Assembly: GCA_022425745.1 (NCBI GenBank)
Contig: JAKMEW010000402.1
Span: forward strand, 1-45,985
DNA: 45,985 nt
Source of the DNA: Rubripirellula sp.
GTDB lineage: Bacteria; Planctomycetota; Planctomycetia; Pirellulales; Pirellulaceae
Direction: 5' to 3'
The notes beneath the pieces were generated by a model. It saw only the letters and a program-made list of their open reading frames with translations. It ran no database searches and was not told where the DNA came from. The position numbers were made by a program, and so were the translations under genes. Positions 1-45,985 of the stretch are shown here, piece by piece. Every line of letters begins with the position of its first letter. The first letter of the stretch is position 1.

Positions 1-82
1 TAGAGACTCCAAGACCGATGGTGTTCTTGAAAACACCGCAAAACATGGCGATTTTTGCGGGCTTAGCGGAATGGCCCAGAGA

Positions 83-110
83 GCGAACTTGCGTGGCGGG
101 CCGAGTTCGC
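83..110. other. Inverted repeat downstream of tRNA-Arg
   Basis: GCGAACT (83-89) and AGTTCGC (104-110) form a perfect 7-bp stem with a 14-base loop. It lies 14 bases past the 3' end of the minus-strand tRNA, so it could help 3' processing or termination. No T-tract follows on the minus strand, so a classical intrinsic terminator is not supported. A smaller stem (GGTGTT/AACACC, 20-37) lies further left. Confidence 0.25.
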
Positions 111-123
111 AGATTGAAAAGAG

Positions 124-197
124 TACACCCGGAGGGATTCGAACCCCCAACCCTCGGTTCCGAAGACCGATGCTCTATCCAGTTGAGCTACGGATGC
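124..197 (-). tRNA. tRNA-Arg (anticodon UCG)
   Basis: Read on the minus strand this folds as a normal 74-base cloverleaf. The acceptor stem is GCATCCG paired with CGGGTGT, including two G-U-type pairs, and the discriminator is A. The anticodon stem TCGGT/ACCGA encloses loop CTTCGGA, which gives anticodon TCG and decodes CGA arginine codons. The T-arm carries GGTTCGAATCC. The 3' CCA is not encoded (CTC follows), so it must be added after transcription. Confidence 0.95.
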
Positions 198-596
198 GTT
201 GTGTCAAATTTTAGTAAGGATCGCCCGCTTGTCCACGGGTAGTTTCCACTTCAAGTGTCCGTTTCCACCGATCTTTTACTCGCTAAAAACAGTTTTATTG
301 GCTTCTCTTACCCACCCGCACGCAAATTCATTACCTAGTTATGCTCTATCCGCGATTCGAGACGCTTCACTTACCGTTTTAGAGGAACGGTTTTGCTTCG
401 TTTCAGACTTTAGCTTTCGCAGCGTGCTAAACTTGGTACATCAAGGGCTTCCTTTTCCAATGTCAATATTTGGACAGAATTTGGCACCTTGCATCTGCAA
501 ATCAACCGATCTACCTATAGCCAATCATTGCAATTCAATCGCGGACTTGCAGCGGAGACTGAATACTTGGGTCTAACCTATTTCAAACGATTCCGA
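198..596. other. Non-coding stretch between tRNA-Arg and the GNAT gene
   Basis: About 400 bases without a convincing gene. The ORF at 199-576 has no recognisable domain and is composition-driven. A weak hairpin ACCGTT-7 nt-AACGGT followed by a short T run lies at 373-394. The promoter of the acetyltransferase gene is presumably in the right part, but no clear -35/-10 pair could be picked by eye. Confidence 0.4.
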
Positions 597-1124
597 ATGG
601 AACTCAATTTTGATCAGTCCGGTTTGCAGGTCTCAAGCATCCCGCCCGGCTTTGAGATGATCCCGTTCTCAAGCGAACTGATTGGCGAACACGCCTCGGC
701 CAAGCACGAAAGCTTCAAGAATGAGATGGATGTCAACCTCTTCCCCTGCTTGGGCCGACGAGATGGCTGCCTGAGATTGATGAGGGAAATCACATCACGG
801 TCAAATTTTGTCCCCGAAGCGACATGGCTTTGCCGATACCGTGACCCAGTTAGCAAAATGCCCTTAGCCGTAGGAACCATCCAAGGTTTAGAGATCGATG
901 GATGGGGAGCCATTCAGAACATCGGCATCTCACCAACTTATCGCGGTCACGGGCTGGGATCTCTGTTGATTCAACATGCTGCGAGGGGTTTCAAAAGCAT
1001 CGGTCTCCGCCGGATGCATCTCGAAGTCACCACCGACAACACCGCCGCAATCAGACTTTACGAACGCATCGGCTTCAAGAGAGCCGAAGTGATCTACAAG
1101 GCAACTGATGTAGCCGGTGCGTAA
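597..1124 (+). CDS. GNAT family N-acetyltransferase
   Basis: This 175-residue protein has the C-terminal half of a GNAT fold: a beta-strand run (GWGAIQNIGISP), the acetyl-CoA pyrophosphate-binding motif YRGHGLGSLL, and the motif-B region TTDNTAAIRLYERIGF typical of RimI-like N-acetyltransferases. It should transfer an acetyl group from acetyl-CoA to an amine; the substrate cannot be predicted. The ORF track begins at a TTG at 489, but the first ATG (597, MELNFDQSG) gives a more natural GNAT length and the extra 36 residues look non-coding. The myo-inositol oxygenase gene follows 61 bases downstream on the same strand and could be co-transcribed. A cytosolic enzyme with no signal peptide. Confidence 0.85.
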   Translation: MELNFDQSGLQVSSIPPGFEMIPFSSELIGEHASAKHESFKNEMDVNLFPCLGRRDGCLRLMREITSRSNFVPEATWLCRYRDPVSKMPLAVGTIQGLEIDGWGAIQNIGISPTYRGHGLGSLLIQHAARGFKSIGLRRMHLEVTTDNTAAIRLYERIGFKRAEVIYKATDVAGA

Positions 1125-1185
1125 GCAGATCAGCCAAATGATCAACGACTAGAATCAATCCAGTAATCAAGCCCGCAATGAACCG

Positions 1186-2073
1186 ATGAAACATCTAGAT
1201 GAATGGGAGTCAGATCTGCAGTCGCGATATCCAAAACCAACCTCAAACACGGATAAACTTGAGGTCAATGGAGATCGCAATTGCAACGGTGAACCGCATA
1301 AGACGAGAGAAGCATTTCGTGACTACGATGCCGAAGCTCGATCCTCAGTCAAAGACTTCTATCGACTCAACCATCAATTTCAAACGTATGATTTTGTTCA
1401 GCAGAAACGCAACCAATACCTGAGTCTCACTCAGCGTCGAATGGGTATTTGGGAAGCGATGGAATACCTGAACACACTGGTGGACGACAGTGATCCTGAT
1501 ACCGATCTGTCGCAAATCGAACATCTGCTACAGACCGCTGAATCAATTCGCGCCGATGGGCACCCTGACTGGTTTGTCTTAACGGGTCTCATTCATGACC
1601 TTGGAAAGATCCTCTGTCTGATGGGAGAACCCCAATGGGCAGTGGTGGGTGACACTTTTCCCGTCGGATGTCAGTATGCAAAAAGCATTGTCTACTATGA
1701 CTTTTTTAAACAAAACCCTGACTGGCATCACCCCGTTTACTCAACCGAACGAGGTATTTACAGAGAAAGAATCGGACTGGATCAGATCATCATGTCTTGG
1801 GGCCACGATGAGTATTTGTATCACGTTGTGAAGAACCACCTACCGATCGAAGCACTTTACATGATTCGGTACCACTCATTTTACGCCGCTCATCGAGAGA
1901 ATGAGTATCGACGATTCTTTAACGCAAAAGACGAACATTATTTTCCGTGGGTCCAACGTTTTAATGAATACGACTTGTACTCAAAGAGTGACCAGCGTCC
2001 TAATGTCGAAGAGTTGAAACCGTACTACGAGTCGTTAATTCAGCAGTATTTCCCGAGCACACTCGCATGGTAA
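1186..2073 (+). CDS. miox: myo-Inositol oxygenase (MIOX)
   Basis: This 295-residue protein matches the myo-inositol oxygenase family over nearly its whole length. The family is an HD-fold di-iron enzyme that cleaves myo-inositol with O2 to D-glucuronate. All six expected metal ligands can be placed by comparison with the mammalian enzyme: H113, H137-D138 (LIHDLGK), H207 (SWGHDEY), H230 (RYHSFY) and D263 (EYDLYSK). Signature blocks GEPQWAVVGDTFPVGC and MIRYHSFY are intact. The first ~45 residues are poorly conserved, as is usual. It starts at ATG 1186; no strong ribosome binding site is seen. No inositol transporter or uronate-catabolic gene lies nearby, so the fate of the glucuronate is not shown here. 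MIOX is best known from eukaryotes and is patchy in bacteria. A BFD-type iron-sulphur gene is convergent 13 bases away. Confidence 0.95.
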   Translation: MKHLDEWESDLQSRYPKPTSNTDKLEVNGDRNCNGEPHKTREAFRDYDAEARSSVKDFYRLNHQFQTYDFVQQKRNQYLSLTQRRMGIWEAMEYLNTLVDDSDPDTDLSQIEHLLQTAESIRADGHPDWFVLTGLIHDLGKILCLMGEPQWAVVGDTFPVGCQYAKSIVYYDFFKQNPDWHHPVYSTERGIYRERIGLDQIIMSWGHDEYLYHVVKNHLPIEALYMIRYHSFYAAHRENEYRRFFNAKDEHYFPWVQRFNEYDLYSKSDQRPNVEELKPYYESLIQQYFPSTLAW

Positions 2074-2086
2074 ACACCCATCGCCG

Positions 2087-2344
2087 CTAAGCCTCTTTTT
2101 TCTTCAATCGGTAAGCGGCACGCTGAGAAGCATATTCTTCCGCGTCGGGTATTTCCGCGGTTTCTGGATTGGCCTGTTCCATCAACTTTCGTAGATAGGG
2201 TCGACACCACCCACAGCCGGTTCCTGCGCCGTAGCACTCTGACAACTGGCTAGCGTACTTGGGTCGGTTCACACGAATGAATTGCATGACTTTGCGGCGA
2301 GACACATGAAAGCAGAGGCATAGTTCCTGATCTTCATTCACCAT
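2087..2344 (-). CDS. BFD-like [2Fe-2S] binding protein
   Basis: An 85-residue protein with the (2Fe-2S)-binding BFD domain: cysteines C9-x-C11 (LCLCFHV) and C44-x2-C47 (GAGTGCGWC) are the expected cluster ligands. This domain is found in bacterioferritin-associated ferredoxin, which helps release iron from bacterioferritin, and as a module in NirB- and NifU-like proteins. A 30-residue charged tail follows the domain. The ATG at 2344 is preceded by a good Shine-Dalgarno sequence (ACGGAGAATCG). The M20 peptidase gene ends 13 bases upstream on the same strand, so the two are probably co-transcribed. No bacterioferritin gene is in the window, so the partner is unknown. Confidence 0.85.
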   Translation of the reverse strand: MVNEDQELCLCFHVSRRKVMQFIRVNRPKYASQLSECYGAGTGCGWCRPYLRKLMEQANPETAEIPDAEEYASQRAAYRLKKKEA

Positions 2345-2356
2345 CGATTCTCCGTC

Positions 2357-3544
2357 CTACTGATTTGATCCATCGGTAATCAACCAAGTGGCAATGCGAC
2401 ATGCATCGAGGTAATCCGCGATATCAAGCGTTTCATCGGCAGTGTGTATGTTTCTCTGCCCGCATCCAATGGTGACTGCGGAGATGCCGTGCAGGAAAAG
2501 CCAGTTAGCATCCAATCCTCCGTTTGAAATCTCTTGGAACGGCTCGCGGCCAATCATTCGCACCGCTTCGGAAGCTTTCTCAATGGATGGATGATCACTA
2601 GGCAGACAAAATGATTCGTAATCAACATGCGACTCAAACTCAACCGTCCCAGCAACACCTTCATCGTTTTTCACTTCAGACGCCGCACGCTCGAAAGCAC
2701 TTCTGATCGCAGACACAATTTCCATGCGCATTTCTGGGTCATGGCTTCTCGCCTCTGCCGCGAGATCCGCAAGTGGGGTAATCACATTCGTCGCATCACC
2801 CGCTTGCAGCACACCAACATTGGAGGTTCCGAAGCGGCCATCTTTTTCAACTTTTCCGAGCCAGCCATTAGCATCGAGTTCCGCGATGGCGCGTGCAGCC
2901 ATCACGATCGTGCTCGCTCCTTTTTCAGGAGCAACACCTGCATGCGCCGGCACACCGTGGAGTCGAATTTTAATCCTTTCCCCACCAATGGCCCCCGTGG
3001 TCAATTTCTCAACAGTCCCTCCATCGAAATTAAACGCTCGATCCACCGATCCGACCTTATCCACATCGAGATGACGCGCACCTTCGAGCCCCACTTCCTC
3101 CTGAATCAGAAACGTGATCACGGCGGGTGGATAATTCTCATCACCCCGCTTCAGTCTCTCGACAACTGCTGTCAGGATCGCAGCACATCCAGCGCGGTCA
3201 TCAGCTCCCAAGCCGGTGTCCACTGCACTGCGGACACAATCACCGTCAATCACTGGCTGGCTGCCGACACAAATTGGCACGGTATCCATGTGAGCAGAAA
3301 GGAGAGTTCGTGGGCCGCTACCGTTTCCAGGCAAGGTGACAACGAGGTTGCCACAATTTCCATTTCTCCGAGTTCGCTCGCCAGCGCCGTCATACGCGAT
3401 TTGTGACGATTCGACTCCCGCGGCGACCAACTGATTGACAATCTCGGCAGCGACGTCAGATTCATTACCGCTGCTACCGGGAATCGCTGTGAGCGCGATG
3501 AAACGATTCAAGGATGATTGCGCCTCTACTTCTGTCTTATTCAT
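2357..3544 (-). CDS. M20 family zinc aminopeptidase (peptidase T-like)
   Basis: This 395-residue protein has the M20/M28 metallopeptidase pattern: LLSAHMDTVP (first zinc histidine plus catalytic aspartate), GLGADDRAG (bridging aspartate), FLIQEEVGLEGA (catalytic and metal glutamates), FDGG, and a C-terminal NIHTADE histidine. A lid/dimerisation domain lies between (GVPAHAGVAPEKGAS). This arrangement resembles PepT-like tripeptidases that cut N-terminal residues from short peptides in the cytosol. The ORF track extends to a TTG at 3661, but ATG 3544 (MNKTEVEAQ) begins just before the conserved region, and longer starts would run into the divergent rlmN. Probably co-transcribed with the downstream BFD gene. 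Confidence 0.88.
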   Translation of the reverse strand: MNKTEVEAQSSLNRFIALTAIPGSSGNESDVAAEIVNQLVAAGVESSQIAYDGAGERTRRNGNCGNLVVTLPGNGSGPRTLLSAHMDTVPICVGSQPVIDGDCVRSAVDTGLGADDRAGCAAILTAVVERLKRGDENYPPAVITFLIQEEVGLEGARHLDVDKVGSVDRAFNFDGGTVEKLTTGAIGGERIKIRLHGVPAHAGVAPEKGASTIVMAARAIAELDANGWLGKVEKDGRFGTSNVGVLQAGDATNVITPLADLAAEARSHDPEMRMEIVSAIRSAFERAASEVKNDEGVAGTVEFESHVDYESFCLPSDHPSIEKASEAVRMIGREPFQEISNGGLDANWLFLHGISAVTIGCGQRNIHTADETLDIADYLDACRIATWLITDGSNQ

Positions 3545-3698
3545 TGTTAAACTCAGTGATCGGTGATGAGTCAGTCTAGGGAAATGATCCTTCTTGGCTC
3601 CCATCGTACGCAAACCTCGGTACCGTTGGCGACACCCCGTGGTCGAATTCGGTGCAGGCAATACACCCTCAAGTTCTTCTTATTCAGCATTTTCTACT

Positions 3699-4805
3699 TT
3701 GAACCTTCCAACGATCCAAAAAGCGGTTTCCTCGGAGACGCAATCGGCAGATCCTCAAAAGCAGCACCTGCTTAACCTCTCCGCTGAGGATTTAACCAAT
3801 TGGCTGGTATCCAAAGGACACCCAAAATTTCGCAGCGGGCAGATCCTCCACTGGATCTTTCAGCGAAGAGTCCACACTTTTTCTGAAATGAGCGACCTTC
3901 CGAAGTCGCTGAGACAAGAATTGGAAGAGAACTTCCGAATCTATGTAACTCAATCTGAAGCAACCGTCACTTCTCCCGATGGCACTGACAAGCTGCTTGT
4001 TCGACTTCCGGATGGCGGGGAAGTGGAGTGTGTGTTACTGAGAGACGGAAACCGACGAAGTATTTGTGTCAGCAGTCAAGTCGGGTGCGCGATGGGTTGC
4101 GTGTTTTGCGCAAGTGGTCTGGATGGCGTGGATCGAAATCTGACGCAAGGAGAAATTCTTGAGCAGATGTTGTTATTGCAGGATAGGCTTCCGGAACAGG
4201 AACGTCTCAGTCATGTTGTGATGATGGGCATGGGTGAGCCACTCGCGAACCTGGACCGTGTATTGGCCGCGCTGTCGGTCGCCAAGGATCCCAAGGGACT
4301 CGGAATTAGTCCGCGCCGCATCACCATCAGCACCGTGGGATTACCGCCTGCGATTGATCGATTGCGTGAGAGCAGCATTCCCTACAACCTAGCGGTGAGC
4401 TTGCACGCGCCCAACGATACACTTCGAAGCCAACTGGTACCGGTGAACCGAAAGATCGGAATCGACGCTGTACTCGACGCGGCTGATCGTTACTTCGAAA
4501 GTAGTGGACGCAGACTGACGTTCGAGTACGTTCTTTTGGGAGGCGTTAACGACTCGAATGATGAAGCGAGAGAATTGGTTCACTTGCTGCGTAAACGCAA
4601 CGTGCTTCTAAACGTGATCCCCTATAACCCAGTGCAGGGCTTACCATACGTCACGCCAACCAAGAAATCGATTGCCGACTTTCGTCAGATTCTGGAACAT
4701 GGTGGAGTGAACGTGCAGTTTCGACAACGAAAAGGCAGTGAAATCGATGCTGCCTGTGGGCAACTTAGACGAAATCGCGGTAAGCAATCATCATCGAATC
4801 AATGA
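3699..4805 (+). CDS. rlmN: 23S rRNA (adenine-2503-C2)-methyltransferase RlmN
   Basis: A radical SAM enzyme that methylates C2 of A2503 in 23S rRNA and, in family members studied, A37 of some tRNAs. The cluster-binding CxxxCxxC is GCAMGCVFCASG. Other family blocks are present: LNLSAEDLTNW and FRSGQILHWIFQRRV at the N-terminus, MMGMGEP, ITISTVGLPPAI, LAVSLHAPND, VLLGGVND and the C-terminal IDAACGQL with its cysteine. No in-frame ATG precedes the conserved part. The track starts at TTG 3594, only 50 bases from the divergent peptidase start; TTG 3699 leaves 23 residues before the conserved LLNLSAEDL, as in E. coli RlmN, and 154 bases for two promoters. I chose 3699, but the start is uncertain; GTG 3639 is also possible. 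Confidence 0.92.
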   Translation: MNLPTIQKAVSSETQSADPQKQHLLNLSAEDLTNWLVSKGHPKFRSGQILHWIFQRRVHTFSEMSDLPKSLRQELEENFRIYVTQSEATVTSPDGTDKLLVRLPDGGEVECVLLRDGNRRSICVSSQVGCAMGCVFCASGLDGVDRNLTQGEILEQMLLLQDRLPEQERLSHVVMMGMGEPLANLDRVLAALSVAKDPKGLGISPRRITISTVGLPPAIDRLRESSIPYNLAVSLHAPNDTLRSQLVPVNRKIGIDAVLDAADRYFESSGRRLTFEYVLLGGVNDSNDEARELVHLLRKRNVLLNVIPYNPVQGLPYVTPTKKSIADFRQILEHGGVNVQFRQRKGSEIDAACGQLRRNRGKQSSSNQ

Positions 4806-4831
4806 AGGTGCATCCTTAGTTGGTACACGGC

Positions 4832-6223
4832 TTAACGGCTCGAGTACTTTTTCAGGTATTTTTCATTGAGCATCTTGTGGCGACTGCCCAGGTCAACCTT
4901 TCGTCCCTGAATGTATGCTTCGACAACATTCGTTTCTGTTTCGAGAATGTTCCCATCAGCGATAATCAAGGTTGCATCTTTCTCTGGAGTGATGGACCCA
5001 ATGCGATCTTCAAGCTTCAGGATCTTCGCAGCTGAAAGCGTGATCGCCTCAACCGCTTGCTCCTCGCTCAAGCCAAATGCCGAGGCAACTGCGGCGTGAT
5101 AAGGCAAGTTCCGCGCACTCGCTGACCCACCAGGGCCACTCAAGCCAGGTCCACCGATCGAGAAGGCCACACCTGCTCGCTTCAATCTTGAAGGCAACGT
5201 GTAAGCGTGATCGTAGGGATCGTCTCTTCGCAGTGGCAATCGATATGTCGATGCAATGATCACCGGTACGCGATATTGCTTCAAGAGTTCGGAACATCTC
5301 TCCGCATCGTAACCTCCATAGATGATCAAATCGAGATTCTGAGAGGCCGCGTAAGTCACAGCCGATTCGATCTCGGACTGGCGATCCGCATGCGCGATCA
5401 GCGGCATTTCTCGATTGATTACCGGCACAAGGCTCTCTAGGCGAACGTTTGTGACGAAGTCCTCAGACGATTGACGACCCTTTGCATAGAGTTTGACAGC
5501 CCTCAACAGCTCATCCAATTCTTCTAATCGACGCTCACGTTCTTGACGTCGCTTGGAGTCATTACTGTCGCGAGGATGCACGGACGACCAATCAACAAAC
5601 AATCCGGCAGGACCACTCAACATCATCTCCTCCACCGTCCATCCATCTAATTGAATGACCGCAGACTGCCCTCGAATGAATGGCCCGCTCGGTGCCGTCA
5701 TTGCGACCAATACACCTCCAGCTCTGGCGACCGGTATCAGTTCACTATCGGGATTCACCGCAACCCAAGATCTAACATTGGGATTTTCACGACCAAACTC
5801 TCTCCGATCATCGGTTTCTTCCACCGCTAAAATTTCTCGCAGACCTAGGTCAGTGAGTGAATCAATCAGCCCGGGGTAGACATGCTTTCCTTCTGCTTGA
5901 ATTTCCAAAACATTCTTGGGCAGCTTCACGTTCTGTCCGACCGCAACAATTTTCCCTCGGTCGAATACAACGGTCCCGTTTTCTAGGATTGGCTTGTCGA
6001 TGCGATGGATTGTTGCATTGCGGATCGCAATCGGACGCTTTTGCGGCTGACCCGGAATTTGATCGTGGGCAAACACACGAGTATTAATCAAAAAAGCCAA
6101 GATGATGATCGCCTGTCCAAGTCGCTTGCATCGATTGGCCAAGTGACTGAAAGTCACCCCAAGATGCCCCTGAGATGAATCGCGATGATGCTTGATGCCC
6201 AGCATGTGATCTGATCGTTTCAT
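4832..6223 (-). CDS. Secreted amidohydrolase-like protein lacking the HxH motif
   Basis: A 463-residue protein of the metal-dependent amidohydrolase superfamily. It has an N-terminal hydrophobic segment (LGQAIIILAFLINTRVFA) preceded by a ~30-residue extension, then the small beta-sandwich (AIRNATIHRI..GTVVFDRGKIVAVG), the barrel entry PGLIDSLTDLG, and the C-terminal ITLSAAKILKLEDRIGSI..KDATLIIADG typical of imidazolonepropionase/dihydroorotase-like members. The HxH expected after PGLID is replaced by SLTDL, and no obvious replacement metal site is seen, so classical hydrolysis is doubtful. ATG 6223 overlaps the stop of the upstream gene as ATGA, which indicates translational coupling. It probably works with the upstream tandem protein outside the cytoplasm. 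Confidence 0.8.
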   Translation of the reverse strand: MKRSDHMLGIKHHRDSSQGHLGVTFSHLANRCKRLGQAIIILAFLINTRVFAHDQIPGQPQKRPIAIRNATIHRIDKPILENGTVVFDRGKIVAVGQNVKLPKNVLEIQAEGKHVYPGLIDSLTDLGLREILAVEETDDRREFGRENPNVRSWVAVNPDSELIPVARAGGVLVAMTAPSGPFIRGQSAVIQLDGWTVEEMMLSGPAGLFVDWSSVHPRDSNDSKRRQERERRLEELDELLRAVKLYAKGRQSSEDFVTNVRLESLVPVINREMPLIAHADRQSEIESAVTYAASQNLDLIIYGGYDAERCSELLKQYRVPVIIASTYRLPLRRDDPYDHAYTLPSRLKRAGVAFSIGGPGLSGPGGSASARNLPYHAAVASAFGLSEEQAVEAITLSAAKILKLEDRIGSITPEKDATLIIADGNILETETNVVEAYIQGRKVDLGSRHKMLNEKYLKKYSSR

Positions 6224-9200
6224 TCTTGCGCTCCCTGAACATTGGTTTCGTGTCGAAGGCCGCCATGGACCGCACAATAAATATCTTTCCTAACCCAACG
6301 ATCCTCCTCGGGCACCCGCTTAACGGCAACACTCCCGGCAGGCTCACTTTTCATTGCTTTCTGAATGAGGCGAGACCTCAGGGATCGGTCACGTTCTCGC
6401 AGTTGCTGGTCTTGGACGATGTCAAAATACTTTGTCCCATTAATCCACGTCTGCTCACAACGCGTTAACGTCGAGAGTGGTCTTCCGCTCCAAACAACCA
6501 AATCAGCATGCTTACCCACTTCAATTGATCCAACCAGGCTGTCAATGCGAAGTTGCTTCGCCGGATTGAGTGTCACAAACTTCAACGCTTCTTCCTCTGG
6601 CACTCCACCATACTTGGTTGCCTTGGCTGCTTCAGTGTTCAAGTGGCGAGCGAGCTCACGATCGTCACTATTGAACGAAACCACCACGCCCTGATCATGC
6701 ATGATGGATCCGTTGTAAGGTATCGCATCAAAGACCTCAAATTTGTAAGCCCACCAATCGGAGAAAGCCGACGCCATTGCTCCGTGCTGCTTGATGCGAT
6801 CCGCAACCTTATAGCCTTCAAGAATATGTTGCAGCGTACCAATGCGGATACCAAATTCCTCAAGCACTCCCAGCGTTGCAACGATCTCGTCTTGCCGGTA
6901 GCTGTGACAGTGGATCCATCGTTCGCCGCGTTGCACTTCAGAGAGCGCTTGCAACTGCAAGTCCACTCGCGGAGGCATTCCCTGACGATCTCCAGATCTC
7001 CACTCTCGCCAACGCGATTCATATTCTCTAGCTGCAAGTAACTGATCTCTCAGGATCTGCTCGACACCCATCCTTGTGTTTGGGTAACGCCCCTGATTTC
7101 TTTTGACATTTTCGCCGAGCGCAAACTTGATTCCCGGTGGAGCCTGATCCATCTTGAGGCCCTCCATGGAGTCGCCCCATCTCAATTTGATCACCTGATT
7201 CTGGCCACCGATTGGATTTGCCGACCCATGCAAGATGTTGGCCACCGTCAATCCACCGGCTAATTGCCGGTAGATATTAATGTCACTGTTGTCAATGAAA
7301 TCGCCTATTCGAACCTCAGAAGTCACGACCTGCCCCGACTCATTGACGCCACCATCGGTTCCCATGTGCGAGTGGCAATCAATCAACCCAGGCGAGACAT
7401 GCTTGCCCTTTAAATCAATGACCTGAGTGCCTTGGGGTACGTCTAATTCCTCACCAATTGCAGCGATGAGACCATCTCGGATGTAGACGTCAGCCTGCTG
7501 AAGAATGCCTTCCGGACCACACGTCCATAACACCGCATTTCGTAACACCACCGGTTCCTGCTTCTGAACAGGTTTTTCCAAGCCGTAGGCCCCAAGAGGA
7601 TAGAAAATGGGTGTATCCGCTGGCCGGTTGCTTTGAGTAACGGATTCCTTTGGACTCGCGTCACCTTTCGGGTTCGAGGCACTGGGATCAGCATCATCAT
7701 TCTGCCGATCACTTTTCTCCTCTGTCGATGGCAGCAACTGAGCTACTTGCTCATCACCCGTTGGAGTCTGCAAATATAAGAGAGCAATCCGATTGAGATT
7801 CGCCGAGGAGCTCGTTGCATCCGACTGATCGGCTTGAACAATGGTTACCAACCAAACACCAGATTCAGATCCAAATCCCAGCGAACTCAGATCGCAGGTA
7901 GCACTCAAACGGTCCCGCTCCACCTTAACAGATTTAAGTTCAATCTGATTCTTCGCCTTTCGTCGATTCTTTTTCTTGCCACTGGGCTTCGCGTCAGAAT
8001 CACCCTCCTTCCTTAACGGTTCAGGAATCGATTCGATAAATCCTGTCACCTTGCCATCTACTGATTCCAACTTGATCCCAAGACGAACACTCTTATCGGC
8101 TACCGACAGATTCGTCTCCCAATTTCCTGACCACGGTGTTCCTTTGCGAGTTTGGCTATCACCTGTCAGCTGATAACGAGCACCGGCAATCCAACACTCG
8201 CGCAAAGTGGATTGGTGCGAAGAGAACTCACTATCAAAAATGGCAAGGTTGGCAATCTTCCCTTTCTCAATCGAACCCAGTTGATTTTCAAGACCTAGCA
8301 GTTCGGCGGGGACTGTTGTGAGGGCCGCCAGAGCATGATCTGGATTCAGTCCGCAATCCATCGCACGTCGAAGATTCTTTAAGAACGCGGACAGGTCATC
8401 TAGGCCATCCGTTGTGATGCAGATCGTGACGCCGGATTGTTGGAGAACCGCTGGATTGGTCGGCGCGAGATCCCAGTGCATTAAATCCTGCAGCGACACT
8501 GATTCACGCGATTGTGCGTCATGCACACTGGGTGCATCGGGAAAATCGATTGGGATTAATAGGGGGCGATTCATCGCCGCGATTGATTCAACATCTCGAT
8601 ATTCGCGGCCGGAGCCCCTGATAGCGATTTGCAATGCGAACTCACGCGCAAGCTGATCCGCTCTTAGCGCCATCCGCTCGTTGGGTGCATCAAATACAAA
8701 CCGAGTCACCCTCATGTCCTCGGCCAGAACTTCAAGCGACGCATTAAAGTCTGGCGCAGCCTGGGTCACATCAGCACGATGCGACTTCCATGACTCCGCA
8801 TACCATTTTGCGTCGTAAAACGCTTGCCGAAGTAAGGCGACTGCGCCCATGGGTGAATTGGGATACTCGACGCGCGGACCCGACCTTGGCACCGTTAATT
8901 GTGCATGTTGCCAACGCGCACTCTTGAGTGCTTGATGTGATCGCTTCACTCCACCGAGCAGATAAACTTGGCTAGCACCTTTGATGATGCCACCTCGTGG
9001 CGCAACTAATCTCGCGGCAAAACCCTGTTGTCGTAGCTTTTCTGCATCTGACGATTCTGAGATTGATTCAGCAACGGATCTTTGTGGAGAGATATTTGGG
9101 TTCCAGTAGCTTGTTGCTGTCCCGGGAAATCCGACCTCTTGCTCACTCCATGCATCAATGAAACCGGCATAGATATGCTTTCCGGTGCAGTCGATCTGCT

Positions 9201-9450
9201 GATAGAAATCCGGAATGACAATATCTTTGCCCACTTCAACGATTTGCTGATCCAAAATCAAAACTGTCGCTGGGGACACCACTTCTCCGGGTCGCACGGC
9301 CACCGTGCCTCCCGTCAAAGCGTAGGCGCCGGCGCGAATATCGCGGAGCCCGCTGATCGGTCTGGTATCAAGATTTTGCGAGTGAATCTGCGTTGAAAGC
9401 GTAAGTGTTGTAATCCACAACAACACAAAGAAGGAAGAAGCTAGTCGCAC
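6220..9450 (-). CDS. Secreted tandem amidohydrolase (inactive-looking N-module, active-looking C-module)
   Basis: A 1076-residue protein with a signal peptide (SSFFVLLWITTLTLSTQIHS) and two amidohydrolase modules. Module 1 (about 40-430) has the sandwich and barrel outline, but the metal motif after GFID is AWSEQE rather than HxH. A linker with a beta-rich domain (about 440-565), a Lys/Arg patch (GKKKNRRKAK) and an acidic low-complexity stretch follows. Module 2 (about 632-1050) has SPGLIDCHSHMG (H693, H695), a downstream HCHS histidine, LQHILEG and SFNSDDRE (metal aspartate), so it looks catalytically competent. Annotated relatives are usually called amidohydrolases or imidazolonepropionase-like; the substrate is unknown. 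The start is GTG 9450; no ATG is available. It is coupled by a 4-base overlap to the next gene. Confidence 0.85.
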   Translation of the reverse strand: MRLASSFFVLLWITTLTLSTQIHSQNLDTRPISGLRDIRAGAYALTGGTVAVRPGEVVSPATVLILDQQIVEVGKDIVIPDFYQQIDCTGKHIYAGFIDAWSEQEVGFPGTATSYWNPNISPQRSVAESISESSDAEKLRQQGFAARLVAPRGGIIKGASQVYLLGGVKRSHQALKSARWQHAQLTVPRSGPRVEYPNSPMGAVALLRQAFYDAKWYAESWKSHRADVTQAAPDFNASLEVLAEDMRVTRFVFDAPNERMALRADQLAREFALQIAIRGSGREYRDVESIAAMNRPLLIPIDFPDAPSVHDAQSRESVSLQDLMHWDLAPTNPAVLQQSGVTICITTDGLDDLSAFLKNLRRAMDCGLNPDHALAALTTVPAELLGLENQLGSIEKGKIANLAIFDSEFSSHQSTLRECWIAGARYQLTGDSQTRKGTPWSGNWETNLSVADKSVRLGIKLESVDGKVTGFIESIPEPLRKEGDSDAKPSGKKKNRRKAKNQIELKSVKVERDRLSATCDLSSLGFGSESGVWLVTIVQADQSDATSSSANLNRIALLYLQTPTGDEQVAQLLPSTEEKSDRQNDDADPSASNPKGDASPKESVTQSNRPADTPIFYPLGAYGLEKPVQKQEPVVLRNAVLWTCGPEGILQQADVYIRDGLIAAIGEELDVPQGTQVIDLKGKHVSPGLIDCHSHMGTDGGVNESGQVVTSEVRIGDFIDNSDINIYRQLAGGLTVANILHGSANPIGGQNQVIKLRWGDSMEGLKMDQAPPGIKFALGENVKRNQGRYPNTRMGVEQILRDQLLAAREYESRWREWRSGDRQGMPPRVDLQLQALSEVQRGERWIHCHSYRQDEIVATLGVLEEFGIRIGTLQHILEGYKVADRIKQHGAMASAFSDWWAYKFEVFDAIPYNGSIMHDQGVVVSFNSDDRELARHLNTEAAKATKYGGVPEEEALKFVTLNPAKQLRIDSLVGSIEVGKHADLVVWSGRPLSTLTRCEQTWINGTKYFDIVQDQQLRERDRSLRSRLIQKAMKSEPAGSVAVKRVPEEDRWVRKDIYCAVHGGLRHETNVQGAQE

Positions 9451-9698
9451 GTCTACATACTCACTATCGATTGCAAAAATATTTCCGTTGGAACAGCATA
9501 ATCCAAGTTTTTCCGGCTCGACGAAAAACCCACCAGCGATTTTTGCGAAAAGCCAGCGCTGAACAAAATATTGCAGCTACACCACGGAAGAACTCCAATT
9601 TTGCGAAAGTGTTGCAAAAAGGAAACATTCGCCTGTTCCCAACTTTCATCGATTGCCAAAATAACGAAGCAGGATCGGCTGTTTGGAGATTGGTATCG

Positions 9699-10238
9699 AT
9701 GACAAATCAAGCGACAGAATTCAATTCGACTTCATTATTGAGTCGATTCCTGACTGGAATCAATGAATCGGTGTTTCTGACGAAAATGGGAATCGCCAAC
9801 ATTGAACTCGTTAATTATCTCACTGGATTGCTCATCCAATTCATTAGAACCGATGCGATTCCAGTTCCCAGCGGCCAAGCGCATTACTCGGCAATAAAAC
9901 TTCTTCACCTCATGGATGAAGCAGAAAAGAGTGGGAGCCGTAGACGTCGCAATCTGTATCAGGCCATCGGAGACTACACCTTATTTTATGCAGGTGTGTA
10001 CCCCGAAAGCGTGGAGAAACCCAAGCAACGTCACACCTCCGGTTGGCTCAGAAATCTTACACAGCACGGAAAATATTGTTACGCACTCGCTTCAAAAATA
10101 ACACCAGAAGGAGAGCAACCCAGCAAGCAAGTCCTTCAATGCTTAAGTCACCAATACGAACTTTGCACCTATGGACTAAGGGAAACGCGTCGTGAGTGGG
10201 AACAGTCTTGCAGTAAACCAGAACATTTGATCGTTTAG
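9699..10238 (+). CDS. Conserved-looking protein of unknown function
   Basis: A 179-residue protein that I do not recognise. It appears mainly helical, with an arginine cluster (SGSRRRRNLYQAIGD) in the middle and no signal peptide, membrane segment or cysteine motif. Codon use and ORF integrity suggest a real gene. The track extends it to a TTG at 9471, but those 76 residues look like translated intergenic DNA, so ATG 9699 (MTNQATEFN) is preferred. It leaves 248 bases to the divergent tandem amidohydrolase gene, enough for two promoters. The M32 carboxypeptidase gene begins 114 bases downstream on the same strand. No function can be assigned. Confidence 0.7.
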   Translation: MTNQATEFNSTSLLSRFLTGINESVFLTKMGIANIELVNYLTGLLIQFIRTDAIPVPSGQAHYSAIKLLHLMDEAEKSGSRRRRNLYQAIGDYTLFYAGVYPESVEKPKQRHTSGWLRNLTQHGKYCYALASKITPEGEQPSKQVLQCLSHQYELCTYGLRETRREWEQSCSKPEHLIV

Positions 10239-10352
10239 CAATAAGTTTATCGCTGCATTAATCGATCCAAAAATAGCTTCCCACAAAGATTCTTATGCCC
10301 GAATCCTTTCAGTCGAATCCATAGAAACACACTCAATTATTATTAAGACACC

Positions 10353-11870
10353 ATGACGGACAGCCAAGCATTTCAGTACGTTTGCCAGAACGCGCAGCAA
10401 GCCGCTTTACTTCATTCTTCAGCTGATTTGCTTGAGTGGGATGAACGCACCGGCATGCCCGCTTCGGCGGGAGATTACCGAGCAGATCAAGTCTCATGCT
10501 TGCGAGGCCTCGCACATCAAAAACGCACCGAACCCAAGTATCGCGATTATCTCGAAGAACTTTTCCAAAACATCGATTCAAAATACGAACCGGATCGCAC
10601 CTCAATTACAGTCTCACAGCTGTACCGAGATCTTCAACGCGACATTAAGTTGTCAACGGCCATCGTTGAACGCTCTGCAAAGCTCACTGTAAAAGGCCAA
10701 CAAACGTGGGACTCTGCTCGCAGAAACAATTGCTTTGAAGAATTCGAATCGATCTTAGCTGAGATCGTGTCGCTGAAACGTGAGGTTGGAGATCGACTCA
10801 GGGAAGACACCCAGCGAACACGATACGAAGCGTTGATCGATGAATACGAACCGGATGCGACGGTTGAACAAATCGATGAGCTATTCAATCAACTACGCCA
10901 TCCACTGGTTGATTTAATCAAGAAAATACAAGGGTCTGAAAAACGGCCGAAACGCGAACTGTTTCAACAAGCATTGTCGGTACCGATTCAAAGGCAGCTC
11001 AGCCGCGATGTAGCTGCGGCTATCGGGTTTGATTTCAAACGCGGTCGATTAGACGAGACATCTCACCCGTTTTGCACCACATTGGGTCCACACGATTGCC
11101 GCATTCTAACGCGTTATGACCCTCAAGACCTTGCCACGGGCTTGTTTGGCACTATGCATGAAGCAGGCCACGGCATGTATGAGCAAGGCCTTGACCCCGC
11201 TGAGTTTGGTCTCCCTTATGGATCTTATTGCTCTCTAGGGATACATGAATCACAGTCCAGAATGTGGGAGAACCAAGTAGGTCGCAGCCAATCATTCTGG
11301 CAGTGGATCACACCGATATTAAAGGACTCTTTTCCTGATCAATATTCTCACGCGACAGCAGAAGAACTCTACTTTGCCGCCAACGATGTTTACCCGAGCC
11401 TCATCCGCGTTGAGGCTGATGAAGCTACGTACAACCTACACATCATCATCCGATATGACATCGAAAAGAAACTCATAGACGGGAATCTAAATGTTAACGA
11501 TGTTCAAGACGAATGGAATGCGAGATACCACTCAGACCTTGGTGTGAGAGTTGATTCTGAGAGAAACGGTGTTCTCCAAGACGTGCACTGGAGTGCGGGA
11601 CTATTTGGTTATTTCCCAACTTACACCATTGGAAATCTGATCGCCGCTCAGCTCTTTCACTCCGCCCAGAATTCAATCTCGAATTTGGAACAAAAGATAA
11701 CTAACGGTTCTTTTGAGGAGCTACTCCTTTGGACACGGGAAGCGATTCACAAACATGGCCGCAGCCTCAATAGCGATCAGATGGTTCAGAGATCCACTGG
11801 TATTTCTCTATCCCCGAAATACTTAGTGCAATATCTCAGTGAAAAGCTCGAGACTCTCTATGACCTCTAA
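10353..11870 (+). CDS. M32 family carboxypeptidase (carboxypeptidase Taq-like)
   Basis: A 505-residue metallocarboxypeptidase of family M32, which removes C-terminal residues from peptides, usually with broad specificity and in the cytosol as a dimer. The zinc site HEAGH is at 269-273 (GTMHEAGHGMYEQG) and the third ligand is in IHESQSRMWENQVGRS about 30 residues later. Other family hallmarks are DLLEWDERTGMP near the N-terminus, HPFCTTLGPHDCRILTRYD, EADEATYNLHIIIRYDIEKKLI and VHWSAGLFGYFPTYTIGN. Length matches the family (~500). It starts at ATG 10353. No signal peptide. Confidence 0.95.
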   Translation: MTDSQAFQYVCQNAQQAALLHSSADLLEWDERTGMPASAGDYRADQVSCLRGLAHQKRTEPKYRDYLEELFQNIDSKYEPDRTSITVSQLYRDLQRDIKLSTAIVERSAKLTVKGQQTWDSARRNNCFEEFESILAEIVSLKREVGDRLREDTQRTRYEALIDEYEPDATVEQIDELFNQLRHPLVDLIKKIQGSEKRPKRELFQQALSVPIQRQLSRDVAAAIGFDFKRGRLDETSHPFCTTLGPHDCRILTRYDPQDLATGLFGTMHEAGHGMYEQGLDPAEFGLPYGSYCSLGIHESQSRMWENQVGRSQSFWQWITPILKDSFPDQYSHATAEELYFAANDVYPSLIRVEADEATYNLHIIIRYDIEKKLIDGNLNVNDVQDEWNARYHSDLGVRVDSERNGVLQDVHWSAGLFGYFPTYTIGNLIAAQLFHSAQNSISNLEQKITNGSFEELLLWTREAIHKHGRSLNSDQMVQRSTGISLSPKYLVQYLSEKLETLYDL

Positions 11871-11951
11871 CTGGGCGATCACTTTGGGTTAAAATTTCCG
11901 AGTCAGTTGTAAAAAAACTGCTAAACACCACCACTATTTGCATCCCTAATC

Positions 11952-12776
11952 ATGACCATCTCTTCGTGCCCACATTGTGGCGAGCAATACCTTATCTCTG
12001 ACAAAGCAATACCGACCGATGCGACGGTGCAGTGTCCATGGTGCTCCGAACAATTTGCATTCAAAGATGCGGTGAAGTCTTTACCGCCTGAGCTGATTGT
12101 CTTCTCAACGGATGGAGCGATAACAACTGATGGATCGATGAATGCATTCGACACGGAATCGCTTCCAAGTCAGCAATCAACAGGCTTTGATTTCTCTCGC
12201 CTAAGCGATCAGGTAGGTCTTGATCCCGAAGATACAAATCTTAGCGACCCAAATGCCGAGGCTTATCAAGCTTCCGAAACTCCTGAAGGGATATCTGATG
12301 GATGGGAGAACTCACAGTCGAACCCTGGGTCTCCTCCAGAATTCACCCAACATCGCCCACAGGCCAATAGCAAATCCACCGGGATTGGCTCGTTCATTGG
12401 GATCGTTCTAGGTGGACTACTGTCACTACCCTTAGCAGGATTGATTCTTTTGGCTTTGGGTAAAGCACCTGACCTTGGTTTTTGGCCATTTCTGGGAAAT
12501 GGGACGTCTGCGAGATCAGCTGCTCCGCTTCCACCATCGGATGAACGAGACACGCTCAGCGGAACACCACTTCGATTTAATCAGCCCACCGATCAATCCA
12601 CCGATAGCAAGGGCCCAGCGGAGGATGCACTAGAATCGATCTTGAACTCGAATGACGAGACATCTGACAGCGAAGCAGATTCTCAGAACACAGAGAGTGA
12701 ATCCAACGAGACTCCAGATGAAAGCTTGGTTGAGGAGACAGAAGCAGAAACACAAGCCGATCCAGGCAACTCCTGA
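11952..12776 (+). CDS. Zinc-ribbon single-pass membrane protein
   Basis: A 274-residue protein. The first 35 residues form a zinc ribbon with C6-x2-C9 and C28-x2-C31 (CPHCGEQYLI..VQCPWCSEQF), similar to the MJ0042-type ribbons common at the N-terminus of planctomycete and deltaproteobacterial proteins. A polar disordered segment follows, then one membrane helix (about 147-170, IGIVLGGLLSLPLAGLILLAL), then a C-terminal tail very rich in Asp, Glu and Ser (SNDETSDSEADSQNTESES). The ribbon and tail should lie on opposite sides of the membrane. Function is unknown; the layout suggests an adaptor. It ends inside a strong hairpin sequence (12768-12810). Confidence 0.75.
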   Translation: MTISSCPHCGEQYLISDKAIPTDATVQCPWCSEQFAFKDAVKSLPPELIVFSTDGAITTDGSMNAFDTESLPSQQSTGFDFSRLSDQVGLDPEDTNLSDPNAEAYQASETPEGISDGWENSQSNPGSPPEFTQHRPQANSKSTGIGSFIGIVLGGLLSLPLAGLILLALGKAPDLGFWPFLGNGTSARSAAPLPPSDERDTLSGTPLRFNQPTDQSTDSKGPAEDALESILNSNDETSDSEADSQNTESESNETPDESLVEETEAETQADPGNS

Positions 12777-12810
12777 TCATCTATAAAACGGATGAAATTG
12801 ATCAGGAGTT
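12768..12810. terminator. Perfect 12-bp hairpin at the end of the zinc-ribbon gene
   Basis: AACTCCTGATCA (12768-12779) and TGATCAGGAGTT (12799-12810) form a perfect 12-bp inverted repeat with a 19-base loop. Two extra GG/CC pairs can be added across a one-base bulge. The left arm contains the TGA stop codon of the zinc-ribbon gene. No T-tract follows, so it may stabilise the 3' end of the transcript rather than act as a Rho-independent terminator. Confidence 0.5.
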
Positions 12811-13070
12811 CCAGATCGTACTCATCAGAATGAGAAGTTACCCGACTACGTGTCCGGCTTCAAACTTCACCTCCAGTGCTATCAGTCTGACAGGAACAGC
12901 AACGTTTCCGCTTGATCGCACTCAAAATATTTTCTGTGTCTTAATGCACTTGACGTAGAATAGACCAACTCGGGACTCGTGGCTCGTCGCCCGAAAGCTG
13001 CTTGGACCAACAATCTACGGATTTTCAGTCGACAGGGCATTCTACAACCCACCAGTCATGACCAGGCAAA
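12811..13070. other. Upstream region of the ECF sigma gene
   Basis: A 260-base non-coding stretch between the hairpin and the sigma factor start. It probably carries the promoter of the sigma-kinase operon, but no -35/-10 pair could be assigned with confidence. Confidence 0.3.
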
Positions 13071-13697
13071 ATGAAATCGATCGGGAATCTACTGACGGGT
13101 AGCGACGGAGATAAAGATCGCCAAACCGATCGCTTATTTATCCAGTTGTATGATGACCTTAGTCGCCTAGCTTCCAAATACCTGCAAAACGAACCAGCTC
13201 GCAGCCGCTTGAGTTCGGCATCGCTCGTTCATCAAACATACGTCCGAATGGTTGATCAATCCAAGATAACTTGGAAAGGTAAAACGCATTTCTTTGCTGT
13301 GGGCGCAACAGTGATGCGGCGAATCTTGGTTGACCACGCAAGAAAAGTGCAATCACTGAAACGTGGTGGGGGCTGGCAGCAAAGATCACTTGATGATGAG
13401 TTGACATTTCGACTCAATGAAGATCAGGACATTGTTGCTTTGGACGATCTGCTTAATCTGCTAGCGGCTTTGAATGAGAGGCAAGCGAAGATTGTTGAAT
13501 TGCGTTTCTTCGGTGGTCTCACCATGAGCGAAATTGCATCGGAACTCGACTTAGGTCTTCGAACGATCGAACAGGATTGGTCAATGGCTCGAGCTTGGAT
13601 TCGTAGAGAATTAAAGAAGGAGATTTTCGATTCCACTGAAGGTTGCTCAAAACCCAACAACTCAAACTTGGGAATTGATGACCATCATGAGACCTGA
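13071..13697 (+). CDS. ECF sigma factor of the planctomycete/acidobacterial type
   Basis: A 208-residue RNA polymerase sigma factor with region 2 (RLFIQLYDDLSRLASKYL..LVHQTYVRMV, then THFFAVGATVMRRILVDHAR) and region 4 (LNERQAKIVELRFFGGLTMSEIASELDLGLRTIEQDWSMARAWIRREL), the latter carrying the DNA-binding helix-turn-helix for the -35 element. The wording matches the ECF subgroup expanded in planctomycetes and acidobacteria, members of which often sit beside a Ser/Thr kinase gene. No zinc-finger anti-sigma gene is adjacent. Instead the next gene, overlapping by about 20 bases, is a sensor kinase. The likely model is activation of the sigma factor by phosphorylation; this is inference from context and known ECF-kinase pairs. 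Confidence 0.92.
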   Translation: MKSIGNLLTGSDGDKDRQTDRLFIQLYDDLSRLASKYLQNEPARSRLSSASLVHQTYVRMVDQSKITWKGKTHFFAVGATVMRRILVDHARKVQSLKRGGGWQQRSLDDELTFRLNEDQDIVALDDLLNLLAALNERQAKIVELRFFGGLTMSEIASELDLGLRTIEQDWSMARAWIRRELKKEIFDSTEGCSKPNNSNLGIDDHHET

Positions 13698-16074
13698 GCA
13701 CTTCAATACTGTTCGAGAACTTTTTCTTATTGCTACAAATCTCGACGAAAAAGCACAGGAAGAATACCTCGCTAAAGTGCGAATTGAGCAGCCAGATGAA
13801 ATCTACCTTGAACTCACCTCTCTATTGGATGAGCATGATCCGACTAACGCGAAACAAGAAGGATCCAACCCGAGTACCTTTCGATACGTCATCGCCGAAC
13901 GATCGACAGCGGGTCAACATTCCTTGAATGATCAGGCTAATTCGGGTCAAATAGAGCCAAACAGTAGCGATCAAGAAAAGAACCAACCTCAGCACTTCAA
14001 CGCACCGACCACAGACCGGATCGCAAGCTCATTTCTCGTTAAATCTCAAGCTAAAAAAACAAGACGCAGGAATAACGCGTGGCTTTGGATAACGGCATTG
14101 CTACCGACAGCACTGATTGGCCTATTGACCTACTATCAGGTCAACAAAACCATGAAACAGGCGGTGCGAGATGAGATGCGGGGAGTTTCGGATAGTGTCG
14201 CACACGCTGCAAGGCGATTCTTGTCGGATAAATCCCATCTAGTCGAATCATGGACGCGCGAACCTGCTATTCAATCCACCATTCGTGAACTGATTAAACC
14301 CAGCACTGATACTGGAGGCAAACGGCTCCTCAACACATCGCTTGTTGAGTTGATCGGAATCCAGCTGGACCGCTTGTCTGGAATCAATGATGTTCATTTT
14401 GCTATCTGGGGATCAGATTACCAGTTTCTCTGCACAAATCTCTCGGGGATCGCTAGTAAAAACCTGCAAACTCAGCGTGACATCCAATCGTGGCTCGGCC
14501 GCGCAGAGAAGGACGAGAGGGTCATCTTTGGCCCAATGAGACTTTCAGAATCAGATCAAGAACAGCCAAGCCCAACCGAAATGGGAATCTTGACGGCAGT
14601 TCGAGATGATAACGATGCAATCTTGGCGATCATCTTGGTAACGAGAATCGGAATGCACCAAGAATTCAGCAGAATGTTTTTTGACATTGCTAATGCGGGT
14701 AACCTGGATGCATATGCGGTCGATGAAACGGGAACGATGTTAACTGAAAGCCCACGCGCCGCGACACTCGCATCATCAAAACGACTTGATGTGACCGTGG
14801 AAGGAATAGCGGCATCTCTGCGCGTTGCAGATCCGGGTAAACCCATTAAGTCGTCGGACACAAAGTTATCTTCTCGAAGCAATTTCCCCCTGACCAAAGC
14901 AGCCAAGAGCGTCTGCGGCGGACAAAGTGCAGTCGATATACAACCCTATCGAAATTATGCGGGGATCGAAGTTGTCGGTTCTTGGCGTTGGAATGGCGAC
15001 TCAAAAATTGGGATTATCGTTGAACGCCCGGCTAGTCAAGCTTTCGCCACGGTCAGAATCGTGCAAGCAAGCTTCATCGGTCTAGGCACCCTTTTATTTC
15101 TCTCGGTCACAACGGCAGCAGCGTTTCTCGCCCGCGCAACCGCTGCGGAACGTGCCGCTGTCCACCCTCTTAGCCGATACGAGGTAGTTGAAGAAGTTGG
15201 CACGGGCGGAATGGGAATGGTTTTTCGAGCTAACCATCGGCAACTGGGACGAGAAACAGCATTGAAAGTGATGATCGGTGGAACCCAACGCAAAGAAGAT
15301 CAACTACGTTTCGATCGCGAAGCTCGGTTGGCGGCCTCTCTAAGTAACCCTCACAGCGTGACAATCTATGACTACGGTCGCTCAGAAGATGGTGAATCCT
15401 ACTGCGTTATGGAATTCCTGCGCGGCCTGACGCTGCAAGAAGTGGTTGACCGAAGCGGGCATCAACCCATTGGACGCGTGCTATTTATCATTCGGCAGGT
15501 TTGCGAGGCAATTTCCGAAGCCCATCAGAAACGACTCCTTCATCTCGATATCAAACCACAAAATATCATGCTGTCGTTGGATCAGGCCGTTGGCGACTGG
15601 GCCGTTCTTTTTGATTACGGACTTTCGAAGCCGATTACTCCGACGCTTGAGTATTATCGATCACCTATGGCCAGATGGTCGGGAACACCAATGTACATGG
15701 CTCCAGAAAGATTCCATCATCTCGACCAAGTTGATCAACGCGCCGACATCTACTCACTCGGTTGTGTTGCTTATTTTCTAATCACTGGATCCACACCATT
15801 CTTTGAATCGGATACTGAATCGCTATTCACACTTATCGCCAATCAACAACCGATTGACCCGACCACTCGGAGAGGGGAGCCCGTGCCGAATGACGTTGCG
15901 AATTTAATCATCAAATGCATGGCAAAAAATCCGGAAGATCGATTTCATTCAATTGAAGAGTTCGTACTTAGGCTCGAGCAAATTCAGATAAGTCACCCTT
16001 GGACTGCCGACGATTCGCGACATTGCTGGAAAATACAATCTGATCATCTTCCCAAAACAAAACGTCACGTATGA
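13678..16074 (+). CDS. Membrane Ser/Thr protein kinase with Cache-like extracytoplasmic sensor
   Basis: A ~798-residue protein. Using the track numbering (from TTG 13675): a short N-terminal cytoplasmic region typical of kinases paired with ECF factors (HFNTVRELFLIATNLDEKAQEEYL), TM1 about 135-154, an extracytoplasmic region 155-455 whose end (YAGIEVVGSWRW..GIIVERPASQAFA) resembles double-Cache domains, TM2 about 463-485, then a Hanks-type kinase at about 502-770. The kinase has GTGGMGMV (glycine loop), K531, E549, the catalytic loop HLDIKPQN (D625, N630), DYG (647-649) in place of DFG, and APE (MAPERF). The usual HRD arginine is leucine. The start is ATG 13678 or 13687, inside the sigma gene, so the two are translationally coupled. 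It probably phosphorylates the sigma factor in response to a small-molecule ligand. Confidence 0.92.
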   Translation: MTIMRPEHFNTVRELFLIATNLDEKAQEEYLAKVRIEQPDEIYLELTSLLDEHDPTNAKQEGSNPSTFRYVIAERSTAGQHSLNDQANSGQIEPNSSDQEKNQPQHFNAPTTDRIASSFLVKSQAKKTRRRNNAWLWITALLPTALIGLLTYYQVNKTMKQAVRDEMRGVSDSVAHAARRFLSDKSHLVESWTREPAIQSTIRELIKPSTDTGGKRLLNTSLVELIGIQLDRLSGINDVHFAIWGSDYQFLCTNLSGIASKNLQTQRDIQSWLGRAEKDERVIFGPMRLSESDQEQPSPTEMGILTAVRDDNDAILAIILVTRIGMHQEFSRMFFDIANAGNLDAYAVDETGTMLTESPRAATLASSKRLDVTVEGIAASLRVADPGKPIKSSDTKLSSRSNFPLTKAAKSVCGGQSAVDIQPYRNYAGIEVVGSWRWNGDSKIGIIVERPASQAFATVRIVQASFIGLGTLLFLSVTTAAAFLARATAAERAAVHPLSRYEVVEEVGTGGMGMVFRANHRQLGRETALKVMIGGTQRKEDQLRFDREARLAASLSNPHSVTIYDYGRSEDGESYCVMEFLRGLTLQEVVDRSGHQPIGRVLFIIRQVCEAISEAHQKRLLHLDIKPQNIMLSLDQAVGDWAVLFDYGLSKPITPTLEYYRSPMARWSGTPMYMAPERFHHLDQVDQRADIYSLGCVAYFLITGSTPFFESDTESLFTLIANQQPIDPTTRRGEPVPNDVANLIIKCMAKNPEDRFHSIEEFVLRLEQIQISHPWTADDSRHCWKIQSDHLPKTKRHV

Positions 16075-16218
16075 ACGGCATGTGTTTTTTATTTCGCTCT
16101 CACAATGAATTCGGCGGTGTCAAAAACTGGTAAACTCCCGATCGCTGAAAACCAAACAGCAGAGCGACTTTGGCAGTAGCAACAACACCCAAACTCAACA
16201 CCGGTATAGGTTATTTAA

Positions 16219-17136
16219 ATGCGATTATGCACCACTGCGTTACTTACGCTGATGTACATCGTCTGCGCATCAAACTCCTACGCAGCGAATAAAAAACTGA
16301 TTCTTATTGCAGGAAAACCCTCGCACCCACCGCGAATGCACGAGTTTAACGCAGGTGTTCAACTGCTCACTAAGTGCCTCAAACAAAACACAGAGATTGA
16401 TGTCACTTACTGTCTCAATGGATGGCCAGAGAATGAATCGATCTTGAACGATGCGGATGCCATTATTTTTTACATGGATGGCGGGGGACGTCATGAAGTA
16501 GTCCAAGAAAATGGTCGTCGATTAGCTTTGATTGACCAGTTGGCCGAGAAAGGCGTTGGCTTGGGATTCATGCACTATGGAGTAGAAATTGTTCCTGAGC
16601 AGGCGGGGAAAGAATTCCAAAAGTGGATTGGTGGGCATTACGAACACATGCACTCCTGCAACCCAATCTGGGAGCCCGTCTTCACATCGATGCCAAATCA
16701 TCCAATTTCCAACGGTGTAAAGCCGTTTCAGATCAAGGATGAATGGTATTTCAACATGCGTTTCGTATCCGACCTTAGCGGAAATGAAGCAGCGACTACT
16801 GAAGGTTTGAAGTTTGTTCCAATACTTGTTGCTTCACCATCTGATGCGGTGCGAAATGGGCCCTATGTTTACCCAAAAGGGCCGTATCCACATATTCAAG
16901 CTTCCAAGGGTCGCGCTGAAGCGATGATGTGGACCATCGAACGTCCTAGCGGAGGTCGAGGCTTTGGTTTCACTGGTGGTCACTTCCATGACAACTGGGA
17001 GAATGAATCGTTCCGAAAGGTAGTACTCAACGCGATGCTATGGATTGCAAAAAGCCCAATTCCTGAAAATGGAGTTGCTTCAACCCTCAAAGAAGGGGAC
17101 ATCAACGAGAACTTGGACCCCAAGAACAAAAGGTAA
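16219..17136 (+). CDS. Secreted ThuA-domain protein
   Basis: A 305-residue protein with a signal peptide (MRLCTTALLTLMYIVCASNSYA) and a single ThuA-like domain, a glutamine-amidotransferase-like flavodoxin fold. Typical blocks are KLILIAGKPSHPPRMHEFNAG, DADAIIFYMDGGGRHEV, GLGFMHYGVEIV, FQKWIGGHYEHMHSCNPIW and GRGFGFTGGHFHDNW. ThuA proteins are named after a trehalose-utilisation locus, but the biochemical role is poorly defined. Planctomycetes encode many secreted copies near carbohydrate genes and Gfo/Idh/MocA enzymes. It starts at ATG 16219. It is convergent with the MoxR gene, with a structured 90-bp element between. Confidence 0.88.
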   Translation: MRLCTTALLTLMYIVCASNSYAANKKLILIAGKPSHPPRMHEFNAGVQLLTKCLKQNTEIDVTYCLNGWPENESILNDADAIIFYMDGGGRHEVVQENGRRLALIDQLAEKGVGLGFMHYGVEIVPEQAGKEFQKWIGGHYEHMHSCNPIWEPVFTSMPNHPISNGVKPFQIKDEWYFNMRFVSDLSGNEAATTEGLKFVPILVASPSDAVRNGPYVYPKGPYPHIQASKGRAEAMMWTIERPSGGRGFGFTGGHFHDNWENESFRKVVLNAMLWIAKSPIPENGVASTLKEGDINENLDPKNKR

Positions 17137-17173
17137 AACCTTAAGTAATTCTGGTTCAATAAAGCGCTTCTGA

Positions 17174-17263
17174 TGAGCAATTAAGTCGCCGGCGGCGACA
17201 CGCGCCCCCACGGAAATTATCGCTCACTTTGGCGACCTTTGTGCCAAAGTGGGTGGTTGCTCA
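17174..17263. repeat. Three-stem palindromic element between thuA-like and moxR-like genes
   Basis: An outer inverted repeat TGAGCAA (17174-17180) / TTGCTCA (17257-17263) encloses two hairpins: GTCGCC-GGC-GGCGAC (17185-17199) and CACTTTGGC-9 nt-GCCAAAGTG (17225-17251). Together they can fold as a three-way junction on either strand. The right arm includes the TGA stop of the MoxR gene. It may be a shared terminator for the convergent pair, a REP/MITE-like repeat unit, or a structured RNA. No second copy was noticed in this window. Confidence 0.5.
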
Positions 17264-18265
17264 ATCCCCTTTCTCTGGGACGAACTCAAGAATATCCAAT
17301 AACACTTGATCCGAAGATACACCCTCGGCTTGAGCTTCAAAGTTCATCAACACGCGGTGCCTCATCGCAGGTAAGAAGACTCTTCGAATATCCTCAAAAC
17401 TTACATTGAACCTGCCATCGAGTAGAGCCCTGACTTTGGCGGTAAGTGCCAGCGTTTGTGCACCCCGTGGACTCGACCCCCATCGGACATATTGATTTGT
17501 AATGGGAGCACTGTGAGCCCCATCAGGATGCGTGGCCAGCGTTAATCGCACCAGATAGTCCTGCACATGTGGAGCGATAACAATACGCCGAATCATCGAC
17601 TGCCACTTTAAGATTTCTGCTCCGTCCATCACTCGATCGACGTTGGGCGTATTGTTAGTGGTTGTACGATGAACAATCTCATTCAATTCATCTCGGCTAC
17701 TGTATCGCACTATTAACTTGAATAGAAACCGATCCAATTGCGCTTCAGGCAAGGGGTAGGTGCCCTCTTGCTCGATGGGATTTTGCGTTGCTAGGACAAA
17801 GAAGGGTTGCTGCAATTTGTAAATTTCACCACCAACGCTGACTGTTCCCTCCTGCATGGTTTCAAGCATGGCCGACTGCGTCTTGGGTGTCGCACGATTG
17901 ATCTCATCTGCCAAAAGGATCTGCGTGAAAACCGGACCCCGCTGAAATTCAAATCGACGTTTTCCGGATTGCTCTTCGACGATCATGTTGGTGCCGAGTA
18001 TGTCAGCAGGCATTAAATCCGGCGTGAACTGAATGCGGTTGAACTCGAGATCTAACACACTAGAAAGCGTCTTCACGAGCATCGTCTTTCCGAGCCCCGG
18101 CACACCTTCGATTAAGCAATGTCCACCGCATAAAACTGCGGTCAACACACCATGAACAATCTCATCGTGGCCAACAATGACACGACCTATCATGTCACGC
18201 ACCAATTGATAACGCTGCCGAAAATGTTCAGCTTCGCGCTGCATGGATTCTACCGAGTCATTCAT
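17261..18265 (-). CDS. MoxR family AAA+ ATPase
   Basis: A 334-residue AAA_3/MoxR ATPase. Walker A is GVPGLGKT (54-61), Walker B is ILLADE (116-121) followed by the MoxR hallmark INRATPKTQSAMLE, and sensor 1 is VLATQNPIEQEGTYPLPEAQLDRF. A C-terminal lid domain follows (RWGSSPRGAQTLALTAKVRALLDG). MoxR ATPases act as chaperone-like factors, commonly with DUF58 and VWA-domain partners encoded just downstream. None follows here: the next gene is the convergent ThuA gene, so this copy is solitary. It starts at ATG 18265 (MNDSVESMQ). Cytosolic. Confidence 0.95.
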   Translation of the reverse strand: MNDSVESMQREAEHFRQRYQLVRDMIGRVIVGHDEIVHGVLTAVLCGGHCLIEGVPGLGKTMLVKTLSSVLDLEFNRIQFTPDLMPADILGTNMIVEEQSGKRRFEFQRGPVFTQILLADEINRATPKTQSAMLETMQEGTVSVGGEIYKLQQPFFVLATQNPIEQEGTYPLPEAQLDRFLFKLIVRYSSRDELNEIVHRTTTNNTPNVDRVMDGAEILKWQSMIRRIVIAPHVQDYLVRLTLATHPDGAHSAPITNQYVRWGSSPRGAQTLALTAKVRALLDGRFNVSFEDIRRVFLPAMRHRVLMNFEAQAEGVSSDQVLLDILEFVPEKGD

Positions 18266-18466
18266 GACAAACCTGTCTAATTGGTGAGCAAAAATGTGCC
18301 CTGCTGTTGACCAATCTGCACGCGAATCAATCGCACCTGCATTGCTTCCTGCCCCAGGTCAACTCAGATTGTCTAATCGAATGACCTTCCACATGAGCTG
18401 TTTATCTGACTAATGCTCTGTCCTCGCTACCACCGTAGCGTACCACAGGTGACAGATGCAGAAAGC
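18266..18466. other. Short gap upstream of moxR-like gene
   Basis: A 201-base gap between the MoxR start and the stop of the oxidoreductase gene on the same strand. It should contain the MoxR promoter. Nothing distinctive was seen. Confidence 0.3.
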
Positions 18467-19879
18467 TTAGAGGTCCTTAAGTTTTTCTCGCTCTGGCCTC
18501 GATCGATAGAAATCATCTAGCGGAAAGCAGCCACTAACCATGCCATTACGTGGAGCGGTGGTGCAGTCGCTAAAAGTACGACACACCTTTTTCCTTCTCA
18601 TTGCTTTGCCGCTCAAGACATCGCGGGGCAATTCAGGATAAGACAGCACCATACGGCCCAAACCAACGGAATCAACCCACTTTTGCCGAACGACACCTTG
18701 GGCAACATTTGGAAGCCAGTCTTGAAGATAACTGTAGCCCGAGCCAACGAACAACATATCAGCATTGTCTTCTTTGAGTTTTTGCGTTGCCCGAATTTGC
18801 CTTGCGACGCCAACGAGCGGATCTTCCGGAGGCTGATAACCGTCGCTCGGTGGAAAAATTGCCGGCCGCTGAATATGGGGATTGTAATAAGGACTGCCAG
18901 CGGTGGTGCAAACCAGCGACACATTTAACGACCGCAGTAGATTCATGAATTTGTTCGGCTCGGTCAAATCGACGCCAACGCCAGACGAATCTCCTCCGAA
19001 GCAAAAGACTGGATTCGGAGTTTCCTCCGGAATTCCCACGCCATCTGATCCGCCGTGGAACGGAACAAAATCAAAGATACTTAGGCGTACCGCCAAACCT
19101 AATCGACTCGTGGCTGCACGCACTCCCTGCACAATACTTTGAAGAAACCGCGTACGATTCTCGAAACTCCCTCCAAACTCACCGGGTCGATCAAAACTGG
19201 ATAACAACTCATGACCAAGGTAACCATGGCAATGCTTGATATCGATGAAATCAAACCCCGCTTGCTCTGCTAATTTTGCCGCATCAATAAAATCATCAAT
19301 CAATCTCTTTAGATCATCGTCCGACAGGATAACGCTGTCATCAATGATTCCTAAACGTCGGTCCAAAAACGAGTTACGTCGCACAGGACGGGGCAGGGGC
19401 CCAATCCCTACTTGAGGTCGTGCGTAGCGTCCCGAGTGCGTGAGCTGCAACCCAATGACTAAATCATTGACTGAACCGACACACTTTTCATGCTCCTCAA
19501 TTAATACCGACCGCAGGCCCTCTAAATCCTTGAGCGTCTTCTGATTAATCAGCAATTGGTTCGGATTCGCCCTTCCATCCTGTCGCACCGCGACGGCCTC
19601 TCCACCCCAAATTAGCTTTGCCCCACTTGCGCCGAAACTTCTCCAGCGACGAAAAGTCAAATCGCTGGGCTTACCATCTAGTGTTCCATCCCACCCTTCC
19701 ATTGGCAAAATGCAAAAGCGATTACCGATCTCGCGACCGTCCCACGCTAGGGATTGCTGCAAAGGAGATTCTGCGCCAGACTCCACTGCCGCATCGAGAG
19801 GAATCAACGCATCCAGTTCCCGAAGGCGATCCTGAAATTGATTCACTGTTTTAAAACTTGCGACCCGCGAATAACTCAT
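18467..19879 (-). CDS. Old-yellow-enzyme family NADH:flavin oxidoreductase
   Basis: A 470-residue FMN-dependent TIM-barrel oxidoreductase. Family marks are GNRFCILPMEGWDG, QLTHSGRYARPQ, the active-site strand GFDFIDIKHCHGYLGHELLS (two histidines), GEFGGSFENRTRF and VGSGYSYLQ. The C-terminal part has cysteines in CRTFSDCTTAPRNGMVSGC, which may be a remnant or variant of the iron-sulphur region of 2,4-dienoyl-CoA reductase-like members. There is no C-terminal NAD(P)H domain. It probably reduces an unsaturated carbonyl compound. The start ATG 19879 overlaps the stop of the upstream aldolase-family gene as ATGA, so the two proteins are made together and likely act in one catabolic pathway. Confidence 0.88.
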   Translation of the reverse strand: MSYSRVASFKTVNQFQDRLRELDALIPLDAAVESGAESPLQQSLAWDGREIGNRFCILPMEGWDGTLDGKPSDLTFRRWRSFGASGAKLIWGGEAVAVRQDGRANPNQLLINQKTLKDLEGLRSVLIEEHEKCVGSVNDLVIGLQLTHSGRYARPQVGIGPLPRPVRRNSFLDRRLGIIDDSVILSDDDLKRLIDDFIDAAKLAEQAGFDFIDIKHCHGYLGHELLSSFDRPGEFGGSFENRTRFLQSIVQGVRAATSRLGLAVRLSIFDFVPFHGGSDGVGIPEETPNPVFCFGGDSSGVGVDLTEPNKFMNLLRSLNVSLVCTTAGSPYYNPHIQRPAIFPPSDGYQPPEDPLVGVARQIRATQKLKEDNADMLFVGSGYSYLQDWLPNVAQGVVRQKWVDSVGLGRMVLSYPELPRDVLSGKAMRRKKVCRTFSDCTTAPRNGMVSGCFPLDDFYRSRPEREKLKDL

Positions 19880-20832
19880 ACGAGATCTCCGCGAAGCAAT
19901 TTTTCGAGATCCTCTGCAATCTGAATCAGCACTTCTCTATCAGCACTACCGCGTGTAGGCGATCCTGCATAAGTCTCATCAGAAGTCAGCCAACCGCGAA
20001 TTTTCAAGAACATTGCAGCGGAATGTTTATAAGCTGGCGTCGGTGCTCGAAAGGTGTAACAGCCTAGGTACTGCAACAAATCATTAAGTTCGTAAAAACG
20101 ACTATCCCCAGATCTCCAATATGCATCACGAAGCGCAAATGCATCGGGCGCAAAGGTGCTCAGACCCAGCAGATAATCACTGCCGTACATCACCATATCA
20201 ATTGCTAAATCATTCCCGGTGAAGACTCGAAATTCAGGTCTCTTCTCATTTCTTAATTGCAGTCGCTCCCATTCCGGCAATCTTTGAAGCGAGGAATGCT
20301 TTGCGCCAATGGCGTTCGAAATTTGCATCAGCTGAGAATAGACCTCGAGATCATAGATTTTGCCGAATGGTGCGAAGACCTTCGCAAGCTCAAAAAAGAG
20401 AAAAGAGTCACAACTGCTAGCCAGATCCTGGTATGCCCTAACTAACTCCTGATCGCCTTGAGAAATAAGTCCATGCGACTGAAAGAAAATGGGAGTTCCG
20501 CCTGCCTGCTCGACCTCTGCTATCCCACGCAGGTACGACTCTCGATCAAGCACCGAATCAGGGGCATCTTGCACAAATACGCCGGCGACAAAACGCCTTC
20601 CGTCTGCGATCGCCTTGGTTCGATTCAGCACCTCGGCTCGAATGCTGCCCTCAATTAAATTTGCATAACCAGTATCCATATTCACAGCGGGCTCCAAACC
20701 CGCAGCAAATGTTCGCTCGACATGTTGCTCAAACCCACTCCAGTCGACCGAATGATTCGCTACCGGCAACAAAATGGCAGAAATCCCATGTATCGCGCGC
20801 TTGGGAACAACGAGCGTTCTTGGCTCAATCAC
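19876..20832 (-). CDS. Dihydrodipicolinate synthase family aldolase-like protein
   Basis: A 318-residue TIM-barrel protein of the DHDPS/N-acetylneuraminate lyase family, class I aldolases that use a Schiff-base lysine. The lysine is probably K178 (NAIGAKHSSL). The usual GGTTGE triad region is replaced by PAVNMDTGYANL and the catalytic tyrosine motif YNxP by FFELAKVF, so this is a divergent member with a different substrate; lysine biosynthesis is unlikely. The track start (21018) runs into the divergent regulator. GTG 20832 has an excellent Shine-Dalgarno sequence (TTTGGAGAGAGAAAA) at proper spacing and gives family length; ATG 20910 is an alternative. It is coupled to the oxidoreductase downstream and divergent from an AraC-type regulator that probably controls both. 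Confidence 0.82.
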   Translation of the reverse strand: MIEPRTLVVPKRAIHGISAILLPVANHSVDWSGFEQHVERTFAAGLEPAVNMDTGYANLIEGSIRAEVLNRTKAIADGRRFVAGVFVQDAPDSVLDRESYLRGIAEVEQAGGTPIFFQSHGLISQGDQELVRAYQDLASSCDSFLFFELAKVFAPFGKIYDLEVYSQLMQISNAIGAKHSSLQRLPEWERLQLRNEKRPEFRVFTGNDLAIDMVMYGSDYLLGLSTFAPDAFALRDAYWRSGDSRFYELNDLLQYLGCYTFRAPTPAYKHSAAMFLKIRGWLTSDETYAGSPTRGSADREVLIQIAEDLEKLLRGDLV

Positions 20833-20905
20833 TTTTCTCTCTCCAAAGGTTTGATCTCGAGAAACCTTGTCACGTTTCTTTCCGATCGACACCAGACAAC
20901 TGACT

Positions 20906-20919
20906 TGCATGTACGTGCA
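20906..20919. promoter_or_regulatory. Near-perfect palindrome in the aldolase/AraC divergent promoter region
   Basis: TGCATGTACGTGCA is palindromic at 12 of 14 positions. It lies 74 bases upstream of the GTG start of the aldolase-family gene and 68 bases before the AraC ATG (20988), in the only shared intergenic region, with AT-rich flanks (GTATATGAAT). It is a candidate operator; the protein that binds is unknown. Confidence 0.35.
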
Positions 20920-20987
20920 GTATATGAATAAAGTCGGATATATCTTTGCATTTTGACGCAATTCCACACTTGCAAATCGGGCACGGC

Positions 20988-21836
20988 ATGAATCGCCCCC
21001 CTCGAACCGACCGCGCACTGAGTGAAATCCTGCCTAAATGGGGGGTCCTACTGCTGGAAAGCCACCATAGCGAACAATTCACCATGGACTGGCGGACGCA
21101 TGATTTCATGAAGGTGATTTACGTTCTTCACGGCAGAGGGATTTTTTTTATCGGTGGTCAAAAAATTGCGTTTAAATCTGGAGACGTAATCGTCGTGCCT
21201 CCCAACGTGAAAAACCGAATCGAAGATGGCCCTCAGGTCCCGTCAAGCCTTTACGTCTGTTGCATCTCTGAACAGATATGGAGCTTCGACCCACCGATTG
21301 CAAAGCATGCCACCGTGACCGTGCGGCACAGCGATTTACATTTCACTTATCGAATCGCAGCTGCAATGCGCCGCATGATACATCAGCAACCCCTAGAAAA
21401 TTCTCAGCGATCTCTCTCCATCGTCTCTGATGCATTACGAATTTTAGAAATCCTGGTTCGACGCAATGGGCAGAGCAAGAGCAACCCAAACGCAGAAGGA
21501 TCTGATTACACAATTATCAATCGCTACGTCGAAGACTTGCCGGCTAATTTCTTTGAGGAAAAATCAATCGATCAAACCTGTCACGCTCTCGGGATACCAC
21601 GTCGCACATTCACCAAGTATTTTCAGCAGTTAACTGGCAGAACGTGGCTTAATCACATTCGCTATCTGGCAGTAGAGCATGCCAAGCGACGACTACGAAA
21701 GACGGACCTACCCGTTACCTCAATCGCCTTTGAATGTGGATTCAATGACCTCTCGACTTTCTATCGACAATTTAAGCGTCAATGCGAAATCACTCCGCTA
21801 GAGTATCGCGATGGAATTCGCAAATCTAATGACTAA
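20988..21836 (+). CDS. AraC family transcriptional regulator
   Basis: A 282-residue regulator. The N-terminal half is a cupin-like ligand domain (VIYVLHGRGIFFIGGQKIAFKSGDVIVVPP). The C-terminal ~100 residues hold the two helix-turn-helix motifs of the AraC/XylS family: SIDQTCHALGIPRRTFTKYF, then VTSIAFECGFNDLSTFYRQF with the family signature continuing to CEITPLEYR. The track starts at TTG 20946; ATG 20988 (MNRPPRTDRA) is preferred. It is divergent from the aldolase/oxidoreductase pair, the normal arrangement for a local activator sensing the pathway substrate. Its last 11 bases overlap the end of the convergent PQQ-propeller gene. Confidence 0.92.
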   Translation: MNRPPRTDRALSEILPKWGVLLLESHHSEQFTMDWRTHDFMKVIYVLHGRGIFFIGGQKIAFKSGDVIVVPPNVKNRIEDGPQVPSSLYVCCISEQIWSFDPPIAKHATVTVRHSDLHFTYRIAAAMRRMIHQQPLENSQRSLSIVSDALRILEILVRRNGQSKSNPNAEGSDYTIINRYVEDLPANFFEEKSIDQTCHALGIPRRTFTKYFQQLTGRTWLNHIRYLAVEHAKRRLRKTDLPVTSIAFECGFNDLSTFYRQFKRQCEITPLEYRDGIRKSND

Positions 21837-23154
21837 TTCGATACAAGGCTTCATCCGTGCGCAGCAGAATCGCACCCTCAGAAAATGCCATCGTTGCAAG
21901 CGTCCTCTCTTCAAGATCACTTTCCGCAACTCTATCAAAATCAACACCAGTTCGGACAACTGTCGTTTTCCCTGTTTCGCTGGTGAAGTAAATATAGTCG
22001 CCGGCGATAATTGGTGAAGATGAATAATTACCACCAATACGCTCTCGATAAAGCAAATCCCCGCTAGCTCCGTCAATACACAGGGCAATCCCATCATCGC
22101 TAATGGTGTAAATCAATCCTTGATGAGCGATCAGCGAAGGTGTCTTAGGGATGTTTCGATCAATTTCCCAAACCAATTTTGAATCGGTAACATCGCCTGT
22201 GCCGGTGGGATCAATCGCTAACATGGTGGCCTGATCAAAACCTGTTGAAAGAACAACCAGACCCGCAACTGAAACAGGCTTGGGGACCACTGAATAACCT
22301 GTGTAGTGTAGGTACCAAACCACCTCACCCGTTACTGGGTCCAAGGCCTGCACCACGTCACTACCCGGCACAACAACCAAGTCTCGATCACCTACCTTAA
22401 TGACTGAAGGTGTGCAAAAAGAAAAAGTCTTTTTAGCCTCAACCTCTCGATGGACCCGCCATGCTACTTCACCGGTCTCCGCTTCGAGAGCAATCACGTT
22501 CGGATCCTTCCCACCATCACAAGTGAAGATCAATTTCCCACCAATCAGGATTGGACTACCGCCATTTCCATGAGTGGGAGGAAAATACAAATCTCGATTC
22601 ACCCACAGCAACTCCCCATCCAGCGTCAAGCAAGCAGTTCCTTGATAACCAAAGTGCACGAAGATGCGGTCTCCATCAACAATCGGTGTCGGACTCGCAT
22701 GGCTATTCTTACCGTGCATACGAGATGGCCTCTCGTCATTCTGAACCATCACGGAAACACGTTTGACAAGACGACCACTGTCTAAATCGACGATCAACAT
22801 ACATAGATCAAATTCACTAACCTCATTTTCGACCGCCTCGCCGTTAGATCCATCCCGAATCGTGTTTTCCCCAACCGACTTCAGGGGAATCGCAGCCGTC
22901 ACGTAAACTCTCCCTCCCGCAATCACGGGCGATGACCAACCGCGTCCTGGCAACACAGTGCTCCACTGCAAATTCTCGTCGCGCGACCACCTCAAGGGTG
23001 CAGATTCCGTTGCAACACCGCGACCATCGTTACCCAAGAATTGAAGCCAATCATTGTTACCGTCAGCCGAGCACACCTCCTGCAAGTGGCATATCACCGT
23101 GAAGAAAAATAAGGTGATCAGGGCGATTGGGTGGTGCTTTGACTGGATATTCAT
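21826..23154 (-). CDS. Secreted PQQ-like beta-propeller repeat protein
   Basis: A 442-residue protein with a signal peptide (HHPIALITLFFFTVICHLQEVCSA) followed by repeated blades of the PQQ/BamB-like propeller: WSSPVIAGGRVYVTAA, ASPTPIVDGDRIFVHFG, GGSPILIGGKLIFTCDG, TPSLIAHQGLIYTISDDG, SSSPIIAGDYIYFTSETG. The N-terminal WLQFLGNDGRGVATES motif is typical of a large planctomycete family of outer-membrane-assembly-like WD/PQQ proteins. It is probably periplasmic or cell-surface and may act as a scaffold; no PQQ-dehydrogenase active-site residues were recognised. ATG 23154. A paralogue lies at 42880-44445. Confidence 0.9.
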   Translation of the reverse strand: MNIQSKHHPIALITLFFFTVICHLQEVCSADGNNDWLQFLGNDGRGVATESAPLRWSRDENLQWSTVLPGRGWSSPVIAGGRVYVTAAIPLKSVGENTIRDGSNGEAVENEVSEFDLCMLIVDLDSGRLVKRVSVMVQNDERPSRMHGKNSHASPTPIVDGDRIFVHFGYQGTACLTLDGELLWVNRDLYFPPTHGNGGSPILIGGKLIFTCDGGKDPNVIALEAETGEVAWRVHREVEAKKTFSFCTPSVIKVGDRDLVVVPGSDVVQALDPVTGEVVWYLHYTGYSVVPKPVSVAGLVVLSTGFDQATMLAIDPTGTGDVTDSKLVWEIDRNIPKTPSLIAHQGLIYTISDDGIALCIDGASGDLLYRERIGGNYSSSPIIAGDYIYFTSETGKTTVVRTGVDFDRVAESDLEERTLATMAFSEGAILLRTDEALYRISH

Positions 23155-23272
23155 TGTGTTTTCGAATTAAGGAATATGGTTTGGCCGTGGTGGCGTAGCG
23201 GTTAGGGGTCACGGTTGGTTATGCTCTTAGCTCGACGGACCGATTCATTCGCAAGCTCAATTCATTGCAATC

Positions 23273-23497
23273 ATGGAAGATCCATCCCTTCAGATCAAAT
23301 CACCGTGCACCGGTATTTGCACTCTCAATGACCGAAATGTCTGTGCAGGCTGCTTTCGGAGCCTTGACGAAATCGCTAGATGGGGATCTTCAAACCTTCT
23401 TGAAAAAAGTTCAATCCTTGCAAGATGTGAATCTCGAAAAATGGCCCTCGAAAGTGAGTCCCTAGCAGAGGGAAAGAGTTTAGTTCCTGCCAGCTGA
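23273..23497 (+). CDS. DUF1289 family small cysteine-rich protein
   Basis: A 74-residue protein with the DUF1289 pattern SPCTGICTLNDRNVCAGCFRSLDEIARW: four cysteines (C12, C16, C24, C27) likely bind a metal. The family is widespread in proteobacteria and its function is not established. ATG 23273 is preferred over the overlapping frame at 23265. Its last 18 bases overlap the end of the convergent esterase gene. The 118 bases upstream separate it from the divergent propeller gene. Confidence 0.85.
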   Translation: MEDPSLQIKSPCTGICTLNDRNVCAGCFRSLDEIARWGSSNLLEKSSILARCESRKMALESESLAEGKSLVPAS

Positions 23498-25648
23498 CAA
23501 ATAATCAGCAACGCCTTCTCGATTCACAACCACAATAAAATCATCCTGTGAATTGCTTCGAGCATAAACATCCCGGGTAACGGGAAACGGGTTCGCGAGG
23601 TTGCTCACACACGCAACAGGATGCGGTGAGCAGAGTGCGAGAAGACCATCCACGCCAAGGTACTTTACAGCACCCGGAACAAACATCGGATCGTTGTGGG
23701 TTTTAAGTTCATAAAACTTGAAACCGCGAGTATCGATAAAGGTCTTATCGACTGCATCTCCTAGCTGACTTCGTGCAGCTGCTGCAATGGGCCCCGCCAT
23801 CGCACCTAGACCCACTAAATGAATCGGCTGCTTCGACGTCTGCTGTGCGTACTTCACAAGAGATAGCACATCGTGTACACGTTTGACGAATAGTGAATGA
23901 TTATATCCATAGGTGTAACCAGAAAACCTTTTCCAGCCCTGATCACCATTGGGCTGGTACCACATCGGCTGTGAGCCGGTATCACCACTCTCGTGTATGA
24001 ATAGATCACAAGCGATAACATCGATATCCTTCGCCAAACATTCCTGCCTAATGATGGAGATCGCTGAGTTATCAGAGACCTCAAAATCCTGAATCCCGCG
24101 GTCCGTAATCACCAATGCCACGCCACGATTCGTGTCTGCAACAGACCATCTTTTAAAGAAGACCTGCTCGCCATTCTGTTGCCTTATGACTTTTCCGGCT
24201 GTAACAACAGTGTCATCAATTTTGCTGGAAACAACGTCATTTGTAATGTCACCAACTTCATCAATCGATCGACCGATGATTGTCGCCCAAGCCCCGCCGA
24301 TCACCGTGTTGAAGCTACTCTCACTCTCCCCGCTTGACCGCACTAATTCCTTCATCTTGGCATCGCTATCTTCGCTTGCCAAACGAAGCAGTCTGACCTC
24401 ATGCGAATCCCCAATCTGATCACCGCTCGGTGCAGGGTATTGATCGGTCCACACGGTAGACTCTTTCTGATTAAGTGGCTCATAATAACGCTCCACAATT
24501 GGTTCTTCGTAGCCGAGACCAAAATGCTCATTAAAAAAGTGGTACATCTCTGTACGGTTTACCAAGTTGTAGTTGTGCTTAAATTCGGTCCGAAAGACAC
24601 CTTTTAAGTTTGCGGGCATTCCAAGCATCTCATAAAGCTGCATTAAATCTGGAAAGCCTTTCTCACGAAGCTCGATTGTCCAGTCATCTGCGGCGGTCAA
24701 AGCTAAGGACTTCGGTGCGAAAGCCGCCGCAATATCAACGTTACCTTGATTGATGCGAAGCAACGGAGCATTTTCACAAGTGCAGCCACCCTGCATGGCC
24801 GTGGACACCATCACACACGGCATTGATGCTGAGATACGATCATCGATTGCAGATAGAATCATTGTTTGTGTACCGCCACCACTGGCTCCCGTGATGCCAA
24901 TGCGACTCTGATCAACATCATCTCGCTCGCATAAGAAATCGAGAGCTCGGATTGAATTCCAAGTCTGCAAACCCATCATGTTTTGCAGGCGTAAATCCGC
25001 CTGAACGCTCATAAATCCCCAATCCTTGGAACGATCAAGATGATTCCATCGTTCAGGTCGATGAGCGATCTGCAACGAGTCGGCATTGCCAGTCATGTCA
25101 TAAAAGAAAACCATGACGCCCATGCGAGCTAGTTGTACAGCGCGAGCTTGCAAAGGAAACCGACCGCCAATCTCGTCGACCTCAGCTCCCCCTTTCACTT
25201 CCTGCTCGATCAACGCCTCGCCGGCGTCGTAGAAACGACCCTGATTCCAATGCCCATGGGGCGACAGTACCGCGGGAAAAGGTCCCTTTCGATTTTTGGG
25301 CCGATAAAGGCTTCCAGTAAGAAAGTGGCCTGGCGCGGACTCCATAAAAACACGCTCAACGGTGTAGTCATCTCGTTCAACGGCTCCATGCACAACGGCA
25401 TTTAGATCCGTTTTCGTCGGTAAAGGCCAAAGCCCCTGAGACACCAAGATTCGACGCTTGATCGCTTGCTTTCGCTTCGACCAATTCTCAACTGTATCAA
25501 TCGATTGAAATGGAAAATAACCGTTCAGGTTTTTCAACGGTTTTTTCCTCGGATCTACATCTCCCGGCTCCTGACCTGAAATCACTCCGATAAGAACAAC
25601 GATCTGAAAAACTAAAGTGGCTACGGCAGTGACGATTCGCCTAAACAT
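23480..25648 (-). CDS. Secreted acetylxylan-esterase-like tandem alpha/beta hydrolase
   Basis: A 722-residue protein with a hydrophobic signal segment (IVTAVATLVFQIVVLIGVISG). The first half (about 45-380) is an alpha/beta hydrolase of the acetylxylan-esterase/dienelactone-hydrolase-like group: the oxyanion region LSPHGHW, FFYDMTGN, the nucleophile elbow GITGASGGG (S256) and a probable catalytic histidine in EFKHNYNLVNR. The second half (about 490-715) repeats the fold (IHLVGLGAMAG), but the nucleophile position is methionine (M617), so this half looks inactive. It probably removes acyl groups from polysaccharide outside the cytoplasm. ATG 25648 has a good Shine-Dalgarno (GAGGAAGAGCG). A TIM-barrel gene lies upstream by 44 bases in the same orientation, so an operon is likely. 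Confidence 0.85.
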   Translation of the reverse strand: MFRRIVTAVATLVFQIVVLIGVISGQEPGDVDPRKKPLKNLNGYFPFQSIDTVENWSKRKQAIKRRILVSQGLWPLPTKTDLNAVVHGAVERDDYTVERVFMESAPGHFLTGSLYRPKNRKGPFPAVLSPHGHWNQGRFYDAGEALIEQEVKGGAEVDEIGGRFPLQARAVQLARMGVMVFFYDMTGNADSLQIAHRPERWNHLDRSKDWGFMSVQADLRLQNMMGLQTWNSIRALDFLCERDDVDQSRIGITGASGGGTQTMILSAIDDRISASMPCVMVSTAMQGGCTCENAPLLRINQGNVDIAAAFAPKSLALTAADDWTIELREKGFPDLMQLYEMLGMPANLKGVFRTEFKHNYNLVNRTEMYHFFNEHFGLGYEEPIVERYYEPLNQKESTVWTDQYPAPSGDQIGDSHEVRLLRLASEDSDAKMKELVRSSGESESSFNTVIGGAWATIIGRSIDEVGDITNDVVSSKIDDTVVTAGKVIRQQNGEQVFFKRWSVADTNRGVALVITDRGIQDFEVSDNSAISIIRQECLAKDIDVIACDLFIHESGDTGSQPMWYQPNGDQGWKRFSGYTYGYNHSLFVKRVHDVLSLVKYAQQTSKQPIHLVGLGAMAGPIAAAARSQLGDAVDKTFIDTRGFKFYELKTHNDPMFVPGAVKYLGVDGLLALCSPHPVACVSNLANPFPVTRDVYARSNSQDDFIVVVNREGVADYLSAGRN

Positions 25649-25692
25649 CGCTCTTCCTCAGAATAGATTGAGAGACCCAGAAACGGTGAGGA

Positions 25693-26589
25693 TCACCACT
25701 GTTCCATCAGCCGTTGGAGGCCATCAAGATTTTGCTGCAAAGACTCACGAGCATCCATTTCTCCCCGATGATCCAGCACTCCGATAGGCCCCTGATAGGA
25801 ACTGTCGAGGACAGCCTGCATCATTTCCTTCTCGAACTTGCCCGAGCCAACAGGAATGATCTTTTGATTGTTCGCGACCACGTCTTCTTGACTGACCATT
25901 CCATTAATATTCAGACACAAAAGATAGGGGGCCATTTCGGGCAAGATACGCTTGTACTCATCCACATCCTCGTGTGCGTGGTGAAAATTATAAACAATCC
26001 CGATATGTTCAGATTGAGTATCTTCTCGCAGATATTTGCAAACCGCTAACAGATTGCTCGGCTGTCCGCCCCAGCCACCATGATTGTAAAGACCAATCTG
26101 CAAACCCAATTCTTTTGTCTTCAACACCAGCGGACGTAGAGCATTGGCCGCTTGCCTAATACGATCAGCTTGTGTCTCACCTTTAGGAGAACTGAGCGTG
26201 ACCCATATTTGCGGTCGTATGCCATGTTTTTTTATTAAAGGCTCTAATGCATCATGCCAACTCCAGAACGCAAAAAACTCGATGTCTCGCTTCTGGTACT
26301 CAAGGATTTCCTGTTTGAACGTAGAAACGTGCTCCGCCCGCCAATCATACGCCACTTTTCTAATACCTATTTCGTGGACCATCTCTGCCCTTGCAGCTGG
26401 ACCGCGTTTTTTTGCGTCAAAAGGAACGATACACCACGCAACCAAGTTGTGTTTTCCATAGAGTGCATTCCTCTTCCGTTGTTGCTGGTCGGCGGTATCC
26501 TCAGCAGACCCTTCGGTCGGTGCGCAAATACAGCTCATCGACAGCAACAACATCGTAAAACAACTCAGCCTCGTCCTCAGTCGCGACAT
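25693..26589 (-). CDS. Secreted TIM-barrel protein (xylose-isomerase-like / sugar phosphate isomerase-epimerase family)
   Basis: A 298-residue protein with an N-terminal export signal (LSCFTMLLLSMSCICAPTEGSA) and an AP-endonuclease-2-like TIM barrel. Characteristic pieces are MVHEIGIRKVAYDW, LGLQIGLYNHGGWGGQPSNLLAV, HIGIVYNFHHAHEDVDEY (metal-site histidines likely), LCLNINGM and PIGVLDHRGEMDA. Relatives include sugar isomerases and epimerases; secreted forms are frequent in planctomycetes and mostly uncharacterised. The track start (26796) is too early: ATG 26589 (MSRLRTRLSC) begins right before the signal peptide and is preceded by GCGGAGAAAGTA. It is 44 bases upstream of the esterase gene, suggesting a role in sugar or polysaccharide use. 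Confidence 0.85.
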   Translation of the reverse strand: MSRLRTRLSCFTMLLLSMSCICAPTEGSAEDTADQQQRKRNALYGKHNLVAWCIVPFDAKKRGPAARAEMVHEIGIRKVAYDWRAEHVSTFKQEILEYQKRDIEFFAFWSWHDALEPLIKKHGIRPQIWVTLSSPKGETQADRIRQAANALRPLVLKTKELGLQIGLYNHGGWGGQPSNLLAVCKYLREDTQSEHIGIVYNFHHAHEDVDEYKRILPEMAPYLLCLNINGMVSQEDVVANNQKIIPVGSGKFEKEMMQAVLDSSYQGPIGVLDHRGEMDARESLQQNLDGLQRLMEQW

Positions 26590-26608
26590 TACTTTCTCCG
26601 CAGGTGCT

Positions 26609-27442
26609 TTACTTGACTGCAACGATGTAACAGATCCAACTTGGATTACTTGGCGCGTCGGTCCCACGCGACCAAGTGCCGTAGGCGTCACTCTCTTCAT
26701 CGTCATCTTCCCAATAGACATGACTCTCACTGAATCCTGCTTCCTCCAGAAGTTCGCGAACCTCTGGAATCGTCCAAAACCGCCAGTGGTACTCAAAGGC
26801 TCGTTTCAGTTTACTACCATCAGCAAACTTGAAGCTGATATAAAAACTTGCATCAGCATTTACCGGATTGAAGGATGCTTGCTCCCACCAATACTGAAAT
26901 CCTTTCTTACCCTTCTTAATGGTTCGCTTATCAACGGATTCTTCCTGATAACAATCACCGCCACCCATCATATCCATGACCATCACGCCGCCCTGCTTCA
27001 AGTTGCTCTTAGCAATCTTGAAATAATCGAGAAGCTCTGACCTTGTTTTGAAAAGCCAAAACGAAAAATTCTGTGCTGCAAGTACATCTACTGCAGGTCG
27101 ATTTCGCTTTCGAACATCTTGCTCAAGTAGGCGAAGGCGTGATTGTTCGTCCTCGCTTAGCTTGACCAAATTATGATCGCGTCCCCACTGCAAAGTTTCA
27201 TCGCAAAGATCGACACCGAGAGCGATTCGCTCGGGTTTTGAATGCACCCACTCACAACACACCGCAAATGTGCCACAAAAATCTTCTCGCAGGGACACCG
27301 GAATCTTCTGGCCATTTGCCTCACGGTAGGCTTGCTCAAAAAACTCGACCTCATGTTCCGGTGTTTGAACCGACTTCTGATAACACTGGAATTTGTCGGC
27401 TTTCTCTGCGAGAGTCAGTTTTTTTTTCTTAGGCTTTGCCAT
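26609..27442 (-). CDS. Class I SAM-dependent methyltransferase with variant motif I
   Basis: A 277-residue protein with a Rossmann-like methyltransferase core: strand 1 PVSLREDFCGTFAVCCEWV, acidic end of strand 2 ALGVDLCDETL, LLEQDVR, then a run LKQGGVMVMDMMGGGD. The usual GxGxG of motif I is replaced by EDFCGTF, a pattern I associate with a distinct methyltransferase group also seen outside bacteria; this is recollection and should be checked. The N-terminus is lysine-rich (MAKPKKKKLTLAEK). The substrate is unknown. ATG 27442. It lies 19 bases upstream of the TIM-barrel gene, so it may be in the same transcript, though it is cytosolic and not obviously related in function. Confidence 0.8.
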   Translation of the reverse strand: MAKPKKKKLTLAEKADKFQCYQKSVQTPEHEVEFFEQAYREANGQKIPVSLREDFCGTFAVCCEWVHSKPERIALGVDLCDETLQWGRDHNLVKLSEDEQSRLRLLEQDVRKRNRPAVDVLAAQNFSFWLFKTRSELLDYFKIAKSNLKQGGVMVMDMMGGGDCYQEESVDKRTIKKGKKGFQYWWEQASFNPVNADASFYISFKFADGSKLKRAFEYHWRFWTIPEVRELLEEAGFSESHVYWEDDDEESDAYGTWSRGTDAPSNPSWICYIVAVK

Positions 27443-27824
27443 CAGGTGCTTACGTCTATCGGTGTTGCTCTGGAGAAGTGATTATTTAGCATTCAAACTC
27501 ACTCCTGATCTTCGAGCGTATGACGAGAAGGCAACAGGAACGAGGATTGATGGAATTCGTATTTTAACCACTCAAGGCATTGTTACTAGCTCCAAGTTCT
27601 CCACGTTGGAACGGGTCTCCGAAGTGCACCAAATAACCTCTCTTCCTAAGAACCCTGCGAACCTCCATCGTACCTGCTGGATATCTTGGATACTGCACCA
27701 GCAGCCCCCTGATAATTACGATGTGAGCAAATCACGAAGTCTGCGGTGAACTGTTAGACTAACGTTCGGATACGTTAGGTAACGACGAAAGGTCGGTTGA
27801 CCGATAGAAAAGATCAGAACGAAT
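27443..27824. other. Divergent intergenic region with two inverted repeats
   Basis: A 382-base non-coding gap between the methyltransferase and DUF1501 starts. The ORF at 27393-27749 shows no domain and overlaps the methyltransferase start, so it is rejected. Near the DUF1501 gene are CTAACG-8 nt-CGTTAG (27759-27778) and TCGGT-TG-ACCGA (27793-27804). The second lies 20 bases before the ATG and could be an operator or a leader hairpin. Confidence 0.35.
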
Positions 27825-29264
27825 ATGGACACGCGGCAAATAGTAAGAACATCGATCGATCGCACACGGCGGCAGCTGTTTCATGATTGCGGCATAGGTA
27901 TTGGAAAGATTGCCTTGAGTAGCCTGTTAGCCAATCGAGCCATTGGTGCTGAGACAAGACGCAGCGAGACGAAGAAAACCGGCCTCCATCATCCAGCGAG
28001 AGCGAAACGAGTTATCTATCTGTTCATGGCTGGTGCACCAAGTCAGCTTGATTTATTTGACTTCAAGCCGAAACTGCGGCAGCTTGAAGGTCGCCCCATT
28101 CCCCCATCGGTGATTGACGGTCAAAGATATGCCTTTATTCAGCCCGATGCCGCAGTCCTCGCTCCTCAATTCAACTTTCAACGCCATGGGCAATCCCGAG
28201 CAGAAATTTCAGAAGCACTCCCCCACCTCGCGAAGGTAGTCGACGACATCACGCTACTGAAAGCAGTCCACACCGATCAGTTCAATCACTCACCAGCGCA
28301 GCTTTTCATCAATACAGGGAGCGGTATACCCGGTCGGCCATCGATGGGATCTTGGTTGAGCTACGGTCTTGGCAACGAAAGTGAAGACCTACCAGCTTTT
28401 GTGGTTTTGAAGAGTGGCGGGAGTCTTTCTGGTGGCTCCGCAATGTGGAGCAATGGTTTCCTACCTGGGGAACATCAGGGAGTTCCGTTTAGAAGCAATG
28501 GCGACCCAATCCTGCACGTTGCGACTCCAGATGGAATCAGCCCGTCGGAGCAGAGGCGAACCATTGACTTTATCAATGCAATGAATCGCCACCAACAAGG
28601 CAATTCTGACCTGCAATCGATTCAAACAAGAATTGAATCGTATGAGATGGCATATCGTATGCAGAGTCGTGCCCCCGAATTAATGGATCTATCAAGCGAG
28701 AACACCGAGACCCTTCAACAGTACGGCATCAAGACAAACGACGGCGGATCTTTTGCCAAGAACTGCCTTCTGGCGCGACGCCTTGCTGAACGTGGTGTGC
28801 GATTTGTTCAGGTTTACCATTCAGGGTGGGACCACCACAGCAATGTTAAACAAGGGATCCAACGGCAGTGCCAACAAACGGACCAAGCGTGCGCCGCCCT
28901 CCTCACCGATCTAAAGCAACGCGGGATGCTCGAAGATACTCTTGTCGTGTGGGGTGGAGAATTTGGTAGAACTCCCATGGTGGAAGCGAGTGCTGCATTG
29001 GGACGTAACAAAGGGCGAGACCATCACCCCCAAGCCTTTTCAATGTGGCTTGCGGGCGGAGGCATCAAAAATGGACAAACCATTGGAAAAACGGATGAAC
29101 TCGGCTTTCACCCCACTGAAGACTCAATCCATGTCCATGACCTTCAAGCTACGATCCTTCATCAACTTGGAATCGACCACGAACGCCTCACATTTCGGCA
29201 TACTGGTAGAAACTTTCGACTTACCGACGTTCACGGCAAAGTGATTCGTCAGTTGATCGGTTAA
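27825..29264 (+). CDS. DUF1501 family protein (solitary copy)
   Basis: A 479-residue DUF1501 protein, a member of the alkaline phosphatase/sulfatase-like superfamily by fold. The N-terminus has a degenerate twin-arginine pattern (RTRRQLFHDCGIGIGKIALSSLLA), which suggests folded export. Family blocks are RVIYLFMAGAPSQLDLFDFKP, FVQVYHSGWDHHSN, DTLVVWGGEFGRTPM and GRDHHPQAFSMWLAGGG; the histidine/aspartate residues in these blocks are the likely metal ligands. Function is unproven; it is predicted to be secreted. It is unusual in lacking the neighbouring DUF1549/DUF1553 gene that normally accompanies DUF1501, and moaA follows 126 bases downstream. ATG 27825. Confidence 0.9.
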   Translation: MDTRQIVRTSIDRTRRQLFHDCGIGIGKIALSSLLANRAIGAETRRSETKKTGLHHPARAKRVIYLFMAGAPSQLDLFDFKPKLRQLEGRPIPPSVIDGQRYAFIQPDAAVLAPQFNFQRHGQSRAEISEALPHLAKVVDDITLLKAVHTDQFNHSPAQLFINTGSGIPGRPSMGSWLSYGLGNESEDLPAFVVLKSGGSLSGGSAMWSNGFLPGEHQGVPFRSNGDPILHVATPDGISPSEQRRTIDFINAMNRHQQGNSDLQSIQTRIESYEMAYRMQSRAPELMDLSSENTETLQQYGIKTNDGGSFAKNCLLARRLAERGVRFVQVYHSGWDHHSNVKQGIQRQCQQTDQACAALLTDLKQRGMLEDTLVVWGGEFGRTPMVEASAALGRNKGRDHHPQAFSMWLAGGGIKNGQTIGKTDELGFHPTEDSIHVHDLQATILHQLGIDHERLTFRHTGRNFRLTDVHGKVIRQLIG

Positions 29265-29390
29265 GATTTATTGGCTATGACGCCAATCGGACCGCCACTT
29301 GGTGAACATGAATCTGCACCATGTCAAAACGGTCGAGAAACTAAAACCAAATGCGCTTCGATTCTGTGAAGCAAAATCGCAACAACCATC

Positions 29391-30416
29391 ATGGTATATC
29401 ACGAGGAAAATCGACTATCGCCACCAAGGCATCCGCTAATTGATCGCTATGGACGCACGCATACCAGCTTAAGAATCAGCGTGACAGACCGCTGCAACAT
29501 CCGTTGCACTTACTGCATGCCGGAGCTTGATCCGATTTTTTTCTCAAGATCTGAACTGCTGACATTTGAAGAAATCACGCGAATATCGACTTTACTGGTC
29601 AATCATTGTGGTGTCGAAGACATTCGCATTACCGGCGGGGAACCATTGGTCAGGAAAGATCTGCATGTACTGATTGAACGCCTATCCGCCATCCGCAATC
29701 TAAAGGATCTTTCACTTACCACCAACGGTCTTCTGCTGAAAAATCATGCACACAACTTGATGAAAGCAGGCCTGAAACGGATCAACATCAGCCTCGATAC
29801 GCTCTCTGAAGAGGTCTTTAAAAATCTCACTCGGCGCACAGGACTAAAGAATACGTTGGAAGGAATCGAATCCGCAATTGAGACGGGATTCAAAAATATC
29901 AAGTTAAATGCATTAGCAATCCGAGGGATCACTGAAAAAGAAATATGCGACCTTATCGAATATGCATCATCCAAAGGGCTATTGATCCGATTCATCGAAT
30001 ACATGCCTCTTGATTCTGATAAAAATTGGAAACGCGGAGACGTGCTCAATGGAGATGAAATTCTTAAAACACTCGCTCATCACTTTGGGGTCGTTAGAAA
30101 GATTCCGAGACCAGACGCATCACAGCCAGCAGAAGATTTTCTCGTTGGCGATCACAAGGTAGGAATCATTCGTTCGGTAACCAAACCATTTTGCGACCAA
30201 TGCAATCGAATGAGAATTACGGCGGACGGAGCGATTAGAAATTGCCTGTTTTCGAACAAAGAGGTGAGCTTCAAAACTCCCATGCGCGAAGGGGCTACAG
30301 ATCACGAATTACTTGAACTATTCGCGACTTGCATCTCAACCAAAGAAAAGTCACATGGGATCAGTAATGAAGCATTCCAGCCGCCCGATCGACCCATGTA
30401 TGCAATTGGTGGATGA
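29391..30416 (+). CDS. moaA: GTP 3',8-cyclase MoaA (molybdenum cofactor biosynthesis)
   Basis: A 341-residue radical SAM enzyme that converts GTP to 3',8-cyclo-GTP, the first step of molybdopterin synthesis. The N-terminal cluster motif is C35-x3-C39-x2-C42 (RCNIRCTYCMP), with ITGGEPLVRKD and LSLTTNGLLL nearby. The C-terminal second [4Fe-4S] site is FCDQCNRMRITADGAIRNC. The protein ends in the di-glycine (YAIGG) needed for MoaA activity in characterised members. Full length and apparently active. No other moa, moe or mog gene lies in the window. ATG 29391. It is convergent with the sigma/anti-sigma operon, 36 bases apart. Confidence 0.96.
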   Translation: MVYHEENRLSPPRHPLIDRYGRTHTSLRISVTDRCNIRCTYCMPELDPIFFSRSELLTFEEITRISTLLVNHCGVEDIRITGGEPLVRKDLHVLIERLSAIRNLKDLSLTTNGLLLKNHAHNLMKAGLKRINISLDTLSEEVFKNLTRRTGLKNTLEGIESAIETGFKNIKLNALAIRGITEKEICDLIEYASSKGLLIRFIEYMPLDSDKNWKRGDVLNGDEILKTLAHHFGVVRKIPRPDASQPAEDFLVGDHKVGIIRSVTKPFCDQCNRMRITADGAIRNCLFSNKEVSFKTPMREGATDHELLELFATCISTKEKSHGISNEAFQPPDRPMYAIGG

Positions 30417-30421
30417 CGTTC

Positions 30422-30460
30422 GACCCTGGTTTCCAAACTCCACTCACACGTTTCAGGGTC
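30422..30460. terminator. Weak hairpin between convergent moaA and the sigma operon
   Basis: GACCCTG (30422-30428) and CAGGGTC (30454-30460) form a 7-bp stem with a 25-base loop in the 36-base convergent gap, reaching into the stop of the minus-strand gene. It could serve as a shared 3' end. No T-tract on either side. Confidence 0.25.
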
Positions 30461-32369
30461 TAAGCATCCACCAAACTCGTTGCAAAAGTAGATTTTGATC
30501 TTCAACCGTTTCTTTATCCATCATCTGAACAACATCTGCGACTTCTTTTGGTAACTCATAAAGATCAGCCAAGTATGCTAGATGATCAACTCGACTATCT
30601 TGACTCTGGATCAGTCGTAACCATTGTACGGGGAGCGTATCACTGGCAGTGGGGAAATCATCGTCGAGAAATGTGGCAGTTGTATTGCGGTTCGCTTTGG
30701 GCGGCTTTCCCGTTGAGTTGTCTGCCTGCGCCACAAAGGCGGGGTTCCCAGAATTTAACGTTGTCCCCATGGATCTAGTAACCTGATCAACACGCCGCTT
30801 CACCGAAAGTCGCTTTTTGATTGGCAAGGATGCAGCAAACGCATTAATGGCGTGAATTGCTTCCGCACGGGATCGTGAACTTGCGACTACTTGGCCGTCA
30901 TCATTGAGTGCTTCAGGAACAGCTCTTCTGGCGACAGGTGTACCAATGATCAATGCTAAAGATCGCGAAATATTGAAATCAGATTCCATTAAATCGCTTA
31001 CAAGGCGATCTTGGATTCCATCGAGAACCGCATCATGAGGCGCCGTCACGGGGTCAACAACTCTGCCTTCCAACGGCATGCCATACACCAATTCCCAAAG
31101 TGAATTCACAACTCCATTTGCAAGCGATCTTGATCCCGATAGAGCATCGGCCCATTCTTTAACAGACCTAACTGGCTGGCCGTCAGATGTGGCTAACCAT
31201 CGACTAGAAACTGAGGGATCTGCGATGCGTTGGCGTCCGTCGAGCAGTTCATAAAAGATGGGCTTGGCGGACTGACTCTGGTTAGCATCTGGAATCTCTG
31301 AGACAGACTGAGTTGTAAAACTGGATTTGAGCAAGGCAGCAAACCCCCAGTAATCGGCTTGTCTGCCCGTTCCCTCGATCTTTGAATCGTGGCAACGAAT
31401 GCATCGTAGATCCACGTTCATTGTGAGTTTTGCGAGATGATTGACTGTTGAAACTCGTCCAACTGAACCAAACGCTTGATGAAACGCAGCAGATCGTGGA
31501 TTTTGACCCTCGATCCAACTGAGCAAAGTACGATCCAACGATCTCTCGCCCTCGATACACTTGGCAAGTTCGTTCACAAGAGACACGAGATCATCTTCTT
31601 CCAATCTCCCTAGTCCGCCATTCGTCATTTGACGAAGCCAAGCAGTTGCTAATTGCTTGGCACTGGGCGTCTGGGCTAGATAAGTCTGCATGGTTTCTGG
31701 GTCGAGAAGCATTTCCGAAGGGATCTTCAAATCCAGTCGACTAAACAGTCGATCAGCAGCTTCGGGTAAAGGCACCTCGCCGGTGGGTGTCACCCCAACG
31801 GATTCCCAGTACTCCATCAATTCCTGATTGAGCTTGCTGGAAACAAGATTAACCTCTGCTAGGACCGCGTCTTCCGGAACAGGGACGCCATTTGCCTCGT
31901 TAGAGTTACGCCCCTTTGTGTCACTTCCAGCTTCAACCAACATTGGAATCCCGCGCAACGGACGCTTGGGATTCGACTTGTTGCCGTGAGACTGCTGAGG
32001 CTTTTTCGGAACACTCTCTACGACTTCGATCAACTCAGGTGATGGTGGATCAATCGCGACCTGCGAATCAATGACTGCTTCATTGTTGGAAGGATTACGA
32101 GCTAAGAACCACAGCAGGCTGGCCGCAACCGCTGCCAACACACCAAGCCTTCGCAAATGCCTAACAAAACGCTTTCCTGAACGATCCGTTCGGGCAATCG
32201 TTTCAATCGAGAAACCGGCGACAGCGTCTTGGTCAACAAGCGTTTCGCGACCTGACTCCAATCGCTCCATAACAACACCGCTAAGATCCGGCGGGTTGAA
32301 TCCACCCACCGTCTCAGAAAGCAGGGCATCAAATGCTTGTTCGTCGATTATTTTGGACTCATTTTTCAT
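30453..32369 (-). CDS. Putative membrane anti-sigma/receptor with a DUF1549/DUF1553-like outer domain
   Basis: A 638-residue single-pass membrane protein. Residues 1-73 are predicted cytosolic (DEQAFDALLSETVGGFNPPDL), TM at about 74-90 (LGVLAAVAASLLWFLA), a Pro/Ser-rich linker to about 175, then a DUF1549/DUF1553-like module. The module resemblance is visible: VTPTGEVPLPEAADRLF versus the IPTGAELDEFL of the 34329 gene, a CIRCH site (C323, C326, H327) where that protein has CTQCHNHP, and NSLWELVYGMPLEGRVVD.. versus NRMWSMFLGYGFTKPVDD. The start ATG 32369 overlaps the sigma gene by 11 bases (ATGAAAAATGA), the normal place of an anti-sigma factor. No zinc-finger anti-sigma motif was found. The regulatory role is inferred from position and topology. 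Confidence 0.75.
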   Translation of the reverse strand: MKNESKIIDEQAFDALLSETVGGFNPPDLSGVVMERLESGRETLVDQDAVAGFSIETIARTDRSGKRFVRHLRRLGVLAAVAASLLWFLARNPSNNEAVIDSQVAIDPPSPELIEVVESVPKKPQQSHGNKSNPKRPLRGIPMLVEAGSDTKGRNSNEANGVPVPEDAVLAEVNLVSSKLNQELMEYWESVGVTPTGEVPLPEAADRLFSRLDLKIPSEMLLDPETMQTYLAQTPSAKQLATAWLRQMTNGGLGRLEEDDLVSLVNELAKCIEGERSLDRTLLSWIEGQNPRSAAFHQAFGSVGRVSTVNHLAKLTMNVDLRCIRCHDSKIEGTGRQADYWGFAALLKSSFTTQSVSEIPDANQSQSAKPIFYELLDGRQRIADPSVSSRWLATSDGQPVRSVKEWADALSGSRSLANGVVNSLWELVYGMPLEGRVVDPVTAPHDAVLDGIQDRLVSDLMESDFNISRSLALIIGTPVARRAVPEALNDDGQVVASSRSRAEAIHAINAFAASLPIKKRLSVKRRVDQVTRSMGTTLNSGNPAFVAQADNSTGKPPKANRNTTATFLDDDFPTASDTLPVQWLRLIQSQDSRVDHLAYLADLYELPKEVADVVQMMDKETVEDQNLLLQRVWWMLRP

Positions 32370-33000
32370 GACGGTCCCGCTTTAAAGTCACCTCAACACA
32401 CTCTCGCAGTTGCTGTTTCGCTCTTTGCATCAGATTTCTTGCGCCGTGCTCACTAATACTCAGTGCTTCGGCAATTTCAGCTCGACTCGAGTTTCTGCCG
32501 AATCTCATCCTCAACGATAAACGCGCCCGCTCAGTTAGCTCGTTGAGGCACTGGCGTAGGGCATCAATAGCCTTATCACCACTAAGATCCTTACCTGCCC
32601 AGCGATTCCAAGCCTGGTCAATCATCTGCGCGTCTGGAACGTTCTTAACTCGTCCCATTTTCCTGTGAAGCGACACCAGCAGGTGATAGGCGGTCCTTCG
32701 CAAATAACTTGACGTCGCTGTGTGACTCACCTGCTTAAAATCTTGGCTACGCAACACCTTCAAAAAGGTTTCTTGTGTCAAGTCATCTGCGGTGGCGGTG
32801 TCACAACCCAGCATCCGTAAATACCGCCAAACACCATGCTGGTGCTTCGCAACAAGCTCAGATGGAGACAACACGGCATCTTGAGCCACGGCACTATCAA
32901 GCGATTCACCGTAGCCCTCTGCGTTAACACTTAACCCGTCGCGTTCGTTGGAGTTTCCGCTCAAGATCTCAAACGAGTTCGCTAATGATTTTTCCACCAC
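32359..33000 (-). CDS. ECF-type RNA polymerase sigma factor
   Basis: A 213-residue ECF sigma factor. Region 2 is LVAKHQHGVWRYLRMLGCDTATADDLTQETFLKVLRSQ, with the canonical DDLTQETFLKV core-binding helix, and region 4 is ELTERARLSLRMRFGRNSSRAEIAEALSISEHGARNLMQRAKQQL with its helix-turn-helix. About 45 extra N-terminal residues precede region 2. The start is GTG 33000 or the adjacent GTG 32997, both inside the last codons of the DUF1501 gene, so translation is coupled to it; a start further in is possible. It is followed with overlap by a membrane protein that is probably its anti-sigma factor. It may direct its own operon. Confidence 0.92.
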   Translation of the reverse strand: MVEKSLANSFEILSGNSNERDGLSVNAEGYGESLDSAVAQDAVLSPSELVAKHQHGVWRYLRMLGCDTATADDLTQETFLKVLRSQDFKQVSHTATSSYLRRTAYHLLVSLHRKMGRVKNVPDAQMIDQAWNRWAGKDLSGDKAIDALRQCLNELTERARLSLRMRFGRNSSRAEIAEALSISEHGARNLMQRAKQQLRECVEVTLKRDRHEK

Positions 33001-34240
33001 CAGCGATCTTCATAGGCCGGCCGTTCTTGCTAGTGAAAGTCTTCTCAGTTGAGATTCCAAGACCTTTGCAAACGGTTGTCATCAGATCTTCACTACTGAA
33101 TGGCTCGGTATCGACAGCAGTACCATCGCTGTTTGTCGCACCGACAGCCAATCCACCTTTCAAATCTCCACCACCAACAACGCATGACCAAGCACGAGCA
33201 AAATGGTCACGTCCGGCATTCTGATTAATTCGAGGTGTGCGGCCAAATTCGCCCATCCAAATCACAACCGTGTCTTTGAGCAATTCACGCTGCTCAAGAT
33301 CCTCTACCAACGCGCTCATTGCACGATCTAGTTGTGGCAGCTTGTTATCTTTGAGAATGGTATGGATACCGTTGTGATTATCCCACCCACCAAGGTCCAC
33401 CTCGACAAATGGCACTCCAGCTTCAACCAGTCGCCTCGCGAGCAAGCAGCCCTGACCAAAACCATCCGTTCCGTATCGCTCCTTAACTTCTTCTGGTTCT
33501 TTTTCAACTCGGAAGGCTTCCATCTGCGAACTGGTCATCAGATCGAACGTCTTCTTCAGAACCTTGGCGTGTTCGTACGCCGGAACGTCACGTGTCCTTT
33601 TCGCAAAGCCCGTCTCGATCATCTCAAGCGCGTACATACGCTCGCGAAGTCGGCTATCCTCGAGTTTCATTTCGAGGTTTCTGATCCGACCGTTACTGGT
33701 AACCGAAAACGGTGCCCAGGACATTCCCAAGAAACCTGGGCCAGCACTTGCACCACCGATTGATACGAAAGGCGGAATCTCAAGCTCAGGTCGCTGCTCA
33801 AGCGTTTCATGAGCAATCACCGAACCATAACTTGGATGCTCAATATTTGGGTTTGGAACGTATCCGGTGTGCATGTAATAGCGGCCACGATTATGGTCCG
33901 CTTCACGTGTCGACATACTACGCACTACAGACAGGTTATGCATCTGCTGCGCGACCATTGGCATATGCTCACAAATCTGCAAATCACCGCTGGTTGAAAT
34001 CGGTCGGAATGGCCCGCCGGTGGCTGCTCCCGGCTTAAGATCCCAAATATCAATGGTTGCAGGACCACCACCCATCCACAGCAAAATGGCAGATTTGTGA
34101 TTCTTCTTTAGCTCTTCCGCATTCGCGTAAATCGCATTACCCATCGTCATCGATGCGGTCACCGCAGCGGATGAGCCCGCGAGGTGCTGCATGAAGTGCC
34201 GACGAGTCATTCCTGCTGGAGTCTGCCAATTCGTTGTCAT
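32969..34240 (-). CDS. DUF1501 family protein, Tat-exported
   Basis: A 423-residue DUF1501 protein with a twin-arginine signal (MTRRHFMQHLAGSSAAVTASMTM). Blocks of the family are SAILLWMGGGPATIDIWDLKP, VEVDLGGWDNHNG, DTVVIWMGEFGRTPRI and AGRDHFARAWSCVVGGG, with conserved His/Asp residues expected to bind metal in an alkaline-phosphatase-like fold. The protein is complete. It follows the DUF1549/DUF1553 gene by 88 bases, the usual pairing in planctomycetes, and its end overlaps the sigma factor start by 32 bases. The biochemical role of the pair is not known; polymer degradation or surface redox chemistry has been guessed for relatives. Confidence 0.92.
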   Translation of the reverse strand: MTTNWQTPAGMTRRHFMQHLAGSSAAVTASMTMGNAIYANAEELKKNHKSAILLWMGGGPATIDIWDLKPGAATGGPFRPISTSGDLQICEHMPMVAQQMHNLSVVRSMSTREADHNRGRYYMHTGYVPNPNIEHPSYGSVIAHETLEQRPELEIPPFVSIGGASAGPGFLGMSWAPFSVTSNGRIRNLEMKLEDSRLRERMYALEMIETGFAKRTRDVPAYEHAKVLKKTFDLMTSSQMEAFRVEKEPEEVKERYGTDGFGQGCLLARRLVEAGVPFVEVDLGGWDNHNGIHTILKDNKLPQLDRAMSALVEDLEQRELLKDTVVIWMGEFGRTPRINQNAGRDHFARAWSCVVGGGDLKGGLAVGATNSDGTAVDTEPFSSEDLMTTVCKGLGISTEKTFTSKNGRPMKIAGGGKIISELV

Positions 34241-34328
34241 TTTTGAACCTATCGGTTTGGAGTGGCGTGGTTTGCTGATATTGCTGTTTTAGAAGTTCTT
34301 GTGTTCCGGGTGTCTCTAAGTCGATGGA

Positions 34329-35972
34329 CTAGTGCTGCATGATGAACTCATTACTGTTCAGGATCGCCCACCACATGTCCTGCAACATTTCTTTTTCATC
34401 GCCACCTCGAGAACGAAGCAGGGCGGATGCCACCTTCTTTTCGTTCACACTTGGTCGCCTCGCTAGGCCATTCATGAAAAGATAATTCAGCCGATCAACG
34501 GGACTCTTTCCAGATGAAGCCAAGCGATCAATGTAAGTTCCTCGTCCTGTATCAGTTGCCTTCTTTGTCAAATCGCCGTTGAAAAGCATCAACGCTTGTG
34601 GAATCGATCCATTGAAGGTCGTTGCCTCGTCGCCTTCATCTGTACCAAAGGCCACAACGAACTGACTCAGCCAACGACGACGCTCTTGTTCCTGCTGCTC
34701 GTAGGAACCACTCGATGCAGCATCAGTTGCTGTGAGCATCGATTGATAAAGTTGCTCTGCACTCATCTGTCGCAGATAGAAGCGAGAAAACTTAGGCATC
34801 TCGCCGATCGAAGGATCATCGATTTCGTTAGCGCTTCCCAAGACAGGAGACAATCCATAGGGCCTGCTGAGTGTAATCCAAGTGATTAACTGCTTGAGAT
34901 CATAACTACTTCCTCGGAACGCCTTGCCTAACTCGTCAAGCAACTCTGGGTGAGAAGCAGGATTGTGAGGCCCTAAGTCATCAACCGGTTTCGTAAACCC
35001 ATAGCCCAAGAACATCGACCACATTCGATTAACAACCATTTTATCGAGATACTCACTGTCGAGCATCAAACGTGCAAGTTCGTCACGACGATTAACATCA
35101 CTAACAAACCCGCTCTTTGGAATTTCAGTTCCATCGGTGAAAACCGGATATGCCACCTTCGTCAGACCATTTCGAAGTTCGTAGAAGATCAATGCGTCAT
35201 CGGCTTGGTTAGCTTCACCTGCAAAGTCCTGATCAATCAACTCCGCATGATCGATGTCGCGAGTTCCATCAACAAATCGACGAAGAGAACGCGTCTGCCG
35301 GAAGAACGAATTGAACTCCCAGAACATCTGCTGCTTCCACTGATTGAACGGATGGTTATGGCACTGCGTACATTGAACCTGTTGACCAAGGAAGATTCTT
35401 GAGGTGCTACTGGTCGCTAAAACCGCCTTTTCTTCGTTCACCTTATCAACCAAGAAGTTAACCGCACCGTTGAAGTTTTCGGTGCCAGGTTTGGTTGAAC
35501 CCGTTGCTGTGACCAACTCACGGACGATCGTGTCGTACGGCTTATTTCGAGCAAACGAGTCACGGAGGTACTTCTGCATTCCATCACGCGAGATCATTGA
35601 CCGTCGATCATTTCCACCACTGCGGCCAATCAAGATGTTGGTCCAAATGGTTGCCCAATGCCCGGCGTATTCTTCGGTGTAGCGGTCATCATGAAGCAGT
35701 CTCTCTACGAGTTCGCGACGCCGGTCGTAGCGAGAACCTTCGAGAAACTCATCTAATTCAGCGCCAGTAGGAATCCGACCAATGATGTCGAGAAAGGCGC
35801 GACGGCACCATTGCTCGTCTTCAGCAACCGCTGCCGGCTTGATCTCAAAATTTTCCCAACCCTGCTCGATCATCTGATCGATCATCGCCACCTGTGCTGG
35901 ATGCGATGAATCCGCAGCACGAGAGGAAAGGGGAAGAAATGCGACGAGAGCGATCAGTGTAAATCGGCTCAT
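34329..35972 (-). CDS. Secreted DUF1549/DUF1553 protein
   Basis: A 547-residue protein with a short signal peptide (SRFTLIALVAFLPLSSRA). The DUF1549 domain (about 28-235) has WCRRAFLDIIGRIPTGAE, AGHWATIWTNILIG and the cysteine-histidine motif CTQCHNHPFNQW (C201, C204, H205). The DUF1553 domain (about 275-530) has RRDELARLMLDSEYLDKMVVNRMWSMFLGYGF, DDLGPHNPASHPELLDELG and LNYLFMNGLARRPSVNEKK. The CxxCH sequence could bind haem or metal; this has not been shown for the family as far as I know. First gene of a probable four-gene operon with DUF1501, sigma factor and anti-sigma-like genes. The start is ATG 35972. Confidence 0.92.
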   Translation of the reverse strand: MSRFTLIALVAFLPLSSRAADSSHPAQVAMIDQMIEQGWENFEIKPAAVAEDEQWCRRAFLDIIGRIPTGAELDEFLEGSRYDRRRELVERLLHDDRYTEEYAGHWATIWTNILIGRSGGNDRRSMISRDGMQKYLRDSFARNKPYDTIVRELVTATGSTKPGTENFNGAVNFLVDKVNEEKAVLATSSTSRIFLGQQVQCTQCHNHPFNQWKQQMFWEFNSFFRQTRSLRRFVDGTRDIDHAELIDQDFAGEANQADDALIFYELRNGLTKVAYPVFTDGTEIPKSGFVSDVNRRDELARLMLDSEYLDKMVVNRMWSMFLGYGFTKPVDDLGPHNPASHPELLDELGKAFRGSSYDLKQLITWITLSRPYGLSPVLGSANEIDDPSIGEMPKFSRFYLRQMSAEQLYQSMLTATDAASSGSYEQQEQERRRWLSQFVVAFGTDEGDEATTFNGSIPQALMLFNGDLTKKATDTGRGTYIDRLASSGKSPVDRLNYLFMNGLARRPSVNEKKVASALLRSRGGDEKEMLQDMWWAILNSNEFIMQH

Positions 35973-36170
35973 TACGTAGCGTCCTTAGTGAGGAGAGAGC
36001 AAGAAAAAGGCTTTTGAAGAGCTTTCACGGAGAGAAACGCACTCGGATTCGAAACGTACTCAATTGTATGTCGGCTTTTCATTGTATTCGAGTAAAACTC
36101 ACCACAGAAAGCCCGAACGGTTCACGATTCCAGTCCTTCCTGAATCGGATGATCGCTATCTTCCCACCAC
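35973..36170. promoter_or_regulatory. Upstream region of the DUF1549-sigma operon
   Basis: A 198-base non-coding region expected to contain the operon promoter on the minus strand. Small ORFs here (36014, 36064) show no domain. A purine-rich AAGGA is 10-15 bases from ATG 35972. No promoter elements could be assigned by eye. Confidence 0.3.
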
Positions 36171-36281
36171 GGAACGCAAAACCCCTCTTTCGGGCCGCCT
36201 GATGTTCTGTTTTTCATCAGTCCAAAAGCGAAAAATCGAGAGCCGTCAAAAAGAGGGTCGCTTTTGGGGCAAATCCGTTCC
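36171..36281. ncRNA. Candidate structured RNA / pseudoknot in the rpe-DUF1549 intergenic region
   Basis: Several perfect inverted repeats are packed in 111 bases. The outer pair is GGAACG (36171-36176) with CGTTCC (36276-36281). Helix A is CCCTCTTT (36183-36190) with AAAGAGGG (36250-36257). Helix B is CTGATG (36199-36204) with CATCAG (36215-36220). Helix C is CCAAAAGCGA (36222-36231) with TCGCTTTTGG (36258-36267). A and C interleave and their right arms abut, the layout of an H-type pseudoknot. It begins 3 bases past the stop of the minus-strand phosphatase-like gene and lies about 200 bases upstream of the DUF1549 operon. The strand, transcription and function are unknown; it could be a 3' structure, a leader or an independent RNA. 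Confidence 0.4.
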
Positions 36282-36283
36282 CC

Positions 36284-36880
36284 CTAGGATCCAACCGAAC
36301 TGACGTCCTCTATCAGCTCCCAGCGGCCTGAATCGGTTTCCGCGGTCCAAAAATCGACAACCTCCTCGCCGTTAAGGAGGCTGTGGACAACCGAAGCAAG
36401 CGGCTCCGGGATCACGATCGTCACGAAATCTTCGCTACTCTTGCGAAGGATCTTCTGGATGGCCTTCATCACTCGGCCCTTTGCCTCACGCATCGATTCG
36501 CCGCCTGGGGGGCAAATATCACTCGGAGTATCTTGGCCTTGCTTGTAGACCCTTGGCAAATTCTTTTGCACTTCAGCGATCAATTTACCGTGCCACAATC
36601 CGTGATCCACGTTTCGAAGTGCGTCCACAACCCGAATCTTCGCATCACGACGATCTCGAGCCAGACGGTCAGCAGTCTCACGAGCAGATTCACAGGGCGC
36701 TGTGTAAATTGTATGCAAATCAAATTGGCACAACTGTTCGGCAAGATGATCCGCCTGCTCACGCCCCTTATCGCTCATCGGCATGTCCAATGAGCCTTTC
36801 ATTCGTCCCTGCTCATCAAACTCAGTCGCCCCAGGTCGAACGAGCAAAACGCGAGCGACAGATTTTGATCGTGTGATCAT
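36284..36880 (-). CDS. Histidine-phosphatase-fold protein lacking catalytic residues
   Basis: A 198-residue member of the phosphoglycerate mutase/histidine phosphatase superfamily by overall pattern: LLVRPGATEFDEQGRMKGSLDMPMSDKGREQA, IYTAPCESARETADRLA, LRNVDHGLWHGK, PGGESMREAKGRV. The key residues are changed. The RHG histidine that carries the phosphate is proline (R15-P16-G17), the second-arginine position is serine (S65), the acid in the LRE motif is asparagine (N90), and the second histidine (normally SHGG) is in VIPEPLA. It is therefore probably a pseudo-phosphatase with a binding or regulatory role. Its ATG overlaps the rpe stop by one base (TGATG), so it is translated together with ribulose-phosphate epimerase. 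Reading frame intact, so not a decayed gene. Confidence 0.85.
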   Translation of the reverse strand: MITRSKSVARVLLVRPGATEFDEQGRMKGSLDMPMSDKGREQADHLAEQLCQFDLHTIYTAPCESARETADRLARDRRDAKIRVVDALRNVDHGLWHGKLIAEVQKNLPRVYKQGQDTPSDICPPGGESMREAKGRVMKAIQKILRKSSEDFVTIVIPEPLASVVHSLLNGEEVVDFWTAETDSGRWELIEDVSSVGS

Positions 36881-37635
36881 CAGTTGTCGCTTCCTTGGTT
36901 TCTACGCTCATCACCCTCGGCACTCTCACCGTGAACAGTGGAGTCATTCTCGGAGTGCATTGCCGCTTCCAAATCTCGCATTGCAGATGCGTAATCCTCC
37001 TGCTTGAAAATAGCAGAACCAACAACAAAGAGATCACATCCCGCATCGCGAGCCGGCTTGATTGTCTGAAGATCGATCCCACCATCTATTTGAAGAAGCA
37101 AATCAGGATGAGAGTTACGTAGTGAACGCAATTTATCTAGCACCGATGCGTTAAAGGCTTGACCTCCAAACCCAGCTTCAACACTCATCACCAAAACCAT
37201 ATCCACAAGCTCTAAGCAGCTTGTCACGGTTGAAAGAGGAGTCTCCGGATTCAACGCAATACCAACACCAACACCCAGATCTTTGATAGCAGATGCAACA
37301 TCTGGAGCCTCATCGGGCCGCAACGCCTCGACGTGAAAAGTGAGCAGATCCGCACCCGCCTCCACCATAGGCTTCGCGTAAGCAAGTGGATCGGTGATCA
37401 TCAAATGCACATCCAACGGCAAATCAGTGTGCCGCCTCAAGCCTTCAACAATTGGCATTCCATAGGTCAAGTTGGGAACGAAATGCCCGTCCATGACGTC
37501 AAGGTGCAAACCCTTGACGCCAGCATCGACGAGGCGACCTAACTCGCCTTTAAGATCACCGAAATCACAACGTAGAAAACTCGGTAGAATCGCTGGCGAT
37601 CCGGATCGAAACGCCTCGAGTGGAGCAGTCGCCAT
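36880..37635 (-). CDS. rpe: Ribulose-phosphate 3-epimerase
   Basis: A 251-residue TIM-barrel epimerase that interconverts D-ribulose 5-phosphate and D-xylulose 5-phosphate in the pentose phosphate pathway. Family motifs with metal and catalytic residues are present: ILPSFLRCDFGDL, HLDVMDGHFVPNLTYG, VHLMITDP, LTFHVEA, VLVMSVEAGFGGQ (SVNPGFGGQ in most relatives) and LQIDGGI. The last ~25 residues (HSENDSTVHGESAEGDERR) are a polar extension beyond the usual end. The track start at 37707 is too early; ATG 37635 (MATAPLEAF) is chosen. The downstream gene, a pseudo-phosphatase, overlaps its stop. A palindrome GACTCGAGTC lies 31 bases upstream of the start. Confidence 0.95.
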   Translation of the reverse strand: MATAPLEAFRSGSPAILPSFLRCDFGDLKGELGRLVDAGVKGLHLDVMDGHFVPNLTYGMPIVEGLRRHTDLPLDVHLMITDPLAYAKPMVEAGADLLTFHVEALRPDEAPDVASAIKDLGVGVGIALNPETPLSTVTSCLELVDMVLVMSVEAGFGGQAFNASVLDKLRSLRNSHPDLLLQIDGGIDLQTIKPARDAGCDLFVVGSAIFKQEDYASAMRDLEAAMHSENDSTVHGESAEGDERRNQGSDN

Positions 37636-38170
37636 GCAGTATCTGTCTATTCGGGTCAGGAGCGTGACTCGAGTCTCATCGGTTACCTCGGTCACAAATC
37701 GGGTCAACAGGTTTGTCCACGGACCCCAAAATTGTCAATTCCCAAATCGGGCGTCATTTGACCCCCTGTGGTGCTGAATGCACCTTTGTTTGCTCGAAAA
37801 CCGCATTTGTGTCGAATCATTCGGTGATAAGGGTGCTGATTCACCCAAAAAAAAATCCAATTCCCTTTCGATTTCTCGGACTTAGACGCATCACTTACGC
37901 TTCACTCTTATTTTCACCCCTGCCATCCTTGCGTCATCTATTTTGCCGCCAGGTGAAAGGCGTTCACACAAACATCCCAGTTCGGAATACTCGGAGCACA
38001 TTTGAATGCGATTGCTAGCCCGACCAATGCTGCAGTGGCTAGGAAAAAGATCTCTTGGGCTAATTTTGGAGCGAAAGCTAAACTAGTGGAGTTGAAGAAG
38101 TTACCTCAACAAATAACAAGTTAACTTCGAGCAGCAATGAAACTAGTTTGATTCCACGGAGCGCGAGAGA
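37636..38170. promoter_or_regulatory. Long divergent region between rpe and the AsmA-like gene
   Basis: A 535-base non-coding region. Noted elements: perfect palindrome GACTCGAGTC (37666-37675) just upstream of rpe; hairpin GGGTG-6 nt-CACCC (37831-37846) followed by nine A; palindromes AAGTTAACTT (38118-38127) and AAACTAGTTT (38140-38149), the latter with a second AAACTAGT at 38080-38087; and GAAGTTA/TAACTTC (38097-38128). The right cluster lies within 90 bases of the AsmA-like start and could be regulatory. No ORF here shows a domain. Confidence 0.35.
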
Positions 38171-41100
38171 TTGAACCAACCTCGCAAACATCGACTGCTG
38201 CCTCCCAAACGCGTCCTGGCATTCTTGCTCGTTGTCGTACTCCTGACACTCTGTGCAATTGCTCCCGCTCTTTTGTCCCAAAGCGGACTAGCGGCTAATC
38301 TTCTCTCGAGCTCCCTCTCCAATCACCGACTCGAAGTCAAAACGAGTTCAGTCCAGTTAAGCTGGACTAATCCAACAAGAGTGAGTGATCTTTCGGTTAC
38401 ATCTGTCGCTGGAGATCAAATACTGGTTGAAGAATTGACGTGCGATCTCTCACTTCTTCACTATCTTACCTGGGCCGCCGATCGGCCCCTCACGATTTAC
38501 GCGCGACAAGTGTCGCTGAAAACAAATTTAGAAGATGGCGAAGTCACCTGGATTCGCGAAATTAAGCGGATCAATTCTGACAAAACAACAGACACAAAAC
38601 TCCGCGTTGACATCAAGGCCGAGGAACTCAACCTGACGCTTCATAACCGGAGCACCGGAGAGAATTGGCACATACATAAAGCCAACGCGGATGCTTCATA
38701 CAACCAAGAACTACACACGGTAGCGATAGAAGGAGTCCTAACAGATCCGCAAGATCAAACAGGTTCATTCAAACTGAACGCTGAGCTTAGTGCTGTCGAA
38801 CCCAGTGAAACAACAAACGAAGGTCAAATAATCTCACCGTGGATGATGGATGTCGAAACCTACTCTCTCCCTGTGACCTTCATGAATCTTCTCACACCCC
38901 AGATGATTAAAGATTCCAACAAGAACCCAGAATTCCGCGCCGGAGATGCCACAGGCCGCATAAGAATCAAGCATCACAGGGCGGGTAAGTCTGAGATTTC
39001 ATTCAATGACTTACAACTCCGTCAGTACGTCATTAACAACTTTTTAACCACCGAATGGAGCCAACGACTGACCGAGTTCAACGGTTCCCTTTGGATTCTT
39101 TCGGACCACCTAACTGCCAATGAGTTGTCAATCACGACGGACTTTGGGAATGCGGTACTTGATGGGCAAACCCCACTCGTGATCGCAAAGAGCATGGATG
39201 AGCCTACCCTGAGTGACTTCATCACGACGACAGACGGAACTGCAACAATCGACGTCCATCTACCGTCGCTGTCACAGTCACTTCCGGATGTCTTACCACT
39301 GAGTTCAGGAGCAAAATTGCATTCTGGTCGGGCCTATGGAAACATTGGATCGACTCAAACAGCGAACGGCTTCGCAATTACTTTGCAGTGTTCACTCGAT
39401 GATTTCGAAGCTAGCACGAATTCCGGAGAAACCATTTCTCTTGCTCCAAATCGATTCGACGTCACATTAGAGCAAACACAGAACACCATTTTCATGCGCA
39501 ACATGAAATGGGAAAGCGAATTTGGCGCTGCCACTGGAGCCGGTGACCTTCGACAAGGAAATGCAGATTTCTCAATCAACTTGAATAAGATTTCCGAGAG
39601 TTTAAATCAAATCTTCGACCTCCAAGAATCCTCGCTTCAAGGTACAGCCCAAGGCTCCATTGCATGGATTACCACCGAGGAAAGTGAATGGTCAGTGGAT
39701 GGATCCTTTTCCGCTAACGACGTCACCATTGACATTAGCAATGCACCACAATTGAACCAGACAGAAGCCATCGGAGAGGTGCATTCCACAGGACGCTGGA
39801 GCGACAAAGGAATCGAACAGATCAATACGCTTGAGATGCGTTATCAGTGCGATGACTTCTCTTTTCAGTGCGACCTAGATGAGCCAGCCCAATGGAAATC
39901 ACCGAGTGACCATCTTGATCTCGTGTGGGCTGTCTCAGGTGAACTTGCATCGTTGCAAAGTTTTACGCAAATCTATCCCGAGCTAGACTTCGACGCGATC
40001 GATGGAAAGTACAGAGCCGATGGAAAAGCAAATCTCTCGCAGGACAATTTCATTATCCCCGAATGCTCAATCAATCTATCTGATGCCTTAATCGCGGTTG
40101 AGAACACTTACTTCAGGCAGCCACTGATTCAAATCATGCTAGGAGGCGCCTACTCGTGGAAGACAAAAGGCTGGACGATCCATGATTTGACGTTATCAAG
40201 CCACTGCATGTCCGCTCGAGCATCAGGTCAGAACGACGGGGACGTCATCAATTATGAGATCCAATGGAGAGTTCTGATTGATCGACTTTTTTCCAGTGCA
40301 AGCAGCCAGGGAAGCCCAGAAACCACTCGCGCACCCCTCAACCAAACCGAGAACACACCACAACAATTCATCACTCTCTTTAAATCGTTCCCGATATATG
40401 GAGATGCAGAGGGCAGCGTGATTGCAAAACATGCGTCCAATGAATCGCAATATGAAATTGACCTTGCAATCAAGGATCTCGCCGTTCCGTATCAAAAATC
40501 GACGCCCAATCAAGACTCCAGAAACATCAACAGTAAAACTCCACCATTAAATTCGACAACTAATACAGGTGTGACTGGCGAAAAACGGTGGATCGAACCG
40601 GAAATTCGCGCCACCACGGTGCTTCGACAATTCAACAATGACCAAACCATCACTATCGACCGGTTAGACCTATCTACAAATTGGATCAAATCAACCCTCA
40701 AGGGAACGCTCCAATCTCGAGACGGACAACGACTACTTGAGCTCACTGGTCAAAATGATTGGGACAATCGCTTGCTTTCTCAGCGACTTAAGTCGCTAGC
40801 ACCATTCGAACTGCAATTAAATGGAAAACATACTTCACAAATGAGCATTGACGCAGTGCTCACTGATCAAGAAGTGAAATCCTGGACAATCGCAACCAAC
40901 CTTGGATGGGATTCGGCATCAATCGCTGGGATCTCGCTTCAGTCAGCGTCAATACCTTTCGTCGCCAATCAAGAGAGAATCAGCTTTGAAGAAACCACGC
41001 TGCAAGCAAGTAGCGGACGCTTGACGATTGCGGGATTAATCTATCAAGCGAACAACCAAACTTGGGTTGAATTAACACCGACATCGATCGCGCAACAGAT

Positions 41101-41743
41101 CATCATATCGCCCGAAATGTCTACACAGTGGTTAAGGTACGTCACGCCGATCCTAGCGGATGCCACTGAAATTAATGGACGGCTAGGAATTAAACTCAAC
41201 GAGGCTAGGATCAACATCGATGACCCAACGCAAACTCGGATTCGTGGACAAATAGAATTCGACGAGGTACGTCTGATAGCGGGCACGCTTGTCAATCAAT
41301 TGATTCAAACCACTCAGCGGTTAAAAACAGCGAGCCTGAACGCGGGATCGCCAACCAAGCCCCAAGACCCCAGCACTCTGGTTAAGATCCCTACTCAAGC
41401 AGTTGATTTCACCGTAGCAAACAAAATCACCGCGCATGAACGTTTTCGTCTCGACATTGATCGGGCACAACTGTTAACCACCGGCCAAGTTGACTTCGAT
41501 GGGAATCTTGCCTTAACAGCCATGCTACCCCTTGATCCAAGGTGGCTAGGACAAGACCTTCAGCGACTATCCGGACAAACCCTTCACCTGCCTATTGCCG
41601 GCACACTAGAACGCCCTTACTTAGATGCATCAAACCTACAATCAATCATCACTCAACTTGGTGTTCAAGTGATTCAGGACAATGCAGAAAACTTTATCGA
41701 AGAGCAGATCAACCGGAGCCTAAATAAGTTATTCGGCAACTAA
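38171..41743 (+). CDS. Large AsmA-like membrane-anchored protein
   Basis: A 1190-residue protein with one N-terminal membrane helix (VLAFLLVVVLLTLCAIAPALL) and a very long, beta-rich, Ser/Thr-rich body. The early part (LSNHRLEVKTSSVQLSWTNPTRVSDLSVTSVAGDQILVEELTCDLSL) and the C-terminal part (GQVDFDGNLALTAMLPLDPRWL, LPIAGTLERPYLDAS) resemble AsmA/DUF748/TamB-type proteins, which form elongated grooves that move or organise lipids between membranes. That role is inferred from the fold family. The start is TTG 38171 with GAGCGCGAGAG upstream; no ATG precedes the membrane helix. It ends with a helix ENFIEEQINRSLNKLFGN, a pattern seen in related planctomycete proteins. It is transcribed alone. Confidence 0.8.
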   Translation: MNQPRKHRLLPPKRVLAFLLVVVLLTLCAIAPALLSQSGLAANLLSSSLSNHRLEVKTSSVQLSWTNPTRVSDLSVTSVAGDQILVEELTCDLSLLHYLTWAADRPLTIYARQVSLKTNLEDGEVTWIREIKRINSDKTTDTKLRVDIKAEELNLTLHNRSTGENWHIHKANADASYNQELHTVAIEGVLTDPQDQTGSFKLNAELSAVEPSETTNEGQIISPWMMDVETYSLPVTFMNLLTPQMIKDSNKNPEFRAGDATGRIRIKHHRAGKSEISFNDLQLRQYVINNFLTTEWSQRLTEFNGSLWILSDHLTANELSITTDFGNAVLDGQTPLVIAKSMDEPTLSDFITTTDGTATIDVHLPSLSQSLPDVLPLSSGAKLHSGRAYGNIGSTQTANGFAITLQCSLDDFEASTNSGETISLAPNRFDVTLEQTQNTIFMRNMKWESEFGAATGAGDLRQGNADFSINLNKISESLNQIFDLQESSLQGTAQGSIAWITTEESEWSVDGSFSANDVTIDISNAPQLNQTEAIGEVHSTGRWSDKGIEQINTLEMRYQCDDFSFQCDLDEPAQWKSPSDHLDLVWAVSGELASLQSFTQIYPELDFDAIDGKYRADGKANLSQDNFIIPECSINLSDALIAVENTYFRQPLIQIMLGGAYSWKTKGWTIHDLTLSSHCMSARASGQNDGDVINYEIQWRVLIDRLFSSASSQGSPETTRAPLNQTENTPQQFITLFKSFPIYGDAEGSVIAKHASNESQYEIDLAIKDLAVPYQKSTPNQDSRNINSKTPPLNSTTNTGVTGEKRWIEPEIRATTVLRQFNNDQTITIDRLDLSTNWIKSTLKGTLQSRDGQRLLELTGQNDWDNRLLSQRLKSLAPFELQLNGKHTSQMSIDAVLTDQEVKSWTIATNLGWDSASIAGISLQSASIPFVANQERISFEETTLQASSGRLTIAGLIYQANNQTWVELTPTSIAQQIIISPEMSTQWLRYVTPILADATEINGRLGIKLNEARINIDDPTQTRIRGQIEFDEVRLIAGTLVNQLIQTTQRLKTASLNAGSPTKPQDPSTLVKIPTQAVDFTVANKITAHERFRLDIDRAQLLTTGQVDFDGNLALTAMLPLDPRWLGQDLQRLSGQTLHLPIAGTLERPYLDASNLQSIITQLGVQVIQDNAENFIEEQINRSLNKLFGN

Positions 41744-41800
41744 TCAACTGCCAATTTTTACTCCGTGATGAGGAATAATCAGCAACCGAAACGCGTTTTC

Positions 41801-42802
41801 TTATCGCTGCATCTCGCAAATTCGAATAGCATCCGCCGCTAAACGAGCGTCAAGGATTGGCGACACCTCTCCTGTTTTCACGCACCGTGCAGCCTCATCA
41901 ATCTCATGCACAAAAGCATTAACGGGATCACCGTCTCCGAAATCAGGTTTCTCAACGCTACCGTCGGCATGCAAGATGGTAACGGGGATCAGGGCACTAG
42001 ATCCATCTGAGTATCCTGCAAACTCAAACTGAACCGTTGCACGCTCAAAACTAACCTCATAGCCGTGCGTGAACGGCCGCGCCGGTGAATTGATCACACC
42101 ACCACCGGCTGAGACTGCGAATCCTTCTTGCCCGAATTCAAAAATTGTCTCGTAGAACATCGGCTCTCCGTCTTTTTTCCGGCTCACCGAATGAGCGGCG
42201 GTGGGCATACCGAATAGAAGTCGGATCAGGTGTGCGTCGTGGACATGAAGATCAACGAGTGGACCTCCCACACTTTTTCGATCATAGAAATCGGGGATCC
42301 AATCAGGCGGACCAATGGTTCGCTTAAAACGACCTGCAATTGGACTCCCCCAACGCTGATCTTCCTTCGCATCGACGAGTATCTTGAATTCCGGCATCAG
42401 TGGCAAAATGTGTGCAACCATCAACTGCCCTGGACTCGCCTCGGAAGCCAAAACTTCGGCGGTCTCCGCATCGAGGGTTAATGGCTTCTCACACAATACT
42501 CGCTTTCCGGCCCGCAGGGATTTCCTCACAGCCTCCGGGTGCAAGCTAGGCGGTAAGCAAATATCAATCAAATCAATTGTGTCATCCTCGAGCATCTGAT
42601 CGAGCGTCTCAAAGGCAGTCACACCTGACATGTCGATTTGCTCGCCGGGCGGACCAAAATTTCCTTGGATGCCTGTCCAATTGCCAGATCGTTTATCGAC
42701 ATCGCGACTGCAAAATGCCACCATATCAGCCGATTCACTACGCTGATAAGCGAGATAATGAATCCAGCTCATAAAGCCAACACCGACGACTCCACTACGC
42801 AT
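41801..42802 (-). CDS. Gfo/Idh/MocA family oxidoreductase
   Basis: A 333-residue NAD(P)-dependent oxidoreductase, usually acting on sugars, inositols or their acids. The N-terminal Rossmann motif is GVVGVGFMSWIH (third glycine replaced by serine), followed by IDICLPPSLHPE and the EKP motif LCEKPLTLDAE, whose lysine is catalytic. The C-terminal substrate domain has GGPLVDLHVHDAHLIRLLFG. No signal peptide, so cytosolic. The track start at 42913 adds 37 residues; ATG 42802 (MRSGVVGVG) starts the Rossmann fold directly. It is divergent from the second PQQ propeller gene by about 77 bases and convergent with the AsmA-like gene. Substrate unknown. Confidence 0.92.
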   Translation of the reverse strand: MRSGVVGVGFMSWIHYLAYQRSESADMVAFCSRDVDKRSGNWTGIQGNFGPPGEQIDMSGVTAFETLDQMLEDDTIDLIDICLPPSLHPEAVRKSLRAGKRVLCEKPLTLDAETAEVLASEASPGQLMVAHILPLMPEFKILVDAKEDQRWGSPIAGRFKRTIGPPDWIPDFYDRKSVGGPLVDLHVHDAHLIRLLFGMPTAAHSVSRKKDGEPMFYETIFEFGQEGFAVSAGGGVINSPARPFTHGYEVSFERATVQFEFAGYSDGSSALIPVTILHADGSVEKPDFGDGDPVNAFVHEIDEAARCVKTGEVSPILDARLAADAIRICEMQR

Positions 42803-42879
42803 CTGAACACTCCAGCTAAGGACAATCGCAAATTTGAGAACGAGTATGATGGTGGATTCTTGACCGAGAAGAAAGTGGC

Positions 42880-44445
42880 GTGACCAGAAACAAAACAAAA
42901 TGCTCCGTTTCAAAAAACATTCGATCTGTCAAAGAAACAAGAGTGGCTGTTGATTCCCGTACCACCTCCTTCAAGCCATACCGTTACTCATTTCAACTTG
43001 CGCGATTCATCAACATGACCGAGAAAACCCACCCCGCGAGGATCCGCACTCTATCGACAACCTACCGGAAAGTTCCAACACAGTTGACCCACAACATCAA
43101 GCGATCAGTTCGTTCACAAAAGCCAGTCCTCAACTTTGTAGTGAGCAGACACTTCGTTCCACAATGCGTCTCCAAAATCCTGCTGATGATGATCTTCCTC
43201 GGCGTCATGGAATCTCATTCCCTACATGGTGAACAGTGGCGTTCATGGAGAGGACCCAATGGAAACAACCACGCACCGGCAAATACAGACGCACCGCTCA
43301 GTTGGGACATAAAGACTGGGCACAATATTGCATGGAGCACGGCCATACCGGGACGTGGTCATTCGACCCCGATTTTTGTTGATCAGTGGATTTTCCTCAC
43401 TACGAGTGAACTTGAAAATCAGTCTCAGTCCGTTCTTAAACTTGATCGTGAAAGCGGAAGGCTCATCAATCAATGGACGATTCACAAAGGAACCTTACCG
43501 ACTCGTATTCACCCAAACAATTCCCACGCGTCACCGAGTCCGGTATCTGATGGAACCCATCTTTATGTCTGCTTTCACACCGAGGATGCAATCTGGGCAA
43601 CAGCCCTCACATTCGATGGTCAAATCCTTTGGAAAAAACGCGTGAGTAGTTACAAGCCTGCTGCGTTTCAGTTTGGATACGGAGCGAGTCCACTGATCGA
43701 AGAAGACTTACTCATCATTGCGGCGGAATATGACGGCGAAGAAAGCGGTCTTTATGCCTTATCACTTGAGAAGGGTGAGCCTGTCTGGAAGTTACGTCGT
43801 CCGCAAAACCTTAATTTTGCCACTCCGATCGTCGCATCGATTGCCGGCCAAAGACAGCTTCTCCTCGCCGGGGCAGATCAACTCATTTCCTATGATCCCA
43901 TCAAAGGAACCGTTCGCTGGCGAGCCGATACCGGAACAGAAGCAATCTGCGGTACCATCGCGTGGGATGATCGACGAATCCTTTTTAGCGGTGGAAATCC
44001 AATCGCAGGAACATGGTGTGTATCAGGAGACGGAAAGGCGTCGCCACTGTGGGACAACAATGTCATGTGCTACGAACAGTCCCTGCTAACCATCAAGAAC
44101 TACGCATTCGCAATTGCGGATAGTGGTGTTGCTTATTGTTGGCGAACCCTTGATGGAATCACCATGTGGCGGCAACGCCTTTTCGCTGGTGGTATCAGTG
44201 CTTCGCCTTTACTGGTCGGTAACCGAATTTACATTGCCTCACAGGCGGGCACCATTTACGTGATCGCGGCAACACCTGATCGGTTCGACTTACTTGCAGA
44301 AAACCCAAGTGGACAGTCGATCTTTGCCAGCCCTGTTGCATTAGGTGATCGCATTTACTTTCGTACGGCGGTTGGCACTGGCTCAGAAAGACAAGAATTC
44401 CTCGTTGCTGCGGGTGGTATCTCTCAAGGGAAACCACTGCGGTAA
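42880..44445 (+). CDS. PQQ-like beta-propeller repeat protein (second copy)
   Basis: A protein of up to 521 residues with the PQQ/BamB-like propeller: WRSWRGPNGNNHAPANTDAPLSW, IPGRGHSTPIFVDQWIFLTT, HASPSPVSDGTHLYVCFH, ASPLIEEDLLIIAAE, ISASPLLVGNRIYIASQAG, FASPVALGDRIYFRT. These blades are shared with the 21826-23154 protein, including the opening W-x-G/N-G motif. The hydrophobic export segment (SKILLMMIFLGVMESHSLHG) is about 105 residues from the GTG start at 42880, so a later start is likely; ATG 43015 (MTEKTHPARI) still leaves a long N-terminal extension, and an internal start nearer the signal cannot be excluded. Probably secreted, function unknown. Confidence 0.85.
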   Translation: MTRNKTKCSVSKNIRSVKETRVAVDSRTTSFKPYRYSFQLARFINMTEKTHPARIRTLSTTYRKVPTQLTHNIKRSVRSQKPVLNFVVSRHFVPQCVSKILLMMIFLGVMESHSLHGEQWRSWRGPNGNNHAPANTDAPLSWDIKTGHNIAWSTAIPGRGHSTPIFVDQWIFLTTSELENQSQSVLKLDRESGRLINQWTIHKGTLPTRIHPNNSHASPSPVSDGTHLYVCFHTEDAIWATALTFDGQILWKKRVSSYKPAAFQFGYGASPLIEEDLLIIAAEYDGEESGLYALSLEKGEPVWKLRRPQNLNFATPIVASIAGQRQLLLAGADQLISYDPIKGTVRWRADTGTEAICGTIAWDDRRILFSGGNPIAGTWCVSGDGKASPLWDNNVMCYEQSLLTIKNYAFAIADSGVAYCWRTLDGITMWRQRLFAGGISASPLLVGNRIYIASQAGTIYVIAATPDRFDLLAENPSGQSIFASPVALGDRIYFRTAVGTGSERQEFLVAAGGISQGKPLR

Positions 44446-44572
44446 CGCGACGACCTGTTCATCTCCAGAACGATCAAATGCCGAGTTAAACAGAGTGTTT
44501 TTTCAAGGAAGCACAGCCAAACCAGCTGACCAGCACAAGCTTTTCATCCAGCCAGACATTCTGACGATTGAC

Positions 44573-44584
44573 GCTGCGCGCAGC
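44573..44584. promoter_or_regulatory. Perfect 12-bp palindrome upstream of the phosphatase gene
   Basis: GCTGCGCGCAGC is a perfect palindrome 64 bases before ATG 44649. A small hairpin CGGTC-CAAT-GACCG (44624-44637) lies 11 bases before the ATG, overlapping the expected ribosome-binding region. Either could regulate the phosphatase gene; this is a sequence-only suggestion. Confidence 0.25.
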
Positions 44585-44648
44585 TAGGGTAACGTGTAGC
44601 AAAACCTAACAACTCCTCCCCTTCGGTCCAATGACCGTACAAAATTCT

Positions 44649-45985
44649 ATGCCTGTTAAATTCTCGCTGACCTGCGTTGCAACGACCGTTTGTTTTCTTC
44701 TCACACTGCCACCACTTGGTTGTGCGCAAAATACCAATGACACAATCGCTAAGACAGCCGAGCGGGCTGATAAAATCAGGGAGATGCAACAAGAGGCATT
44801 CAACCAAAAAAATGCTTCTTGGGGACATTGGGGTTATCAACCTCATCAGTACAACCAATGGAACAATCATTCCAACCGCCTCATCCCCGTCTACACCTTT
44901 GGCATCACCTTGAATCAATGGAGAGAGGAGGGAAGCAAATACCGAGATGCCGAAAAGTTACAAGCGCTCTACGGAACGTTGCCAAACGGAACGCTTAACC
45001 CACTCGCTAATTACTACGACCAGACCGACATCTATCACCTTCAGCAAACTGCGGTCGAACAAGGCTATCGCCACATCGTCTTGATTGTTTTTGACGGAAT
45101 GGATTGGCAAACCACTCATGCAGCCGCCTCTTATAAGCAAGGTCATGTCCCGTACATCAGCGGAAGAGGTCGAGGATTAAGCTTCTTAGACGACACTCGA
45201 ACCAAAACTGACTTCGCGTTAGTCTGCACCAGTCCAAAGTTCGGTAAGACGGACATAGACGTCAATGCCCAAACCGTCACCATGGGAACAGAACCGAGCA
45301 CGGGAGGATTTAACCCAATGCGAGGTGGCAGTGCACCGTGGGTTGAGCCAGTGACGGGTTACCTGATTGGTCGCGACCGCGAACAACCACACACAGTCAC
45401 CGATTCCGCTTCTTCCGCGTCAAGTCTAACAGCAGGAATAAAGACCTATAACGGCTCGATCAACTACAGCGTCAGCGGAGAACAAGTGGTTCCAATTGCA
45501 CGCCAATTAGAGTCGATGGGATACAAAACCGGTATCGTGAGCAGTGTCCCAATTTCTCATGCCACTCCTGCTGCAGCGTATGCGAACAATGTCACACGAA
45601 GCGACTACCAAGACATCTCGCGCGATCTGCTAGGACTACCATCGATCTCCCACAAAACCAAACCACTGCGTGGACTAGATGTTGTCATCGGTGGAGGGTG
45701 GAGTCCTGATAAAGAATCCGACGGCGGACAAGGCACGAACTTTTTGAAGGGTAACCGCTATCTACACCAAACGGATCTAGACGCAGCAAATACAGAAAAC
45801 CAAGGTCAGTATGTTGTTGCAACAAGAACTCAGGACGTAAGCGGTGCCGAAATACTTGAGCAAGCTACCACCCGTTCCATTCGAGAGCATAAGCGCCTTC
45901 TAGGGTTCTTTGGTACCAAGTATGACGGGCACCTTCCTTTTCAAACGGCTGACGGAAACTTCAATCCAGCAGCTGACGGCAAGGG
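44649..45985 (+). CDS. Alkaline phosphatase (partial, cut by the window edge)
   Basis: An open frame of at least 445 codons running off the right edge; it is missing from the ORF track because it has no stop. It starts at ATG 44649 with an export signal (KFSLTCVATTVCFLLTLPPLG) followed by a cysteine that could be lipidated, though the lipobox is not canonical. Phosphatase marks are LIVFDGMDWQTTHAA (first metal aspartate), TDSASSASSLTAG (catalytic serine region, close to the alkaline phosphatase signature), VSSVPISHATPAA and VVIGGGWSPD. The family hydrolyses phosphate monoesters outside the cytoplasm. The C-terminal metal ligands lie beyond the window, so activity cannot be judged. A phosphate-starvation role is plausible but no Pho box was identified. 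Confidence 0.88.
   Translation, partial: MPVKFSLTCVATTVCFLLTLPPLGCAQNTNDTIAKTAERADKIREMQQEAFNQKNASWGHWGYQPHQYNQWNNHSNRLIPVYTFGITLNQWREEGSKYRDAEKLQALYGTLPNGTLNPLANYYDQTDIYHLQQTAVEQGYRHIVLIVFDGMDWQTTHAAASYKQGHVPYISGRGRGLSFLDDTRTKTDFALVCTSPKFGKTDIDVNAQTVTMGTEPSTGGFNPMRGGSAPWVEPVTGYLIGRDREQPHTVTDSASSASSLTAGIKTYNGSINYSVSGEQVVPIARQLESMGYKTGIVSSVPISHATPAAAYANNVTRSDYQDISRDLLGLPSISHKTKPLRGLDVVIGGGWSPDKESDGGQGTNFLKGNRYLHQTDLDAANTENQGQYVVATRTQDVSGAEILEQATTRSIREHKRLLGFFGTKYDGHLPFQTADGNFNPAADGK

Follow-up and report, generated by a model that had tools for sequence, protein, structure and literature searches.

How might a bacterium set the output of a protein pair from within the operon that encodes it? 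We ask this of a window of 45,985 nucleotides from Rubripirellula sp. (the whole stretch of DNA analysed), in which genes for a DUF1549/DUF1553 and a DUF1501 protein share an operon with genes for an ECF sigma factor and a membrane protein. We know of no established function for the DUF1549/1553 and DUF1501 proteins, which are abundant in planctomycete genomes. An earlier note on this DNA proposed that the pair is autoregulated by a dedicated sigma/anti-sigma switch, which senses a state of the machinery or its substrate.

The four genes of the operon

The open reading frames are found at 30453-35972 of the minus strand and, as the earlier note had it, encode a DUF1549/1553 protein, a DUF1501 protein, an ECF sigma factor and a single-pass membrane protein on one strand:

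34329..35972, minus strand: g1, exported DUF1549 (PSCyt2) / DUF1553 (PSD1) protein, 547 aa
32969..34240, minus strand: g2, DUF1501 protein, 423 aa
32359..33000, minus strand: g3, ECF sigma factor, 213 aa with the GTG start
30453..32369, minus strand: g4, predicted membrane anti-sigma factor, 638 aa

Both g1 and g2 are clear members of the planctomycete DUF1549/DUF1553-DUF1501 pairs. The g1 protein, which carries a signal peptide, passes the Pfam gathering scores of PSCyt2/DUF1549 (3e-47, 161.6 bits) and PSD1/DUF1553 (5e-26, 91.9 bits), and it contains a CTQCH motif (C201/C204/H205) together with the residues D62 and Y372. The g2 protein passes the gathering score of DUF1501 (6e-106, 355.4 bits), has a twin-arginine export signal (RR13-14), and shows a mean column identity of 87% across 17 orthologues. 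Searches of the PDB sequences with g1 and g2 give no relative, and Foldseek with the AlphaFold models of g4 and g1 gives nothing below an E of 0.001; part of g1 has weak phycobilisome-linker-like Foldseek matches (probability up to 0.77), on which we do not rely. The g3 protein is an ECF sigma factor, having only the sigma70 regions 2 (PF04542, 38.3 bits) and 4 (PF08281, 38.6 bits), both above the cut-off, while region 3 scores below its own. Its best NCBIfam match is the subfamily TIGR02989 (Rhodopirellula/Verrucomicrobium), of which it is not a member at 84.1 bits against a cut-off of 124.55.

The spacing between g1 and g2 is 88 bases, with no terminator-like site found between them on the minus strand. 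The 11-base overlap of g3 and g4 described before is borne out, and the overlap or near-contact of these two genes is conserved (as a 4-nt ATGA overlap in 19 of 50 loci), in line with the translational coupling that had been claimed. The overlap of 32 bases claimed for g2 and g3 holds if g3 starts at GTG 33000 and fails if it starts at TTG 32964, just behind the g2 stop, so coupling at this junction is likely but not certain.

Conservation of the gene order

The next question is "do other genomes keep these four genes together?" Scanning genome contigs with the single g4 protein gives no match because g4 is too divergent; relatives were gathered instead by a whole-genome search and a g2 alignment scan. 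The order g1-g2-ECF-g4 is kept in 21 of the 21 genus or family relatives with contigs that cover the four genes, and an arrangement that is the same in every fully covered relative exceeds chance. Among 80 named Pirellulaceae loci, the ECF gene follows g2 (g1-g2-ECF) in 67. This search had been proposed in the earlier note and its outcome agrees with the proposal, although relatives without the order, which the note would have counted against itself, did occur: about 11 of the 80 have g1-g2 without an adjacent ECF gene. We reject the explanation that the ECF gene was lost in some relatives, since the ECF/sensor module is located elsewhere in the genome in four of the five searched genomes of this kind. 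Where the module sits elsewhere, g1-g2 retains the promoter element described below in three genomes out of four. The order is therefore not obligatory and the link survives it.

The outer domain of g4

We now consider g4, which in the AlphaFold model consists of a two-helix N-terminus, one transmembrane helix, a disordered linker and a folded ectodomain. Its parts are:

32244..32363, minus strand: N-terminal domain (match to profile A4), predicted sigma-binding segment
32103..32153, minus strand: transmembrane helix, residues 73-89, from the AlphaFold model and the sequence
30462..31853, minus strand: ectodomain, residues 173-636, degenerate DUF1549/DUF1553 paralogue of g1
31389..31403, minus strand: CIRCH (CxxCH) motif, residues 323-327, invariant in the orthologue alignment

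The one helix in the model agrees with the single pass claimed before, and the basic residues RSGKRFVRHLRR that precede it favour a cytosolic N-terminus. As modelled, g4 fits the layout of a membrane anti-sigma factor (cytosolic N-terminal segment, single transmembrane helix, extracytoplasmic domain), and its gene adjoins the ECF gene on the downstream side, as expected of such a factor.

Against Pfam, g4 has only a sub-threshold match to PSCyt2/DUF1549 (residues 303-349, 23.4 bits against a cut-off of 29.8) and none to DUF1553. The homology rests instead on the full-length alignment, in which residues 180-636 align along g1 (8e-07), and on intermediates: in some Pirellulaceae the g1 profile gives the fourth-gene ectodomain about 500 bits, and this ectodomain passes Pfam for both DUF1549 and DUF1553. 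In other Pirellulales families there is no separate g1, and one fusion protein combines the anti-sigma N-terminus, a transmembrane helix and a complete DUF1549/1553; with the N-terminal domain referred to as the N-motif, the three-gene loci read ECF - [N-motif, TM, full DUF1549/1553] - DUF1501. In the tree the free g1 proteins form one clade (SH-aLRT 99) adjoining the fusions, and the evolutionary rate of the sensor copy is about 9-fold higher. D62 and Y372 are present in all 31 g1 proteins and in none of the 41 aligned sensors, a loss that may represent one or two events rather than 41, and CxxCH is retained in 73 of 74 sensors. The CxxCH site may be structural, since the residues W188, R207, Q337, W341 and G430 reach about the same level of conservation.

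The fused and split versions suggest that an effector protein has evolved into its own sensor. The outer part of g4 is a worn-down copy of g1, so a retired duplicate from the machinery seems to serve the cell as the sensor by which the output of that machinery is set. The earlier claim that the switch senses the machinery or its substrate becomes considerably more likely with the paralogy of g4 and g1, the three-gene fusions and the loss of D62 and Y372, and we lean, if only slightly, towards an ectodomain that is a pseudo-paralogue sensing something that g1 binds too.

The candidate promoter and the extent of the regulon

Two elements are located upstream of g1:

36036..36061, minus strand: candidate ECF promoter GAGTAC (36061-36056) ... 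CGTT (36039-36036), with the g1 start codon 63 nt on
36081..36086, minus strand: TACAAT/TAGAAT element, conserved at genus level, possibly a housekeeping -10

The second element could possibly provide basal expression. The first belongs to a motif, RGTAC-N16/17-CG[TC]T, whose definition came from the genus loci and was afterwards applied more widely. It is present upstream of g1 in 47 of 55 contiguous loci against 0.21 expected and is absent from the other 8; the first 20 loci, having served to define it, are not independent of that definition. In re-ordered and three-gene loci the motif sits upstream of the ECF gene. These sequences make it a candidate autoregulatory promoter, and that the operon is autoregulated from the GAGTAC-N16-CGTT element is, in our judgement, very likely.

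Genome-wide, the motif gives 80 matches against 59 for the reversed control (22 genomes). This hardly exceeds the control, and any regulon outside the operon is either small or not distinguishable from background. In one subclade two genes recur with the element, among them a planctomycete cytochrome c gene (PSCyt1-DUF2231), which has it at a similar distance with a diverged spacer. Elsewhere in the genus, including the lineage to which the window belongs, this cytochrome gene does not carry the element, and a wider regulon in the window's organism is not claimed.

An alternative is that CxxCH itself reads the signal, through heme attachment, iron or heme supply, or the periplasmic thiol state; the likeness to g1 would then merely show where the sensor domain came from, and the operon would be a redox or heme-stress response. 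While the shared promoter element in the subclade and the place of CxxCH among the few strictly retained features of a fast-evolving ectodomain speak for this alternative, the missing element in the window's lineage and the similar conservation of the five residues above speak against it, and we think it unlikely.

We give still less credence to an ordinary envelope-stress ECF pair, in which g4 would sense general misfolding or membrane damage and g1 and g2 would be merely two output genes. Such stress is a common trigger of ECF pairs, and for Rhodopirellula baltica heat, cold and salt are reported to induce an ECF gene, RB10049, that neighbours a DUF1549 gene, RB10051 (PMC2754498). In the same account the ECF gene is proposed as the regulator of the neighbouring DUF1549/DUF1553 gene, as in our locus, but the account of the pair describes no sensor paralogue, promoter or fusion (PMC2754498). 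RB10049 is, however, unlikely as the g3 orthologue on length (217 aa, compared with an ORF of 194 codons at most), and elsewhere in R. europaea an ECF gene next to a DUF1549 gene fits better; RB10049 is therefore more likely a different locus. A regulon that appears largely confined to the operon, and an ectodomain homologous to an output protein, also argue against general stress.

The N-terminal segment of g4

The N-terminus of g4 forms two helices, residues 4-21 and 30-40, around PPDL in the AlphaFold model. Searches of Pfam, NCBIfam and the PDB sequences find no recognised anti-sigma domain in g4, and no anti-sigma factor of solved structure is recognisably related to the N-motif by sequence. 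The N-motif has one copy per genome in each of the six genus or family genomes first searched and is spread through Planctomycetota. Of 40 loci from other families and classes, 39 have it immediately downstream of an ECF gene, and there it is joined to an ectodomain of the VWA/YfbK, FecR, EF-hand or LRR type. It is a short ECF-linked domain without an earlier label and likely an anti-sigma class, and we hold with high confidence that g3 and g4 form a sigma/anti-sigma pair. That g4 has no anti-sigma role, serves g1/g2 as a membrane partner (structural or enzymatic) and follows the ECF gene by chance would suit the lack of a recognised domain but is very improbable, given that across Planctomycetota the N-motif stays beside ECF genes as the ectodomain changes (FecR included) and that g4 overlaps the ECF gene translationally.

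Comparison with known systems

A functional likeness may be drawn to RsgI6/SigI6 of Clostridium thermocellum, an autoregulated system in which the outer domain (GH10) of a membrane anti-sigma factor is homologous to the enzymes of its own regulon, and has very low catalytic activity while still binding substrate (PMC4711584). SigI6, however, is of the Gram-positive SigI type without sigma4, and RsgI6 has an ectodomain of a known glycosidase family and unlinked target genes, whereas the g4 ectodomain is a DUF1549/1553 copy with its target in the same operon. The pair g3/g4 does not belong to RsgI/SigI, as g3 has sigma4 and g4 has no match to the RsgI N-domain in Pfam. FecR-type anti-sigma factors are likewise ECF-linked membrane regulators, and some planctomycete proteins with the N-motif have FecR ectodomains, but g4 itself has no FecR domain. 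The CnrYXH system responds to metal and, to our knowledge, has no enzyme-like ectodomain. In class II anti-sigma domains two helices bind sigma4 and sigma2. CnrY, the class II anti-sigma factor of CnrH (PMC7406223), resembles g4 in its short cytosolic two-helix segment (predicted in g4) and single transmembrane helix, but no sequence similarity to g4 is detected, nor any match of g4 to solved anti-sigma chains. The class I domain (ASDI / ZAS) has about 100 residues and often Hx3Cx2C (PMC7406223); g4, with a 72-residue segment without cysteine and no Pfam match, is not a member. Among DUF1549/DUF1553-DUF1501 pairs the locus is also set apart, since most copies in the window's genome, which has 57 DUF1549 matches over the cut-off, are without an N-motif sensor.

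Proposed mechanism

We consider it probable that the locus is an autoregulated ECF/anti-sigma homeostat, a closed regulatory loop with a pseudo-paralogue as its sensor. The N-terminal 40 residues of g4 (helix-PPDL-helix) would bind the ECF sigma factor g3 and keep it at the membrane. The periplasmic part, a presumably inactive copy of g1 that retains CxxCH and has lost the g1-universal residues, would register a ligand, a redox state or a partner, in the simplest case free g2 or the substrate of g1. It would then release g3, probably via a conformational change or regulated proteolysis, and the freed g3 would transcribe the operon from the GAGTAC-N16-CGTT promoter, so that more g1 and g2 would be made alongside more sigma and anti-sigma factor until the signal is consumed. 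Computed in support are the gene order, its conservation, the g4/g1 paralogy, the fused versions, the residue loss and a conserved promoter element whose place shifts along with the ECF transcription unit. The earlier claim of autoregulation by a dedicated switch gains from a pair that lies within the operon, is conserved across Pirellulaceae and has an ECF-type promoter candidate in front. More tentatively, the retired duplicate might compete with g1 for g2 or substrate and thus gauge the g1:g2 balance or the free substrate, the fused three-gene form being ancestral and a duplication having split effector and sensor.

Significance

Beyond the earlier reading, this analysis adds the paralogy of g4 and g1, an N-terminal domain without an earlier label and a candidate bipartite promoter. 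The locus defines a likely anti-sigma class with a short N-terminal domain and a directly testable promoter sequence for g3. A DUF1549/1501 copy equipped with a sensor, a switch and a promoter for itself also offers a handle on these proteins, as the inducing signal would hint at the role of the pair.

A four-gene locus and its conservation

We begin with the locus itself, which lies on a metagenome contig from a Rubripirellula-like member of the Pirellulaceae (contig C94 of a genome of 5.06 Mb, 93% complete; this contig is the entire window). The genes considered are:

34329-35972, minus strand: g1, DUF1549/DUF1553 protein
32969-34240, minus strand: g2, DUF1501 protein
32359-33000, minus strand: g3, ECF sigma factor
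30453-32369, minus strand: g4, membrane protein, predicted anti-sigma factor
29391-30416: moaA, beside the second DUF1501 gene
27825-29264, plus strand: second, ordinary DUF1501 gene

That g1 to g4 share one strand, as the earlier note had it, is borne out. The 11-base overlap it claimed between g3 and g4 stands, while the 32-base overlap between g2 and g3 exists only with the GTG start at 33000. Because g1 has a signal peptide and g2 a conserved twin-arginine signal (R13 and R14 are invariant in the orthologue alignment), both proteins are predicted to be exported. The second DUF1501 gene adjoins moaA, is convergent with the g1-g4 operon and is kept there in much of the genus.

Orthologues of g4 occur throughout the genus and in some other Pirellulaceae genera, and the order g1-g2-g3-g4 is identical in all 21 relatives whose contigs span the four genes (loci L044 and L052, cut by contig ends, are outside this count). 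The flanks are usually rpe and a histidine phosphatase gene upstream, often moaA and the second DUF1501 gene downstream. When named genomes were scanned, g2 orthologues turned up at 80 loci (Rubripirellula, Rhodopirellula, Stieleria, Neorhodopirellula, Mariniblastus and others), with an ECF gene behind g2 in 67, the order ECF-sensor-g2 in 2 and no adjoining ECF gene in 11; some of the contigs are truncated. (By sensor we mean a g4-type protein with its N-terminal motif, transmembrane helix and degenerate g1-like ectodomain.) At L042 and L064 the ECF reading frame is broken into two overlapping ORFs, by a frameshift or an assembly error; it is intact in the near relative L044. Identity to the nearest relative is 99.5% for g2, 98% for g1, 85% for g3 and 69% for g4, and mean column identity among orthologues is 87% for g2, 79% for g1 and 40% for g4. 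The conservation of g2 is extraordinary.

The g4 ectodomain is related to g1

Residues 180-636 of g4 can be aligned over the full length of g1 (22% identity, E 8e-07), and Pfam recovers only a fragment, below cut-off. This gap in similarity is bridged by intermediates in other Pirellulaceae, where the g1 profile gives the outer part of the fourth gene about 500 bits and this part also passes both Pfam cut-offs (DUF1549, DUF1553). As judged from these alignments, g4 and g1 are paralogues. Fusions occur in other families of the order: single proteins directly behind an ECF gene that combine the N-terminal motif, a transmembrane helix and a complete DUF1549/1553. These loci contain no separate g1. 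DUF1501 follows the fusion in several (L126, L200, L202, L203), is not nearby in L199, L201 and L213, and is cut in L214. In the tree, whose deep branches are uncertain, free g1 proteins group in a single clade (SH-aLRT 99) adjacent to the fusions, and the sensors fall outside it on long branches; the distance from the window to L034 is 0.13 for g1 versus 1.14 for g4.

Of the 135 columns that hardly vary among g1 proteins and fusions, 25% on average are retained by sensors from the window's clade. D62 and Y372, which we infer to be catalytic, are present in 31/31 g1 proteins but in 0/41 sensors; the fusions have them in 7/9 and 8/9 cases, and other paralogues in 4/5, with a gap or F in the remaining one. 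These tallies count sequences rather than independent events. L104, the exceptional fusion, groups with the sensors. CxxCH is present in 73 of 74 sensors (the one lacking it is L112:9947-12058), and W188, R207, Q337, W341 and G430 are kept about as well. This pattern fits a pseudo-enzyme with a retained binding or cofactor site. The strongest rival to the mechanism proposed below, redox or heme sensing by g4, would act at this CxxCH. In g1 (34332-35972) the DUF1549 domain weakly resembles a phycobilisome linker domain in fold and by Pfam (Foldseek gives g1 a probability of up to 0.77; PF00427 E 6e-4 for the L200 fusion).

A candidate promoter element

A common sequence, GRGTACRT-N14/15-CGTT, lies upstream of g1, with invariant boxes and a freely varying spacer. 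The strict element is found in 43/91 loci versus 0.065 in shuffles. A relaxed form, RGTAC-N16/17-CG[TC]T, is present in 47/55 loci with a contiguous ECF gene (0.21 expected) versus 4/10 without an ECF gene in the locus (Fisher p 0.005, loci counted without phylogenetic correction). In three-gene loci, and where ECF and sensor make up a unit of their own, the element precedes the ECF gene. In L074, L092 and L096 this ECF-sensor module is elsewhere in the genome and g1 still has the element, which is what regulation in trans predicts.

A genome-wide scan of 22 genomes of the genus finds 80 strict matches versus 59 in the reversed control, about one more per genome. In one Rubripirellula subclade (L276-L279, L284, L285; L280-L283), GGGTACAT-N14-CGTT lies shortly upstream of two genes, one for a PSCyt1-DUF2231 membrane cytochrome and one for a VWA membrane protein; in the window's own lineage the cytochrome gene is without the element. 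A strict copy in the window's genome (L275, C375:7671-7696) marks where another ECF-type sigma gene starts, immediately downstream of a gene that encodes a sigma factor with regions 1.2 to 4.

The N-terminal PPDL domain

Residues 1-40 of g4 follow the pattern D..hD..L.E.hGG..PPDLs..Il..h (alignment A4). AlphaFold predicts helices at 4-21 and 30-40 parted by the PPD turn (low confidence, pLDDT about 50-67), a transmembrane helix at 73-89, and a disordered linker that leads to a helical ectodomain (pLDDT >90 over most of its length). The first six genomes searched, from the genus and the family, have the motif once each, in g4; it is found in 141/298 Pirellulales and 35/294 Planctomycetota genomes, with up to 13 copies in one. 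Outside the family, the motif protein is downstream of an ECF gene in 39 of 40 fetched loci, nearly always touching or overlapping it (about 0.7 kb away in L197; L236 starts at a contig end), and its ectodomain is VWA/YfbK, FecR, EF-hand, LRR or DUF1549. ECF-linked membrane proteins of other classes (L217-L235) and of genome G395 likewise carry PPDL at their head, with VWA/YfbK, FecR, EF-hand or LRR ectodomains. The motif is likely a general planctomycete anti-sigma domain that has no Pfam entry. Some sensors have it twice in tandem (L079, G142, G180, G236, G268, G285, G291, G295), and these might bind two sigma factors.

Known systems and a proposed mechanism

RsgI6/SigI6 of C. thermocellum has a GH10 outer domain that binds xylan, shows very low activity and shares 57% identity with a xylanase of its own regulon (PMC4711584). 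The arrangement of g3 and g4 would work in a similar way; they are not members of that system, as sigma type, N-domain and ectodomain all differ. CnrY and other class II anti-sigma factors grip sigma4 and sigma2 with two helices (PMC7406223); the two predicted N-terminal helices of g4 resemble this layout, but a sequence relation was not found. A link between an ECF gene and a DUF1549 gene was suggested in R. baltica (PMC2754498), most likely for a different locus. The open-access papers searched yielded no description of the g4 family, its N-terminal motif, the fusions or the promoter.

The earlier note proposed a dedicated switch that senses the DUF1549/1501 machinery or its substrate. In the most likely mechanism, g4 would hold g3 until a ligand or partner that is handled by g1 as well engages the g1-like outer domain of g4. 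As partner we would prefer g2, a candidate only, because DUF1549 and DUF1501 genes are so often neighbours. The released g3 would drive transcription of the operon, and the new g1 and g2 would remove the signal.
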